DNA of 45,923 nt, from NCBI RefSeq assembly GCF_015732285.1, contig NZ_WIQU01000030.1, positions 1-45,923 of the forward strand, read 5' to 3'. The notes below the pieces were generated by a model that saw only the letters and a program-made list of their open reading frames with translations, ran no database searches and was not told where the DNA came from. Position numbers and translations under genes: made by a program. The DNA is from Pectinatus frisingensis. GTDB lineage: Bacteria; Bacillota; Negativicutes; Selenomonadales; Selenomonadaceae. Positions 1 to 45,923 of the stretch are shown here, piece after piece; within the stretch, counting starts at the first letter, position 1; each line of letters opens with the position of its first letter.

Positions 1-52
1 ACCCTCCCGACATGGCGCTTACACCATGCCACCCTCCCTGTTAAGGAGGGCT
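1..52. repeat. Palindromic intergenic repeat (REP/MITE-like), left edge
   Basis: Two consecutive hairpins are visible: an imperfect one around CATGGCG...CACCATG (about 11-28) and CCCTCC/GGAGGG (about 33-50). The layout (CCCTC start, hairpin, CCCTCC hairpin, GCTTT end) resembles the reverse complement of the repeat at the right edge of the window. This looks like a dispersed non-coding repeat; its left end may lie outside the window. Confidence 0.5.
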
Positions 53-129
53 TTAAAGAGCGTAATTTATTAATGATTCCAAGAGTAGACAAAAGAATAA
101 GCTGTATATTTTTTGCCTGCCAAATATTT

Positions 130-206
130 GTGTGTCAATACGGCAATGACAGTGTGTTAAAATATTATGAATGTGCTTCAGTGTGTTACTTGATAGTGTG
201 TCAATA
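130..206 (+). promoter_or_regulatory. Cluster of GTGTGTYA repeats, possible enhancer (UAS) of the Man-PTS operon
   Basis: The octamer GTGTGTYA occurs four times on the plus strand, at 130-137, 152-159, 181-188 and 196-203. Longer shared words are GTGTGTCAATA (130 and 196) and CAGTGTGTTA (150 and 179). An inverted relative, GACACACAA, lies at 252-260. The cluster sits about 60-135 bp upstream of the sigma-54 promoter at 265-280, where enhancer-binding proteins usually bind. That it binds a LevR/ManR-type activator is inference; no such activator is encoded in this window. Confidence 0.5.
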
Positions 207-264
207 TCGAAATAGCCTTTATAAAACGCTGATAAATAAAGCACCTGAACCGACACACAAAAGT

Positions 265-280
265 TGGCACGCATTTTGCA
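265..280 (+). promoter_or_regulatory. Sigma-54 (RpoN) -24/-12 promoter
   Basis: The sequence is TGGCACG, four bases (CATT), then TTGCA. It matches the classical RpoN consensus in both elements, with the GG (266-267) and GC (278-279) at the required 10-bp spacing. It lies 36 bp before the EIIA start codon. Man-family PTS operons in Firmicutes (lev in Bacillus, mpt in Listeria) are known to be sigma-54 controlled, so motif and context agree. It also shows that coding must begin at 316, not upstream. Confidence 0.85.
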
Positions 281-315
281 TATTAAAAGTAGTAAAAGAT
301 GAGGGAGGGAAGAAG

Positions 316-759
316 ATGCTTGGAATTATTGTAGCTACTCATGGACACTTAGCTGAAGAATTAGTTAATACCTGTGCAATGATTTGCGGGAAACCAGATA
401 ATTTAAAAACCGTTACACTGGTTCCAGGAGAGGGACCTGATGACCTGATCACTAAATACGAAAAAGCTATTTCTGAACTCGGCATTGATAATGGAATTAT
501 TATATTGAATGATTTATTTGGTGGCAGTCCTTATAATGCAGCCTGCCGGGTAGCAGCCGATAATGAAAAATGCGGCATAGTTACCGGAGTAAATCTGCCG
601 ATGCTGGTGGAAGTTATCAACTACCGTTTGTATGCTGACGCCGATGCCACAATCATGGACGCCATGAATAAGGCAATACAGGCCGCCAGTGACGGTGTGC
701 AGAAATTTCATAAAAGTATGGTAGTGATAGAAGATGAAAACGAAGGAGACGATTTATAA
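316..759 (+). CDS. PTS mannose/fructose/sorbose-family EIIA component
   Basis: A 147-residue cytoplasmic phosphocarrier that takes phosphate from HPr and passes it to EIIB. The protein begins MLGIIVATHGH; His9 in the ATHGH motif is the expected phosphorylation site (His10 in E. coli ManX). The LFGGSPYNAA and TGVNLPML segments are typical of the EIIA-Man fold. The ATG at 316 was chosen because GAGGGAGG lies just upstream and because the reading frame further upstream overlaps the sigma-54 promoter. Unlike ManX, EIIA and EIIB are separate genes here. The stop overlaps the EIIB start (TAATG), so translation is probably coupled. The sugar cannot be told from the sequence; mannose, fructose or a hexosamine are all possible. 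Confidence 0.93.
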   Translation: MLGIIVATHGHLAEELVNTCAMICGKPDNLKTVTLVPGEGPDDLITKYEKAISELGIDNGIIILNDLFGGSPYNAACRVAADNEKCGIVTGVNLPMLVEVINYRLYADADATIMDAMNKAIQAASDGVQKFHKSMVVIEDENEGDDL

Positions 760-1238
760 TGAATATTGTATTAGCACGTATTGATGACCGTCTTATACAC
801 GGACAGGTTGCGACCGTATGGGCTAAAGTTACTAAATGCACCAGAATTATTGTCTGTGATGATGATGTAGCAGCTGATAATATTAGGGCAACTTTACTCA
901 AGCAGGTGGCCCCGCCAGGTATAAAATCCAGCGTAGTAAGCGTAGACAAAGCGGTTCGTGTTTATAATAACCCTAAATATGCAGATGATAAGTGTCTGCT
1001 GCTATTTACCAATCCAACCAGTGTACTGCGGATGGTTGAAGCCGGTGTCGATATTAAAAGCATCAACATTGGTGGAATGAGCTTTAAAGAAGGTAAACGT
1101 CAGGTCAGCGGCGCAATTTCCGTAGATGAAAAAGATGAAGCTGCATTTGAAAAACTGCACGAAAAAGGAATTGAAATGGAATGCAGGAAAGTCGACACTG
1201 ACAAAAAAGTTGATATGATGAGCCTTCTTAAAAAATAA
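759..1238 (+). CDS. PTS mannose/fructose/sorbose-family EIIB component
   Basis: A 159-residue cytoplasmic EIIB of the Man family, which transfers phosphate from EIIA to the sugar as it enters through EIIC/EIID. His14 in the N-terminal ARIDDRLIHGQV motif is the expected phosphorylated residue; family members start almost identically. The length is normal for a stand-alone EIIB (about 160). The ATG shares one base with the EIIA stop. A 254-bp non-coding gap separates it from EIIC, which is unusual because these four genes are normally tightly packed. Confidence 0.94.
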   Translation: MNIVLARIDDRLIHGQVATVWAKVTKCTRIIVCDDDVAADNIRATLLKQVAPPGIKSSVVSVDKAVRVYNNPKYADDKCLLLFTNPTSVLRMVEAGVDIKSINIGGMSFKEGKRQVSGAISVDEKDEAAFEKLHEKGIEMECRKVDTDKKVDMMSLLKK

Positions 1239-1492
1239 ATGTATTGTGGAACCTATTACTAAAGGTATCAATATTTATTCAAATTTCGCATTTATAAATG
1301 GCACTAATAGTTTATATTAAGCTTTAAGATTTTTCTTAATATGGCGGCAGGTATTATAGTATGATTTTTAGTGTTTGTACTGACAGCTGCTACAAGAGAA
1401 TCTAGTAAGTCGTTTATAGGATATAAGTTCTTGCAAAACTTTATCTGCGAAATTTGAAGGAGTTATTTATAATAATATAGGAGGTATTTACA
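1239..1492. other. Intergenic gap inside the Man-PTS operon
   Basis: A 254-bp stretch with no supportable gene. It holds an AT-rich centre and, at its 3' end, two purine-rich ribosome-binding-like runs (GAAGGAG near 1457 and AGGAGG near 1482); the second serves EIIC. I see no clear terminator hairpin and no convincing -10/-35 or sigma-54 pair. It could contain an RNA-processing site or a degraded gene, but nothing shows this directly. Confidence 0.4.
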
Positions 1493-2308
1493 ATGGTACT
1501 CAGTGGTGCTCAACTTATTGCAATTTTTATTGTTTCAGCAATCGCAGGGATGGGGAGCGTACTTGATGAATTCCAAACACATCGTCCTTTGATCGCCTGC
1601 ACACTTACCGGATTAATACTAGGAGATATGACTACCGGTATCATTATCGGTGGTACATTGGAAATGATCGCCTTAGGCTGGATGAACATAGGTGCGGCAA
1701 TGGCACCGGATTCGGCTTTGGCATCAACAATTTCAACAATTTTGGTTATTGCCGGACATCAAAGCATTGGTGCAGGTATAGCAATCGCTATGCCGCTGGC
1801 AGCAGCAGGTCAGGTGCTCACTATTTTATGCCGTACCCTGACAGTGTTTTTCCAGCATAGAGCCGATGCTTTTGCCAGAGAAGGCAATCTGCGCGGTATT
1901 GATTTATGCCATTTAGGTGCTTTGGTTATCCAGGCACTGCGTGTTGCTGTTCCTACTTTATTGGTTGCAATGTATATTGGAACCGGTGCAGTTCAAACAC
2001 TGCTCGATGCTATACCGCCAGTTATAACCGGTGGTTTGCAGATAGCCGGCGGATTCATCGTAGTAGTTGGGTATGCTATGGTTATAAACATGATGCAGGC
2101 AAATTATTTAATGCCTTTCTTCTTCCTTGGATTTGTCATTGCAGCGTTCACTAAATTCAATCTTGTAGCTTTTGGTGTAATCGGTCTTGTACTGGCTATC
2201 GTTTATATTCAGCTCAATCCTAAGTACAACAAAACTGCAGTTGCGGCACCAGCAGCGAGTTCTGCCGGTGGTAAAGATGATGATTTAGACGACGATTTGG
2301 ATGACTGA
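1493..2308 (+). CDS. PTS mannose/fructose/sorbose-family EIIC permease
   Basis: A 271-residue integral membrane protein that forms the sugar channel with EIID. It begins with a hydrophobic segment and carries the conserved GDMTTGIIIGGTLEMIALGWMNIGAAMAPD region of EIIC-Man proteins. Several further hydrophobic helices follow. The last ~15 residues are a strongly acidic tail (DDDLDDDLDD), likely cytoplasmic. AGGAGG about 8 bases upstream supports the ATG. It is followed after 20 bp by EIID. Confidence 0.93.
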   Translation: MVLSGAQLIAIFIVSAIAGMGSVLDEFQTHRPLIACTLTGLILGDMTTGIIIGGTLEMIALGWMNIGAAMAPDSALASTISTILVIAGHQSIGAGIAIAMPLAAAGQVLTILCRTLTVFFQHRADAFAREGNLRGIDLCHLGALVIQALRVAVPTLLVAMYIGTGAVQTLLDAIPPVITGGLQIAGGFIVVVGYAMVINMMQANYLMPFFFLGFVIAAFTKFNLVAFGVIGLVLAIVYIQLNPKYNKTAVAAPAASSAGGKDDDLDDDLDD

Positions 2309-2328
2309 GAGAAAGGGAGGAAAGTATC

Positions 2329-3150
2329 ATGGAAAAAAAGTTAACTAAAAGTGATTTCTTTTGGACGTTTATTCGCTCTAACTTTGCACAAGGTTCATGG
2401 AACATGGAACGTATGCAGGCACTGGGGTTTTGCTTTGGTGTAATTCCTATTATCAAAAGATTATATACTGGTGATGAACGCAAACAGGCGTTGAAACGCC
2501 ATTTGGAATTTTACAACACCCATCCATTTGTTACAGCTCCAATAATTGGTGTTGTGGCAGCTATGGAAGAACAAAGAGCCAATGGTAAGGATATCAGTGA
2601 TGGTGTTATCAATGGTTTGAAAGTTGGTATGATGGGACCTTTGGCTGGTGTTGGGGATCCTATATTCTGGGGAACTGCCCGTCCTATAACTGCATCACTC
2701 GGTGCATCGTTTGCATTGGGCGGCAGTCTTTTCGGCCCAATTTTATTCTTTGTTTTATTCAACTTGATTCGTCTGCTGGTTCGCTGGTATGGTATAAAAT
2801 ATGGTTATGAAAAAGGTACAGATGTTATTTCCGACGTAGCCGGCAATAAGCTCCAAAAGATAACAGAAGGTGCTTCTATCTTAGGGCTGTTCGTAATGGG
2901 GGCCTTGGTTAATAAATGGACATCGATGAATGTACCGGTGGTTGTATCAACTATTACTAAACAAGATGGTACTGTTGCTGTAACAACTGTCCAGACGATA
3001 CTTGACCAATTGATGCCCGGATTGCTGCCATTACTGCTGACCTTCTTATGCATCAAGCTCATGAAGAATAAAGTTAACCCTATCTGGATCATCTTTGGAT
3101 TGTTTGCAGTAGGTATATTAGGTTATTGGACAGGAATTTTGGGAATGTAA
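2329..3150 (+). CDS. PTS mannose/fructose/sorbose-family EIID permease
   Basis: A 273-residue membrane protein and obligatory partner of EIIC in Man-family PTS. It starts with the typical LTKSDFFWTFIRSNF segment and contains the family stretches NMERMQALGF, EFYNTHPF, KVGMMGPLAGVGDPIFWGT and a hydrophobic C-terminal half. The length is usual (about 275). The ribosome site GGGAGG lies just before the ATG. It is the last gene of the operon and is followed by two strong hairpins. Confidence 0.94.
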   Translation: MEKKLTKSDFFWTFIRSNFAQGSWNMERMQALGFCFGVIPIIKRLYTGDERKQALKRHLEFYNTHPFVTAPIIGVVAAMEEQRANGKDISDGVINGLKVGMMGPLAGVGDPIFWGTARPITASLGASFALGGSLFGPILFFVLFNLIRLLVRWYGIKYGYEKGTDVISDVAGNKLQKITEGASILGLFVMGALVNKWTSMNVPVVVSTITKQDGTVAVTTVQTILDQLMPGLLPLLLTFLCIKLMKNKVNPIWIIFGLFAVGILGYWTGILGM

Positions 3151-3224
3151 TTTCCTGAGACTGAGTGTGAGATAGTTGCATTTTCGCACTATTTACTATA
3201 TCCCATTCTATTTTCCACATAAAT

Positions 3225-3258
3225 TAAAAGCACTTGCGAATTTTTACAGGTGCTTTTA
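3225..3258. terminator. Intrinsic terminator after the Man-PTS operon
   Basis: A 12-bp stem (TAAAAGCACTTG with CAGGTGCTTTTA, one G-U pair) closes a 10-base loop and is followed by ATTTTG on the plus strand. It sits between two convergent transcription units. Confidence 0.75.
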
Positions 3259-3297
3259 ATTTTGTGGACTAAGATTCTTTATAGGCATAATTTAAAT

Positions 3298-3330
3298 ACC
3301 TCCCAATCAATAAAAATTTGATTGGGAGGT
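3298..3330. terminator. Second, probably bidirectional terminator
   Basis: A perfect 13-bp stem (ACCTCCCAATCAA with TTGATTGGGAGGT) and a 7-base loop, followed by TTATTTGTTG on the plus strand. It lies 28 bp beyond the stop of the minus-strand RNase J gene, so it may end both the Man-PTS transcript and the RNase J transcript. Confidence 0.8.
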
Positions 3331-3357
3331 TTATTTGTTGTTTGTCAAATTGCAGAA

Positions 3358-5022
3358 TTAAAGTTCCATTATAATAGGAAGTATCATCGGACGACGTCTT
3401 GTCTGTTCATAAAGAAAACGTCCCAGCGATTCTCTTACACTGGTCTTTATTGCTGACCATTCGGTCACTTTGTTTTCCATGCATTTATTAACAGTGTCAG
3501 TCACTCGTTCCTTGGCAGCATTCATAAGTTCTTCTGACTCACGAACATACACAAAACCGCGTGAAACAAGATCCGGACCAGATACAAGACGGAAGTTTTG
3601 TTTATCCATCGTCATAACGACAATTATAATACCGTCTTGTGACAACTGACGGCGATCCCGCAGCACAATGTTGCCTACATCACCGACGCCAAGGCCATCG
3701 ATTAATACTTTACCCGACTGGACTTTGCCAACAATGGCACCCTTATCACGAGTGAATTCCAGGATGCTGCCATTTTCAGCAATAAATATATGATCCTTAT
3801 CCATACCGACTTCTCTTGCCAGTTGAGCATGCTTTACGAGGTGACGATATTCACCGTGCACCGGTATAAAAAACTTTGGCCTTACCAGATTATGCATGAG
3901 TTTTAGTTCTTCACGACTGGCATGACCGGATACATGAATACCCTGATCCCGGCCATAAATGACATTGGCACCAAGTTTCAGCAGATTGTCAATAGTCCGG
4001 CCAACCAATTTTTCATTGCCGGGAATTGGTGTCGCGGAAATGATAATGGTATCACCGGGTACGATATCAACCTTACGATGATCCGACATAGCCATACGGG
4101 TGAGTGCCGACATTGGTTCACCCTGGCTGCCTGTCGTTATTATTACGACTTGGTTAGCCGGATGATTTTTTATTTCATCAATATCGATGATCAAACCTTC
4201 CGGAGCTTTGAGATAACCAAGCTTCAAAGCAATGCTGACTACGTTTATCATACTGCGGCCCAGGATTGCGACGTGCCGATGATATTTCAATGCGTAATCC
4301 ATAACCTGCTGGATACGAAGTACGTTTGAAGAAAACGTGGCAACAATAATGCGGTCACGGGCAGCCCGGAAAGTACGATCGAAAGCAACACCAACTGTTT
4401 TTTCACTTGGTGTATGTCCTTCCCGTTCGGCATTGGTGCTGTCGGCCATCATTACCAAAACACCGCGGTTCCCCAAATCAGAAAAAGCCCGGAAATCGGT
4501 CATTTTGCCGTCGACAGGCGTATAGTCAAACTTAAAGTCACCGGTGTGGACGATCATCCCCAACGGTGTTTTTATTGATAAAGCACAAGCATCAGGTATA
4601 CTGTGATTAACGCGGATGAATCCGACACTGAAACAGCCGGCAGTGATAATATCACCATGCGATATGGGATGAAGATTACTGGAGTCAACGTTATTTTCAC
4701 GCAACCGTCCTTCCAGTATCCCCAAAGTCAACCGTGCTCCGTAAACAGGAACATCAAATTGACGTAAAATATAGGGCAAAGCCCCGATATGATCTTCGTG
4801 TCCATGGGTTAATACTATAGCCTTGATTTTATCTTTGTTCTCAACTAAATAGGAAATATCCGGGATTACAAGATCAATTCCCGGCATATCTTCATCAGGG
4901 AACATCAGACCGGCATCAATGAGGAGAATGTCATCACCGTAACGAATCACCGTCATATTTTTGCCTATCTCGCCTAATCCACCCAAGGGAATAATCTGCA
5001 ATTTTTGCAGTTCTTTTGCCAA
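3358..5022 (-). CDS. rnj: Ribonuclease J
   Basis: A 554-residue metallo-beta-lactamase/beta-CASP ribonuclease for mRNA turnover and RNA processing, with 5'-3' exonuclease and endonuclease activity in the family. The zinc motif HGHEDH is at residues 73-78, matching the spacing of B. subtilis RNase J1. Further marks are the beta-CASP stretch TTGSQGEPMSAL and the SGHASREEL and FIPVHGEYRH motifs. The frame is open for 31 more codons, but I place the start at the TTG at 5022: GGAGGTGC lies directly upstream and the protein then begins (M)AKELQKLQIIPLGGLGEIGKN, as RNase J proteins do. It is a stand-alone gene. Confidence 0.95.
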   Translation of the reverse strand: MAKELQKLQIIPLGGLGEIGKNMTVIRYGDDILLIDAGLMFPDEDMPGIDLVIPDISYLVENKDKIKAIVLTHGHEDHIGALPYILRQFDVPVYGARLTLGILEGRLRENNVDSSNLHPISHGDIITAGCFSVGFIRVNHSIPDACALSIKTPLGMIVHTGDFKFDYTPVDGKMTDFRAFSDLGNRGVLVMMADSTNAEREGHTPSEKTVGVAFDRTFRAARDRIIVATFSSNVLRIQQVMDYALKYHRHVAILGRSMINVVSIALKLGYLKAPEGLIIDIDEIKNHPANQVVIITTGSQGEPMSALTRMAMSDHRKVDIVPGDTIIISATPIPGNEKLVGRTIDNLLKLGANVIYGRDQGIHVSGHASREELKLMHNLVRPKFFIPVHGEYRHLVKHAQLAREVGMDKDHIFIAENGSILEFTRDKGAIVGKVQSGKVLIDGLGVGDVGNIVLRDRRQLSQDGIIIVVMTMDKQNFRLVSGPDLVSRGFVYVRESEELMNAAKERVTDTVNKCMENKVTEWSAIKTSVRESLGRFLYEQTRRRPMILPIIMEL

Positions 5023-5183
5023 AAAATAGCACCTCCAAAAAATATATATAAAATTAATTATCTGTGATCTTTTTTCAAAAATAGGAAATATCCGCACAAT
5101 AATTATCCATTCCATTATATAACTAATACGAGGACCTGTAAAGACGCGGATGTGTTATCTTATATATAAGTACATAAAAAAAT

Positions 5184-5228
5184 AAAAGATATAACATTAT
5201 TGACAAAAGACATACTTAATCTTATAAT
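5184..5228 (+). promoter_or_regulatory. Promoter/operator of the EIIC-EIIA-GH1 operon
   Basis: -35 TTGACA (5200-5205) and -10 TATAAT (5223-5228) are separated by 17 bp, a full consensus promoter. Two near-direct repeats flank the -35: AAAAGATAT (5184-5192) and AAAAGACAT (5205-5213). The block is almost base-for-base the same as the one before EIIB at 16792-16838. The repeats are probable binding sites of one of the two GntR regulators (inference). Confidence 0.75.
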
Positions 5229-5393
5229 AATAAGCAGGTAAAATTTGCAAAGTCATGATAAGGGGGATAGTGGTAAGTTTTAATTTTGCAGTATAAAGCT
5301 AACTGTTATTAATATACATAATAACTGGTTAAAGACTGCAGATAGTTAATAGAAGTATACAAATTTAGTTGTACAATGACAGGAGGAAAAAGA

Positions 5394-6716
5394 ATGGATG
5401 GAGCACTAATATCAAAATTTGAAAAAGTATTGATGCCGATAGCAGCCAAAATATCAAGCAATAAGTATTTACTGGCAATGCGGGACGCTTTTTCAATGGT
5501 TTTACCATTTATAATAGTCGGATCTTTTTTCGGTATTATTGAATGGGTTGTAATCGACCCTACCGGTACTATTATGGGACCGGATGGCATGAATTGGGGT
5601 GGAAAGATAACCGGTTTGACAGGTGACGCTTATCTGGCTTCAGCTTTTGTGGCAAAACTAAAAAGCCTGCAAGGGTTGTGCAATCTTGTAGTAACAATAG
5701 GTTTTGGTTGTTTTTCTTTGTTACTGGTAATAGCATTTTCTTACCGCTTGGGTGGAATTTGGGGCGGCGATAAATTTTCCACGACACTGACTAGTATCGG
5801 CTGCTTTTTAATAGTGACACCGCAGTCAATAGGCAAAGCCGGTGGATTCGGATTGGATTATTTCGGCAATAAAGGTGTGCTTTCGGCCTTGGTAGTGGCA
5901 ACTGTGGCTTCATGGGTATTTGTGAAATTATCGAACAATAAGAAAATACGGATTAATATGCCGGAAACGGTACCACCGGCAGTAGCACAGTCTTTTGCCA
6001 TACTTGTACCTGTGCTAATAACTTTAGGTGGTTTTGCGATTTTTGCAGCCTTTTTGTCATGGTATGATGTTCCGCCATTGAACGATCTTATTTATAAAAT
6101 CATTCAGGCACCATTGATGGGATTTTCACAGGGGTTAGGTTTTTCTTTGTTGTATCAGTTTGTAGTATGGTTTTTTTGGTGGTTCGGTATTCATGGACAC
6201 AATGTTACGGCTGCCATTCAAAATACAGTTTATATGCCCGCACAGCTTGCTAATCAGGCAGGCACGGCATCATATATTTTCAGCAATGGATTCTTCGAAG
6301 CCGGTCTAATGCATATTATGGGGCTTGTAATAGCCATATTCATATTTTCAAAAAAAGAAAGCTGGCGGGCAGTGGCCAAGCTTGGTGCTCCGGCAATGCT
6401 GTTCAATATACAAGAACCGATGGCCTTTGGTTTACCGATAGTTCTCAATCCAATTTTATTAGTACCTTATATAATAGCACCGCTGGCTAACACGGTGGTG
6501 GGATGGCTGGCAATATCGTCAGGGTTGGTCCCTATTTTTAAATATGTGGTGCCATGGACGATGCCGTTGTTCTTTGGCGCAACTATTGGTACAGGGTCAA
6601 TAGCCGGTGGACTATTGCAGATAGTATGGCTTATAATGGATGTATTTATTTATGCACCCTTTGTTATTGCCTCAAATCGGATAAAAGATGCTGAAGAGGA
6701 AACGGCAGACTCATGA
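5394..6716 (+). CDS. celB: PTS lactose/cellobiose-family EIIC permease
   Basis: A 440-residue membrane EIIC of the Lac/Cel (chitobiose) family, which imports a beta-linked disaccharide while it is phosphorylated. Visible family marks are the FWWFGIHGHN motif (substrate-binding His) and LFNIQEPMAFGLPIVLNP with the conserved Glu. About ten hydrophobic segments are present. AGGAGG at 5381-5386 supports the ATG at 5394; an in-frame ATG at 5376 lies before that site and is less likely. EIIA and a GH1 phospho-glycosidase follow; the matching EIIB is about 10 kb away. Given the neighbouring mannanases the substrate may be mannobiose or a glucomannan disaccharide as well as cellobiose. Confidence 0.92.
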   Translation: MDGALISKFEKVLMPIAAKISSNKYLLAMRDAFSMVLPFIIVGSFFGIIEWVVIDPTGTIMGPDGMNWGGKITGLTGDAYLASAFVAKLKSLQGLCNLVVTIGFGCFSLLLVIAFSYRLGGIWGGDKFSTTLTSIGCFLIVTPQSIGKAGGFGLDYFGNKGVLSALVVATVASWVFVKLSNNKKIRINMPETVPPAVAQSFAILVPVLITLGGFAIFAAFLSWYDVPPLNDLIYKIIQAPLMGFSQGLGFSLLYQFVVWFFWWFGIHGHNVTAAIQNTVYMPAQLANQAGTASYIFSNGFFEAGLMHIMGLVIAIFIFSKKESWRAVAKLGAPAMLFNIQEPMAFGLPIVLNPILLVPYIIAPLANTVVGWLAISSGLVPIFKYVVPWTMPLFFGATIGTGSIAGGLLQIVWLIMDVFIYAPFVIASNRIKDAEEETADS

Positions 6717-6738
6717 TTGTAAAGAGATAAATTTTCCT

Positions 6739-6755
6739 GGGGCTGCCGCATGAAC
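6739..6755 (+). repeat. Solo end of a MITE-like repeat
   Basis: GGGGCTGCCGCATGAAC resembles the terminal repeat GGGGYTGTCRCACA seen at 13877 and the GGGGCTGTCATATG end at 10327. No matching inverted end was found before the EIIA gene, so this looks like a fragment. Confidence 0.35.
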
Positions 6756-6852
6756 AGCATTGTAGTGAAAGCCGTAAACTCTCCCATTGGAAGATATACG
6801 GATTGACAATATTTACGAATATAAAAATATAAAGAATAGGAGATTTGGAAAA

Positions 6853-7182
6853 GTGGATGAAAAAATTGTAGAACAATCCATGCAGCTGATACTACACGCC
6901 GGCACAGGCAGATCAATGGTAATAGAAGCAGTCAATAATTTGGCAGAAAACGGTGATGCAGCAGCAGCCCGCAAAAAAATTGAAGCTGCCGGCAAGGAAA
7001 TAGGGGCGGCGCATGATATTCAAACAGCCTTAATTTCCGCCGAATGTGATGGTAAGGAAGTTGAAAAATCAATATTGCTGATACATGCCCAGGATCATTT
7101 CATGACGGCTTTGGCAATTCGCGACATGGGACAGCTGATGGTAAAGATGTACGAATCACTGAGTAAAAAAACAGCTGACTGA
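6853..7182 (+). CDS. celC: PTS lactose/cellobiose-family EIIA component
   Basis: A 109-residue helical EIIA of the Lac family. His78 in the motif IHAQDHFMTA corresponds to the phosphorylated His of LacA/ChbA-type proteins. GTG at 6853 was chosen because AGGAG lies 10 bases upstream and the length then fits the family (about 105); an in-frame TTG at 6787 has no good ribosome site. It follows EIIC after 136 bp and precedes the GH1 gene. It should pass phosphate from HPr to the EIIB at 16875. Confidence 0.9.
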   Translation: MDEKIVEQSMQLILHAGTGRSMVIEAVNNLAENGDAAAARKKIEAAGKEIGAAHDIQTALISAECDGKEVEKSILLIHAQDHFMTALAIRDMGQLMVKMYESLSKKTAD

Positions 7183-7381
7183 GGGGATGTCCTAAAACCA
7201 TATATTATACAAATGTTTAAGGAATATACCCTAGGCAGGGCATATAGGCCATTTCGTGTTATTGAAATAAATTTTTCCTTCTTTGAGGAAACTAACAGCG
7301 AGTGATCAGACATAGTAAATATTCTGTAAACAAGCAGCAAATAACATTTCATAAATTTTATCAATAAAGGAAGGAAAAAGA
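7183..7381. other. Intergenic spacer between EIIA and GH1
   Basis: A 199-bp stretch with no supportable gene. It is AT-rich with a short CCTAGGCAGGGCATATAGG segment. AAGGAAGG before 7382 serves the GH1 gene. No clear terminator was seen, so read-through from the PTS genes is likely. Confidence 0.35.
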
Positions 7382-8785
7382 ATGGGTGTGAATATAAAAT
7401 ATAATTTTCCGGCAGATTTTTGGTGGGGTGCAGCAACATCTGGTCCACAGACAGAAGGCCGTTTTTATAAGAGACACGATAATGTTTTCGATTATTGGTT
7501 TGATAGGGAACCACAAGAATTTTTCAACCAGGTCGGTCCCAATGTGACTTCCAATTTTTTTAACAGCTATAAAGAAGATATTCAGATGATGAAGTCTATT
7601 GGACTTAATTCTGTTCGTACATCAATACAATGGACGCGGTTGATAAAAGATTTTGAAACGGCACAAGTGGATGAAGACGGACTTAGATTTTACAATAATG
7701 TCATTGATGAGTTCTTGAAGGCTGGTATAATACCGGTGATAAATTTGCACCATTTTGATTTACCGGTGGAACTGTATGATAAATATGGTGGTTGGGAATC
7801 AAAAAAGGTAGTAGAGCTGTTCGTATTATTTGCCCAAAAATGTTTTTCATTATTTGGTGATAGAGTTAAATATTGGATAACATTTAATGAACCTATGGTA
7901 ATTGTCGAGGGAGAATATCTTTATCAATTCCATTATCCTAAAATTGTTGACGGCAAAAAGGCGGTCCAGGTATTATATAATCTCAATTTAGCTTCAGCCA
8001 AAGTCGTTGAGGCCTTCCATCAAACCAGATGTGCTGAAAACGGCGGCAAGATAGGAGTGGTGCTCAACCTTACACCTTCTTATCCACGTTCCCAAGCGGA
8101 AAACGACGTAAAAGCCGCTAATTTTGTCGAAGACTTTTTTAATCGCTCATTCTTGGATCCGGCTATAAAAGGGGAATTTTCCAGCTCGCTTGTAGATGTA
8201 TTGAGAAAAGATGATGTCTTGTGGGAGGCAACACCGGAAGAATTGGCAATAATACGCAATAATACGGTGGATTATCTGGGAGTCAACTACTACCAGCCGC
8301 GCCGGGCCAAAGCCAAGGAAGCCCCCTTTGATAAATCTAAAAGCTGGATGCCGGACAAATATTTTGATGATTATAAACTGCCAGGATGCCGGATGAACCC
8401 ATACCGCGGCTGGGAGATATATCCCCAGGCCATTTATGATATTGCCATGAATATTAAGAATAACTATGGTAATATCTCATGGTATCTTTCAGAAAACGGC
8501 ATGGGTGTTGAAGGTGAAGAAAAATATGTGCAAAAGGACGGCAGTATTGATGATCAGTATCGGATAGATTTTTATGAAGAACATCTTTCCTGGCTGCATA
8601 AGGCAATTAGTGAAGGAGCAAATTGCTTTGGCTTCCATGCCTGGACACCGATAGACTGCTGGTCTTGGTCCAATGCCTATAAAAACCGCTATGGTTATAT
8701 AGCCGTGGACCTTGCGACCCAGATAAAGACCATTAAAAAATCAGGTTATTGGATCAAAAAAGTAGCACAGCAAAATGGTTTCTGA
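7382..8785 (+). CDS. bglA: GH1 6-phospho-beta-glucosidase
   Basis: A 467-residue cytoplasmic family 1 glycoside hydrolase, the usual partner of a Lac/Cel PTS, which splits the phosphorylated disaccharide after import. The N-terminus carries the GH1 signature FPADFWWGAATSGPQTEG. Glu170 in TFNEP is the expected acid/base and Glu371 in SENG the nucleophile. The C-terminal half has the conserved GFHAWTPIDCWSWSNAYKNRYG aglycone region and a Lys/Tyr-rich end (KSGYWIKKV) where phospho-specific members bind phosphate. No signal peptide is present, as expected. Whether it prefers 6-phospho-glucosides or 6-phospho-mannosides cannot be decided here. Confidence 0.9.
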   Translation: MGVNIKYNFPADFWWGAATSGPQTEGRFYKRHDNVFDYWFDREPQEFFNQVGPNVTSNFFNSYKEDIQMMKSIGLNSVRTSIQWTRLIKDFETAQVDEDGLRFYNNVIDEFLKAGIIPVINLHHFDLPVELYDKYGGWESKKVVELFVLFAQKCFSLFGDRVKYWITFNEPMVIVEGEYLYQFHYPKIVDGKKAVQVLYNLNLASAKVVEAFHQTRCAENGGKIGVVLNLTPSYPRSQAENDVKAANFVEDFFNRSFLDPAIKGEFSSSLVDVLRKDDVLWEATPEELAIIRNNTVDYLGVNYYQPRRAKAKEAPFDKSKSWMPDKYFDDYKLPGCRMNPYRGWEIYPQAIYDIAMNIKNNYGNISWYLSENGMGVEGEEKYVQKDGSIDDQYRIDFYEEHLSWLHKAISEGANCFGFHAWTPIDCWSWSNAYKNRYGYIAVDLATQIKTIKKSGYWIKKVAQQNGF

Positions 8786-8793
8786 GATTAGAG

Positions 8794-8826
8794 CCCACCG
8801 GTCATGGCCTAGCTATGATCGGCGGG
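8794..8826 (+). terminator. Hairpin after the GH1 gene
   Basis: CCCACCGGTCAT pairs with ATGATCGGCGGG (12-bp stem, one mismatch, one G-U) across a 9-base loop. The following bases are TAAAAAGG, without a U-run, so termination may be weak or the hairpin may protect the 3' end. Confidence 0.5.
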
Positions 8827-8914
8827 TAAAAAGGAAGGGTATTAAGATATAGGTTTCTTGTATATATTAAGTAAATTATCATAGTATTTTAAATAAAAGA
8901 GAGGAGACTGAATA

Positions 8915-10294
8915 ATGAGATTAAAAAGATTATTGAAAACAGCAGTTATGTGCGCGTTTATCGGAGCGGTTTCCAGTACTGCTTTTGCAGCAAAGACGGA
9001 TGATACTGCATGGGAAAATCCAGATAGTAAAATATATGTTGAAAAGAAAGCTGTGCCGGATAATGCCAAGGCAAGAGTTGAAGCTCCCACGGTCAGTGAA
9101 CTGGCAGATAAGGCGCCCAAATCAATAATATTGACCGATCCCAATGCCACCAAAGAAACAGTCGGACTGTATCAATATCTGGCTGCCTTAGGGAAGACTG
9201 ATTATGTTCTTTATGGACATCAAAACGATGCACATCACAAAATGTTTTTAACTAACAGCGGAAGTAATTCCGATACTAAAGATGTCACCGGTTCTTTAGC
9301 CGGCATTGTCGGTATGGATGCGCTTTCACTTACCGGTTCGGAACTGAATCTCACCGATAGTGAAGTAGCCAAAGGTGTCACTTATGTTGATAAACTGGCC
9401 GATATTGCAATTAAAGCGTCAAAAGAAGGTGCAATAATTACTTTATCAATGCATATGCCCAACTTTGCCGAAATAAAAGATCGCGGTAAAAAAGATGGTA
9501 AATATGATTATATCGGCTATTCTCCAAATGTATTCACCGGTAACGTAGTGCAGCGCATTGTACCCGGCGGAGATTTGAATGATGTCTACACAGGATATCT
9601 TGACTTGATAGCAGACTTTGCATTGAAGCTGGAAAAGGCCGGAGTTCCGGTGATTTATCGGCCACTCCATGAACAAAACGGTTATTGGTTTTATTGGGGG
9701 GCAAAATATTGTACATCACAGGAATTTGTAAATCTTTATCACTATACAGTAAAATATCTGCGTGACGTGAGGAATGTACATAATTTCCTTTATGCTATTT
9801 CTCCTAACGGTCCTTTTAAGACGAAAGAAGAGTATCTTGACAGATACCCAGGTGACAGATATGTCGATATTATGGGTGTTGATACTTATGATGACAATCC
9901 ACCCGGACCGGCTAAATCGGATCCGTGGTTCAAGGGTTTTGCCCTGACCTTGCAGTCAGTCAATGACGCGGCAAAGCTGCACCACAAAATACCGGCTCTC
10001 ACAGAAGTAGGAATACGTGACGGTGGCAGCCTGGCAGTATCAAACAATAAAGATAAAGACTGGTTCAGCGAAGTATCAAAGATGGTAGGCAAGACAGATA
10101 TGCCATATTTCATGGTATGGTCAAATTTCGAACGTGAACCGCATAATTTCTTTGCTCCGTATATGGTAAGTAAAACTCGCGGACATGAAATGATAAATAA
10201 ATTTATTAATTATTATAATGAAAAGGATTCGATATTTGCTGATGGTGTAACTGATTACAGCCAGATGCCGACTCCGGTCATTATTAATAAATAG
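8915..10294 (+). CDS. Exported GH26 beta-mannanase (single domain)
   Basis: A 459-residue protein with a clear signal peptide (basic MRLKRLLK, hydrophobic core, STAFAA cleavage region at about residue 25). The catalytic module (about 85-440) shows GH26 marks: VLYGHQND, Glu253 in RPLHEQNG as acid/base and Glu364 in LTEVGIRDG as nucleophile, with the PYFMVWSNFE strand near the end. GH26 enzymes mostly cleave beta-1,4-mannan. No carbohydrate-binding module or surface anchor is seen, so it may act in the periplasm or be released. GAGAGGAG precedes the ATG. It is closely related to the catalytic domain of the gene at 11162. Confidence 0.92.
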   Translation: MRLKRLLKTAVMCAFIGAVSSTAFAAKTDDTAWENPDSKIYVEKKAVPDNAKARVEAPTVSELADKAPKSIILTDPNATKETVGLYQYLAALGKTDYVLYGHQNDAHHKMFLTNSGSNSDTKDVTGSLAGIVGMDALSLTGSELNLTDSEVAKGVTYVDKLADIAIKASKEGAIITLSMHMPNFAEIKDRGKKDGKYDYIGYSPNVFTGNVVQRIVPGGDLNDVYTGYLDLIADFALKLEKAGVPVIYRPLHEQNGYWFYWGAKYCTSQEFVNLYHYTVKYLRDVRNVHNFLYAISPNGPFKTKEEYLDRYPGDRYVDIMGVDTYDDNPPGPAKSDPWFKGFALTLQSVNDAAKLHHKIPALTEVGIRDGGSLAVSNNKDKDWFSEVSKMVGKTDMPYFMVWSNFEREPHNFFAPYMVSKTRGHEMINKFINYYNEKDSIFADGVTDYSQMPTPVIINK

Positions 10295-10326
10295 TCTTTC
10301 CAATTTATGTTATACCCTTTATGCTA

Positions 10327-10468
10327 GGGGCTGTCATATGCAGTATTATTAATAAATATGTAATATTCTTAGAATCTGCCCGTTTCTAATTAAGAGTGAG
10401 GTTTACTTTGTTGGGTGGCTATAGAAATTATCTATTTGTTTGAATTATATATTACATATGACAGCCCC
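10327..10468. repeat. MITE-like element with 14-bp perfect inverted ends
   Basis: GGGGCTGTCATATG (10327-10340) is repeated exactly inverted at 10455-10468, and the similarity continues loosely inward. The 142-bp element has no coding capacity and separates the first GH26 gene from the CBM gene. The outer GGGGCTGTC matches the ends of the 13877 repeat. No target duplication is obvious. It could also act as a long-stem terminator. Confidence 0.55.
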
Positions 10469-10526
10469 ACCACTTTGTTTTGAAGAAATATTAGACACGT
10501 TTTAATAAACGAGAGGAAAATAAATC

Positions 10527-11147
10527 ATGAATAGAGAGAGAATTTTAAAAAAAATATTGCCACTAGCTTTATCAGCAGTTTTATTTACCGGTGGGCTTCC
10601 TGCTGCAACGGCATTTGCTGATGCAGCAACCACTCCGATAACCTGGGATTTTTCACAAGGACTTGGTGCGTGGAAGTTTAACGGTATTTGGGATTATAAC
10701 GGAATACCGGCAGTAACATATGATTCGTCGGTAGGCGACGGTGCAATAAAGATTGCAGTAGATTATTCCAGTGTATCTAAGGAAAGCTGGAGCGAAGTAA
10801 AACTGTCGGATGGTGATATAAATCCTAATACACCGCTTAAGATGGATAATTGCAACTATCTGACTTTCGATTTTTATTATAATCCTGCTAGTATGCATGT
10901 TGGATCGTTTAAGACGAAACTGTATATAAAATCTTCCGACGGTAAGGAAGTAGTAAATGTCTGCCCGGATATCGATCTGGCATCAGGATTATCGGTTCCA
11001 GGAACAAGCCTGAAAAAGGTAAAAGTAAAGGTTCCCTTTAATGCGGTTACAGCGGATGCTGTTGATCTGGAAGTCAGTGTAGTGGGGAGTTTTACTGATT
11101 ATAAAGGTGATGTATATGTCGACAATATTACGCTGGGTCAGAAATAA
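10527..11147 (+). CDS. Stand-alone exported carbohydrate-binding protein (CBM27-like)
   Basis: A 206-residue protein with a signal peptide (residues 1 to about 33, ending ATAFADA) followed by a single beta-sandwich-like domain of about 170 residues. It has no catalytic motif. The domain (ITWDFSQGLGAWKFNG to VYVDNITLG) is clearly homologous to the N-terminal domain of the mannanase encoded immediately downstream. It resembles mannan-binding CBM27-type modules; the family is my best guess, not certain. It probably binds mannan at the cell surface or in the periplasm and may feed the GH26 enzymes. GAGAGGAAA lies before the ATG. Only 14 bp separate it from the next gene. Confidence 0.75.
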   Translation: MNRERILKKILPLALSAVLFTGGLPAATAFADAATTPITWDFSQGLGAWKFNGIWDYNGIPAVTYDSSVGDGAIKIAVDYSSVSKESWSEVKLSDGDINPNTPLKMDNCNYLTFDFYYNPASMHVGSFKTKLYIKSSDGKEVVNVCPDIDLASGLSVPGTSLKKVKVKVPFNAVTADAVDLEVSVVGSFTDYKGDVYVDNITLGQK

Positions 11148-11161
11148 AAAGGAATAATCTA

Positions 11162-13828
11162 ATGAATAAAAAATTATTAAGTAAAATTTTGCCTTTGACA
11201 TTATCAACTGGCTTTTTTTGGAGTGGTTTGCCGGCAGTCAACACGGTGTCGGTGCAGTTCACTAATGTAAACGTAGTTGAGGCGGCGAAAACAGCGGCTA
11301 AGAACTGGAATTTTTCGCATGACCTTGGATCATGGAACTACAGCGGTAAATGGGGCTATACCGGTACACCGTCACTGGAATATGATAAAGCAGTCGGCGG
11401 TGCCGGAAAACTCGATGTTGATTTTTCCGGTGATGCCGATAAAAGCTGGAGCGAAGTAAAAATAAGGCCAAGTGAGATAAATGACAGCACACCGCTGGTA
11501 TTGACCGGATATAATGTATTGACGTATAATTTTTATTTTGATGCTGCGGCAATGCAGGAAGGGGCTTTTAAAACTAAGTTATATATGAAGTCCAATACCG
11601 GCAAAGAGATAGTCAATACCTATACTGATGTGGATATGGCAGCAGCAAAGCCTGTAGCCGGTACTTCTTTAAAAAAAGTTGCGGTTCGCCTGCCATTTAC
11701 TACGGCAGATGCGGATATTACCTATATGGAACTCAGTGTGGTCGGCTGCAACACTAACTACAGAGGAGCTTTGTATGTAAACAATATCACCCTTGGACAT
11801 GAAAATGTAAAAGATGGATATGTCCAGAAAACAGCCCGGGTGATAAAAAAAGATAAGGTTGAATTGTCTGATCTTGCCCTGCCGGCACAAATAAATCTTG
11901 CCGATGGCAAGGCTTCTGAAAGTGCAGCGCAGTTAGCTGCCTATTTGAAAAGCATAACCGGTTCCGGGAAAGTATTGTATGGACACCAAAATGATATGCA
12001 CAAAAAAGCGGGTATTGGACCAAGTGATTCGGATACTTATGATATGGTCGGTGACTATCCGGCTGTCGTCGGGATCGATGGTCTGGCACTGACCGGCAGT
12101 GAAATGAGCCTGACTGATGAGGAAAAAGCGTCAGGAATGACATTTATTGACAAGGCTGTTCAAGTAGCAATAAAGGCCAAGCAAAAAGGGGCTATTATTA
12201 CTTTGTCAAATCATATGCCAAATTTTGCCGATGTGGCTAAAAGAGGAAAAGTTAACGGACAGTACGATTATTCCGGTTATTCGCCAAATGTGACCACAGG
12301 TGATGTCGTTTCACGTATAATGCCGGGTGGCGACCTTAATGGAGTATACCGGGGTTATCTTGATATGGTAGCCCAATATGATAAACGGCTGCAGGACTTA
12401 GACATTCCGGTATTATACCGTCCGTTCCATGAATGCAACGGCAGCTGGTTTTGGTGGGGTGCAGCCTTTTGTTCACCGAGCCAGTTTAAAAATTTATACC
12501 GGTATACAGAAGAGTATCTGCGTGATACTAAAGGTCTGCACAATATCCTTTATGTTTATTCCCCGGGCGGCCCTGTGACCAGTGAAGCCGATTACCTGAC
12601 ACGCTATCCAGGGGATGCTTTTGTTGATATAGTTGGATTTGACATGTATCACAGAGATCCGGCAAAAGCAGATGACTGGATGACATCACTCGATGCTACA
12701 ATGAATGTTATGAGTGCTTTTGCTAAAGATCATGATAAGATTCCGGCAGCTTCTGAAGTGGGCATCTTGGTCGGCAACAGTGCCATGCTGAAGTCGGGCA
12801 ACCAGCGTTTGGACTGGTTTAATGAAATACTGAGAAATATGTCACAGCATGGTATGGCTTACTTTATGACCTGGTCCAATTTTGATGAAACTAATTTTGA
12901 TGAACCGTATATGGTAAGCCCGTCCCGTGGGCATGAAATGGTAAACCAGTTCATTGATTTTTATAATAAGCCGCAAGTTATATTTGCCGGACAAATGCCG
13001 GATTATCGTAAAATAAAAGTTATCGAACAGGCAGCTGTAAAAACATACGGATATATTGTATCTCCCAACTCGTACAACAGAATTTTGACACCACAGACAC
13101 TAAAAGCCACTGTGTCAGGTAAGAGTGATGATGTTCAATTTGTATACAAGAAAAACGGAGTATCAGTTGCTGCTACCAAAGCGGTACAAGACGTTGTTGG
13201 TTCATATAGTGCGCAGATAACCCAGGCAGATTTGACAAAAATTGGCAAATCTATGGGAACTATAGATTTAGTCATTGATGGGAAGTCTGCTGACAGTGTG
13301 AAAGTCATATTTAACATACCACAACCGCCGAAAGACATATCGCTGGTAGATGATTTTGAAGGCTACTATGGTGACAATGGGTTGCTGCAGGCTGTTTATT
13401 CCACTAATAACGGTGCAGGATGTTCTGTAAGCGCTGCTCTGAGTGATAAACATTCAGGCGGTGACACCGGACTGGCCTTTACTTATAAAATAAATAAAAA
13501 CGGCTATGCCGGTATCATAAAAAATATGAACGGTGCTGACTGGTCGGCCTACAACGCTGTACAATTCTGGCTTACACCGGACGGTAAAAAACAAAAATTA
13601 ATTATTCAGATAAATACCAACGGTGAAGATTTTGAAGTCGATCTTTCTTCATACACTGCGGGAACGACTCCAACACTGGTAACAATTCCTTTCAGTCAAT
13701 TTAAAGGAAAGCAAAATGGCAAATTCGATAAATCCAATATCCAGCACTTTGCGATATACTGTAATACAATGGGTGATACCATAGTCGATTCGACGATGTA
13801 TTTTGATGATATTAAAGCCGTAAAATAG
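11162..13828 (+). CDS. Exported multi-domain GH26 beta-mannanase
   Basis: An 888-residue secreted enzyme. In order: signal peptide (1 to about 42); a CBM27-like module (about 46-218) homologous to the preceding gene's product; a GH26 catalytic module (about 265-620) with LYGHQND, acid/base Glu424 in RPFHECNG and nucleophile Glu532 in ASEVGILVG; an Ig/X2-like module (about 632-728); and a C-terminal beta-sandwich CBM (about 735-888, DDFEGYYGD to MYFDDIKAV) of CBM11/CBM23-like type (family uncertain). Two binding modules around the catalytic domain suit insoluble mannan. No SLH, sortase or lipobox anchor was seen. The start is supported by AAGGAAT before the ATG and by the signal peptide. Confidence 0.92.
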   Translation: MNKKLLSKILPLTLSTGFFWSGLPAVNTVSVQFTNVNVVEAAKTAAKNWNFSHDLGSWNYSGKWGYTGTPSLEYDKAVGGAGKLDVDFSGDADKSWSEVKIRPSEINDSTPLVLTGYNVLTYNFYFDAAAMQEGAFKTKLYMKSNTGKEIVNTYTDVDMAAAKPVAGTSLKKVAVRLPFTTADADITYMELSVVGCNTNYRGALYVNNITLGHENVKDGYVQKTARVIKKDKVELSDLALPAQINLADGKASESAAQLAAYLKSITGSGKVLYGHQNDMHKKAGIGPSDSDTYDMVGDYPAVVGIDGLALTGSEMSLTDEEKASGMTFIDKAVQVAIKAKQKGAIITLSNHMPNFADVAKRGKVNGQYDYSGYSPNVTTGDVVSRIMPGGDLNGVYRGYLDMVAQYDKRLQDLDIPVLYRPFHECNGSWFWWGAAFCSPSQFKNLYRYTEEYLRDTKGLHNILYVYSPGGPVTSEADYLTRYPGDAFVDIVGFDMYHRDPAKADDWMTSLDATMNVMSAFAKDHDKIPAASEVGILVGNSAMLKSGNQRLDWFNEILRNMSQHGMAYFMTWSNFDETNFDEPYMVSPSRGHEMVNQFIDFYNKPQVIFAGQMPDYRKIKVIEQAAVKTYGYIVSPNSYNRILTPQTLKATVSGKSDDVQFVYKKNGVSVAATKAVQDVVGSYSAQITQADLTKIGKSMGTIDLVIDGKSADSVKVIFNIPQPPKDISLVDDFEGYYGDNGLLQAVYSTNNGAGCSVSAALSDKHSGGDTGLAFTYKINKNGYAGIIKNMNGADWSAYNAVQFWLTPDGKKQKLIIQINTNGEDFEVDLSSYTAGTTPTLVTIPFSQFKGKQNGKFDKSNIQHFAIYCNTMGDTIVDSTMYFDDIKAVK

Positions 13829-13876
13829 AAATGTGCTATTTAAATTTTAAAAATCATTTAGTGTAATTGAAGAAAA

Positions 13877-14015
13877 GGGGTTGTCGCACAAACGACATTG
13901 ACCTCATGAATATGCAATCTACTGCCATTATCCGGTTCTGTATCCTTACAAAAGGAAATAGCGGGAACGGAATAGTGTATATTTATGAATGAAAATGTTT
14001 GTGTGTGACAGCCCC
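13877..14015. repeat. MITE-like element with GGGGYTGTC inverted ends
   Basis: Left end GGGGTTGTCGCACAAAC (from 13877) and right end GTTTGTGTGTGACAGCCCC (to 14015) are imperfect inverted repeats. The interior shares TCATGAATATGCAAT and a GCGGGAA-type word with the repeat at 43425-43544, which points to one family. No coding capacity. Confidence 0.55.
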
Positions 14016-14050
14016 TCATTTTTATATATTTACATAAAGTGAGAAATAAA

Positions 14051-14127
14051 AAAATTCCTTTTTTTAGTAAAATAATACACTGCTGATTTCTCCAGCATCA
14101 GCAGTGTAAAAAAAGAGGAATTTTTAA
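14051..14127 (-). terminator. Terminator of the SLH porin gene
   Basis: ACACTGCTGA (14077-14086) pairs perfectly with TCAGCAGTGT (14098-14107). Outside it AAATTCCTTTTTTT and AAAAAAAGAGGAATTT also pair almost fully, so each strand has a U-rich tail. It lies just beyond the stop of the minus-strand porin gene. Confidence 0.85.
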
Positions 14128-14155
14128 TAGCGTACTATTGGGAAATTATTGGAAA

Positions 14156-15502
14156 TTAGAAGGCAAAGATAAGGTTAGAGAAGAAAGCTGTATGGTGAGG
14201 ATTTTCTGCAGCATATTCAGAATTAATTGCTTTACCAAAGAAGAAATAGTTTTGCAATTGAATATTCTTTGTGAAATGGTACCAAATACTGGCTTCCATA
14301 CCCTTACTGCCAGGTTTTTCACTACCGTTAACAATACTAGACATAATAAGAGCATCAGAACCAAGATACCGATAACCGATAGATGATCCCCAACGCTTGT
14401 CACCCCAAGGACTACCATTGTAAACGAGTTTGAGATCGTAAGCTTTGTTTTGATAATCCTGATTACCATGAGAATAGAAACCGGTAAGATCAAGATTTTT
14501 AGCCAGATTTTGACGGGCATTAAGAGCGATAATACCTAATCTGCCATCATAAGCATTCGGGGATTTGAGACTATAATAACCGAGCCCGGCAGATGTTTTA
14601 GGCGTAAAAGTATGTTCTGCAGAAAAACCATATACGCGAAGTGTAGCGTCATCTCTTGTGCTTCCATCATTATAGAAATCATAGCGATTGCCATGACGGA
14701 TAAAACCGGCTGACCAAGGAGAAGACAGATCGGCATTTTTTTCATATACTTTACCAGTATAAGCCTTAAGTGTAGTTTTACCCATGTTGTAATCAACTGC
14801 AACACCTTTAGTACGGGCGTTACCAACAACACCATCTTGTAAATCAGGAGTAAAGAGACCGATTGTGGCATTGATATTTTTGCCTATTGGCCCTTGGGCA
14901 TACATGCGATAAATCATAGCATTGACATCTTTATTGGATGTGCCATATAGATCAGAGAAAGATTCTTCTCCATTCCAGCCTTTGGTATTGGTTCCCCATT
15001 TCCAGTCTAAACCACTGTGGAATCCCCATCCGTCACCGACATCAGCATCGACATTCAGGAATATTTCTTTTTCCCACCAAGTATGGCTGTCGCTAATACC
15101 TTTCATAGCTTTGTTAGCGAAAACACCACTTATTTTTACATTATCAGTTTTCTTCTCGACATTTGACATGCGAATACCAAGAGAAGTTAACTCATCAGAG
15201 AATTCGTTAGATAGACGCTGAATTAGAGCTTTGTCTTCTTCACTGGCTTTTTCAGAGTGAGTGCGGGCACTAGCAATCATTTGTGCCATTTCGTAACGAG
15301 TAACAGCTCTGTCTCCACGGAATGTGCCATCACCATAGCCTGTGATGATACCATCATTGGTTAATTTGGTGACGGCGGCCACTGCCCAGTTGTCTGCTGG
15401 AACATCAGAGTATAGCTGGTCGGCGGAAGCAGCATATGCTGCACTTGTGGTAATAATAAGTGCGGATAAAGTGGATAAAATAACTTTTCTTTTGTTCTTC
15501 AT
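14156..15502 (-). CDS. SLH-domain outer-membrane porin (OmpM type)
   Basis: A 448-residue outer-membrane channel typical of Negativicutes. Residues 1 to about 25 are a signal peptide ending AAYAA. An SLH domain (about 31-75, YSDVPADNW through TRYEMAQMI) should bind the polyaminated peptidoglycan and tether the membrane. A helical stretch follows (about 78-122, heptad-like), then a beta-barrel with many alternating aromatic strands, ending in a terminal Phe (LIFAF), the usual BAM signal. A strong ribosome site (GGGGAGAAAGGAAA) precedes the ATG. Lying next to the mannan genes it could pass oligosaccharides, but general porins look the same. Confidence 0.93.
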   Translation of the reverse strand: MKNKRKVILSTLSALIITTSAAYAASADQLYSDVPADNWAVAAVTKLTNDGIITGYGDGTFRGDRAVTRYEMAQMIASARTHSEKASEEDKALIQRLSNEFSDELTSLGIRMSNVEKKTDNVKISGVFANKAMKGISDSHTWWEKEIFLNVDADVGDGWGFHSGLDWKWGTNTKGWNGEESFSDLYGTSNKDVNAMIYRMYAQGPIGKNINATIGLFTPDLQDGVVGNARTKGVAVDYNMGKTTLKAYTGKVYEKNADLSSPWSAGFIRHGNRYDFYNDGSTRDDATLRVYGFSAEHTFTPKTSAGLGYYSLKSPNAYDGRLGIIALNARQNLAKNLDLTGFYSHGNQDYQNKAYDLKLVYNGSPWGDKRWGSSIGYRYLGSDALIMSSIVNGSEKPGSKGMEASIWYHFTKNIQLQNYFFFGKAINSEYAAENPHHTAFFSNLIFAF

Positions 15503-15575
15503 AAATTTTCCTTTCTCCCCTTACTTATGAATATAACAGAAAATTCATATTCATATTAATTAACTTAACAGAGTT

Positions 15576-15605
15576 AATATAACATCAATACAGTCAGTTT
15601 GTCAA
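15576..15605 (-). promoter_or_regulatory. Promoter of the SLH porin gene
   Basis: On the minus strand TTGACA (15605-15600) is followed after 17-18 bp by TTATAT/TATATT (15582-15576). It lies about 75 bp before the porin start codon. A full -35 box fits a highly expressed outer-membrane protein. Confidence 0.6.
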
Positions 15606-15862
15606 TAAAAAATATATCTTTTATAAAAATAAAATATAACAAAAATAAAATATAACATTACAAATATGAAAATATAAAGACATTTATTGTTTGACAGTAT
15701 TAATAAAAATCATTGATCTGAATTAGTTTTAAATAAAACTTAAAAAGTACTTATTTGGTATGTGTTTTTGCCGATTTGAAAAATTTCTTGTTAAGGAACA
15801 TACAATATAAATAGAAAGGTACGTTAAAATAAAAATTTATTTATAAAAAACCAGTAAAATTA

Positions 15863-15914
15863 TTGACATGACAAACAAATAGTATTGTTATGTCAAAGCG
15901 TATTAAGTTATAAT
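15863..15914 (+). promoter_or_regulatory. Palindromic operator and promoter of the first GntR gene
   Basis: TTGACATGACAA (15863-15874) and TTGTTATGTCAA (15885-15896) form a 12-bp inverted repeat with one mismatch and a 10-bp centre. The right arm overlaps a likely -35 (TTGTTA), 18 bp before a TATAAT at 15909-15914. This is where an autoregulating GntR repressor would bind (inference). The half-site TTGACA/TGTCA recurs in the promoters at 5200 and 16801-16815. Confidence 0.65.
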
Positions 15915-15940
15915 ATATATTATAAAAATGAGGTGGGATA

Positions 15941-16654
15941 ATGATTAAATATCAGGCGATTGCAAATGACATTAAAAAAAAGATAACTGATGGGAAATAC
16001 ATGCCCGGTGATCAGTTATCTTTAGAAAAAGAAATGTGTGAAGAATATAGCGTAAGCAGAATAACCATCAAACGTGCTGTTGATGAATTGGTTAATTTGG
16101 GACTGATAGTCAAGCGGCGCGGTTCCGGTACATTTGTAAAATCAATTGAAGATGAAGAAGATATCAGGGAACTTAGCATGGCGCGTCAATTTGCCGGTTT
16201 TGCAGAAACAAACAAGGGACATGAAATAGGAACAGTGGTGATAAAGTTTGATATTGATCACCCATCCAAGGAAGTAGCAGCGAAACTGCAGCTAACGACG
16301 GAAGACTTTGTCTATGACATAATACGTGCTCGGTCGGCTGATGACCAAGCAATCGTTATTGAATATACCAAAATGCCTATTCAGTTGATTGCCGGTTTGA
16401 AAAAAGAACATATCGAATCGTCTATTTATTCCTATATACAAGATAAGCTGCATCTTAAAATTCAATCAGCTCATCGCACTATTCGTGCGGTAATGCCAAC
16501 TTCTTTAGAAAAAAAATATTTAAAAATTGATAAAGAGTTACCTCTGCTGGAGATAGAACAGGTTGCTTTCCTTGATGATGGCAGCCCGTTTGAATATTCA
16601 ATATCACGGCATCGTGGAGATAAAATAGCATTTAAAACAGTAAGTATTCGTTAA
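15941..16654 (+). CDS. GntR-family (HutC/UTRA) transcriptional regulator, copy 1
   Basis: A 237-residue cytoplasmic regulator. Residues 1 to about 70 are a GntR winged helix (SLEKEMCEEYSVSRITIKRA, then the wing RRGSGTFV); residues about 95-232 form a UTRA effector domain, which in sugar regulators usually binds a phosphorylated sugar. GAGGTGG precedes the ATG. It is highly similar along its whole length to the regulator at 17183 (both end ...DKIAFK.VS.R), so one is a duplicate of the other. It probably controls the PTS/mannanase genes and itself. It is transcribed alone, unlike copy 2. Confidence 0.9.
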   Translation: MIKYQAIANDIKKKITDGKYMPGDQLSLEKEMCEEYSVSRITIKRAVDELVNLGLIVKRRGSGTFVKSIEDEEDIRELSMARQFAGFAETNKGHEIGTVVIKFDIDHPSKEVAAKLQLTTEDFVYDIIRARSADDQAIVIEYTKMPIQLIAGLKKEHIESSIYSYIQDKLHLKIQSAHRTIRAVMPTSLEKKYLKIDKELPLLEIEQVAFLDDGSPFEYSISRHRGDKIAFKTVSIR

Positions 16655-16791
16655 TGAAAAAAGTTTTGATTTTGTGACTCAATTTGGAAACTATATGGAT
16701 TTTATGAAAGATATTTTTTATATAAAAGTCACTACAATCTAAGGTTTAACTATTTTATTTCTCATATGTATTTATTTAAAAATATTCTAGT

Positions 16792-16838
16792 AAAAGATAT
16801 GTCATTTTATTGACAAAAGATATATTAAATTCTATAAT
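16792..16838 (+). promoter_or_regulatory. Promoter/operator of the EIIB-GntR operon
   Basis: -35 TTGACA (16810-16815), a 17-bp spacer and -10 TATAAT (16833-16838) form a perfect consensus promoter. Direct repeats AAAAGATAT lie at 16792-16800 and 16815-16823, and TGTCA (16800-16804) faces TGACA (16811-16815). The block matches 5184-5228 nearly base for base, which suggests the same regulator. Confidence 0.75.
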
Positions 16839-16874
16839 ATAAAAATGTAATAGTCAATTTTAGGAGGAAAATAA

Positions 16875-17183
16875 ATGAATATATATTTAGTATGCAATGC
16901 CGGGATGTCAACATCGATTTTGGTTAAAAAAATGCAGGATGAAGCAGAAAAGCAGAATTTATCAGACATACATGTGGAAGCTTTTTCAGTGGAGATTCTG
17001 GATGAAAAGGTAGATACTGCTGATGTGGTTTTGCTGGGACCTCAGATCCGCCATATGCTCAATGATGTAAAAAAGATAATAAATGATAAATGCCCGGTAG
17101 AAGTAATCGATATGAGAGACTACGGTATGATCAATGGTAAAAAGGTTTTGGAAAAAGCACTGAAACTTGTCGGCAATAAATAA
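16875..17183 (+). CDS. celA: PTS lactose/cellobiose-family EIIB component
   Basis: A 102-residue cytoplasmic EIIB. Cys7 in the N-terminal LVCNAGMSTSILV motif is the expected phosphocysteine; LLGPQIRHML is the other conserved segment. This is the only Lac-family EIIB in the window, so it probably serves the EIIC at 5394 and EIIA at 6853, although they are in another operon. AGGAGG precedes the ATG. Its stop overlaps the start of the second GntR gene (TAATG), which ties production of the regulator to that of the EIIB. Confidence 0.93.
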   Translation: MNIYLVCNAGMSTSILVKKMQDEAEKQNLSDIHVEAFSVEILDEKVDTADVVLLGPQIRHMLNDVKKIINDKCPVEVIDMRDYGMINGKKVLEKALKLVGNK

Positions 17184-17893
17184 TGGTAAAGTACCAAAAC
17201 ATTGCTAATGAACTTCGTAAGAAGATAGTAAGTGGAGAATATCCTCCCGGCACACAGATCGCTTTGGAAAGGGAACTGTGTGAAAAGTATTCAGTCAGTC
17301 GGATAACGGTAAAACGGGCTGTCGATGAGCTTGTCAAGCAGGGACTGATCGTTAAGCGGCGCGGATCAGGCACCTTTGTGAAATCGGTTGAAGATAGTGA
17401 TATGAAGGCTTTAAGTATGTCGAGGCAGTTTGAGGGATTTACTGAAAGCTATCAAGGGAAAAAAGTAACTTCTAAGATAATAAAATTTTCTATAGTACAT
17501 CCTAAAGAAGATATTGCCGCTAAATTGCTTTTAAAGTCGGATGATTTTGTCTATGATGTCGTGCGGGTTCGCTGTGCATTGGATGTTCCAATAGTAATAG
17601 AGTATATGAAGATGCCGATACAGCTTATCCCTGGTTTAAAAAAGGAAATATTGAAAAAATCTATTTATGCTTATATTCAAAATGAATTGAAACTGAAAAT
17701 TCAATCAGCACACAGGAGAATATGTGCTGTTATGCCGAGTAAGGAAGAGAAGGCCTATCTGGGTATTGAAAGCACACTGCCGCTGCTGGAGATAGAGCAG
17801 ATTGCCTTTTTGGATGATGGACGGCCGTTTGAATACTCCGTATCCAGACATCGCGGTGACAAGATAGCTTTCAAAAGTGTAAGTGTAAGATAA
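17183..17893 (+). CDS. GntR-family (HutC/UTRA) transcriptional regulator, copy 2
   Basis: A 236-residue paralogue of the regulator at 15941, with the same winged helix (residues about 25-68, SVSRITVKRAVDEL, RRGSGTFV) and UTRA domain (about 93-231). It is translationally coupled to EIIB (one-base overlap). Sharing a transcript with a PTS subunit suggests control by a phosphorylated substrate of this PTS. It is the more likely regulator of the twin AAAAGATAT promoters, but the sequence cannot assign targets between the two copies. Confidence 0.9.
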   Translation: MVKYQNIANELRKKIVSGEYPPGTQIALERELCEKYSVSRITVKRAVDELVKQGLIVKRRGSGTFVKSVEDSDMKALSMSRQFEGFTESYQGKKVTSKIIKFSIVHPKEDIAAKLLLKSDDFVYDVVRVRCALDVPIVIEYMKMPIQLIPGLKKEILKKSIYAYIQNELKLKIQSAHRRICAVMPSKEEKAYLGIESTLPLLEIEQIAFLDDGRPFEYSVSRHRGDKIAFKSVSVR

Positions 17894-17919
17894 GAAAATG
17901 GAATAGAACACAGATTGAA

Positions 17920-17986
17920 TAATGCTCTGTTGAGAATCATTTGAGGTTAACTAAATGATTGATTCGGCAGAGCATTTTATTGTTTT
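17920..17986 (+). terminator. Terminator of the EIIB-GntR operon
   Basis: Outer stem AATGCTCTG (17920-17928) with CAGAGCATT (17967-17975), and an inner AATCATTT/AAATGATT stem, followed by TTATTGTTTTT. A strong rho-independent terminator. Confidence 0.85.
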
Positions 17987-18014
17987 TATAGTGAGGACAG
18001 TTGAAATATTTTGT

Positions 18015-18207
18015 TTGAACAGGGTAATGGACAGGTAGTATAATAAAATCGTATAATTATATGAATTGAACTTCGTACTTGGTTTTGGTTGACTAGTACA
18101 ATAAACTTGAACCGCTCTTACCTTTTGTCCGCACAGAAAGGCGGGAAACTGTGCACCGCATGGTGGTGGGTTGCATAGATTTGACAACTTTTACCGATTG
18201 GTATAAC
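18015..18207 (+). promoter_or_regulatory. Candidate promoters of the DUF4127 gene
   Basis: Two possible pairs: TTGAAC (18015-18020) with TATAAT (18039-18044), 18-bp spacing; and TTGACA (18181-18186) with TATAAC (18202-18207), 15-bp spacing, closer to the gene. A copy of the dispersed TTGTCCG...GGCGGGAAAC repeat lies between them. Which one is used cannot be told. Confidence 0.4.
18125..18158 (+). repeat. Copy of a dispersed TTGTCCG...GGCGGGAAAC repeat
   Basis: TTGTCCGCACAGAAAGGCGGG followed by AAACTGTGCACCGC. Related words occur at 43466-43504 and, inverted, at 45748-45776. Non-coding; probably a fragment of a small mobile repeat. Confidence 0.4.
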
Positions 18208-18256
18208 GCTGACTAACACAATTTTATAAGTAGAACATTACAGGAGGATCTTAACA

Positions 18257-19846
18257 TTGAAGTTTATAAAATTTCTTATATTTCTTTTTTTCGTCATTGG
18301 CGGCAGTATGACTGCCGGCACGGCATCAGCTCAGTTTAATAATACAATCTTGTTTGTACCGCATGATAACCGTCCTATTTCTTTTCAGCAGACAGCGGAT
18401 AATATCCGGGCGCTTGGCTATAATGTGATAACACCACCGGAAAACTTACTGGGAAGCCGTGACGATTTAGGTCATCCGGAAGCTCTGGAAGAATGGGTAA
18501 TGGCAAATGCCAGTAAGGCTGATTTTGCGGTTTTGTCAGCGGATTCCTTAGTATATGGCAGCCTTGTGGCTTCACGCAAGCATAATATACCGGCAGATGT
18601 GCTGCAGCATAGAGCTCAGGTTTTTTCTGCTCTGCATCAAAAATACCCTTATTTGCCGGTTTATGTTTTTGGCTCGATTATGCGCACGCCCCAGACTAGT
18701 GAGGCATCTTCTGAGGAACCAGACTATTACCGTGTTTACGGTACACAAATAGCCCGGTACACGGCGCTTTCAGACAAGCAGGAAAAAGATGGATTGACAA
18801 AAAAAGAGATAAGGGAAATGGACGACCTGAAAAAAGCTATTCCACAGGCATCTATTAATGACTGGTTGTCACGTCGGGCAGGGAATTTTACTGTAAACAA
18901 ATACTTGATAAGTCTTACAAGAGATAAGGCTATTTCTTATTTGGTCTTAGGCTGTGACGATAATGCCCGGTACTCACAGACAGACAGAGAACGCCGGGCG
19001 CTTGACAAGTTCGCCGGTGCCGTTGATTCTTATAAATCAGTGGCCGGCGTGGACGAACTGGGGATGATAATGCTGGCACGTGCTGTCAACCAACTCAAGG
19101 GGGACATTCCTTTTGTCAGCGCACACTATGCTGCCGGAATAGGGGCGGATACCATACCGGCTTATTCCAATGAACCGATAAAAGACTCAGTAAAAACACA
19201 TATAAATGTGGCCGGCGGGTTGCAGATAAATAACGACAAAAGGGCTGATTTGGTGTTGTTGCTCGACACCGATGAAAAAGGTGTAACTTATGCAGCCAAT
19301 GATCCGGATAATACTCTTACACCACGTGCCAATACAGTATCCTTTGTTGAAATGACCGGAAGGTATCTGGCAGAAGGTAAAAATGTCGGTATAGCAGATA
19401 TCGACTTCGGTAATGGTGCAGACAATGCACTAATGAATATACTGTGGCAAAAAGGATATTTGGCAAAACTTGGAGCTTATGCCGGCTGGAATACACCGAC
19501 TAACAGCAGTGGTTATGCTATAGCTATGGGGATGCTCGCTTCTTATGCTGATAAAGATGAAACAATTGAGATGTTAGTGCCGCGTTATCTGGATGACTGG
19601 CTTTATCAGGCCAATATTCGTCAGCAGGTTGCTAATAAAATGGATAGTTTTACTGGTGAAGGCGACTATGGCGATACAAAGACACGTATTATACAGGCAC
19701 AGCAGTATGCAACAGAATTGATGCGTCAGGCTGTCGTGAAGTACGGTTTAACACAGTTCCCAAATCAACAGTCATTGAAAAACGTACGGGTTGAATTTCC
19801 ATGGCATCGTCTTTTTGAAGCAGCTTTTATCATACCAAAAGAATAA
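18257..19846 (+). CDS. DUF4127 family protein, exported
   Basis: A 529-residue protein with an N-terminal hydrophobic signal (KFIKFLIFLFFVIGG to about residue 28) and a long soluble domain that I recognise as DUF4127 (starts LFVPHDNRPISFQQT; contains SADSLVYGSLVASRKH, LGCDDNARYS and DFGNGADNAL). No biochemical function is established for this family to my knowledge. The start is TTG at 18257, supported by AGGAGG nine bases before it and by the signal peptide. It is likely periplasmic. It is monocistronic, between the sugar island and the LPS locus, and no link to either is visible. Confidence 0.8.
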   Translation: MKFIKFLIFLFFVIGGSMTAGTASAQFNNTILFVPHDNRPISFQQTADNIRALGYNVITPPENLLGSRDDLGHPEALEEWVMANASKADFAVLSADSLVYGSLVASRKHNIPADVLQHRAQVFSALHQKYPYLPVYVFGSIMRTPQTSEASSEEPDYYRVYGTQIARYTALSDKQEKDGLTKKEIREMDDLKKAIPQASINDWLSRRAGNFTVNKYLISLTRDKAISYLVLGCDDNARYSQTDRERRALDKFAGAVDSYKSVAGVDELGMIMLARAVNQLKGDIPFVSAHYAAGIGADTIPAYSNEPIKDSVKTHINVAGGLQINNDKRADLVLLLDTDEKGVTYAANDPDNTLTPRANTVSFVEMTGRYLAEGKNVGIADIDFGNGADNALMNILWQKGYLAKLGAYAGWNTPTNSSGYAIAMGMLASYADKDETIEMLVPRYLDDWLYQANIRQQVANKMDSFTGEGDYGDTKTRIIQAQQYATELMRQAVVKYGLTQFPNQQSLKNVRVEFPWHRLFEAAFIIPKE

Positions 19847-20065
19847 ATACAGTCCAGATGTAAGCTGAATACAACTATAGGTTGTTGATAATGGTTTTTT
19901 ATAGTAAAATTAAAAAGTGTATGTTAGGTATATAGTTTATACTAACTTGATTTTATTAAGAAGAAAGCTGTCATTAATTAACTAAATTTATATTGAATAT
20001 ATAAGCGTTGATTCCAGTAAGAAATTTTATATGCGCTATATAAAAGAGAGAAGTTATAGCTTATA
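19847..20065. other. Leader region of the LPS/O-antigen locus
   Basis: A 219-bp AT-rich region with only a weak hairpin (ACAAC/GTTGT, about 19873-19887) followed by a T-run at 19894 that may end the DUF4127 transcript. The promoter of the following 16.7-kb gene array should lie here, but no strong -35/-10 pair or ops/JUMPstart-like element was found. Confidence 0.35.
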
Positions 20066-21139
20066 ATGGAGAAAAAGTCTGGAAGTGTAGTTTACAAAAA
20101 CATATTAGTATTGAACCTGCGTAAGATCGGCGATACCATTATGGCTACAGCAGCGGCTTACCTTTTAAAAAAAGCGTATCCGGACGCTAAAGTAACAATG
20201 CTGGTAAAACCATTGACCAGAACAATCGTTGAAAATAATCCGGTTATTGACGAAGTATTACTTTATAATTACTCCCACAAGGCAAAAATATCTGAAATAC
20301 GACAGACGGCCGGGCTGCTGAAAAGCAGGCAGTTTGATCTGGCGGTGGTGATAGATGGCAAACCTCGCTCAGCAATACTTGCTTATCTGGCTGGGATACC
20401 CAATAGGATAGGTTTTGAAAATATAACCTTGCGCAATATATATTTGAGATTATTCTATACACAGATATATGATATTGACTATGATTTTGCCGCTACTCAG
20501 CAAGTAAAAAACCATGAAATATTTATAAACCGTATAACTAAGAGAAATGATACAGCCAGGATGATAATGCCGGAAGTACCTGAGGCAGATAAAAGGACAA
20601 TAGATGAACTGCTGTCAGGATTTCCCGCTGATAAATTGAAAATAGCATTGTGTATAAGAAGTGGCATAGCTTATAAGGACTGGCCGCAAGACAGGTTCAT
20701 AAAGACAGTGCAGGGACTCTCGCAAGAACATAATAATGCTGTTTTTTATACGGTAGGTTCAAATAATGATTATACTTATGCGCAGGAATTTATAAGAAAA
20801 TCCGATATGAATATTAAAAACCTCTGCGGCAGGACCAATCTGCCGCAGCTGGGTTATCTTTTGCAAAAAACAGATTTTTTATTATCGGTGGATACCGGTA
20901 CGGCACATATAGCAGCGGCAGTAAATACTAAAGAAGTAGTTGTTTTTGCCGGAACATCGCACAGGCACTGGGCTCCTTATGGCGGTAATGTAGCGGTGGT
21001 TTACCCGGATATCAGCTGTTATCCCTGTAAGGATAAGGTAAGAAGAAAATGTACAGATTATCCTTGTTTACAAAATGTGTCAGTGAATCAGGTAATAGCA
21101 GCGTGTGATAAAGTATTGGCAGATATGGAGGGAACGTAG
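20066..21139 (+). CDS. Glycosyltransferase family 9 (LPS heptosyltransferase-like)
   Basis: A 357-residue GT-B enzyme of the ADP-heptose:LPS heptosyltransferase family. The N-terminal domain starts ILVLNLRKIGDTIMATAAAYLLK; the C-terminal domain carries the SVDTGTAHIAAA donor-site motif (about residue 280) and the conserved PYGG and CYPCKDK...CTDYPCL cysteine segments. It should act at the inner face of the membrane on the LPS core. It is the first gene of the locus; the next start lies 4 bp past its stop. Confidence 0.85.
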   Translation: MEKKSGSVVYKNILVLNLRKIGDTIMATAAAYLLKKAYPDAKVTMLVKPLTRTIVENNPVIDEVLLYNYSHKAKISEIRQTAGLLKSRQFDLAVVIDGKPRSAILAYLAGIPNRIGFENITLRNIYLRLFYTQIYDIDYDFAATQQVKNHEIFINRITKRNDTARMIMPEVPEADKRTIDELLSGFPADKLKIALCIRSGIAYKDWPQDRFIKTVQGLSQEHNNAVFYTVGSNNDYTYAQEFIRKSDMNIKNLCGRTNLPQLGYLLQKTDFLLSVDTGTAHIAAAVNTKEVVVFAGTSHRHWAPYGGNVAVVYPDISCYPCKDKVRRKCTDYPCLQNVSVNQVIAACDKVLADMEGT

Positions 21140-21143
21140 TAAA

Positions 21144-22157
21144 ATGTTTGAAAACGCAGTAAAAGAAAAAAACGTTTTGTCAAATAGTGCATTCCCGCCG
21201 GAACAGGCTGATATACATATTGCTTTTGGGATAAGTGCTGATTTTACATATCCGGTAGGAGTGCTGATTACTTCCATATTAGAAAACAATCGTGATTTAA
21301 AAATCGCTTTTCATATATTTATCGATGGTTCGATTGCACTTGAAGAAAATAAAAAGTTTATGGCCTTATTATTTTCTTATAATACGTCGATAACTATTTA
21401 TGGGATAGATAATAGCATTTTTACCGGACTTGACGACAGGGAATTTACAATTGCCGCTTATTATCGATTTGTGATACCATATCAGCTGAAAAATATTGCA
21501 TCAAGATGCCTCTATTTAGATGCTGATATAATATGCCTGAATTCGTTGGACTCCTTTTCTAATATAGCTTTTGCTGGAACTGCAGCATGTGTGGTAGAAG
21601 ACTTTAGACTGGATAAGAATAACCAGCCTGTATTAACTGCTGCCAATACAGGGTATTTTAACAGTGGTATGATGTATATTGATGTACAGCAGTGGCTGCA
21701 TCAACAGATTTCAGAAAAATGTATTGCCCTGCTTCGTGAGGTAAATGAGCATCCTGAGCGAAAAAAAATATATGGATATGCATTCCAATGTTTTGATCAA
21801 GATGCATTAAATGTAATATTAAAGGACAAAGCTATACATTTGGCTCCTTCGTATAATTTTTTATGTAATATAAGCCTGAAAAAAAATGCAAAAGTAGAGA
21901 AGATACCGGTAGATACGATTTTTCTCCATTATCATGGTTTTAACAAACCGTGGCATGAATGGTGCTTTCATCCTTTGGCCAGATATTTTCGTAAATACTG
22001 GAAACTGTCTCCTTGGAAAGATACTCCTCTTGATACAAGACCTGCCAAGTATCGACAGATGAGGCTTTATGCTAAATATTTCATGAAAAAAGGAGTCTTT
22101 TTTACAAGCCTTTACTGGGTATATAGGTCGGTTGTGAAAAAGTATATCCAAAAATAA
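21144..22157 (+). CDS. Glycosyltransferase family 8
   Basis: A 337-residue GT-A retaining transferase of the LPS galactosyl/glucosyl (WaaJ/WaaO-like) type. Marks are HIAFGISADFTYPVGVLITSI at the N-terminus, the DAD metal motif (Asp126, Asp128 in YLDADIICL), GYFNSGMMYIDVQQW, and FDQDALNV near residue 214. HYHGFNKPWHEW and the KLSPWKDTPL end are shared with the next gene. The ATG at 21144 was chosen for GGAGGG about 10 bases upstream; an in-frame ATG inside the GT9 gene is less likely. It probably extends the LPS core or O-chain. Confidence 0.88.
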   Translation: MFENAVKEKNVLSNSAFPPEQADIHIAFGISADFTYPVGVLITSILENNRDLKIAFHIFIDGSIALEENKKFMALLFSYNTSITIYGIDNSIFTGLDDREFTIAAYYRFVIPYQLKNIASRCLYLDADIICLNSLDSFSNIAFAGTAACVVEDFRLDKNNQPVLTAANTGYFNSGMMYIDVQQWLHQQISEKCIALLREVNEHPERKKIYGYAFQCFDQDALNVILKDKAIHLAPSYNFLCNISLKKNAKVEKIPVDTIFLHYHGFNKPWHEWCFHPLARYFRKYWKLSPWKDTPLDTRPAKYRQMRLYAKYFMKKGVFFTSLYWVYRSVVKKYIQK

Positions 22158-22170
22158 AGGAGGAAAATGT

Positions 22171-23175
22171 GTGGATGAATTTGTAATAAAGCATATGTTT
22201 TTACAATCAATAATAGAACGGGAAAAATTTTCGTTTATAGAAAATGAAGATAATATTGCGGGACATATCGGTTACGGACTGGATAATAATGCAGCACGTA
22301 TGACAGGTACATCAATAACATCTATTTGTGAAAATAACAAAGATAAAAAATTTGTTTTTCATTTGTTATGCAATGATATATCAGAGGAAAACATACACAG
22401 ATTTGAGAGTTTAGCACAACAATATAAAATTGATATAAATATGTATTTTTTAGATATCAAGTCTCCTCTGTTGCGTAACTTGGCAACTACTTCTGTATTT
22501 CCCCTACCAACATGGTATAGAATATTTTTTCCATATATACTGGAAATTGATAAGTTTCTTTACTTGGATATTGATATCATTTGTATAGCTGATATTTCAG
22601 AGTTACTTAATGTAAAAATGGAAGATTCAATAGTTGGTGTCGTCAAAGATTTTGAACAGGTTTGTATAAAAAAGACGAAAATGTTGAAACTAAGAGACTA
22701 TGTATATTTTAATGCAGGAGTAATGTTGATAAATGTTGAGAAATGGAAAAATGAATGCTTAACTGAAAAACTGCTTTCTTTGATAAAAATTAAGCCTACA
22801 CTTCTTGACCAAGATATATTAAATATAGTATTTTCCCAAAAACCACATTTCTATTTAAGTGATATTTATAATAATATCGGTTTATGGTGTGAACCAGAAG
22901 AAGTAATAAAAAATAAATTGAAAGAGATTAAATTAATACACTTTGCAAATCACCCTAAACCATGGAGTATATTATGGCAGTATGAAAAAAGGCCATATAT
23001 GGAAAATATTTATAATAAATACGAAAAGTTGTCACCATGGAGAGAAATGCCTTTGGAGTTACCCCAAAATTATCATCATAAAAGATGGTATGCGGAGATA
23101 CTCAGAAATGAAGGGAAAATAAAAAAATCGTTATATTGGTACTGGCAGTATATCAAGGGAAAATATAAACTGTAA
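22171..23175 (+). CDS. Glycosyltransferase family 8, paralogue
   Basis: A 334-residue GT8 transferase related to the preceding gene product. It contains the DID metal motif (Asp133, Asp135 in YLDIDIICIAD), YFNAGVMLINVEKW, LLDQDILNIVF and HFANHPKPW, ending with the same KLSPWREMPLE tail. The start is a GTG at 22171 after AAAGGAGGAAAATGT; the ATG four bases earlier is out of frame and stops at once. Base composition becomes clearly more AT-rich from here on. Confidence 0.87.
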   Translation: MDEFVIKHMFLQSIIEREKFSFIENEDNIAGHIGYGLDNNAARMTGTSITSICENNKDKKFVFHLLCNDISEENIHRFESLAQQYKIDINMYFLDIKSPLLRNLATTSVFPLPTWYRIFFPYILEIDKFLYLDIDIICIADISELLNVKMEDSIVGVVKDFEQVCIKKTKMLKLRDYVYFNAGVMLINVEKWKNECLTEKLLSLIKIKPTLLDQDILNIVFSQKPHFYLSDIYNNIGLWCEPEEVIKNKLKEIKLIHFANHPKPWSILWQYEKRPYMENIYNKYEKLSPWREMPLELPQNYHHKRWYAEILRNEGKIKKSLYWYWQYIKGKYKL

Positions 23176-23190
23176 TAATGAGGGAAATGT

Positions 23191-24420
23191 ATGCCAACAA
23201 TATCAAAAGAAATATTTGCTGAGAAATTAGATAAATTGATGTACTTTTTTTTGTTAATTTTTTCATTGACTTTTTATATAGATATACCGATTAATTTTAT
23301 AGTTATAGTCTTTGTATTAGGATTAATAAAATATATATTGATTCGGCCTAAAATTAAGTTGGAGACTCATCATATCTTTTTTGTTGGTTTTTTTTTACTG
23401 GGGATTTTAGTATCATTACTGTTTAGTAGTGGAGGTCAGTCATTAGCAATAGCTTTAAATGCTTATAAATCGCTTTATATAGCGCCAGTGGCAGGGCTCT
23501 TTTTGGTGTTTTTCTTTCATGCAAATAGGCATAGGATAATAGTATTGCTTTCTTGCGTGGCATTTAGTTTATCAATAAACGCTATTATTGCCGTACTTCA
23601 GTTCTTTTATGGTATAAAAATAGATCGTGTTATAGGATTATTTTCCAATGTTATGCTTTTATCAGCTACACACTTGTTAATATTGCCCATTCTATTGGTT
23701 ATTGTTGTATATGCTAAGAATGTGTCTCGATTTTTGAAATATTTTTATTCAGCTGTTATTTTAATAAATATCCCATTCGTTATGCTGGCAGGGACGAGAA
23801 TTGTTTGGATCGGACTTAGTATATGCAGTGCACTAATATTTTTTTTGGGGATAAAAAATAAAGTAAAATTAATTCCAATAGTTTTAGGTATTTTATTGAT
23901 TATATTCACAACAGTATATTTTAATCCGGCATTAAAGGCTAGATTTGATTCCATTGATAATGTATCGACTAATGTTAATACAGGCTATCAGTCTAACAGG
24001 GAACGGATCTTGATGTGGCGGGCTGCATGGCAGATGTTTGAAGATTATCCTGTTTTTGGAGTAGGACTGGATAATTTTTATAAACAATATAAGGATAATT
24101 ATAAAGTTCCAACTGCAAGGGAAGTGCAATGGCATGCTCACAATACTGTGCTAAATACAATGGCACAAAGTGGTATAGTGGGCACTATCGGTTTACTTTC
24201 CTTATTTGTTTATCTATATTATGATGTTATACGGGCATGGAAACGGGATAAAAACGTAATCGCGGTAGCTTATTTTTTCTCTTTATTGGGGTATACTATA
24301 AATTTAATGACAGATGTACTATTTTCTGGACATTCTGTTAAATTACCTACATATATTTTTTGGTTGATTACGGGTATGTATTTATCATTAAATCATTATA
24401 TTAAAATATCAAGTAAATAG
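23191..24420 (+). CDS. waaL: O-antigen ligase / polymerase family membrane protein
   Basis: A 409-residue protein with about ten hydrophobic segments and the long periplasmic loop of the Wzy_C family, containing R267-like NRERILMWRAAWQMFEDYPVFGVGLDNF and HAHNTVLNTMAQSG. These fit O-antigen ligase (WaaL), which joins undecaprenyl-linked O-chains to lipid A-core in the periplasm. Wzy polymerases look similar. Because the locus encodes an ABC exporter and no Wzx flippase or Wzz, I favour ligase. GAGGGAAATGT precedes the ATG. Confidence 0.75.
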   Translation: MPTISKEIFAEKLDKLMYFFLLIFSLTFYIDIPINFIVIVFVLGLIKYILIRPKIKLETHHIFFVGFFLLGILVSLLFSSGGQSLAIALNAYKSLYIAPVAGLFLVFFFHANRHRIIVLLSCVAFSLSINAIIAVLQFFYGIKIDRVIGLFSNVMLLSATHLLILPILLVIVVYAKNVSRFLKYFYSAVILINIPFVMLAGTRIVWIGLSICSALIFFLGIKNKVKLIPIVLGILLIIFTTVYFNPALKARFDSIDNVSTNVNTGYQSNRERILMWRAAWQMFEDYPVFGVGLDNFYKQYKDNYKVPTAREVQWHAHNTVLNTMAQSGIVGTIGLLSLFVYLYYDVIRAWKRDKNVIAVAYFFSLLGYTINLMTDVLFSGHSVKLPTYIFWLITGMYLSLNHYIKISSK

Positions 24421-24424
24421 CGAG

Positions 24425-25897
24425 TTGATTTTATTGAATCCTATAGTATGTAAAAAGGTAAAACTTAATAAAGCTGATTATACGGTGTCTTATATAATGC
24501 CGATATTATTGTTGATGGTCGATTATATGGCACTTTTATCAGCTCAGAAAATTGCTGTATATCTACGGCAACAAGTGGGATTTTTATCGATATATCATTT
24601 TATGCCGGGCATACCAAATCTTTATTTTTATTTTCTTGTACCAGTTGTTTTTATTGCTTTTCTTTATAATTCACACATATATGTGAATAGAATGCCGTTT
24701 TGGGAGGTTATAAAAAAAATATTCTATTCAACAATATTGAGTACAATGGTTTGCATAACTATGATGTATTTTGGACATATTGCCGGTGGTGTGTCTCGTA
24801 TATATGTTGCAATATTGGGGATAGCGGCATTTATTTTTTTGTGCAGCTATAGATATTTTTTTAAGAAAATTCTATTTGAATTAAATTTGATGCAGGAACC
24901 TGTGATAATAATTGGTGCGGGTAAAACGGCCGAATTAATTGTAAAACAGTTTGAATGTGATACGGGTATGGGAATAAAGATTATTGGGTTCATTGATGAT
25001 AAACCTATATCCAAAGTATTACCAGAGCAATATCCTGTTTTAGGTAGGATTGATGAAGCAGAAAAAATAATAGCACTGACACAAGTAAATACGGTTATTA
25101 TTGCTGCACCAGGGATGGAAAAGCAAAAATTACTTGTTCTTATGAATCGTATACAACCGTTGGTAAAAGATTTGTTGTTTGTTCCTGATTTAATTGGTGC
25201 ACCAGTAATAAATATGGAAATACAGAAGCTTTATGATACAAAGATAATGATGTTAAAAATCAAAAATAATATGTCCAGATGGTATAATAAACTTTTAAAA
25301 AGAAGTTCTGATATAATATTTGGTTATACACTATTTTTTGTCTGTATGCCTGTTTTAATTTGTATTTCTATAGCAATAAAATTTGATTCTAGTGGAACAA
25401 TTTTTTTTAATGCACAACGTATAGGTAAAAATGGCAATAGATTTATATGTTATAAATTTCGTACTATGTATGAAAATGCCGATGAAAAATTACAGAACTA
25501 TTTGTTAAAAAATCCCAAAATGATAAATGAATGGGAAACATATCATAAAATAAAAGGAGAAGATCCGCGGGTAACAAAAATTGGTAAATTGCTCAGAAAA
25601 TATAGTTTGGATGAACTGCCACAGCTTATAAATGTGGTTAAAGGAGAAATGAGTATAGTGGGACCGCGACCGTATTTACCAAGAGAAAAGAAAGCTATGG
25701 GAGATTATTTTAATATTATAGTTACTAATTTGCCTGGTATAACTGGCTTATGGCAAGTTAGTGGCAGAAATGAAGTAGCATTTTCGAATAGACTGATAAT
25801 GGATGCATGGTACATACAAAATTGGTCAATATGGATGGATATCGTTTTAATTTATAAAACGATATTTACAGTAATAAATAGGCGTGGGGCATATTGA
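24425..25897 (+). CDS. wbaP: Undecaprenyl-phosphate sugar-phosphotransferase (WbaP type)
   Basis: A 490-residue initiating enzyme that puts the first sugar-1-phosphate on undecaprenyl phosphate. The N-terminal third has four or five hydrophobic helices; a Rossmann-like domain follows (about 155-275, VIIIGAGKTAELIV); a membrane-inserted helix leads to the catalytic bacterial sugar transferase domain (about 290-490) with KFRTMYENADE, LDELPQLINVVKGEMSIVGPRP and GITGLWQVSGRNE. The full length matches WbaP (galactose-1-P) rather than short PglC forms. The start is uncertain: TTG at 24425 or TTG at 24434, neither with a strong ribosome site. Confidence 0.88.
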   Translation: MILLNPIVCKKVKLNKADYTVSYIMPILLLMVDYMALLSAQKIAVYLRQQVGFLSIYHFMPGIPNLYFYFLVPVVFIAFLYNSHIYVNRMPFWEVIKKIFYSTILSTMVCITMMYFGHIAGGVSRIYVAILGIAAFIFLCSYRYFFKKILFELNLMQEPVIIIGAGKTAELIVKQFECDTGMGIKIIGFIDDKPISKVLPEQYPVLGRIDEAEKIIALTQVNTVIIAAPGMEKQKLLVLMNRIQPLVKDLLFVPDLIGAPVINMEIQKLYDTKIMMLKIKNNMSRWYNKLLKRSSDIIFGYTLFFVCMPVLICISIAIKFDSSGTIFFNAQRIGKNGNRFICYKFRTMYENADEKLQNYLLKNPKMINEWETYHKIKGEDPRVTKIGKLLRKYSLDELPQLINVVKGEMSIVGPRPYLPREKKAMGDYFNIIVTNLPGITGLWQVSGRNEVAFSNRLIMDAWYIQNWSIWMDIVLIYKTIFTVINRRGAY

Positions 25898-25927
25898 TTT
25901 TAAAACTTTTGGAAAGTGAATGGTAAA

Positions 25928-27028
25928 ATGATAAAATATGATTACATGATTATTGGTAGTGGTTTGTTTGGGTCAGTATTTGCATATGAAGCTACTAGAC
26001 GCGGATATTCATGTATGATAATTGATAAGAGAAAACATATTGGTGGTAATGTTTATTGTGATAATAAAGATGGTATTAATGTCCATATGTATGGTGCGCA
26101 TATTTTTCACACTGAAAATGAGAAAGTATGGAAATATATGAATCAATTCGCAAAATTTAATAATTATATAAATACTCCAATGGCAAATTATAAGAAAGAG
26201 CTGTATAATTTACCTTTCAACATGAATACTTTTAATAAAATGTGGGGAGTGATAACTCCTAAAGAGGCAGCAAAAAAGATAAAAGGCCAATGTGCTATAA
26301 TTCATAATACACCTCAAAATTTAGAAGAACAGGCAATTAGTTTAGTTGGAACAGATATTTATGAAAAATTAATTAAAGGATATACAGAAAAACAATGGGG
26401 ACGAAAATGCCGTGAGTTACCGGCATTTATTATTCAGCGCTTACCTGTTAGGTATACCTATGATAATAATTATTATCGGGATCGTTATCAGGGTATACCT
26501 ATAGGTGGATATACTAATATAATTAACAAATTATTAAGGAAATGTGAACTAAATTTAAATATTAATTTTAATGATGATCAGAGTTATTATAAAAAAATGG
26601 CAAAAAAGCTTGTTTATACGGGGCCAATTGATGAATATTTTTCCTATGAGTTTGGTCCTTTGGAATATAGAGGTTTGACGTTTAAGACTAAAAAATTTAA
26701 TATTGAAAATTATCAGGGAGTAGCTGTTATGAACTTCACTGATTATGATGTTCCATATACTCGTATCATCGAGCATAAACATTTTGAATTTGGTACTCAG
26801 CCAGTTACTTATGTTACTAAAGAGTATCCTGTCAGTTGGAAATTAGGCGATGAAGCATATTATCCAATTAATGATAAAAAAAATCAAGAGCTTTATAAAA
26901 AGTATTATGAATTATCGACAACAGAAAAAAATGTTATATTTGGTGGCAGATTAGCCGAATATAAATATTATGATATGGATGAAGTGATCGAAAGAGCGTT
27001 AAATGTAATAAAAAGAGAGTTTGGTTAA
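25928..27028 (+). CDS. glf: UDP-galactopyranose mutase
   Basis: A 366-residue FAD enzyme that converts UDP-Galp into UDP-Galf. The N-terminal FAD-binding region is YMIIGSGLFGSVFAYEA...IIDKRKHIGGN; GAHIFHTEN, KQWGRKCRELP, RLPVRYTYDNNYY and the C-terminal FGGRLAEYKYYDMDEVIERAL are all typical Glf segments. I chose the ATG at 25928 because GGAAAG lies 11 bases upstream; the in-frame GTG at 25916 overlaps that site. Its stop overlaps the next start (TAATG). It would supply Galf to the DUF4422/GT111 enzymes of the locus. Confidence 0.93.
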   Translation: MIKYDYMIIGSGLFGSVFAYEATRRGYSCMIIDKRKHIGGNVYCDNKDGINVHMYGAHIFHTENEKVWKYMNQFAKFNNYINTPMANYKKELYNLPFNMNTFNKMWGVITPKEAAKKIKGQCAIIHNTPQNLEEQAISLVGTDIYEKLIKGYTEKQWGRKCRELPAFIIQRLPVRYTYDNNYYRDRYQGIPIGGYTNIINKLLRKCELNLNINFNDDQSYYKKMAKKLVYTGPIDEYFSYEFGPLEYRGLTFKTKKFNIENYQGVAVMNFTDYDVPYTRIIEHKHFEFGTQPVTYVTKEYPVSWKLGDEAYYPINDKKNQELYKKYYELSTTEKNVIFGGRLAEYKYYDMDEVIERALNVIKREFG

Positions 27029-27798
27029 TGAATATAAAAATATTAATTGCATTGCATAAGCCCTATTGGGTTGTGCATGATGAAGCTTATATGCCAATAC
27101 AAGCAGGAAAAAAACTAAATAAAGACATTGGTTTTAAAGGTGATGATACAGGCGAGAATATATCTGATAAAAATCGTAATTATTGTGAATTGACCGCTAT
27201 ATATTGGGCTTGGAAAAACTTGGAGGCAGATTACATAGGATTGGTTCATTATCGTAGATATTTTACGAAAAAATCGCTACTCAAGAATAAAAAAAATTCA
27301 GTTTTGAAAATAAAAGATTGGGTTAATTTGTTAAACCAATATGATATAGTTCTTCCTAAGAAAAGAAATTATTATATTGAAACAAATTATTCTCATTATG
27401 CTCATGCGCATTATGGAAAAGATTTAGATAAAACAAGAGAAGTAATAAAGCAACTATTTCCAGAATATGAAAAAAGCTTTGAAAAAGTAATGAATAAAAG
27501 AACAGCACATATGTTCAATATGTTTGTTATGAAAAAAGATAAATATGATAGATATTGTCAATGGCTGTTTACAATACTTTTTGCACTCGAAAGTCAGATA
27601 GACATATCTGGATATAATAAAACAGAAGCTAGAGTATTTGGTTATATAAGTGAATTATTACTTGATGTCTGGTTAAATAATCAAAAATTAAGTTATAAAG
27701 AGATAAATGTTACATTTATGGAGAAACAAAATTGGTTAAAAAAAGGTTTTATTTTTCTAAAAAGAAAATTTTATGATAGAGGTTATAAGGTTGAGTAA
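27028..27798 (+). CDS. DUF4422 (GT111-type) glycosyltransferase, single domain
   Basis: A 256-residue protein made only of a DUF4422 domain, with GDDTGENISDKNRNYCELTAIYWAWKN and LVHYRRYF. In K. pneumoniae WbbM the DUF4422 domain was shown to be a galactofuranosyltransferase (GT111), so this protein probably transfers Galf (or another furanose). It directly follows glf, with a one-base overlap, and overlaps the exporter permease gene by 8 bases. A basic C-terminus (KKGFIFLKRKFYDR) may contact the membrane. Confidence 0.85.
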   Translation: MNIKILIALHKPYWVVHDEAYMPIQAGKKLNKDIGFKGDDTGENISDKNRNYCELTAIYWAWKNLEADYIGLVHYRRYFTKKSLLKNKKNSVLKIKDWVNLLNQYDIVLPKKRNYYIETNYSHYAHAHYGKDLDKTREVIKQLFPEYEKSFEKVMNKRTAHMFNMFVMKKDKYDRYCQWLFTILFALESQIDISGYNKTEARVFGYISELLLDVWLNNQKLSYKEINVTFMEKQNWLKKGFIFLKRKFYDRGYKVE

Positions 27799-28570
27799 AA
27801 TCAATATAATCGAAATGTACAAATATAGATTTTTATTGAAAGAATTAGTTACTAGAGATTTAAAAATAAAATATCGGCGTTCATTTTTAGGTTATTTATG
27901 GAGTTTGATGAATCCATTATTAATGATGTGGATATTGACATTAGTATTTTCTTATGTGTTTCGTTTTGATATACCTAATTATCCATTATATTTAATTATA
28001 GGACAGACTATTTTTGGTTTTTTTAGTGAATCAACTAGTATGGCAATGATGTCTGTTATTGAAAATGCAGCATTATTAAAAAAAGTATATGTGCCTAAGT
28101 ATATTTTTCCTATTTCACGAGTATTATCTAGTTTCGTTACCATGATATTCAGTTTAATGGCTATTTTTATTGTTATGAAAGCAACTGGAGTTCCTTTTAA
28201 AATTACACTTTTGGCATTACCTCTGTCATTGTTTTTTGTATTGTTGTTTTCTGTTGGGGTAGGTATGTTTATCGCAGCTATTACTGTTTATTTGCGCGAT
28301 ATGATGCATTTGTATTCAGTAGTGCTCACAGCATGGTCATTTTTGACACCAATATTTTATCCAATATCAATAGTTCCACAAAATATTCGCTGGATATTAC
28401 AATATAATCCATTATATTATTTTATAGATTATTTTCGCCAAATTGTATTATATGATACATTACCAAGTTTGCACACAACAGTTTTTTGTTTTGAATTAAG
28501 CATAGCCGCAGTAATCATAGGTGGAATTGTATTTAAAAAATTGCAAAAAAATTACTTGTTATATATATAA
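27791..28570 (+). CDS. wzm: O-antigen ABC exporter, permease subunit
   Basis: A 259-residue ABC-2 type permease with about six membrane helices, an amphipathic N-terminus and the conserved RDLKIKYRRSFLGYLWSLMNPLLMM segment. It exports undecaprenyl-linked polysaccharide with the ATPase encoded next. The TTG at 27791 is preferred (AGAGGT seven bases upstream, giving (M)SKINIIEMYKYR); an in-frame ATG at 27773 adds six residues and lacks a ribosome site. Confidence 0.92.
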   Translation: MSKINIIEMYKYRFLLKELVTRDLKIKYRRSFLGYLWSLMNPLLMMWILTLVFSYVFRFDIPNYPLYLIIGQTIFGFFSESTSMAMMSVIENAALLKKVYVPKYIFPISRVLSSFVTMIFSLMAIFIVMKATGVPFKITLLALPLSLFFVLLFSVGVGMFIAAITVYLRDMMHLYSVVLTAWSFLTPIFYPISIVPQNIRWILQYNPLYYFIDYFRQIVLYDTLPSLHTTVFCFELSIAAVIIGGIVFKKLQKNYLLYI

Positions 28571-28594
28571 AATAAATTGCAATGGGTGAAATAA

Positions 28595-29326
28595 ATGACA
28601 AATAATATTATAGAAGTGCAAAATGTAACAATGTGTTTTAACTTAGTGCAGGAACAGTTTTCTGGATTAAAAGACTTAGTCATAATGGCAAGCAGGGGAA
28701 AATTAAAATTTAATAAATTTTTTGCTTTAAAAAATATAGATTTACAAATAAAAAGAGGCGAAGCATGGGGAATAATTGGCAGAAATGGTTCAGGTAAAAG
28801 TACATTATTAAAGCTAATATCGGGAATATATGCTCCCACAAAAGGGAAAATTAAAGTTAGAGGTTCAATAGCGCCATTAATTGAGCTAGGTGCTGGTTTC
28901 GATATGGAATTAACAGCTAGAGAAAATATATTTCTAAATGGTGCAGTATTAGGATATAGTCGTGAATTTATGAAAAATAATTTTGCTGAGATAGTAGCTT
29001 TTGCTGAATTGGAACAATTTGCTGATGTACCAATAAAAAATTTTTCATCGGGTATGGTTGCTAGATTGGGCTTTTCAATAGCTACTATGGTTAAAGCAGA
29101 TATTTTAATAATCGATGAAATATTAGCAGTAGGTGATGCTGTTTTTCAGGAAAAATGTTATAAACGTATGAGAAAAATGATGGATAATGGTACAACTGTA
29201 TTATTAGTGTCACATAATATAGCGGATGTAAAAAAAATATGTCAAAAGGTATTGTGGTTGGATCATGGCCAAATGAAAATGATAGGTGACGTTCAAAATA
29301 TATGTAATTCATATGAAAATATATAA
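28595..29326 (+). CDS. wzt: O-antigen ABC exporter, ATP-binding subunit (short form)
   Basis: A 243-residue ATPase with Walker A GRNGSGKST, signature NFSSGMVARL and Walker B DILIIDEIL, followed by LLVSHNIADV. It lacks the C-terminal carbohydrate-binding domain found in Wzt proteins that recognise a capped chain end (about 400 residues). Short forms such as that of the K. pneumoniae O2a system export galactans in step with synthesis, without a terminator cap; this agrees with the WbbM-like enzyme encoded next. Confidence 0.93.
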   Translation: MTNNIIEVQNVTMCFNLVQEQFSGLKDLVIMASRGKLKFNKFFALKNIDLQIKRGEAWGIIGRNGSGKSTLLKLISGIYAPTKGKIKVRGSIAPLIELGAGFDMELTARENIFLNGAVLGYSREFMKNNFAEIVAFAELEQFADVPIKNFSSGMVARLGFSIATMVKADILIIDEILAVGDAVFQEKCYKRMRKMMDNGTTVLLVSHNIADVKKICQKVLWLDHGQMKMIGDVQNICNSYENI

Positions 29327-29342
29327 TGGGAGAGAATGATTA

Positions 29343-31265
29343 GTGGAATTAAATAGCAAAAAAAATATAAAAATATTTGTATCACATCGAATTGACTTAG
29401 ATAGTGAGGTAATAGATAATCCATTATATTATCCTGTCCGTTGTGGAGCTGTTTATGATAAGAGAAAAAATATATCCATACCAGGAGATAATACTGGGGA
29501 TAATATTTCAGAAAAACGGGAGAGTTTTTGTGAATTAACAGTTTTATATTGGGCTTGGAAAAATGTAAAAGCTGATTATTATGGACTGTGTCATTATAGA
29601 AGATTTATATCGTTTAACTCCGAATATAAAAAAAATAGTACAGATAAAAAGTCTGGATTTATTACAGAATCTAGACTTACAAAAGATATGGTGAAAAAAT
29701 ATAATCTGACTGAAGACATGATGCGTAATGAGATAGAGAAATATGACTTAATTATAACACCAGAAGAAGATACTCATAAATCATGGGATGGACCGCATGA
29801 AAATGTATATGAATTATGCAAAAAACGATATAGAGATTTCGATATGAATGGTGTAGACAAATTAATAAAGATAATTTATGATAAATATCCGCAGTATGCT
29901 TCGTATACAAAACAATATTTTGCAAATCATTATGCAAAATTCTATAATTGTTTTATTATGAAGAAACAATTATTAGATGTTTTTTGTGAATTTTTATTTG
30001 GAGTATTGTTTGAATTAGAGTCAAATTTGGATACAACAAACTATAATTCTTGGAAAATAAGAATGCCAGGTTTTATGGGAGAACATCTATTTGGCATTTT
30101 TTGCTTATATCTAAAAGAGAAGAAAGAGTATAAAATAGCTAGAAAAGACTTAGTTTTTTTTCAAAATAATGGAAAACAAAAAGAATTATTTCCAGCATTT
30201 AATAAAAATGATATACCTGTTGTATTCGGATCGAGCAATGAATTTGTACCATATGCATGTGTTTTTGTAAAATCCGTTATTGATAACATGAATAACAATA
30301 ATAATTATGATTTTATAATTTTAGAAAAAGATATATCAGAAAAAAATAAAGAAATAATGTATAAAATGGTAAAAGAATATCAAAATATTTCAATAAGATT
30401 TTATAATGCTTCAAATATATTAGGTGATAATAAATTTTACATAAATTCATCATTTCAATCAGAAGTGGCTTATTATCGTATATTAGCACCATTTATATTA
30501 AAAAATTATCATACAAAAGCAATTGTTATGGATTGTGATTTAATTGCTAAATGTGATATAGCTGAATTAATGGAAATTGACTTAAAGTCGAATTTTGCTG
30601 GTATTGCAAAAGATATAGTATGGCATGCTTGTTATAATGGAGCAGTCATGGCACTAAGGGAATATATACATAAAACTTTTCCTATAAAAAATCCATTTAA
30701 TTATGTTAATACAGGAGTTATATTATTTGATCTTGAAAAATATAGAACTAATTTTACAAAAGAAGAAGTTATAAAATTAGCTACCAGCAAGAAGTTTATG
30801 ATACAAGAGCAAGATGTATTAAATTTACTATTAGAGGATAAAATTCTATTTTTAAACATAGAATGGAATATGTACTTACCAGTTTCACCCTTTGTGAAAA
30901 ACTGTATAGATAATTATGCACCAATATATGAAAAAAAGGAATATTATAAAGCGTATGAAAGGCCTAAATTATTGCATTGGGCTGCACAACCAAAACCGTG
31001 GAATAATCCTAATATAGATTTAGCAGAAGAATGGTGGACAGTGGCAAGGAGAACCCCTTTTTATGAAATTATAATACAAAGACTAATTTTAGAAACAAAT
31101 AGGATAAATCATAATGATTATAAATTATCTTTTGCACGAAAAATAGTAGATAAATATTTTCCCAAAGAAACAAGACGAAGAGAGATATTGAAGTTTTTTA
31201 TTCCACGCAATTCGAAGCAATGGAATATATTAAAAAAAATGTATCATAAAATTTCATTAGATTAG
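29343..31265 (+). CDS. wbbM: WbbM-like bifunctional galactan polymerase (DUF4422/GT111 + GT8)
   Basis: A 640-residue fusion. Residues about 8-265 are a DUF4422 domain (GDNTGDNISEKRESFCELT, GLCHYRRF); residues about 285-590 are a GT8 domain with VPYACVFVKSVID, the DCD metal motif at Asp397-Asp399, NYVNTGVILFDLEKY, IQEQDVLN and LLHWAAQPKPW. Domain order and size match K. pneumoniae WbbM, where the first domain adds beta-Galf and the second alpha-Galp to build the O2a galactan. A helical tail (about 600-640) is basic and could be a membrane contact. The start is GTG at 29343; the nearby ATG is out of frame. It lies just after wzm-wzt, as in Klebsiella. Confidence 0.85.
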   Translation: MELNSKKNIKIFVSHRIDLDSEVIDNPLYYPVRCGAVYDKRKNISIPGDNTGDNISEKRESFCELTVLYWAWKNVKADYYGLCHYRRFISFNSEYKKNSTDKKSGFITESRLTKDMVKKYNLTEDMMRNEIEKYDLIITPEEDTHKSWDGPHENVYELCKKRYRDFDMNGVDKLIKIIYDKYPQYASYTKQYFANHYAKFYNCFIMKKQLLDVFCEFLFGVLFELESNLDTTNYNSWKIRMPGFMGEHLFGIFCLYLKEKKEYKIARKDLVFFQNNGKQKELFPAFNKNDIPVVFGSSNEFVPYACVFVKSVIDNMNNNNNYDFIILEKDISEKNKEIMYKMVKEYQNISIRFYNASNILGDNKFYINSSFQSEVAYYRILAPFILKNYHTKAIVMDCDLIAKCDIAELMEIDLKSNFAGIAKDIVWHACYNGAVMALREYIHKTFPIKNPFNYVNTGVILFDLEKYRTNFTKEEVIKLATSKKFMIQEQDVLNLLLEDKILFLNIEWNMYLPVSPFVKNCIDNYAPIYEKKEYYKAYERPKLLHWAAQPKPWNNPNIDLAEEWWTVARRTPFYEIIIQRLILETNRINHNDYKLSFARKIVDKYFPKETRRREILKFFIPRNSKQWNILKKMYHKISLD

Positions 31266-31275
31266 GAGAAAAGAT

Positions 31276-32241
31276 TTGGCTGATATAAAAATTTTTATAT
31301 CAAATAGAATAGATATAAATAGTACGCAAATAAATAATTCATTATATGTTCCAGTAAGGTGTGGGGCTGTTTATGATAAACGAAAAAATATATCTATATT
31401 AGGTGATAATACTGGAGATAATATTTCAGCTAAGCGTAATAGTTTTTGTGAATTTACTGTACAGTATTGGGCATGGAAAAATATAGATGCAGATTATTAT
31501 GGTTTATGTCACTATAGAAGATTTTTAACATTTTCGAAAAAAATTTTTAAATCAAATAATCAAAAACAAATTATGGAATATTTTTTAGATAAAAATGCTA
31601 TACAGAAATACGATTTATTAAATGAAAAAGGAATGCGTAAATGTATAGAGAAAAATGATGTAATTGTAAATGAAATAGCAGATGTAAAGTATATACCAAC
31701 ACCTAAAGGATTTATAAATACTGTATATGAACACTGGAGTGCACATGATGGCATGTTTATAAATAAAAATGTACTTCCAATATTATTAAAAACAATAAGG
31801 CAATTATGTCCAGAATATTTTCAAGCAGCTAATGAATATTTAAATGGGAAATGGCATAGGGGTTATAATTGTTATGTAATGAAAAAAGTGTATTTTCAGC
31901 GAATGAATGAATTTCAATTTACAATATTGTTTGATTTAGAAAAAAAACTAAAAAATAGTAAATATCTTGATGGATTAGAACGAACAATGGGGTATTTGGG
32001 TGAAATACTATATGGTATATATATACATTATTTACTAACTAAAAAAGATGTGAAAATAGTAGAAAAACAATTAGTCTATTTTAATCAAACAGAAGTGCCT
32101 AAAAATATGGTAAAAAAATATTTGCAAAAAATATTAATTTTTTTTAAAATAAATTTTGAAAATATAGGTTTTATATTATTACCAAAGGCATCAAAACGTA
32201 GAAAAATAATAAAAAAAATATATTTTAAATTAATGAAATAA
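31276..32241 (+). CDS. DUF4422 (GT111-type) glycosyltransferase, second single-domain copy
   Basis: A 321-residue DUF4422 protein whose first ~90 residues are nearly the same as the DUF4422 part of the preceding fusion (VPVRCGAVYDKRKNISI, GDNTGDNIS, GLCHYRRF), so it arose by duplication. It has a basic C-terminal tail and no GT8 domain. Starts at TTG 31276 behind AGGAGA. It lies directly before the CDP-sugar genes, so it may transfer the deoxyhexofuranose they could make, or Galf; the sequence does not decide. Confidence 0.83.
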   Translation: MADIKIFISNRIDINSTQINNSLYVPVRCGAVYDKRKNISILGDNTGDNISAKRNSFCEFTVQYWAWKNIDADYYGLCHYRRFLTFSKKIFKSNNQKQIMEYFLDKNAIQKYDLLNEKGMRKCIEKNDVIVNEIADVKYIPTPKGFINTVYEHWSAHDGMFINKNVLPILLKTIRQLCPEYFQAANEYLNGKWHRGYNCYVMKKVYFQRMNEFQFTILFDLEKKLKNSKYLDGLERTMGYLGEILYGIYIHYLLTKKDVKIVEKQLVYFNQTEVPKNMVKKYLQKILIFFKINFENIGFILLPKASKRRKIIKKIYFKLMK

Positions 32242-32272
32242 TATAAGAATTATAGTATTGTGAGGGAAAAAG

Positions 32273-33055
32273 ATGAAAGTAGTAATACTGGCAGGAGGAT
32301 TTGGAACACGTATAAGTGAGGAATCTCAGTTTAAACCTAAGCCAATGATAGAAATAGGGGAAATGCCCATATTATGGCATATAATGAAAACATATTCGTA
32401 CTATGGATACAATGAATTTATAATATGTGCAGGATATAAACAGCATATTATAAAAGAATATTTTGCCAACTACTGTTTGTATAATTGTGACATAACGTTT
32501 GATTTTAAAAATAATAATGAGATAACCATACATAATAATTGTTCTGAGCCATGGAGGGTAACTGTAGTAGATACAGGATTAAACACAATGACAGGGGGAC
32601 GCGTGAAGCGGATTGAACGATATGTTGGAAATAATACATTTATGCTTACCTATGGTGATGGTGTTTGCGATGTACCGATAGACAAGTTAGTGGAATTCCA
32701 TCGAAAACACGGGAAAATATGCACGATGACAGCAGTTAAACCGGAAGGACGTTTTGGTATACTGGATATTGAAGGAGTAAATATAAAATCTTTTCGTGAA
32801 AAAAGTAGAAATGATGTTGGTTATATAAATGGCGGTTATATGGTATTGGAACCACAGATTTTTAAATATATAAAAAATGATATGACTACTTTTGAAAGAG
32901 AACCACTTGAAACCATTGCGGAAGAGGGGAACTTAGCGGCGTATAAGCATGAAGGTTTTTGGCAGTGCATGGATACGCTGCGGGATAAAGAAAAATTAGA
33001 AGAAATGTGGCAATCAGGAAAAGCACCATGGAAAGTTTGGTGCAAGAATGCATGA
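32273..33055 (+). CDS. rfbF: Glucose-1-phosphate cytidylyltransferase
   Basis: A 260-residue nucleotidyltransferase that makes CDP-glucose from CTP and glucose-1-phosphate. Marks: VVILAGGFGTRISEES, KPKPMIEIGEMPILWHIMK, TYGDGVCDV and the C-terminal EGFWQCMDTLRDKEKLEEMW, all typical of RfbF/DdhA. GAGGGAAAAAG precedes the ATG. Its end overlaps the next gene by 8 bases. It is the entry step of the CDP-deoxysugar branch. Confidence 0.95.
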   Translation: MKVVILAGGFGTRISEESQFKPKPMIEIGEMPILWHIMKTYSYYGYNEFIICAGYKQHIIKEYFANYCLYNCDITFDFKNNNEITIHNNCSEPWRVTVVDTGLNTMTGGRVKRIERYVGNNTFMLTYGDGVCDVPIDKLVEFHRKHGKICTMTAVKPEGRFGILDIEGVNIKSFREKSRNDVGYINGGYMVLEPQIFKYIKNDMTTFEREPLETIAEEGNLAAYKHEGFWQCMDTLRDKEKLEEMWQSGKAPWKVWCKNA

Positions 33056-34103
33056 TTTGAGTTTTTATAAAAATAAAAGAGTATTTATAACGGGACATAC
33101 AGGATTTAAGGGAAGCTGGCTTTGTAAGATACTAAGTATAGCAGGAGCAAAAGTCACAGGATATAGTTTGATGCCATCGACATCCCCAAGCCTTTACGAA
33201 TTAGCAAAAATTGATAAGGGTATAAATAGTGTGATAGGTGACATAAGGGATAAAAAAAATTTGGAAAAGGCTTTTGAAAAAGCAGCGCCAGAAATAGTTT
33301 TTCATTTGGCAGCACAACCGTTAGTCCGTGAAAGTTATAAAGATCCGGCATATACATATGAAACTAATGTTATGGGGACAATTAATGTATTGGAATGCAT
33401 TCGTAAAAGTGAAACAGTAAAATCATTTGTGAATGTAACAACTGACAAAGTATATAAAAATAACGAATGGATATGGGGCTATCGGGAAAATGAACCATTA
33501 GATGGATTTGATCCATATTCAAATTCTAAAAGTTGTTCTGAAATAATTACCCATAGTTATAAATCGAGTTTTTTAGCTGAAAAAAACATTGCTGTTTCGA
33601 CAGCAAGGGCTGGTAATGTTATCGGAGGTGGTGATTTTTCCGCTGACAGAATAATACCAGATTGTATCAAAGCTGTATCGAAAAATGAGAAAATAGTAGT
33701 AAGAAATCCTTATTCAACGAGACCATATCAGCATGTACTGGAACCATTGTTTGCATATTTATTGATAGCCCGGGAACAATATAAAGATAATATTAAATCA
33801 GGTTGGTATAATGTGGGACCAGACGAGTGTGATTGTTTAACAACAGGAGAGTTAGTAGATATTTTTTGTCGTAAATGGGGAAAAGCTAAATGGGAAAATA
33901 TATCAGATGGCGGACCTCATGAGGCAAATTTTTTGAAATTGGATTGTTCTAAAATAAAACATGATTTGAAATGGAGACCTAATTGGCATATAGATAAAGC
34001 TATAGAAAAGACTATAGAATGGACTAAGGTGTATTTACAAAATGAAGATATTTGTGTGGAAATGAATAAAGAAATAAAAGATTTTATGGAGATGAATCAG
34101 TAG
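33048..34103 (+). CDS. rfbG: CDP-glucose 4,6-dehydratase
   Basis: A 351-residue extended SDR enzyme that turns CDP-glucose into CDP-4-keto-6-deoxyglucose. Marks: the Rossmann motif VFITGHTGFKGSWL, the HLAAQPLVRESYKDP stretch, TTDKVYKN, and the catalytic YSNSK (YxxxK). RAGNVIGGGDF and STRPYQHVLEPL are typical of RfbG/DdhB. It overlaps both neighbours, which points to one tight operon. Confidence 0.95.
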   Translation: MHDLSFYKNKRVFITGHTGFKGSWLCKILSIAGAKVTGYSLMPSTSPSLYELAKIDKGINSVIGDIRDKKNLEKAFEKAAPEIVFHLAAQPLVRESYKDPAYTYETNVMGTINVLECIRKSETVKSFVNVTTDKVYKNNEWIWGYRENEPLDGFDPYSNSKSCSEIITHSYKSSFLAEKNIAVSTARAGNVIGGGDFSADRIIPDCIKAVSKNEKIVVRNPYSTRPYQHVLEPLFAYLLIAREQYKDNIKSGWYNVGPDECDCLTTGELVDIFCRKWGKAKWENISDGGPHEANFLKLDCSKIKHDLKWRPNWHIDKAIEKTIEWTKVYLQNEDICVEMNKEIKDFMEMNQ

Positions 34104-35020
34104 TGAATACAGCAATTGTCAGTGGGGCAAATGGTTTTGTAGGAAGCGCCGTAGTTAAATATCTGGCGTCACAAAATGTGAAAGTTATTGCTTTATGCAG
34201 GAAGGGCAGGGATAATAACGTTCCCAATACACCCTTGGTGAAAAAATTTAATATAGAATTGGGAAGCATAAAAGATATTGTAAATAAATTACCGCAAAGA
34301 AAATATGATATTTTTTATCATTTCGCGTGGGATGGCAGTGCTGGTGAGGCCAGAGCTGACACAAGACTACAACTGCAAAATGCCCAATGGACGGTGGAAG
34401 CACTTCAGGCAGCCCATGGATTGGGGTGTAAAAGATTTATATGTGCGGGTAGTATCATGGAACATGAGACAATGGCAGCTTGTTATACACAAGGGAATCG
34501 TCCTGGATTGGGATATATTTACGGTGGTGGTAAAGTTATTGCTCATATTATGTGTATGAGCGTAGCTGCAAAGCTTGGGATTGATTTAATTTGGCCAGAA
34601 ATAACAAATGCATATGGTGTTGGTGAAATAAGTCCACGAATGGTCAATACCACTATTCGTAAATGTATAAATAAAGAAACACCACAATTTACTGCCGGTA
34701 CGCAAAATTATGATTTTGTATATATAGATGATGTGGCGCGGGCATTTTATCTTATTGGGAAAAATGGTAAACCATTTCATGAGTATTTAATAGGCAGTTC
34801 TACCGCACGGCCATTAAAAGAATTTTTACTGGAAATGAAAAAATCAATAGCACCGGATTTGGTTTTTATGTTTGGAGATATACCATTTACGGGTACAAAT
34901 CTGCCTATAGAAAAATTTGATTGTACTAATACAGAAAAAGATACAGGATTTAAAGCTCAAATAAGCTTTGCCGAAGGCACAAGACGTACAATGGAATGGA
35001 TAAAGAAAGTAGGAAAATAA
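34103..35020 (+). CDS. NAD(P)-dependent epimerase/reductase acting on the CDP-4-keto sugar
   Basis: A 305-residue extended SDR protein. The cofactor motif is SGANGFVGSAVV, the catalytic pair is YGGGK (YxxxK) with CAGSIM before it, and the NYDFVYIDDVARAF segment is typical of 4-reductases such as CDP-abequose synthase (RfbJ). By position it should reduce the 4-keto group made by RfbG, after or without epimerisation. GTG start at 34103, overlapping the RfbG stop. Its exact product is unknown; it could also act as a 4-epimerase. Confidence 0.75.
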   Translation: MNTAIVSGANGFVGSAVVKYLASQNVKVIALCRKGRDNNVPNTPLVKKFNIELGSIKDIVNKLPQRKYDIFYHFAWDGSAGEARADTRLQLQNAQWTVEALQAAHGLGCKRFICAGSIMEHETMAACYTQGNRPGLGYIYGGGKVIAHIMCMSVAAKLGIDLIWPEITNAYGVGEISPRMVNTTIRKCINKETPQFTAGTQNYDFVYIDDVARAFYLIGKNGKPFHEYLIGSSTARPLKEFLLEMKKSIAPDLVFMFGDIPFTGTNLPIEKFDCTNTEKDTGFKAQISFAEGTRRTMEWIKKVGK

Positions 35021-35021
35021 T

Positions 35022-35597
35022 ATGATACAAAAATTTGAATTCAAACATACCCAAATAGATGGACTTATAGAAATAACTCCCTTTAATGCCGATGACATAA
35101 GAGGCTGCTTTACCAAAGATTACTCTAAAGAAGTTTTTGAACAAAATGGCATAAAATATGATTTAAAAGAAGTATTTTATACGACTTCTCACAAGGGAGT
35201 AATCAGGGCACTTCACTTTCAGAGGGAAAAACAGCAGCCTAAACTAGTTCGTTGTATATATGGACACGTATATGATGTTGTTGTGGATTTGAGAAAAAAC
35301 AGCCCGACATTTAAGGAATATTTGGGATTTGACCTCATAGGAGAAGAACATAACGAAATATTAGTACCCGCAGGATGTGCACATGGTTATTTGGTGTTGG
35401 AGCATTCAATAGTTTCCTATAAATGTTCAGAAAAATTTTATGGAGAATATGATGATGGGATACTTTGGAATGATAAAGATATCAATGTAAAATGGCCACT
35501 GGAAAAAGTTGGCGGTAAGGAAAAAGTTATATTAGCTGAAAAAGATAAAAATCTGCAAAGTTTTAATAAATTTATTGAAACTTATGGGGGATTCTAA
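35022..35597 (+). CDS. RmlC-like 4-keto-6-deoxysugar 3,5-epimerase
   Basis: A 191-residue cupin of the dTDP-4-dehydrorhamnose 3,5-epimerase family. Marks: RALHFQREKQQPKLVRCIYG (catalytic His in the HFQ motif), VYDVVVDLRKNSPTFKEYLG, VPAGCAHGYLVLE and DDGILWND. No RmlA, RmlB or RmlD gene is present, so its substrate is more likely the CDP-4-keto-6-deoxyglucose made by its neighbours than a dTDP sugar (inference). It may act at C3 and C5 or at C3 alone. The stop overlaps the 5' end of the following mutase reading frame. Confidence 0.85.
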   Translation: MIQKFEFKHTQIDGLIEITPFNADDIRGCFTKDYSKEVFEQNGIKYDLKEVFYTTSHKGVIRALHFQREKQQPKLVRCIYGHVYDVVVDLRKNSPTFKEYLGFDLIGEEHNEILVPAGCAHGYLVLEHSIVSYKCSEKFYGEYDDGILWNDKDINVKWPLEKVGGKEKVILAEKDKNLQSFNKFIETYGGF

Positions 35598-35598
35598 G

Positions 35599-36744
35599 TT
35601 GGATTGTCTTATAATCGGTTGTGGAATAACTGGAGCTGTTATAGCAAGAAATATGGCAGAAAAAGGCTGCCATGTAACTATATGGGACAGGCGCAGCCAT
35701 ATTGGAGGTAACATGTATGATTTTATTGATAATCATGGTATCTTAATACATAGATATGGACCGCATACATTCCATACGAAAAAAAAAGCAATATATGAAT
35801 ATATTAGTAAATATGCTGACTGGCAGCCATATGAATTAAGATGTATGGCTAAAATAAATGGTAAATTTACACCTACACCATTTAATTTTCAAACAATAGA
35901 CGATTTTTATACAATGGCAGGGGCAAAAAAATTAAAAAAAATAATAAAAAGTGAATTCAAAGAAAAAATGACAGCTACTGTATTGGAAGTAATGGGACAT
36001 GAGAATGAAAGTATAAAGAAATATGGTGAATTTCTATTTGAAAATGATTATAGTCTTTATACAGCAAAACAATGGGGAATTTCTCCAGACAAGGTGGACC
36101 CTAGCATTTTGAAACGTGTTCCACTACGATTTTCATATGAAACAGGATATTTTGATGATAGGTATCAGGTAATGCCACAAATTTCTTATACAAAATTTTT
36201 TGAAAAAATACTTGATCACGAAAATATAGATATTAGATTAAATAAGGAAGCGATGGGGCATTTGCTGATAGATGAAGAAAGACACAAAGTATTACTGGAT
36301 GGAGAAATTTGTAATATACCAGTTATATATACTGGGGCTTTAGATGAGCTTTTTAAAATAGATGAAGGTCCGTTGCCTTATCGTTCACTGGAATTTAAAT
36401 GGAAATATGAAGAAACAGACAGTAAACAGCCTGCTCCAGTAGTGGCTTATCCGCAGGAAAAAGATTTCACACGAATAACGGAATATAAAAAATTGCCAGT
36501 TCAGGATGTAAAAGGCACGACATATGCAATTGAATACCCAAAAGCGTATAGGTATGGTGCTGGAAATGAACCATATTATCCAGTCCTGACGAGGGAAAGT
36601 AATGAACTTTACTCAAAGTATAAAAATAGGGCAGATAAGATAAAGAACTTATATTACTGTGGCAGGTTAGCAGATTTTAAGTATTATAATATGGATCAGG
36701 CTTTGGAACGTGCTTTGGTAATATACAAACATATAATGCTATAA
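35599..36744 (+). CDS. Second UDP-galactopyranose mutase-like enzyme (candidate CDP-deoxyhexopyranose mutase)
   Basis: A 381-residue FAD mutase of the Glf family: CLIIGCGITGAVIARNMAEKG...WDRRSHIGGNMYD, RYGPHTFHTKKK, AKQWG, RVPLRFSYETGYFDDRYQ and YYCGRLADFKYYNMDQALERAL. It is clearly diverged from the glf at 25928 (for example NGKFTPTPFNF against KKELYNLPFNM near the substrate). I place the start at TTG 35599, with GGGGGA eight bases upstream, giving (M)DCLIIGCGITG; an in-frame ATG at 35584 gives a longer end. It ends the CDP-sugar sub-operon, so it may interconvert a CDP-6-deoxyhexose between pyranose and furanose, as Fcf2 does for dTDP-fucose. A second UDP-Gal mutase is the alternative. Confidence 0.85.
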   Translation: MDCLIIGCGITGAVIARNMAEKGCHVTIWDRRSHIGGNMYDFIDNHGILIHRYGPHTFHTKKKAIYEYISKYADWQPYELRCMAKINGKFTPTPFNFQTIDDFYTMAGAKKLKKIIKSEFKEKMTATVLEVMGHENESIKKYGEFLFENDYSLYTAKQWGISPDKVDPSILKRVPLRFSYETGYFDDRYQVMPQISYTKFFEKILDHENIDIRLNKEAMGHLLIDEERHKVLLDGEICNIPVIYTGALDELFKIDEGPLPYRSLEFKWKYEETDSKQPAPVVAYPQEKDFTRITEYKKLPVQDVKGTTYAIEYPKAYRYGAGNEPYYPVLTRESNELYSKYKNRADKIKNLYYCGRLADFKYYNMDQALERALVIYKHIML

Positions 36745-36960
36745 TTGCAGTGATTTGTCATGTTTATAAATTGTATTTTATAATGGATAGAGTATAATTA
36801 AGTTCGCAAAAGCAAAAATGGGAAAAGCCATCAAAGTTTCGAAAAGGTAAGTGTCCAGCAAACCAGCAAGAAATGAAAAATCGATGCCTTACAAAAATTC
36901 TACTGTATTTTTTGAGAAAATGTTATGAAATTTGTGTAAGATGAAGATTCAGTGCGATTC

Positions 36961-37062
36961 ATGCTCAAGTGGTTCTGTGAACGTCTAATGGGAGCTGAAG
37001 TGGAAAGCAAGCTTTGTATCGAAAAATCAGAACGGAGTGACGAACAGCAGGGATAGCAATCA
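36961..37062 (+). pseudogene. Remnant of an IS256-family (Mutator) transposase
   Basis: Translation from 36961 gives MLKWFCERLMGAEVES, then KLCIEKSERSDEQQG, a stop, and QSGY. This matches the N-terminal region of Mutator-type transposases (LMEAELDxHLGYEKxERSD...RNGY). In-frame stops and loss of the remaining ~300 codons show it is dead. No inverted ends were recognised. Confidence 0.6.
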
Positions 37063-37339
37063 GGTTATTGAGTTTGCTGGAACGATTAGATAGAGAATTT
37101 GGTGCCAGATTGGAATTGTTAGAATTTTTCCAGTATGGATTTCTACGTCTGGTTTGTTATAAGCTATCTAACTGAGTAGAGTAAAGATTGGTTTAGGAGG
37201 CATTCTTATATTAACTTCCAGATTATTATGGAGCTTCAACTACAATTATCAAAGATTACTTGATTTGATTCGGAAGTTGATGGTTTTTGTGAACCTTGCT
37301 TGACATTATCCAATGCAGCTAAGCAGGAATATAAAGATG

Positions 37340-37375
37340 CGTGTCAAATATTTTATTGTGCAGATATTTGACACG
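37340..37375 (+). terminator. 12-bp inverted repeat before the YheO-like gene
   Basis: CGTGTCAAATAT (37340-37351) and ATATTTGACACG (37364-37375) pair perfectly across a 12-base loop; TATTTCTAT follows. It could be a terminator for upstream transcription or an operator for the regulator whose start lies 36 bp further on. Which of these it is cannot be told. Confidence 0.45.
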
Positions 37376-37411
37376 TATTTCTATAAGGAATGTTTTGTGT
37401 AGGTCAGATTA

Positions 37412-38095
37412 GTGGGGAAAGAGGTTATGTGCGTGAGAGGTTTAAGGCAATATATCACGTTGGTTGATTTCCTTGGCAAAGCATTAGGTAATAGATATGA
37501 AGTAGTACTTCATGATTTAACAGTTCCGGAAAAGTCTATTATAGCAATAGCCAATGGCAATATAAGCGGGCGCAGAGTCGGAGGCCCGATCACTGATTTA
37601 TTACTTAAAATTTTGAAAAAAGGTAAAAAAGAACATACAGTTTTTATAGCGAATTATAAGGGGAGAACAGGTAATAAGGTATGCCGTTCATCAAGTTATT
37701 TTATCTATAATGAGTTAAAAAAGATAATCGGCGTACTTTGTATAAATGTTGATATCACACCATTGATAGATTTTAAAAAAGTTATTGATGATGAAGTATT
37801 TTTTGTAAATTATGATAATAAAAAAAGTTTAAAAGATGACATAATGGAAAATTTGGAAGGTTCAGTAGATGACTTGATCAAAAATATGATAGCTTCAAGG
37901 TTTGAAGAATATGCGCATATGAGCGTCAGGATGTCATTTGATGATCGCTTGAATTTGGTCAGCAATTTATACAATGACGGATTTTTTTTATTGCGCGGCA
38001 GTGTCAGTGCACTGGCAGAAAAACTTGATGTATCGGAGCCGACACTTTATAGGTACCTGAATCGTGCCAAACGTCGCATGGATAATAAGCTGTAA
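37412..38095 (+). CDS. YheO/DauR-like PAS-HTH transcriptional regulator
   Basis: A 227-residue regulator. The N-terminal YheO-type PAS-like domain (about 10-125) has YEVVLHDL, GNISGRRVGGPITDL and GVLCINVD; the C-terminal HTH_22 domain (about 165-222) has RGSVSALAEKLDVSEPTLYRYL. Relatives such as DauR control amino-acid metabolism genes. The start is uncertain: GTG 37412, ATG 37427, or GTG 37433, which has the best-spaced AGAGGT. No target operon is adjacent; the following gene is an IS-disrupted DUF1847 gene. Confidence 0.85.
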   Translation: MGKEVMCVRGLRQYITLVDFLGKALGNRYEVVLHDLTVPEKSIIAIANGNISGRRVGGPITDLLLKILKKGKKEHTVFIANYKGRTGNKVCRSSSYFIYNELKKIIGVLCINVDITPLIDFKKVIDDEVFFVNYDNKKSLKDDIMENLEGSVDDLIKNMIASRFEEYAHMSVRMSFDDRLNLVSNLYNDGFFLLRGSVSALAEKLDVSEPTLYRYLNRAKRRMDNKL

Positions 38096-38495
38096 TTTTT
38101 GTTTAAGGTAACAGATAAAATATTATTGCGTAATATAAGTCTATATAAAAGTACAGTAGGGGCGCTGATCGGTCAATATCAATGTCTTTTTTTATTGCCT
38201 TATTGTAATTGCTGGATATTTGTATAACCAAGAGAGTAAATGTACAAAAGTCGATCTGGAAACTGCCCATAATGCGTATAATGAAAAAGAACTGCAAATT
38301 ATGCGTTCAGCAGCTTATGTAGAAGGAACCTTGAATATTCCAAAGCCAAAAGGCCATCGGTCCGGTTAACTCCAGCCATCTATCCTGGATTTTAGAGCCA
38401 TAGTTCCGGATAATGTCGGCCATTTTACCTATTTCGCTGTACAATAAAATCATACACGAATTTTGTGTAAATATATTGTACAGGAGGTCATTTTT

Positions 38496-40055
38496 ATGAC
38501 CCAGTATCGTGAAATTCTTCGGCTTCACTCTCAAGGTATCAGTCAACGTAGCATTGCACGTAGTTGCCAGTGCTCTCGTGATCGAGTTTCTCAAGTAATC
38601 ACCAAAGCGGCAACTTCGAAAATATGCTGGCCCTTAGATCCAAAGATAACCGATCCTGACCTTGAACAATTACTATTTCCCAAAAACATATCCCGCAAAT
38701 CATCTCGTCGATATCCAGATTATGCATACATCGACAAAGAAATGATGCGTAATGGCGTAACCTTGAAGCTTCTCTGGAAAGAATTCTGTGAAGAATGTCA
38801 TCAAGCGCAAGCGCTGCCATTAATGTATTCTCAATTCTGTTTTCATTACAGAGAATTTGTTGAAAAAAAACGTGCAACCATGCATATTCCAAGAAAACCA
38901 GGCGAACAAATCGAAGTTGACTGGGCTGGAAATCCGGCACGTGTCGTCGATAGAGATACGGGTGAATTTATTCCAGCTTATATTTTTGTCGGTGTGCTTC
39001 CTTTCAGCATGTATGCTTATGCAGAAGCTTTTCCTTCAACTGATATGGAAAGTTGGATTACTGCACATAATCATATGTATCGGTTTTTCGGTGGAGCAGC
39101 CCGAATGCTGATTCCAGATAATTTAAAAACGGGTGTTGATCGCAGTAACTGGTATACTCTGCAAATCAACAGAACCTACCATGAATTAGCTGAGCATTTC
39201 AATACCGCTGTAATCCCTGCTCGTGTCAGAAAGCCGAAGGATAAACCAAGCGTCGAAGGTACGGTGGGTAATTTATCTACTTGGATTACTGCCGTGCTAC
39301 GCAATCAGAAATTTTTTTCTTTTACAGAACTAAATAACGAAATACGGCTGCGTCTAGATGCCTTCAATCAAAAACCTTTTCAAAAAAGAGAAAGCTGTCG
39401 GTTGAGCGTATTCCTTGATGAAGAAAAATCCTTTCTACTGCCATTACCAGCGAAACCATATGAACTTGCACAATGGAAGCAAGCCACCGTACAAGCAAAC
39501 TATCATATTGCTATAGAAAAACGATTTTACTCTGTACCTTATGAATACATCAAGCAAAAAGTGGATGTTCGCGTAACAAAAGATATGATCGAAGTGTTTT
39601 ATCATGACAATCGTATTTGTTCCCATAGACGTTTACATGGCCGTATCGGTCAATACAGCACCGTAGAAGCACATATGCCGGAAGATCATCAGAAATACTT
39701 CAACTGGAACAAAGAAAATTTTATCAACTGGGCCGAAAAAATTGGAACACATACAGCTACTGCTGTTAAATCCATTCTGAATTCTTTTAAAGTAGAACAG
39801 CAGGGATATAAAAGTTGTATGGGGCTTTTGAAACTGGCAGATAAATATTCACTAGTACGTCTGGAAGACGCTTGTGAAAAGGCACTGACTTATACACCGA
39901 GGCCAAGCTACAAGATGATCCATAACATCCTTGTAACAGGACAGGATAAGATCCCTGCATCGACCAAAACGAAGGAATCGGCTTCTACTGAAGAATCCTA
40001 TGCCTTTGTCCGCGGTGCCGCCTATTATGGAGGTAAGCATCATGATGACAAATGA
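38496..40055 (+). CDS. istA: IS21-family transposase IstA (copy A)
   Basis: A 519-residue DDE transposase. An N-terminal HTH (GISQRSIARSCQCSRDRVSQVI, residues about 14-36) is followed by the rve integrase core, beginning around PGEQIEVDWAGNPARVVD (first Asp in VDWAG) with LIPDNLKTGVD and the KPSVEGTVGNLS segment with the Glu. GGAGGTCATTTTT precedes the ATG; an in-frame ATG 33 bases earlier has no such site. The gene looks intact. It overlaps istB by 14 bases. Confidence 0.93.
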   Translation: MTQYREILRLHSQGISQRSIARSCQCSRDRVSQVITKAATSKICWPLDPKITDPDLEQLLFPKNISRKSSRRYPDYAYIDKEMMRNGVTLKLLWKEFCEECHQAQALPLMYSQFCFHYREFVEKKRATMHIPRKPGEQIEVDWAGNPARVVDRDTGEFIPAYIFVGVLPFSMYAYAEAFPSTDMESWITAHNHMYRFFGGAARMLIPDNLKTGVDRSNWYTLQINRTYHELAEHFNTAVIPARVRKPKDKPSVEGTVGNLSTWITAVLRNQKFFSFTELNNEIRLRLDAFNQKPFQKRESCRLSVFLDEEKSFLLPLPAKPYELAQWKQATVQANYHIAIEKRFYSVPYEYIKQKVDVRVTKDMIEVFYHDNRICSHRRLHGRIGQYSTVEAHMPEDHQKYFNWNKENFINWAEKIGTHTATAVKSILNSFKVEQQGYKSCMGLLKLADKYSLVRLEDACEKALTYTPRPSYKMIHNILVTGQDKIPASTKTKESASTEESYAFVRGAAYYGGKHHDDK

Positions 40056-40812
40056 TGCGACAATCAACAAACTGATTGAAATGCGTATGTCGACAATGGC
40101 AGATGCATACCGGATTCAAATGCAGGACAATTCAATGGAAAGTTTTTCTTTTACTGATCGTTTTGCCATGCTTGTCGATACAGAGTATACAAGCCGCAAA
40201 AATAATCGTTTACATCGGCTCATCCGACATGCAGAATTTGATCAACCCGAGGCCTTTATAGCAGATATTAACTATCAGTCCGGGAGAAAACTGGATAAAA
40301 AGCTTTTCGAAAGGCTTTCTTCCTGTGACTATATTAATGACAGACACAATATCATTATTTTGGGTTCCACAGGTTCAGGGAAATCTTTTCTGGCTTGTGC
40401 CTTGGGAATGGAAGCTTGTAAACATTTTTACACCGTGAAATATATTCGCTTGCCAGAACTTTTGGCGGAATTAGCTCTCGCACGCGGTGAAGGAACCTTC
40501 AAGAAAGTGCTTAAGCAATATGCAAAATATAGTTTGCTCATTCTCGATGAATGGCTACTAACCTCGCTGGAAGAAACGGAAGCAAGGGACTTACTGGAAA
40601 TTGTCCATGCCCGACACAAAAAGGCTTCAACTATCTTTTGTTCACAATTTGCTCCGGCCGGATGGTGTAAGAAATTCAGTGAAGCAACGATTGCCGATGC
40701 TATACTAGATCGCATCGTTCATGATTCATATACGATAGAAATAGACTATATCGATTCAGAACATAACAAATCCATGCGAGAAATTTATGGTTTAAACGAT
40801 AAAACAGAATAA
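40042..40812 (+). CDS. istB: IS21-family helper ATPase IstB (copy A)
   Basis: A 256-residue AAA+ ATPase that assists IstA in target capture. Walker A is LGSTGSGKSFLA (about residue 110) and Walker B LLILDEWLL; the C-terminal IADAILDRIVHDSY motif is typical. GGAGGT lies just before a double ATG (40042 and 40045). Appears intact. Confidence 0.93.
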   Translation: MMTNDATINKLIEMRMSTMADAYRIQMQDNSMESFSFTDRFAMLVDTEYTSRKNNRLHRLIRHAEFDQPEAFIADINYQSGRKLDKKLFERLSSCDYINDRHNIIILGSTGSGKSFLACALGMEACKHFYTVKYIRLPELLAELALARGEGTFKKVLKQYAKYSLLILDEWLLTSLEETEARDLLEIVHARHKKASTIFCSQFAPAGWCKKFSEATIADAILDRIVHDSYTIEIDYIDSEHNKSMREIYGLNDKTE

Positions 40813-41020
40813 AGATTAAAACGGTTGCCTTTATCCGGAACTATGGCCTTTAAGTTCCGGAAGGGTGGCCAAAACTAAACGGTCTACTGGCCCTTAAGAG
40901 CCGAAATACTCAGGAACCTTTTATAGCAATATTACCCGGTTGCGTTTGTCAATTCAAAAGTGAGCCACGCGCTAGCTTAAAAGTGAGCCACATAACGCTA
41001 GCTTGAAAATGAGCCAGCTA

Positions 41021-41776
41021 CTACAGTCGTTGAGCTTTTAAGGTCTGGTCAAGACGGTAAGATTCGCCATTCATATCTAAAACATAGGATTTGAATGTCA
41101 ACCGATCTACCAGAGCGGCTACCATGGCCGTATTCTCAAATAACTCCGTCCATTGAGAAAATGCTAAATTCGTCGTAACAATGATGCTGCCGCGCTCACT
41201 ACGGTCGGAAACCACTTTGAATAACAGCTCTGACTGGAATCTGTCAAAACTCACATAACTCATTTCATCCAGAATAAGCAAGGATGCCTGACGAATCCGT
41301 TTTTCTAGCTTACCAAGGCTATAGTGATCTTTCGCTTCAGCCAACTCCGTAGACAGAGTGGCCGCATTCTTAAACAACACGCTCATGCCTAGAGCACAGG
41401 CTTTCAGCCCAATCCCTATGGCCATATGCGTTTTTCCTCGGCCGGGATTGCCAATCATGACCACATTCTTCTTCTCACCGATGAAGCGGCAGCTGGCAAG
41501 CTCATTGACAAATACGTTGGAAATCTGGCCACCATAACGGGATAACTCTAGTTCTTCCAATGTTTTGGTATAGGGAAAGCCAGCGGTTTTTAGCCGTTTG
41601 CGGTTTTGGTTTTCTTGCCGCTGAATGCTTTCTGCTTTCATTAATTCCAGCAAGAGTTCATCAAACCTAGCATGAGAACTCGCTCGCCTCAACACATCCG
41701 AGTACTTTGTAAAAGTAGGCAATTTTAACTGTCTGGCATATAGCTGTATCTGTTCGCGGATAGGATCAATGTCCAT
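41021..41776 (-). CDS. istB: IS21-family helper ATPase IstB (copy B)
   Basis: A 251-residue AAA+ ATPase with Walker A IGNPGRGKTHMA (about residue 107) and Walker B LLILDEMSYV; ALVDRLTFKSYVLDM closes the domain. Its start overlaps the istA end by 11 bases, so translation is coupled. It is a typical IstB and only distantly like that of copy A. Confidence 0.94.
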   Translation of the reverse strand: MDIDPIREQIQLYARQLKLPTFTKYSDVLRRASSHARFDELLLELMKAESIQRQENQNRKRLKTAGFPYTKTLEELELSRYGGQISNVFVNELASCRFIGEKKNVVMIGNPGRGKTHMAIGIGLKACALGMSVLFKNAATLSTELAEAKDHYSLGKLEKRIRQASLLILDEMSYVSFDRFQSELLFKVVSDRSERGSIIVTTNLAFSQWTELFENTAMVAALVDRLTFKSYVLDMNGESYRLDQTLKAQRL

Positions 41777-43145
41777 AAGCGATCACCTGTTTCCCGCCGC
41801 CAAGCAAATCGTATCTTTTCAGGTCCACAGATTGTACCAGAACTACATCCGTAATGACGGGAACTTCCTGTTGGGGAAGATTGCAATGCTGACGCAAAAT
41901 GCGCATCATTTCGTGGGGATCGTTGGCATGGGTTCGAAGCTCTTTAAAAACGTCTTCCGGCAGGTTTTGCCGTACGGGAGCAGCATTGAGGATCGCTCGC
42001 CCCCGCTGTTCCAGTAGCGGGAGGTAGTGTTCTAACTTGTATATCGACTGATGTTTTCCCAAGCAACGTTCATGAGAAGCAATCAGCTTGCCACCTAAAT
42101 ATACTTTTACTGTTTGCGCATATCCCTTCACTCCGACAGTGCGCCCCACATAGTCAACCGGGACTGAGTAATCGTTGGTGTTGAAACGAATTGTGGACAG
42201 TGATGTTACTCGAACACTGCTACATTTGGCTGTTTCAAAGGGATAGAGAGGAAGGGGTCTGAGAGCGGCTTGTTCTTCCTGCAAAAGGTCTCTTACAAGG
42301 GCGCTTTTACCTTGAATTTGGTGATCACCATAATTTTTACACCGATCCGCTAGGCGGGAATTTAATTCCGAAAGAGCAAAAACTCGTGGGATTGGGACCA
42401 AAATATTGCGACGAGCCCAGCCTACAAGCCCTTCCACCAGCCCTTTTTCATGGCCTTCTGCTGGATTGCAAAACAGAGCATCAAAACCGTAATGGGCACT
42501 TAGCGCCGTATAGCCGGCTTGCTTTTTCGCATGAGCGCCAAAGCCATCTTTCACTGCCACTTTTCCGTTATCGAAGATGACTTTCTCCGGAATACCGCCG
42601 ATCTGTGCAAATGTTCTTACGAAGGCGTCAAGAAAACTTTCCTCGTTCTGGCGGCGATAAGCCAACACTATTGGCATGCAACTAAAACATAGTCGAGCAC
42701 AGAACAGATGGATCGTTTGTTTAACGCCATTTATGTATACGACTGCCTCGCCCCAATCAACCTGAAGTGCTTCTCCCGGTGAGAAAGCCAGCGGAATGAA
42801 AGCATTGGAAACAGTTTTCTTCAATTCACGTACTTTCCCGCGCACAGTAGATTCTCCACCGGTAAACCCGCGTTCCGCTACTAGGCGATCATAAATTCGC
42901 TTAGCGGTGTGATGTTGCTTATGAACATTCTGAATCTCATCTTCTGCCAGACATTGCTGAATAAAAGTGACGACTTCGGCCGTTAATGCCACGGGGGCAC
43001 GCTCTGTTATCTTGCGCTCCCATGGCACTGCGGCTCCAGTGCAGTACTTTGCCACTGTGTTTCTGGATAGATGGAGTGCTCGGGCAATGCTGCGCTGGCT
43101 TTCACCTCTCAGGTATCTCTGGCGTATTTCTTTGTAGTCCTTCAC
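41766..43145 (-). CDS. istA: IS21-family transposase IstA (copy B)
   Basis: A DDE transposase of about 459 residues. It has an HTH near the N-terminus (GESQRSIARALHLSRNTVAKY), the core starting at GEALQVDWGEAVVYI, then KVIFDNGKVAV and the NPAEGHEKGLVEGLVGWARRN segment with the catalytic Glu. I place the start at GTG 43145, with GAGGTGG eight bases upstream; the frame is open to an ATG at 43214, but that lies within the terminal repeats. Intact. Confidence 0.92.
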   Translation of the reverse strand: MKDYKEIRQRYLRGESQRSIARALHLSRNTVAKYCTGAAVPWERKITERAPVALTAEVVTFIQQCLAEDEIQNVHKQHHTAKRIYDRLVAERGFTGGESTVRGKVRELKKTVSNAFIPLAFSPGEALQVDWGEAVVYINGVKQTIHLFCARLCFSCMPIVLAYRRQNEESFLDAFVRTFAQIGGIPEKVIFDNGKVAVKDGFGAHAKKQAGYTALSAHYGFDALFCNPAEGHEKGLVEGLVGWARRNILVPIPRVFALSELNSRLADRCKNYGDHQIQGKSALVRDLLQEEQAALRPLPLYPFETAKCSSVRVTSLSTIRFNTNDYSVPVDYVGRTVGVKGYAQTVKVYLGGKLIASHERCLGKHQSIYKLEHYLPLLEQRGRAILNAAPVRQNLPEDVFKELRTHANDPHEMMRILRQHCNLPQQEVPVITDVVLVQSVDLKRYDLLGGGKQVIAYGH

Positions 43146-43424
43146 GGTTATGACCACCTCGATCACCTCTGATTCGAGAATATCCCGATCAGAAGCGGAT
43201 TTCAAGTGGCTCACTTTGGGGCTAGCATTTTACCGTTTATTGGCTCACTTTTAGATTAGCATTTATAACCCGGTTGCAGGAAACGGCTGAGTTTGCTAAA
43301 GCCATGAAGTATAAGAAACTGGGGATGGCTTTTTGTATCGGGTTGAATGAAGAAGCGCATTATGGACGACGGAGAAGTATGAAAGAAATTTTGAGAAAAT
43401 AAGATGAATATGTGAATAAAACTG

Positions 43425-43544
43425 CCGCACGCGGCGATTTCATTCATGAATATGCAATTACACACTTGTCCGTCATTAGGAAGGCGGGAAACGGTGGATT
43501 GCATCTTTGTGAGTTTAATCCTGTTCGTGCGGCAGCTTTATTAA
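43425..43544. repeat. MITE-like element with 16-bp inverted ends
   Basis: ATAAAACTGCCGCACG (left) and CGTGCGGCAGCTTTAT (right) are inverted repeats with one mismatch. The interior contains TCATGAATATGCAAT, shared with 13877-14015, and the TTGTCCG...GGCGGGAAAC word (43466-43491) shared with 18125. It lies just after the truncated DUF1847 gene and before the methyltransferase. No coding capacity. Confidence 0.6.
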
Positions 43545-43636
43545 TTTTACAAGCTGATATGTAATTATTATAATATGTGTGTTATGTTTAATTTTAATTG
43601 AGAATATTTTTAGGCCAGACAATAGTGAGGTAACAT

Positions 43637-44302
43637 ATGGTAATTTCAAAAGCATGGCAATGGGAAAATGTGGATAATACCAGCAGGCAGTATTGGGAAG
43701 AACCGGCAGTTGAAAGTTATTATTTGATTAATCGTTGGAAAAAGCAGAGTAAGGATAAATTCCTTGATCTTGGCTGTGGCCTCGGCCGACACAGTGTCCT
43801 TTTTGCAAAAAATGGTTTTGCTGTATGGGCGTTTGATTTAAGTGCTTATGCTGTTGCTAAAACGCAAGAGTGGATGAAAAAGGAAAAATTGTCAGTAACA
43901 TGCAGTGTCGGCGACATGATTAAATTGCCATATGAATCAGAATGCTTCGATTGTATTTTATGCAGAAATGTTATATCACATTCTGATACGGAAGGTGTAA
44001 AAAAAATACTTTCAGAGATTCTGCGTGTTATGAAAAAAAATGGAGAATGTTATTTGACACTCGGTTCTAAAAATGCGTGGGGATTTACACAACCTTGGCC
44101 GGTCGTTGATGAGAACACGAAAATACGTCTGGAGGATGGGCCGGAAAATGGAATTCCGCATTTTTATGCAGATTTAAAGTTAATTAAAGAATTGTGCGTC
44201 GATTTTGATATGATTTCATTACAGCATATAGAAGACTATATAAATAAAGGAACTTTGCATTCATGTGGCTGGCATTGGCATGTTTTGCTTAAAAAGTCAT
44301 AA
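43637..44302 (+). CDS. Class I SAM-dependent methyltransferase (TehB-like)
   Basis: A 221-residue cytoplasmic methyltransferase. Motif I is FLDLGCGLGRHSVLFAKNG (residues about 42-60); WAFDLS (motif II acid), VGDMIKLPY and CILCRNVISH complete the SAM fold. The C-terminus has repeated His and Trp residues (CGWHWHVLL). It is closest in style to TehB/UbiE-type small-molecule methyltransferases; the substrate is unknown. GTGAGG lies before the ATG. Small-molecule or tellurite detoxification is possible, but no neighbour supports a role. Confidence 0.85.
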   Translation: MVISKAWQWENVDNTSRQYWEEPAVESYYLINRWKKQSKDKFLDLGCGLGRHSVLFAKNGFAVWAFDLSAYAVAKTQEWMKKEKLSVTCSVGDMIKLPYESECFDCILCRNVISHSDTEGVKKILSEILRVMKKNGECYLTLGSKNAWGFTQPWPVVDENTKIRLEDGPENGIPHFYADLKLIKELCVDFDMISLQHIEDYINKGTLHSCGWHWHVLLKKS

Positions 44303-44334
44303 TAACTAAACTGGACAATTAAGGAGAAATTTAT

Positions 44335-44415
44335 ATGATAAATGAAAAACGGCTTTTAAACGAAATTTTGGAATTTGTGCAGATTGTTAAGGAAGCCGTG
44401 GTTAAGGTGAACTGA
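44335..44415 (+). pseudogene. 26-codon remnant of an M20 (PepT-like) peptidase gene
   Basis: AAGGAG followed by an ATG opens a short frame reading MINEKRLLNEILEFVQIVKEA (first 20 residues and one more split here: ending KEAVVKVN) then TGA. M20 metallopeptidases of the PepT type usually begin MINKERLLNEFLELVQIDSET, so the first ~17 residues fit well and then the match is lost. The frame stops 3 bases before the convergent HD gene. It looks like the 5' stump of a deleted gene with its ribosome site kept. A real small protein is the less likely alternative. Confidence 0.5.
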
Positions 44416-44417
44416 TA

Positions 44418-45575
44418 TTATGCTGTTATGACTTGTTTTACGATTTTTAAAACTTCCTGATAGGGATCATTTCCTTGGGAAAGAGCATGGTGTATGCACA
44501 TGAAACTGATTTGTGAGCCAATATAGTTGCGGAATTTGTTAAAGTTGATTTTATTCATGTCGTCATTATTCATACCGTATTCTTTTTTTGCGATTTGCTG
44601 GAGCATGGCGGCACTTTCTTGCGAAGCGGGAGTACTTAGTACCCAGTCATGGTCTCCAAGATGGACGATAAATCCTTCCTGTTTATGCGGCAGGGGGAGT
44701 GTTTCACCGTTGCTCGCTAAAAGCCCCAGCTTTATAGGATCTTTTTGTGCAATAAAGGCTGCTGATTTGAGCCATCCGACCACTAATGCTTCATCCTGGG
44801 GCGTTCCCGGATGATCATGGGCGCAGGCCTGTGCCACAATCACGTCGGGGGGAAAATCGCGGTAAATGGATTCAGCCAGGCTGAATATGTGATGCGAGCC
44901 TGTCATGGCGATGGGCAGCTCTACCAGTGATGCTCCGTTTGGCTGCCATTGGAATACCCATGGTTTAGCAATGTCATGTAATATTTCTCCAGCTATAGCC
45001 GTGTTATAATTGACGTCATAAAGAAAATTATTTGAATATGATTTACATATGCCTTGGGCTATTGTTGTATTATTCAAAGTATGCATTACCAGACCACCTG
45101 GGTAGGCATGGTGGCTGTCATAGCCGCTGCCGGGAGCAGTGATAAATGGCTGTGGCGGTTTCATTGGGTTTTTAAGCGGGGGGAAAAGCGTTTCGGCAGT
45201 TATTTTATTTTTATCTATAAGACCATTATCCAGAAGCTTTGTGTAAATACGCTGAACGTCATTGGAAGAATCATATTGCTGCATAAAAGTCATGGATGGA
45301 TCATTTAAGACTTTTTTAACATTTCGGCTAAGATCTGTATCGGTAATGCTGTCGGCGTCGTCCAGTAGTCTGTGCCAGCCATCATTGACCATATTGGAAA
45401 GCTTCACAGCATCATCTGGTTTTTCAGGACATTTGGCAAGTGGGGTAGAAGTTATTTTACTGCTGGCGGCAAAAGATATATGCGGCATACTTAGAACAGC
45501 CATTCCGGCTATGGTTCCGGCAGATATTTCTAAGAAACTGCGGCGTGATAATCCTGATGGATTTACATTTGACAC
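44418..45575 (-). CDS. Tat-exported HD-domain metal-dependent hydrolase
   Basis: A 385-residue protein. Residues about 10-36 form a twin-arginine signal (SRRSFLEISAG, hydrophobic core, SFAA). The body carries an HD-type motif set: HHAYPGGLVMHTLNN (about residues 156-170), EILHDIAKPW (HD pair), GSHHIF and AHDHPGTP. HD enzymes are usually cytoplasmic phosphohydrolases; export by Tat suggests folding with its metals before secretion and a periplasmic substrate. The start is GTG 45575 with AGGAGG eight bases upstream. It stands alone. The substrate is unknown. Confidence 0.82.
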   Translation of the reverse strand: MSNVNPSGLSRRSFLEISAGTIAGMAVLSMPHISFAASSKITSTPLAKCPEKPDDAVKLSNMVNDGWHRLLDDADSITDTDLSRNVKKVLNDPSMTFMQQYDSSNDVQRIYTKLLDNGLIDKNKITAETLFPPLKNPMKPPQPFITAPGSGYDSHHAYPGGLVMHTLNNTTIAQGICKSYSNNFLYDVNYNTAIAGEILHDIAKPWVFQWQPNGASLVELPIAMTGSHHIFSLAESIYRDFPPDVIVAQACAHDHPGTPQDEALVVGWLKSAAFIAQKDPIKLGLLASNGETLPLPHKQEGFIVHLGDHDWVLSTPASQESAAMLQQIAKKEYGMNNDDMNKINFNKFRNYIGSQISFMCIHHALSQGNDPYQEVLKIVKQVITA

Positions 45576-45923
45576 AATGATTTCCTCCTAAATATGTAAA
45601 ATAAAATAATAACTGGAAAAGTTAAATCTGATAGCTTTCGTTTATTATATTCCAGTTGGTAATGTGTAATATTACGGTTATATTAATGTTTTATGAAATA
45701 TTTCTTGATTGTGTCGGATAGTAAGGTGCAAATTACCGTCGTTGAAGCAGTTCCCTGTTATTCTATGGGCGGACAAAGTGCAAGGTGTATTTCGAAGTTT
45801 ATAATGATACTGACGACTTTCTTTGGGGCACCGGAATGTAGTTAGTGTTTTTCCAACATGTTATAGAGTTGCTGACCCAAAGGCTCCCTTCCAGGGGAGC
45901 TGTCGGCGCAGCCGGCTGAGGGG
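45576..45923. other. Right-edge intergenic region with repeats
   Basis: A 348-bp stretch without a gene. It contains the promoter region of the HD gene (TATAAT on the minus strand near 45640), an inverted copy of the TTGTCCGC...GGGAACTG repeat (45748-45776) and the palindromic repeat at 45883-45923. Confidence 0.45.
45883..45923. repeat. Palindromic intergenic repeat (REP/MITE-like), right edge
   Basis: CTCCCTTCCAGGGGAG forms a hairpin, followed by GTCGGCGCAGCCGGC, a second hairpin, and GAGGGG. The layout mirrors the repeat at 1-52. Similar repeats are common between genes in Clostridia and Negativicutes. The element may continue past the window. Confidence 0.5.

Follow-up and report, generated by a model that had tools for sequence, protein, structure and literature searches.

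A probable sigma-54 promoter and enhancer of a mannose-type PTS operon in Pectinatus frisingensis and its likely LevR/ManR-type activator on another contig

Control of mannose-family PTS (Man-PTS) operons by sigma-54 with LevR-type activators, the use of multiple activator sites, and activators unlinked from their targets are all in print (PMC10864463, PMC8262876, PMC6615313, PMC7438776, PMC3162934). In LevR/levDEFG of Bacillus subtilis, a Man-PTS operon has a sigma-54 promoter and an upstream activating sequence with the binding site reported at -125, and the activator combines an AAA+ domain, PRDs and an EIIA-man-like part (PMC10864463). A LevR-type activator and RpoN are likewise needed for the mannose/glucose PTS in the MptR-mpt system of Enterococcus faecalis, where the activator genes lie immediately upstream of their PTS genes (PMC8262876), and the same holds for ManR of Listeria with RpoN (PMC10864463). 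CelR-cel of Bacillus thuringiensis has three activator sites in one promoter, of which UAS2 or UAS3 lowered reporter activity when mutated and UAS1 had no significant effect (PMC10864463). In Clostridioides difficile, CD0283-CD0284 comprises a LevR-type activator and a Man-PTS with neighbouring locus numbers and a promoter TTGGCACGGCAATTGCTTA, and the operon is down in a sigL mutant (PMC7438776). Finally, a survey of sigma-54 regulons, confined to Clostridiales, described 39 activator groups with motifs and 38 activators unclustered with their targets, so that unlinking is a known arrangement; for the words of PRD activators it refers to an earlier paper, apparently Nie 2016 (Nie et al. 2019; PMC6615313).

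The window analysed here is a stretch of 45,923 bases, the whole of contig C29 in a 2.92 Mb draft genome of Pectinatus frisingensis with a completeness rating of 100%. Its left end carries what is very probably the sigma-54 promoter and enhancer of a mannose/glucose-type PTS operon under a ManR/LevR-type activator, most likely the one encoded on contig C61. The locus shares the sigma-54 promoter and, probably, the LevR-type control of the systems above and, like CelR-cel, has several sites, here serving a Man-PTS rather than a cellobiose operon. It differs from levDEFG in having four upstream words and one nearly touching the -24 box, and its likely activator gene sits on another contig, unlike the adjoining or neighbouring genes of E. 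faecalis and C. difficile. Our literature search gave no direct match for the word and the organism, and no report of a link between recognition helix and word or of an overlap with terminators; the comparative PRD-activator paper (Nie 2016), in which the ManR word and its position may stand, lay outside its coverage.

The promoter, its words and the operon

Sigma-54 promoters have the consensus TTGGCAYNNNNNTTGCW, and TGGCACG-CATT-TTGCA, read at 265-280, carries the GG and GC elements at the correct spacing, exactly the near-perfect RpoN site that a preliminary description of this DNA had claimed. A near form of the consensus is given in PMC6615313. The features are listed below; the distal words rest on word counts and promoter alignment, and the promoter on a pattern match and on bases invariant in seven aligned promoters.

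1-58, + strand: one copy of a dispersed intergenic repeat, lying at the edge of the contig and outside the switch, where the sequence left of the operon ends
130-137, + strand: distal activator word 1, GTGTGTCA
152-159, + strand: distal activator word 2, GTGTGTTA
181-188, + strand: distal activator word 3, GTGTGTTA
196-203, + strand: distal activator word 4, GTGTGTCA
251-258, - strand: proximal inverted word CGACACAC, 5 bp before TTGGCA
265-280, + strand: sigma-54 -24/-12 promoter TGGCACGCATTTTGCA
316-759, + strand: EIIA of the mannose family (TIGR00824, E 2.1e-32)
759-1238, + strand: EIIB (TIGR00854, E 7.5e-58)
1493-2308, + strand: EIIC (TIGR00822, E 2.6e-116)
2329-3150, + strand: EIID (TIGR00828, E 2.2e-129)

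The exact pattern TGGCACGN4TTGCW occurs in the window at 265-280 alone and twice in the 2.92 Mb genome, both times before PTS genes as judged by reading of the open frames. With one mismatch allowed, two matches were found in the window against 0.32 expected. One-mismatch matches to the promoter pattern number 126 against 41 in a backward control, about a threefold excess. A combined pattern, ACAC-N2-8-TGGCAY-N5-TTGC, finds in this genome the window site and one at C32:76727, the former being counted twice because of an ACACAC run. The genome encodes RpoN (PF04552, E 1.9e-57; open frame of 462 aa), the gene whose absence the preliminary description had named as evidence against its own reading. 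Together with the recurrence of activator-site-like words in the genus, this supports the sigma-54 and LevR/ManR-type control proposed there.

The same description had reported four GTGTGTYA words and an inverted relative upstream, and all five were recovered. Besides the four clustered copies, one stray copy lies at 43577 (1.56 expected in the whole window). Dinucleotide shuffles of 59-315 gave at most two copies and reached four in 0 of 20,000, a result to be read with the word having been picked after inspection of the sequence and before the test. In a control free of word choice, some 7-base word (here AGTGTGT) occurred three times in 1,226 of 20,000 shuffles (6%). Conservation is the stronger evidence for the words: in the alignment of the window with six relatives, the -24/-12 bases and the GACAC of the inverted word are invariant while most other positions have diverged, and the words within a promoter change together across relatives, as activator sites would. 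A purine-rich stretch lies between the promoter and the EIIA start codon, and an Rfam scan of the window at gathering thresholds gave zero matches.

Exact GTGTGTYA, counted in the 220 bases before -24, occurs four times in the window, and three, one, zero and three times in the same-genus relatives L074, L075, L076 and L079, which also carry shortened or altered GTGTGT/GTGTCA words; all five have TGACACAC or CGACACAC near -24. The genus g7 has GTGTCA/TGTGT words plus TGACAC, and most other members of the family and class that have a word show the GTGTATCA and TGATACAC types. The word of the window's clade thus reads as a clade variant, TGACACAC against TGATACAC in most relatives. The earlier suggestion that the enhancer word differs from known ones stands with respect to the TGATACAC- and TGATACAG-type words, including those of Bacillus, Paenibacillus and Listeria; the word is not unique, since the TGACACAC type also occurs in three genomes from the class of a Paenibacillus. 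Among 96 distinct ManR-like loci drawn from Negativicutes, Clostridia and Bacilli, 69 have a word 2-5 bp before TTGG, 57 of them at 4 bp. The usual distance of activator sites is 80-150 bp, according to PMC8262876, and the window's proximal word is far nearer to -24.

Two side observations concern the operon and its surroundings. The gap between EIIB and EIIC (1239-1492) measures 254 bp, and 97, 150 and 167 bp in three linked relatives of the same genus. To the right of the Man-PTS and RNase J genes, 5376-13828 encodes a PTS EIIC, a lactose/cellobiose-type EIIA, glycosidases (one of family 1, two of family 26) and CBM27 modules, and looks like a mannan-use cluster, consistent with a mannose PTS.

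A candidate activator away from its operon

Seven LevR-type activators with sigma-54 interaction and PRD domains are encoded in this genome, and by reading of the open frames six of them adjoin PTS genes. The exception lies at C61:105,322-108,072, followed downstream by glycosyltransferase-like genes and no PTS. Its Pfam hits comprise Sigma54_activat (E 3.8e-39), PRD in two stretches and EIIA-man, with no EIIB-gat domain among them, and it contains the GAFTGA motif. The LevR/ManR set of AAA+, PRD, EIIA-man-like and N-terminal DNA-binding parts is therefore present, the last by way of the modelled orthologue from P. cerevisiiphilus, whose DNA-binding domain AlphaFold predicts to be a winged helix with recognition residues in helix 38-50 (pLDDT about 95). 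The top structure matches of this model are MarR-type and Z-alpha winged helices, albeit weak (E about 1e-3).

Of 14 stretches fetched from relatives, 12 have an activator gene upstream of EIIA, adjacent in 11 and with one intervening gene in L112. The best match of all 12 among the seven paralogues is the C61 protein (48-81% identity, against 31-37% for the other six). The remaining two stretches are that of P. haikarae, where the activator is absent, and a contig of 3.3 kb whose first base lies 202 bases ahead of EIIA, too close to show one. On this comparison the orphan activator on C61 is most likely the regulator of the window operon.

The preliminary description had predicted an activator gene close by. 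Adjoining is the usual arrangement, though not strictly defining, and in this genome the prediction failed within the limits of the assembly: the one orthologue of the linked type is that on C61, without a PTS. The left flank of the operon is unreadable because base 1 of the window is the first base of the contig, and a second activator copy may lie in unassembled DNA to its left. An activator hidden at a contig end near the window was considered and rejected: the C52 activator is of another type and stands beside its own PTS, and that of C61 is more than 50 kb from each contig end.

The contig break at the left edge is probably due to the dispersed repeat at 1-58, which has five further copies of 88-91% identity in the genome, several at contig ends. 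Copies were seen in C24, C30, C31 and C32 (L310-L314), as part of a longer element, ccaggggagctgtcggcg...ACCCTCCCGTCATGGC...GTTAAGGAGGGCTTTAAAG, that often stands at contig ends. The rearrangement that separated operon and activator may also have taken place at this repeat. On its left the C61 activator still has the gene that stands there in P. cerevisiiphilus (78% identity) and P. brassicae, and the window retains RNase J, the right neighbour in P. brassicae and in G004 (88%), which places the break between activator and enhancer and leaves the latter with the operon. The P. haikarae activator (368,775-371,492) and EIIA (8,447-8,887) stand 360 kb apart on one contig. A quick tree that leaves out the DNA-binding part places C61 with G004 and P. 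brassicae, both of them linked (SH-aLRT 92), and from this grouping two separate breaks are likely.

Recognition helix and word

Both word forms coexist in this genome, since the Man-PTS of C8a, an activator with the helix RNNVSMELN, is preceded by GATACAC-type words. By eye, the words of the paralogues are GTGTGTCA for C61, GTGTATCA for C8a, GTGTATAG for C8b, GTGCATAA for C40b and GTGTGTTA for C40a; the last, with the helix RDNVSRDLN, has TAACACAC/GTGTGTCA words and may cross-activate the window operon. Across the 69 scored ManR-like loci, those with Arg as residue 6 of the recognition helix show the C form of the proximal word in 10 of 12, and those with any other residue the T form in 57 of 57; the 27 of 96 loci lacking a scored word are left out. 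Among these 27 are C61 and L118 of P. haikarae, which stand apart from their promoters, and L107, whose TTTTGACACTAAAAG agrees with the C form and fails the regular expression; the register is ambiguous in some C loci owing to an ACACAC run. The distal words follow the proximal one, with 20 G-form and 3 A-form words in the C loci and 5 and 169 in the T loci. As the proximal word shifts together with the distal ones, its likely reader is the activator rather than sigma-54.

Searches by helix codons, independent of promoter DNA, extended the sample. Among 245 genomes from the class of C. ljungdahlii two matches were obtained, the known L179 and the new L318, which has AACACAC before both of its -24/-12 sites. 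The 200 genomes searched from the class of a Paenibacillus gave 15 matches, seven encoding Arg by codon reading; six of these fall in an activator with a promoter, all with a G-form majority and with a word abutting -24 in three and further upstream in three, and L341, the last of the seven, did not register as an activator. Seven further activators were thus found in this way, and the G form is the majority in 7 of 7. Over all LevR types, 17 of 24 activators with Arg6 have the G form, and 60 of 68 with another residue the A form (4 G, 4 ties), for the 92 of 181 activators that could be scored, the rest being without a promoter in range, a helix pattern or two words. C61 stands outside these figures and entered the tree test of all LevR types with five G-form and no A-form words; in the counts C61 is paired with the window promoter, and L118 with that of P. 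haikarae, by assumption.

The association weakens when descent is taken into account. Sign tests on trees gave 4 concordant, 0 opposite and 1 unchanged for ManR-like activators with two outgroups (p 0.125), 5, 0 and 1 after adding L318 and L346-L348 (p 0.0625), and about 4, 0 and 2 for all LevR types (median p 0.125, range 0.0625-0.5), the trees being quick ones that lack bootstrap and carry long-branch warnings. The tree-corrected link is accordingly not significant (p 0.06-0.5) and may be called suggestive. A one-residue law for the whole LevR family was rejected, five SRYLN-type Arg6 activators having an A-form majority and four without Arg6 the G form. Moreover, residue 2 of the helix (not Asn) performs about as well on the tree as residue 6, so that their effects are not separated. 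L186 and L300, the sole scored ManR-like Arg6 activators with the T form (RNNVSRELN, TGATACAT), would be useful for doing so; for another candidate, L149 (RSNVSKELN), no promoter was found. The best reading of the word shift from TGATACAC to TGACACAC is that it followed the helix change from RNNVS[MK]ELN to RSNVSRELN.

We tentatively propose, as one possible reading, that in the ManR-like branch Arg6 selects GTGTGTCA over GTGTATCA, with the words of a promoter, the -24-proximal one included, switching together; that C61 and C8a would in this way run separate Man-PTS operons, the regulator staying matched to its operon after the parting; and that in Selenomonadaceae and relatives the words double as terminator stem base and enhancer. 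That the changes in word and helix are instead unrelated drift by descent, the apparent code being phylogeny plus chance, we regard as rather unlikely. The C-form ManR-like loci do belong mostly to one clade (Pectinatus, genus g7, L120, L160 and L292), the sign tests fall short of 0.05, and exceptions run in both directions; against this, concordant cases outside the clade include L179, the L190/L196 group, C40a of this genome, L318 and the L346-L348 group, some joined by long branches, no independent pair runs the opposite way, and in the counts given above a promoter's words change mostly as a set.

It is also quite improbable that C40a, which reads a very similar word, mainly runs the window promoter while C61 regulates something else or little. 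C40a too has Arg at helix position 6, and its own promoter bears TATAACACACATG before -24 and GTGTGTCA upstream; it has, however, its own divergent Man-PTS (by reading; EIIA found), and it is the best match of none of the 12 adjoining activators of relatives, all of which are C61 orthologues. A decaying relic left after the parting, or an operon served by another promoter, is barely plausible: on the readable sequence the operon has lost its neighbouring gene, P. haikarae shows such a parting as well and weak sigma-70-like sites number 14 against 10.9 expected in 1-3300, but the four distal words, the proximal word and the consensus -24/-12 are all intact, the four operon proteins are 71-93% identical to their counterparts in three linked relatives, and the + strand of 130-316 contains none of the 14 sigma-70-like sites listed.

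Terminators, mechanism and meaning

A terminator-like stem was found in 50 of 57 intervals between activator stop and promoter, and in 20 of the 50, counted without a shuffled control, both stem arms contain the activator word. The 20 all belong to genomes of the window's class, Selenomonadaceae included, no row from Clostridia or Bacilli qualifying, and most have [AG]ATACACT...AGTGTAT at the stem base below a variable upper stem. In L113, L114, L115, L126, L134, L141 and others, AATACACT...AGTGTATT and then a T-run stand just after the activator stop codon. By its sequence, the intrinsic terminator of the ManR gene in these genomes looks to be built from activator words at the stem base. The window has no such word-built stem. 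In a second lineage, L346-L348 from the class of a Paenibacillus, a stem of the form [GA]ACACACAT...ATGTGTGT[CT] followed by T's was seen by eye between a non-activator-like gene and the Man-PTS promoter; here too the words coincide with a terminator-like stem.

Returning to control of the window operon by C61, the activator consists of a winged-helix DNA-binding domain, an AAA+ domain with GAFTGA for sigma-54 interaction, a PRD, an EIIA-man-like part and a further PRD. It would bind the GTGTGTYA words, loop to the RNA polymerase-sigma-54 complex at 265-280 and use ATP to open the promoter, and PTS phosphorylation of the PRD and EIIA-like domains would set its activity. Both the sugar of the operon and the action of C61 on it are what we infer.

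The analysis gives an orphaned-looking operon a likely regulator and offers, here and in P. haikarae, a concrete case in which a sigma-54 enhancer stays with its operon while the activator gene stands elsewhere. If the link between helix and word is true, the sequence of a LevR-family activator could serve to predict its binding words, and orphan activators could be matched to targets far away.
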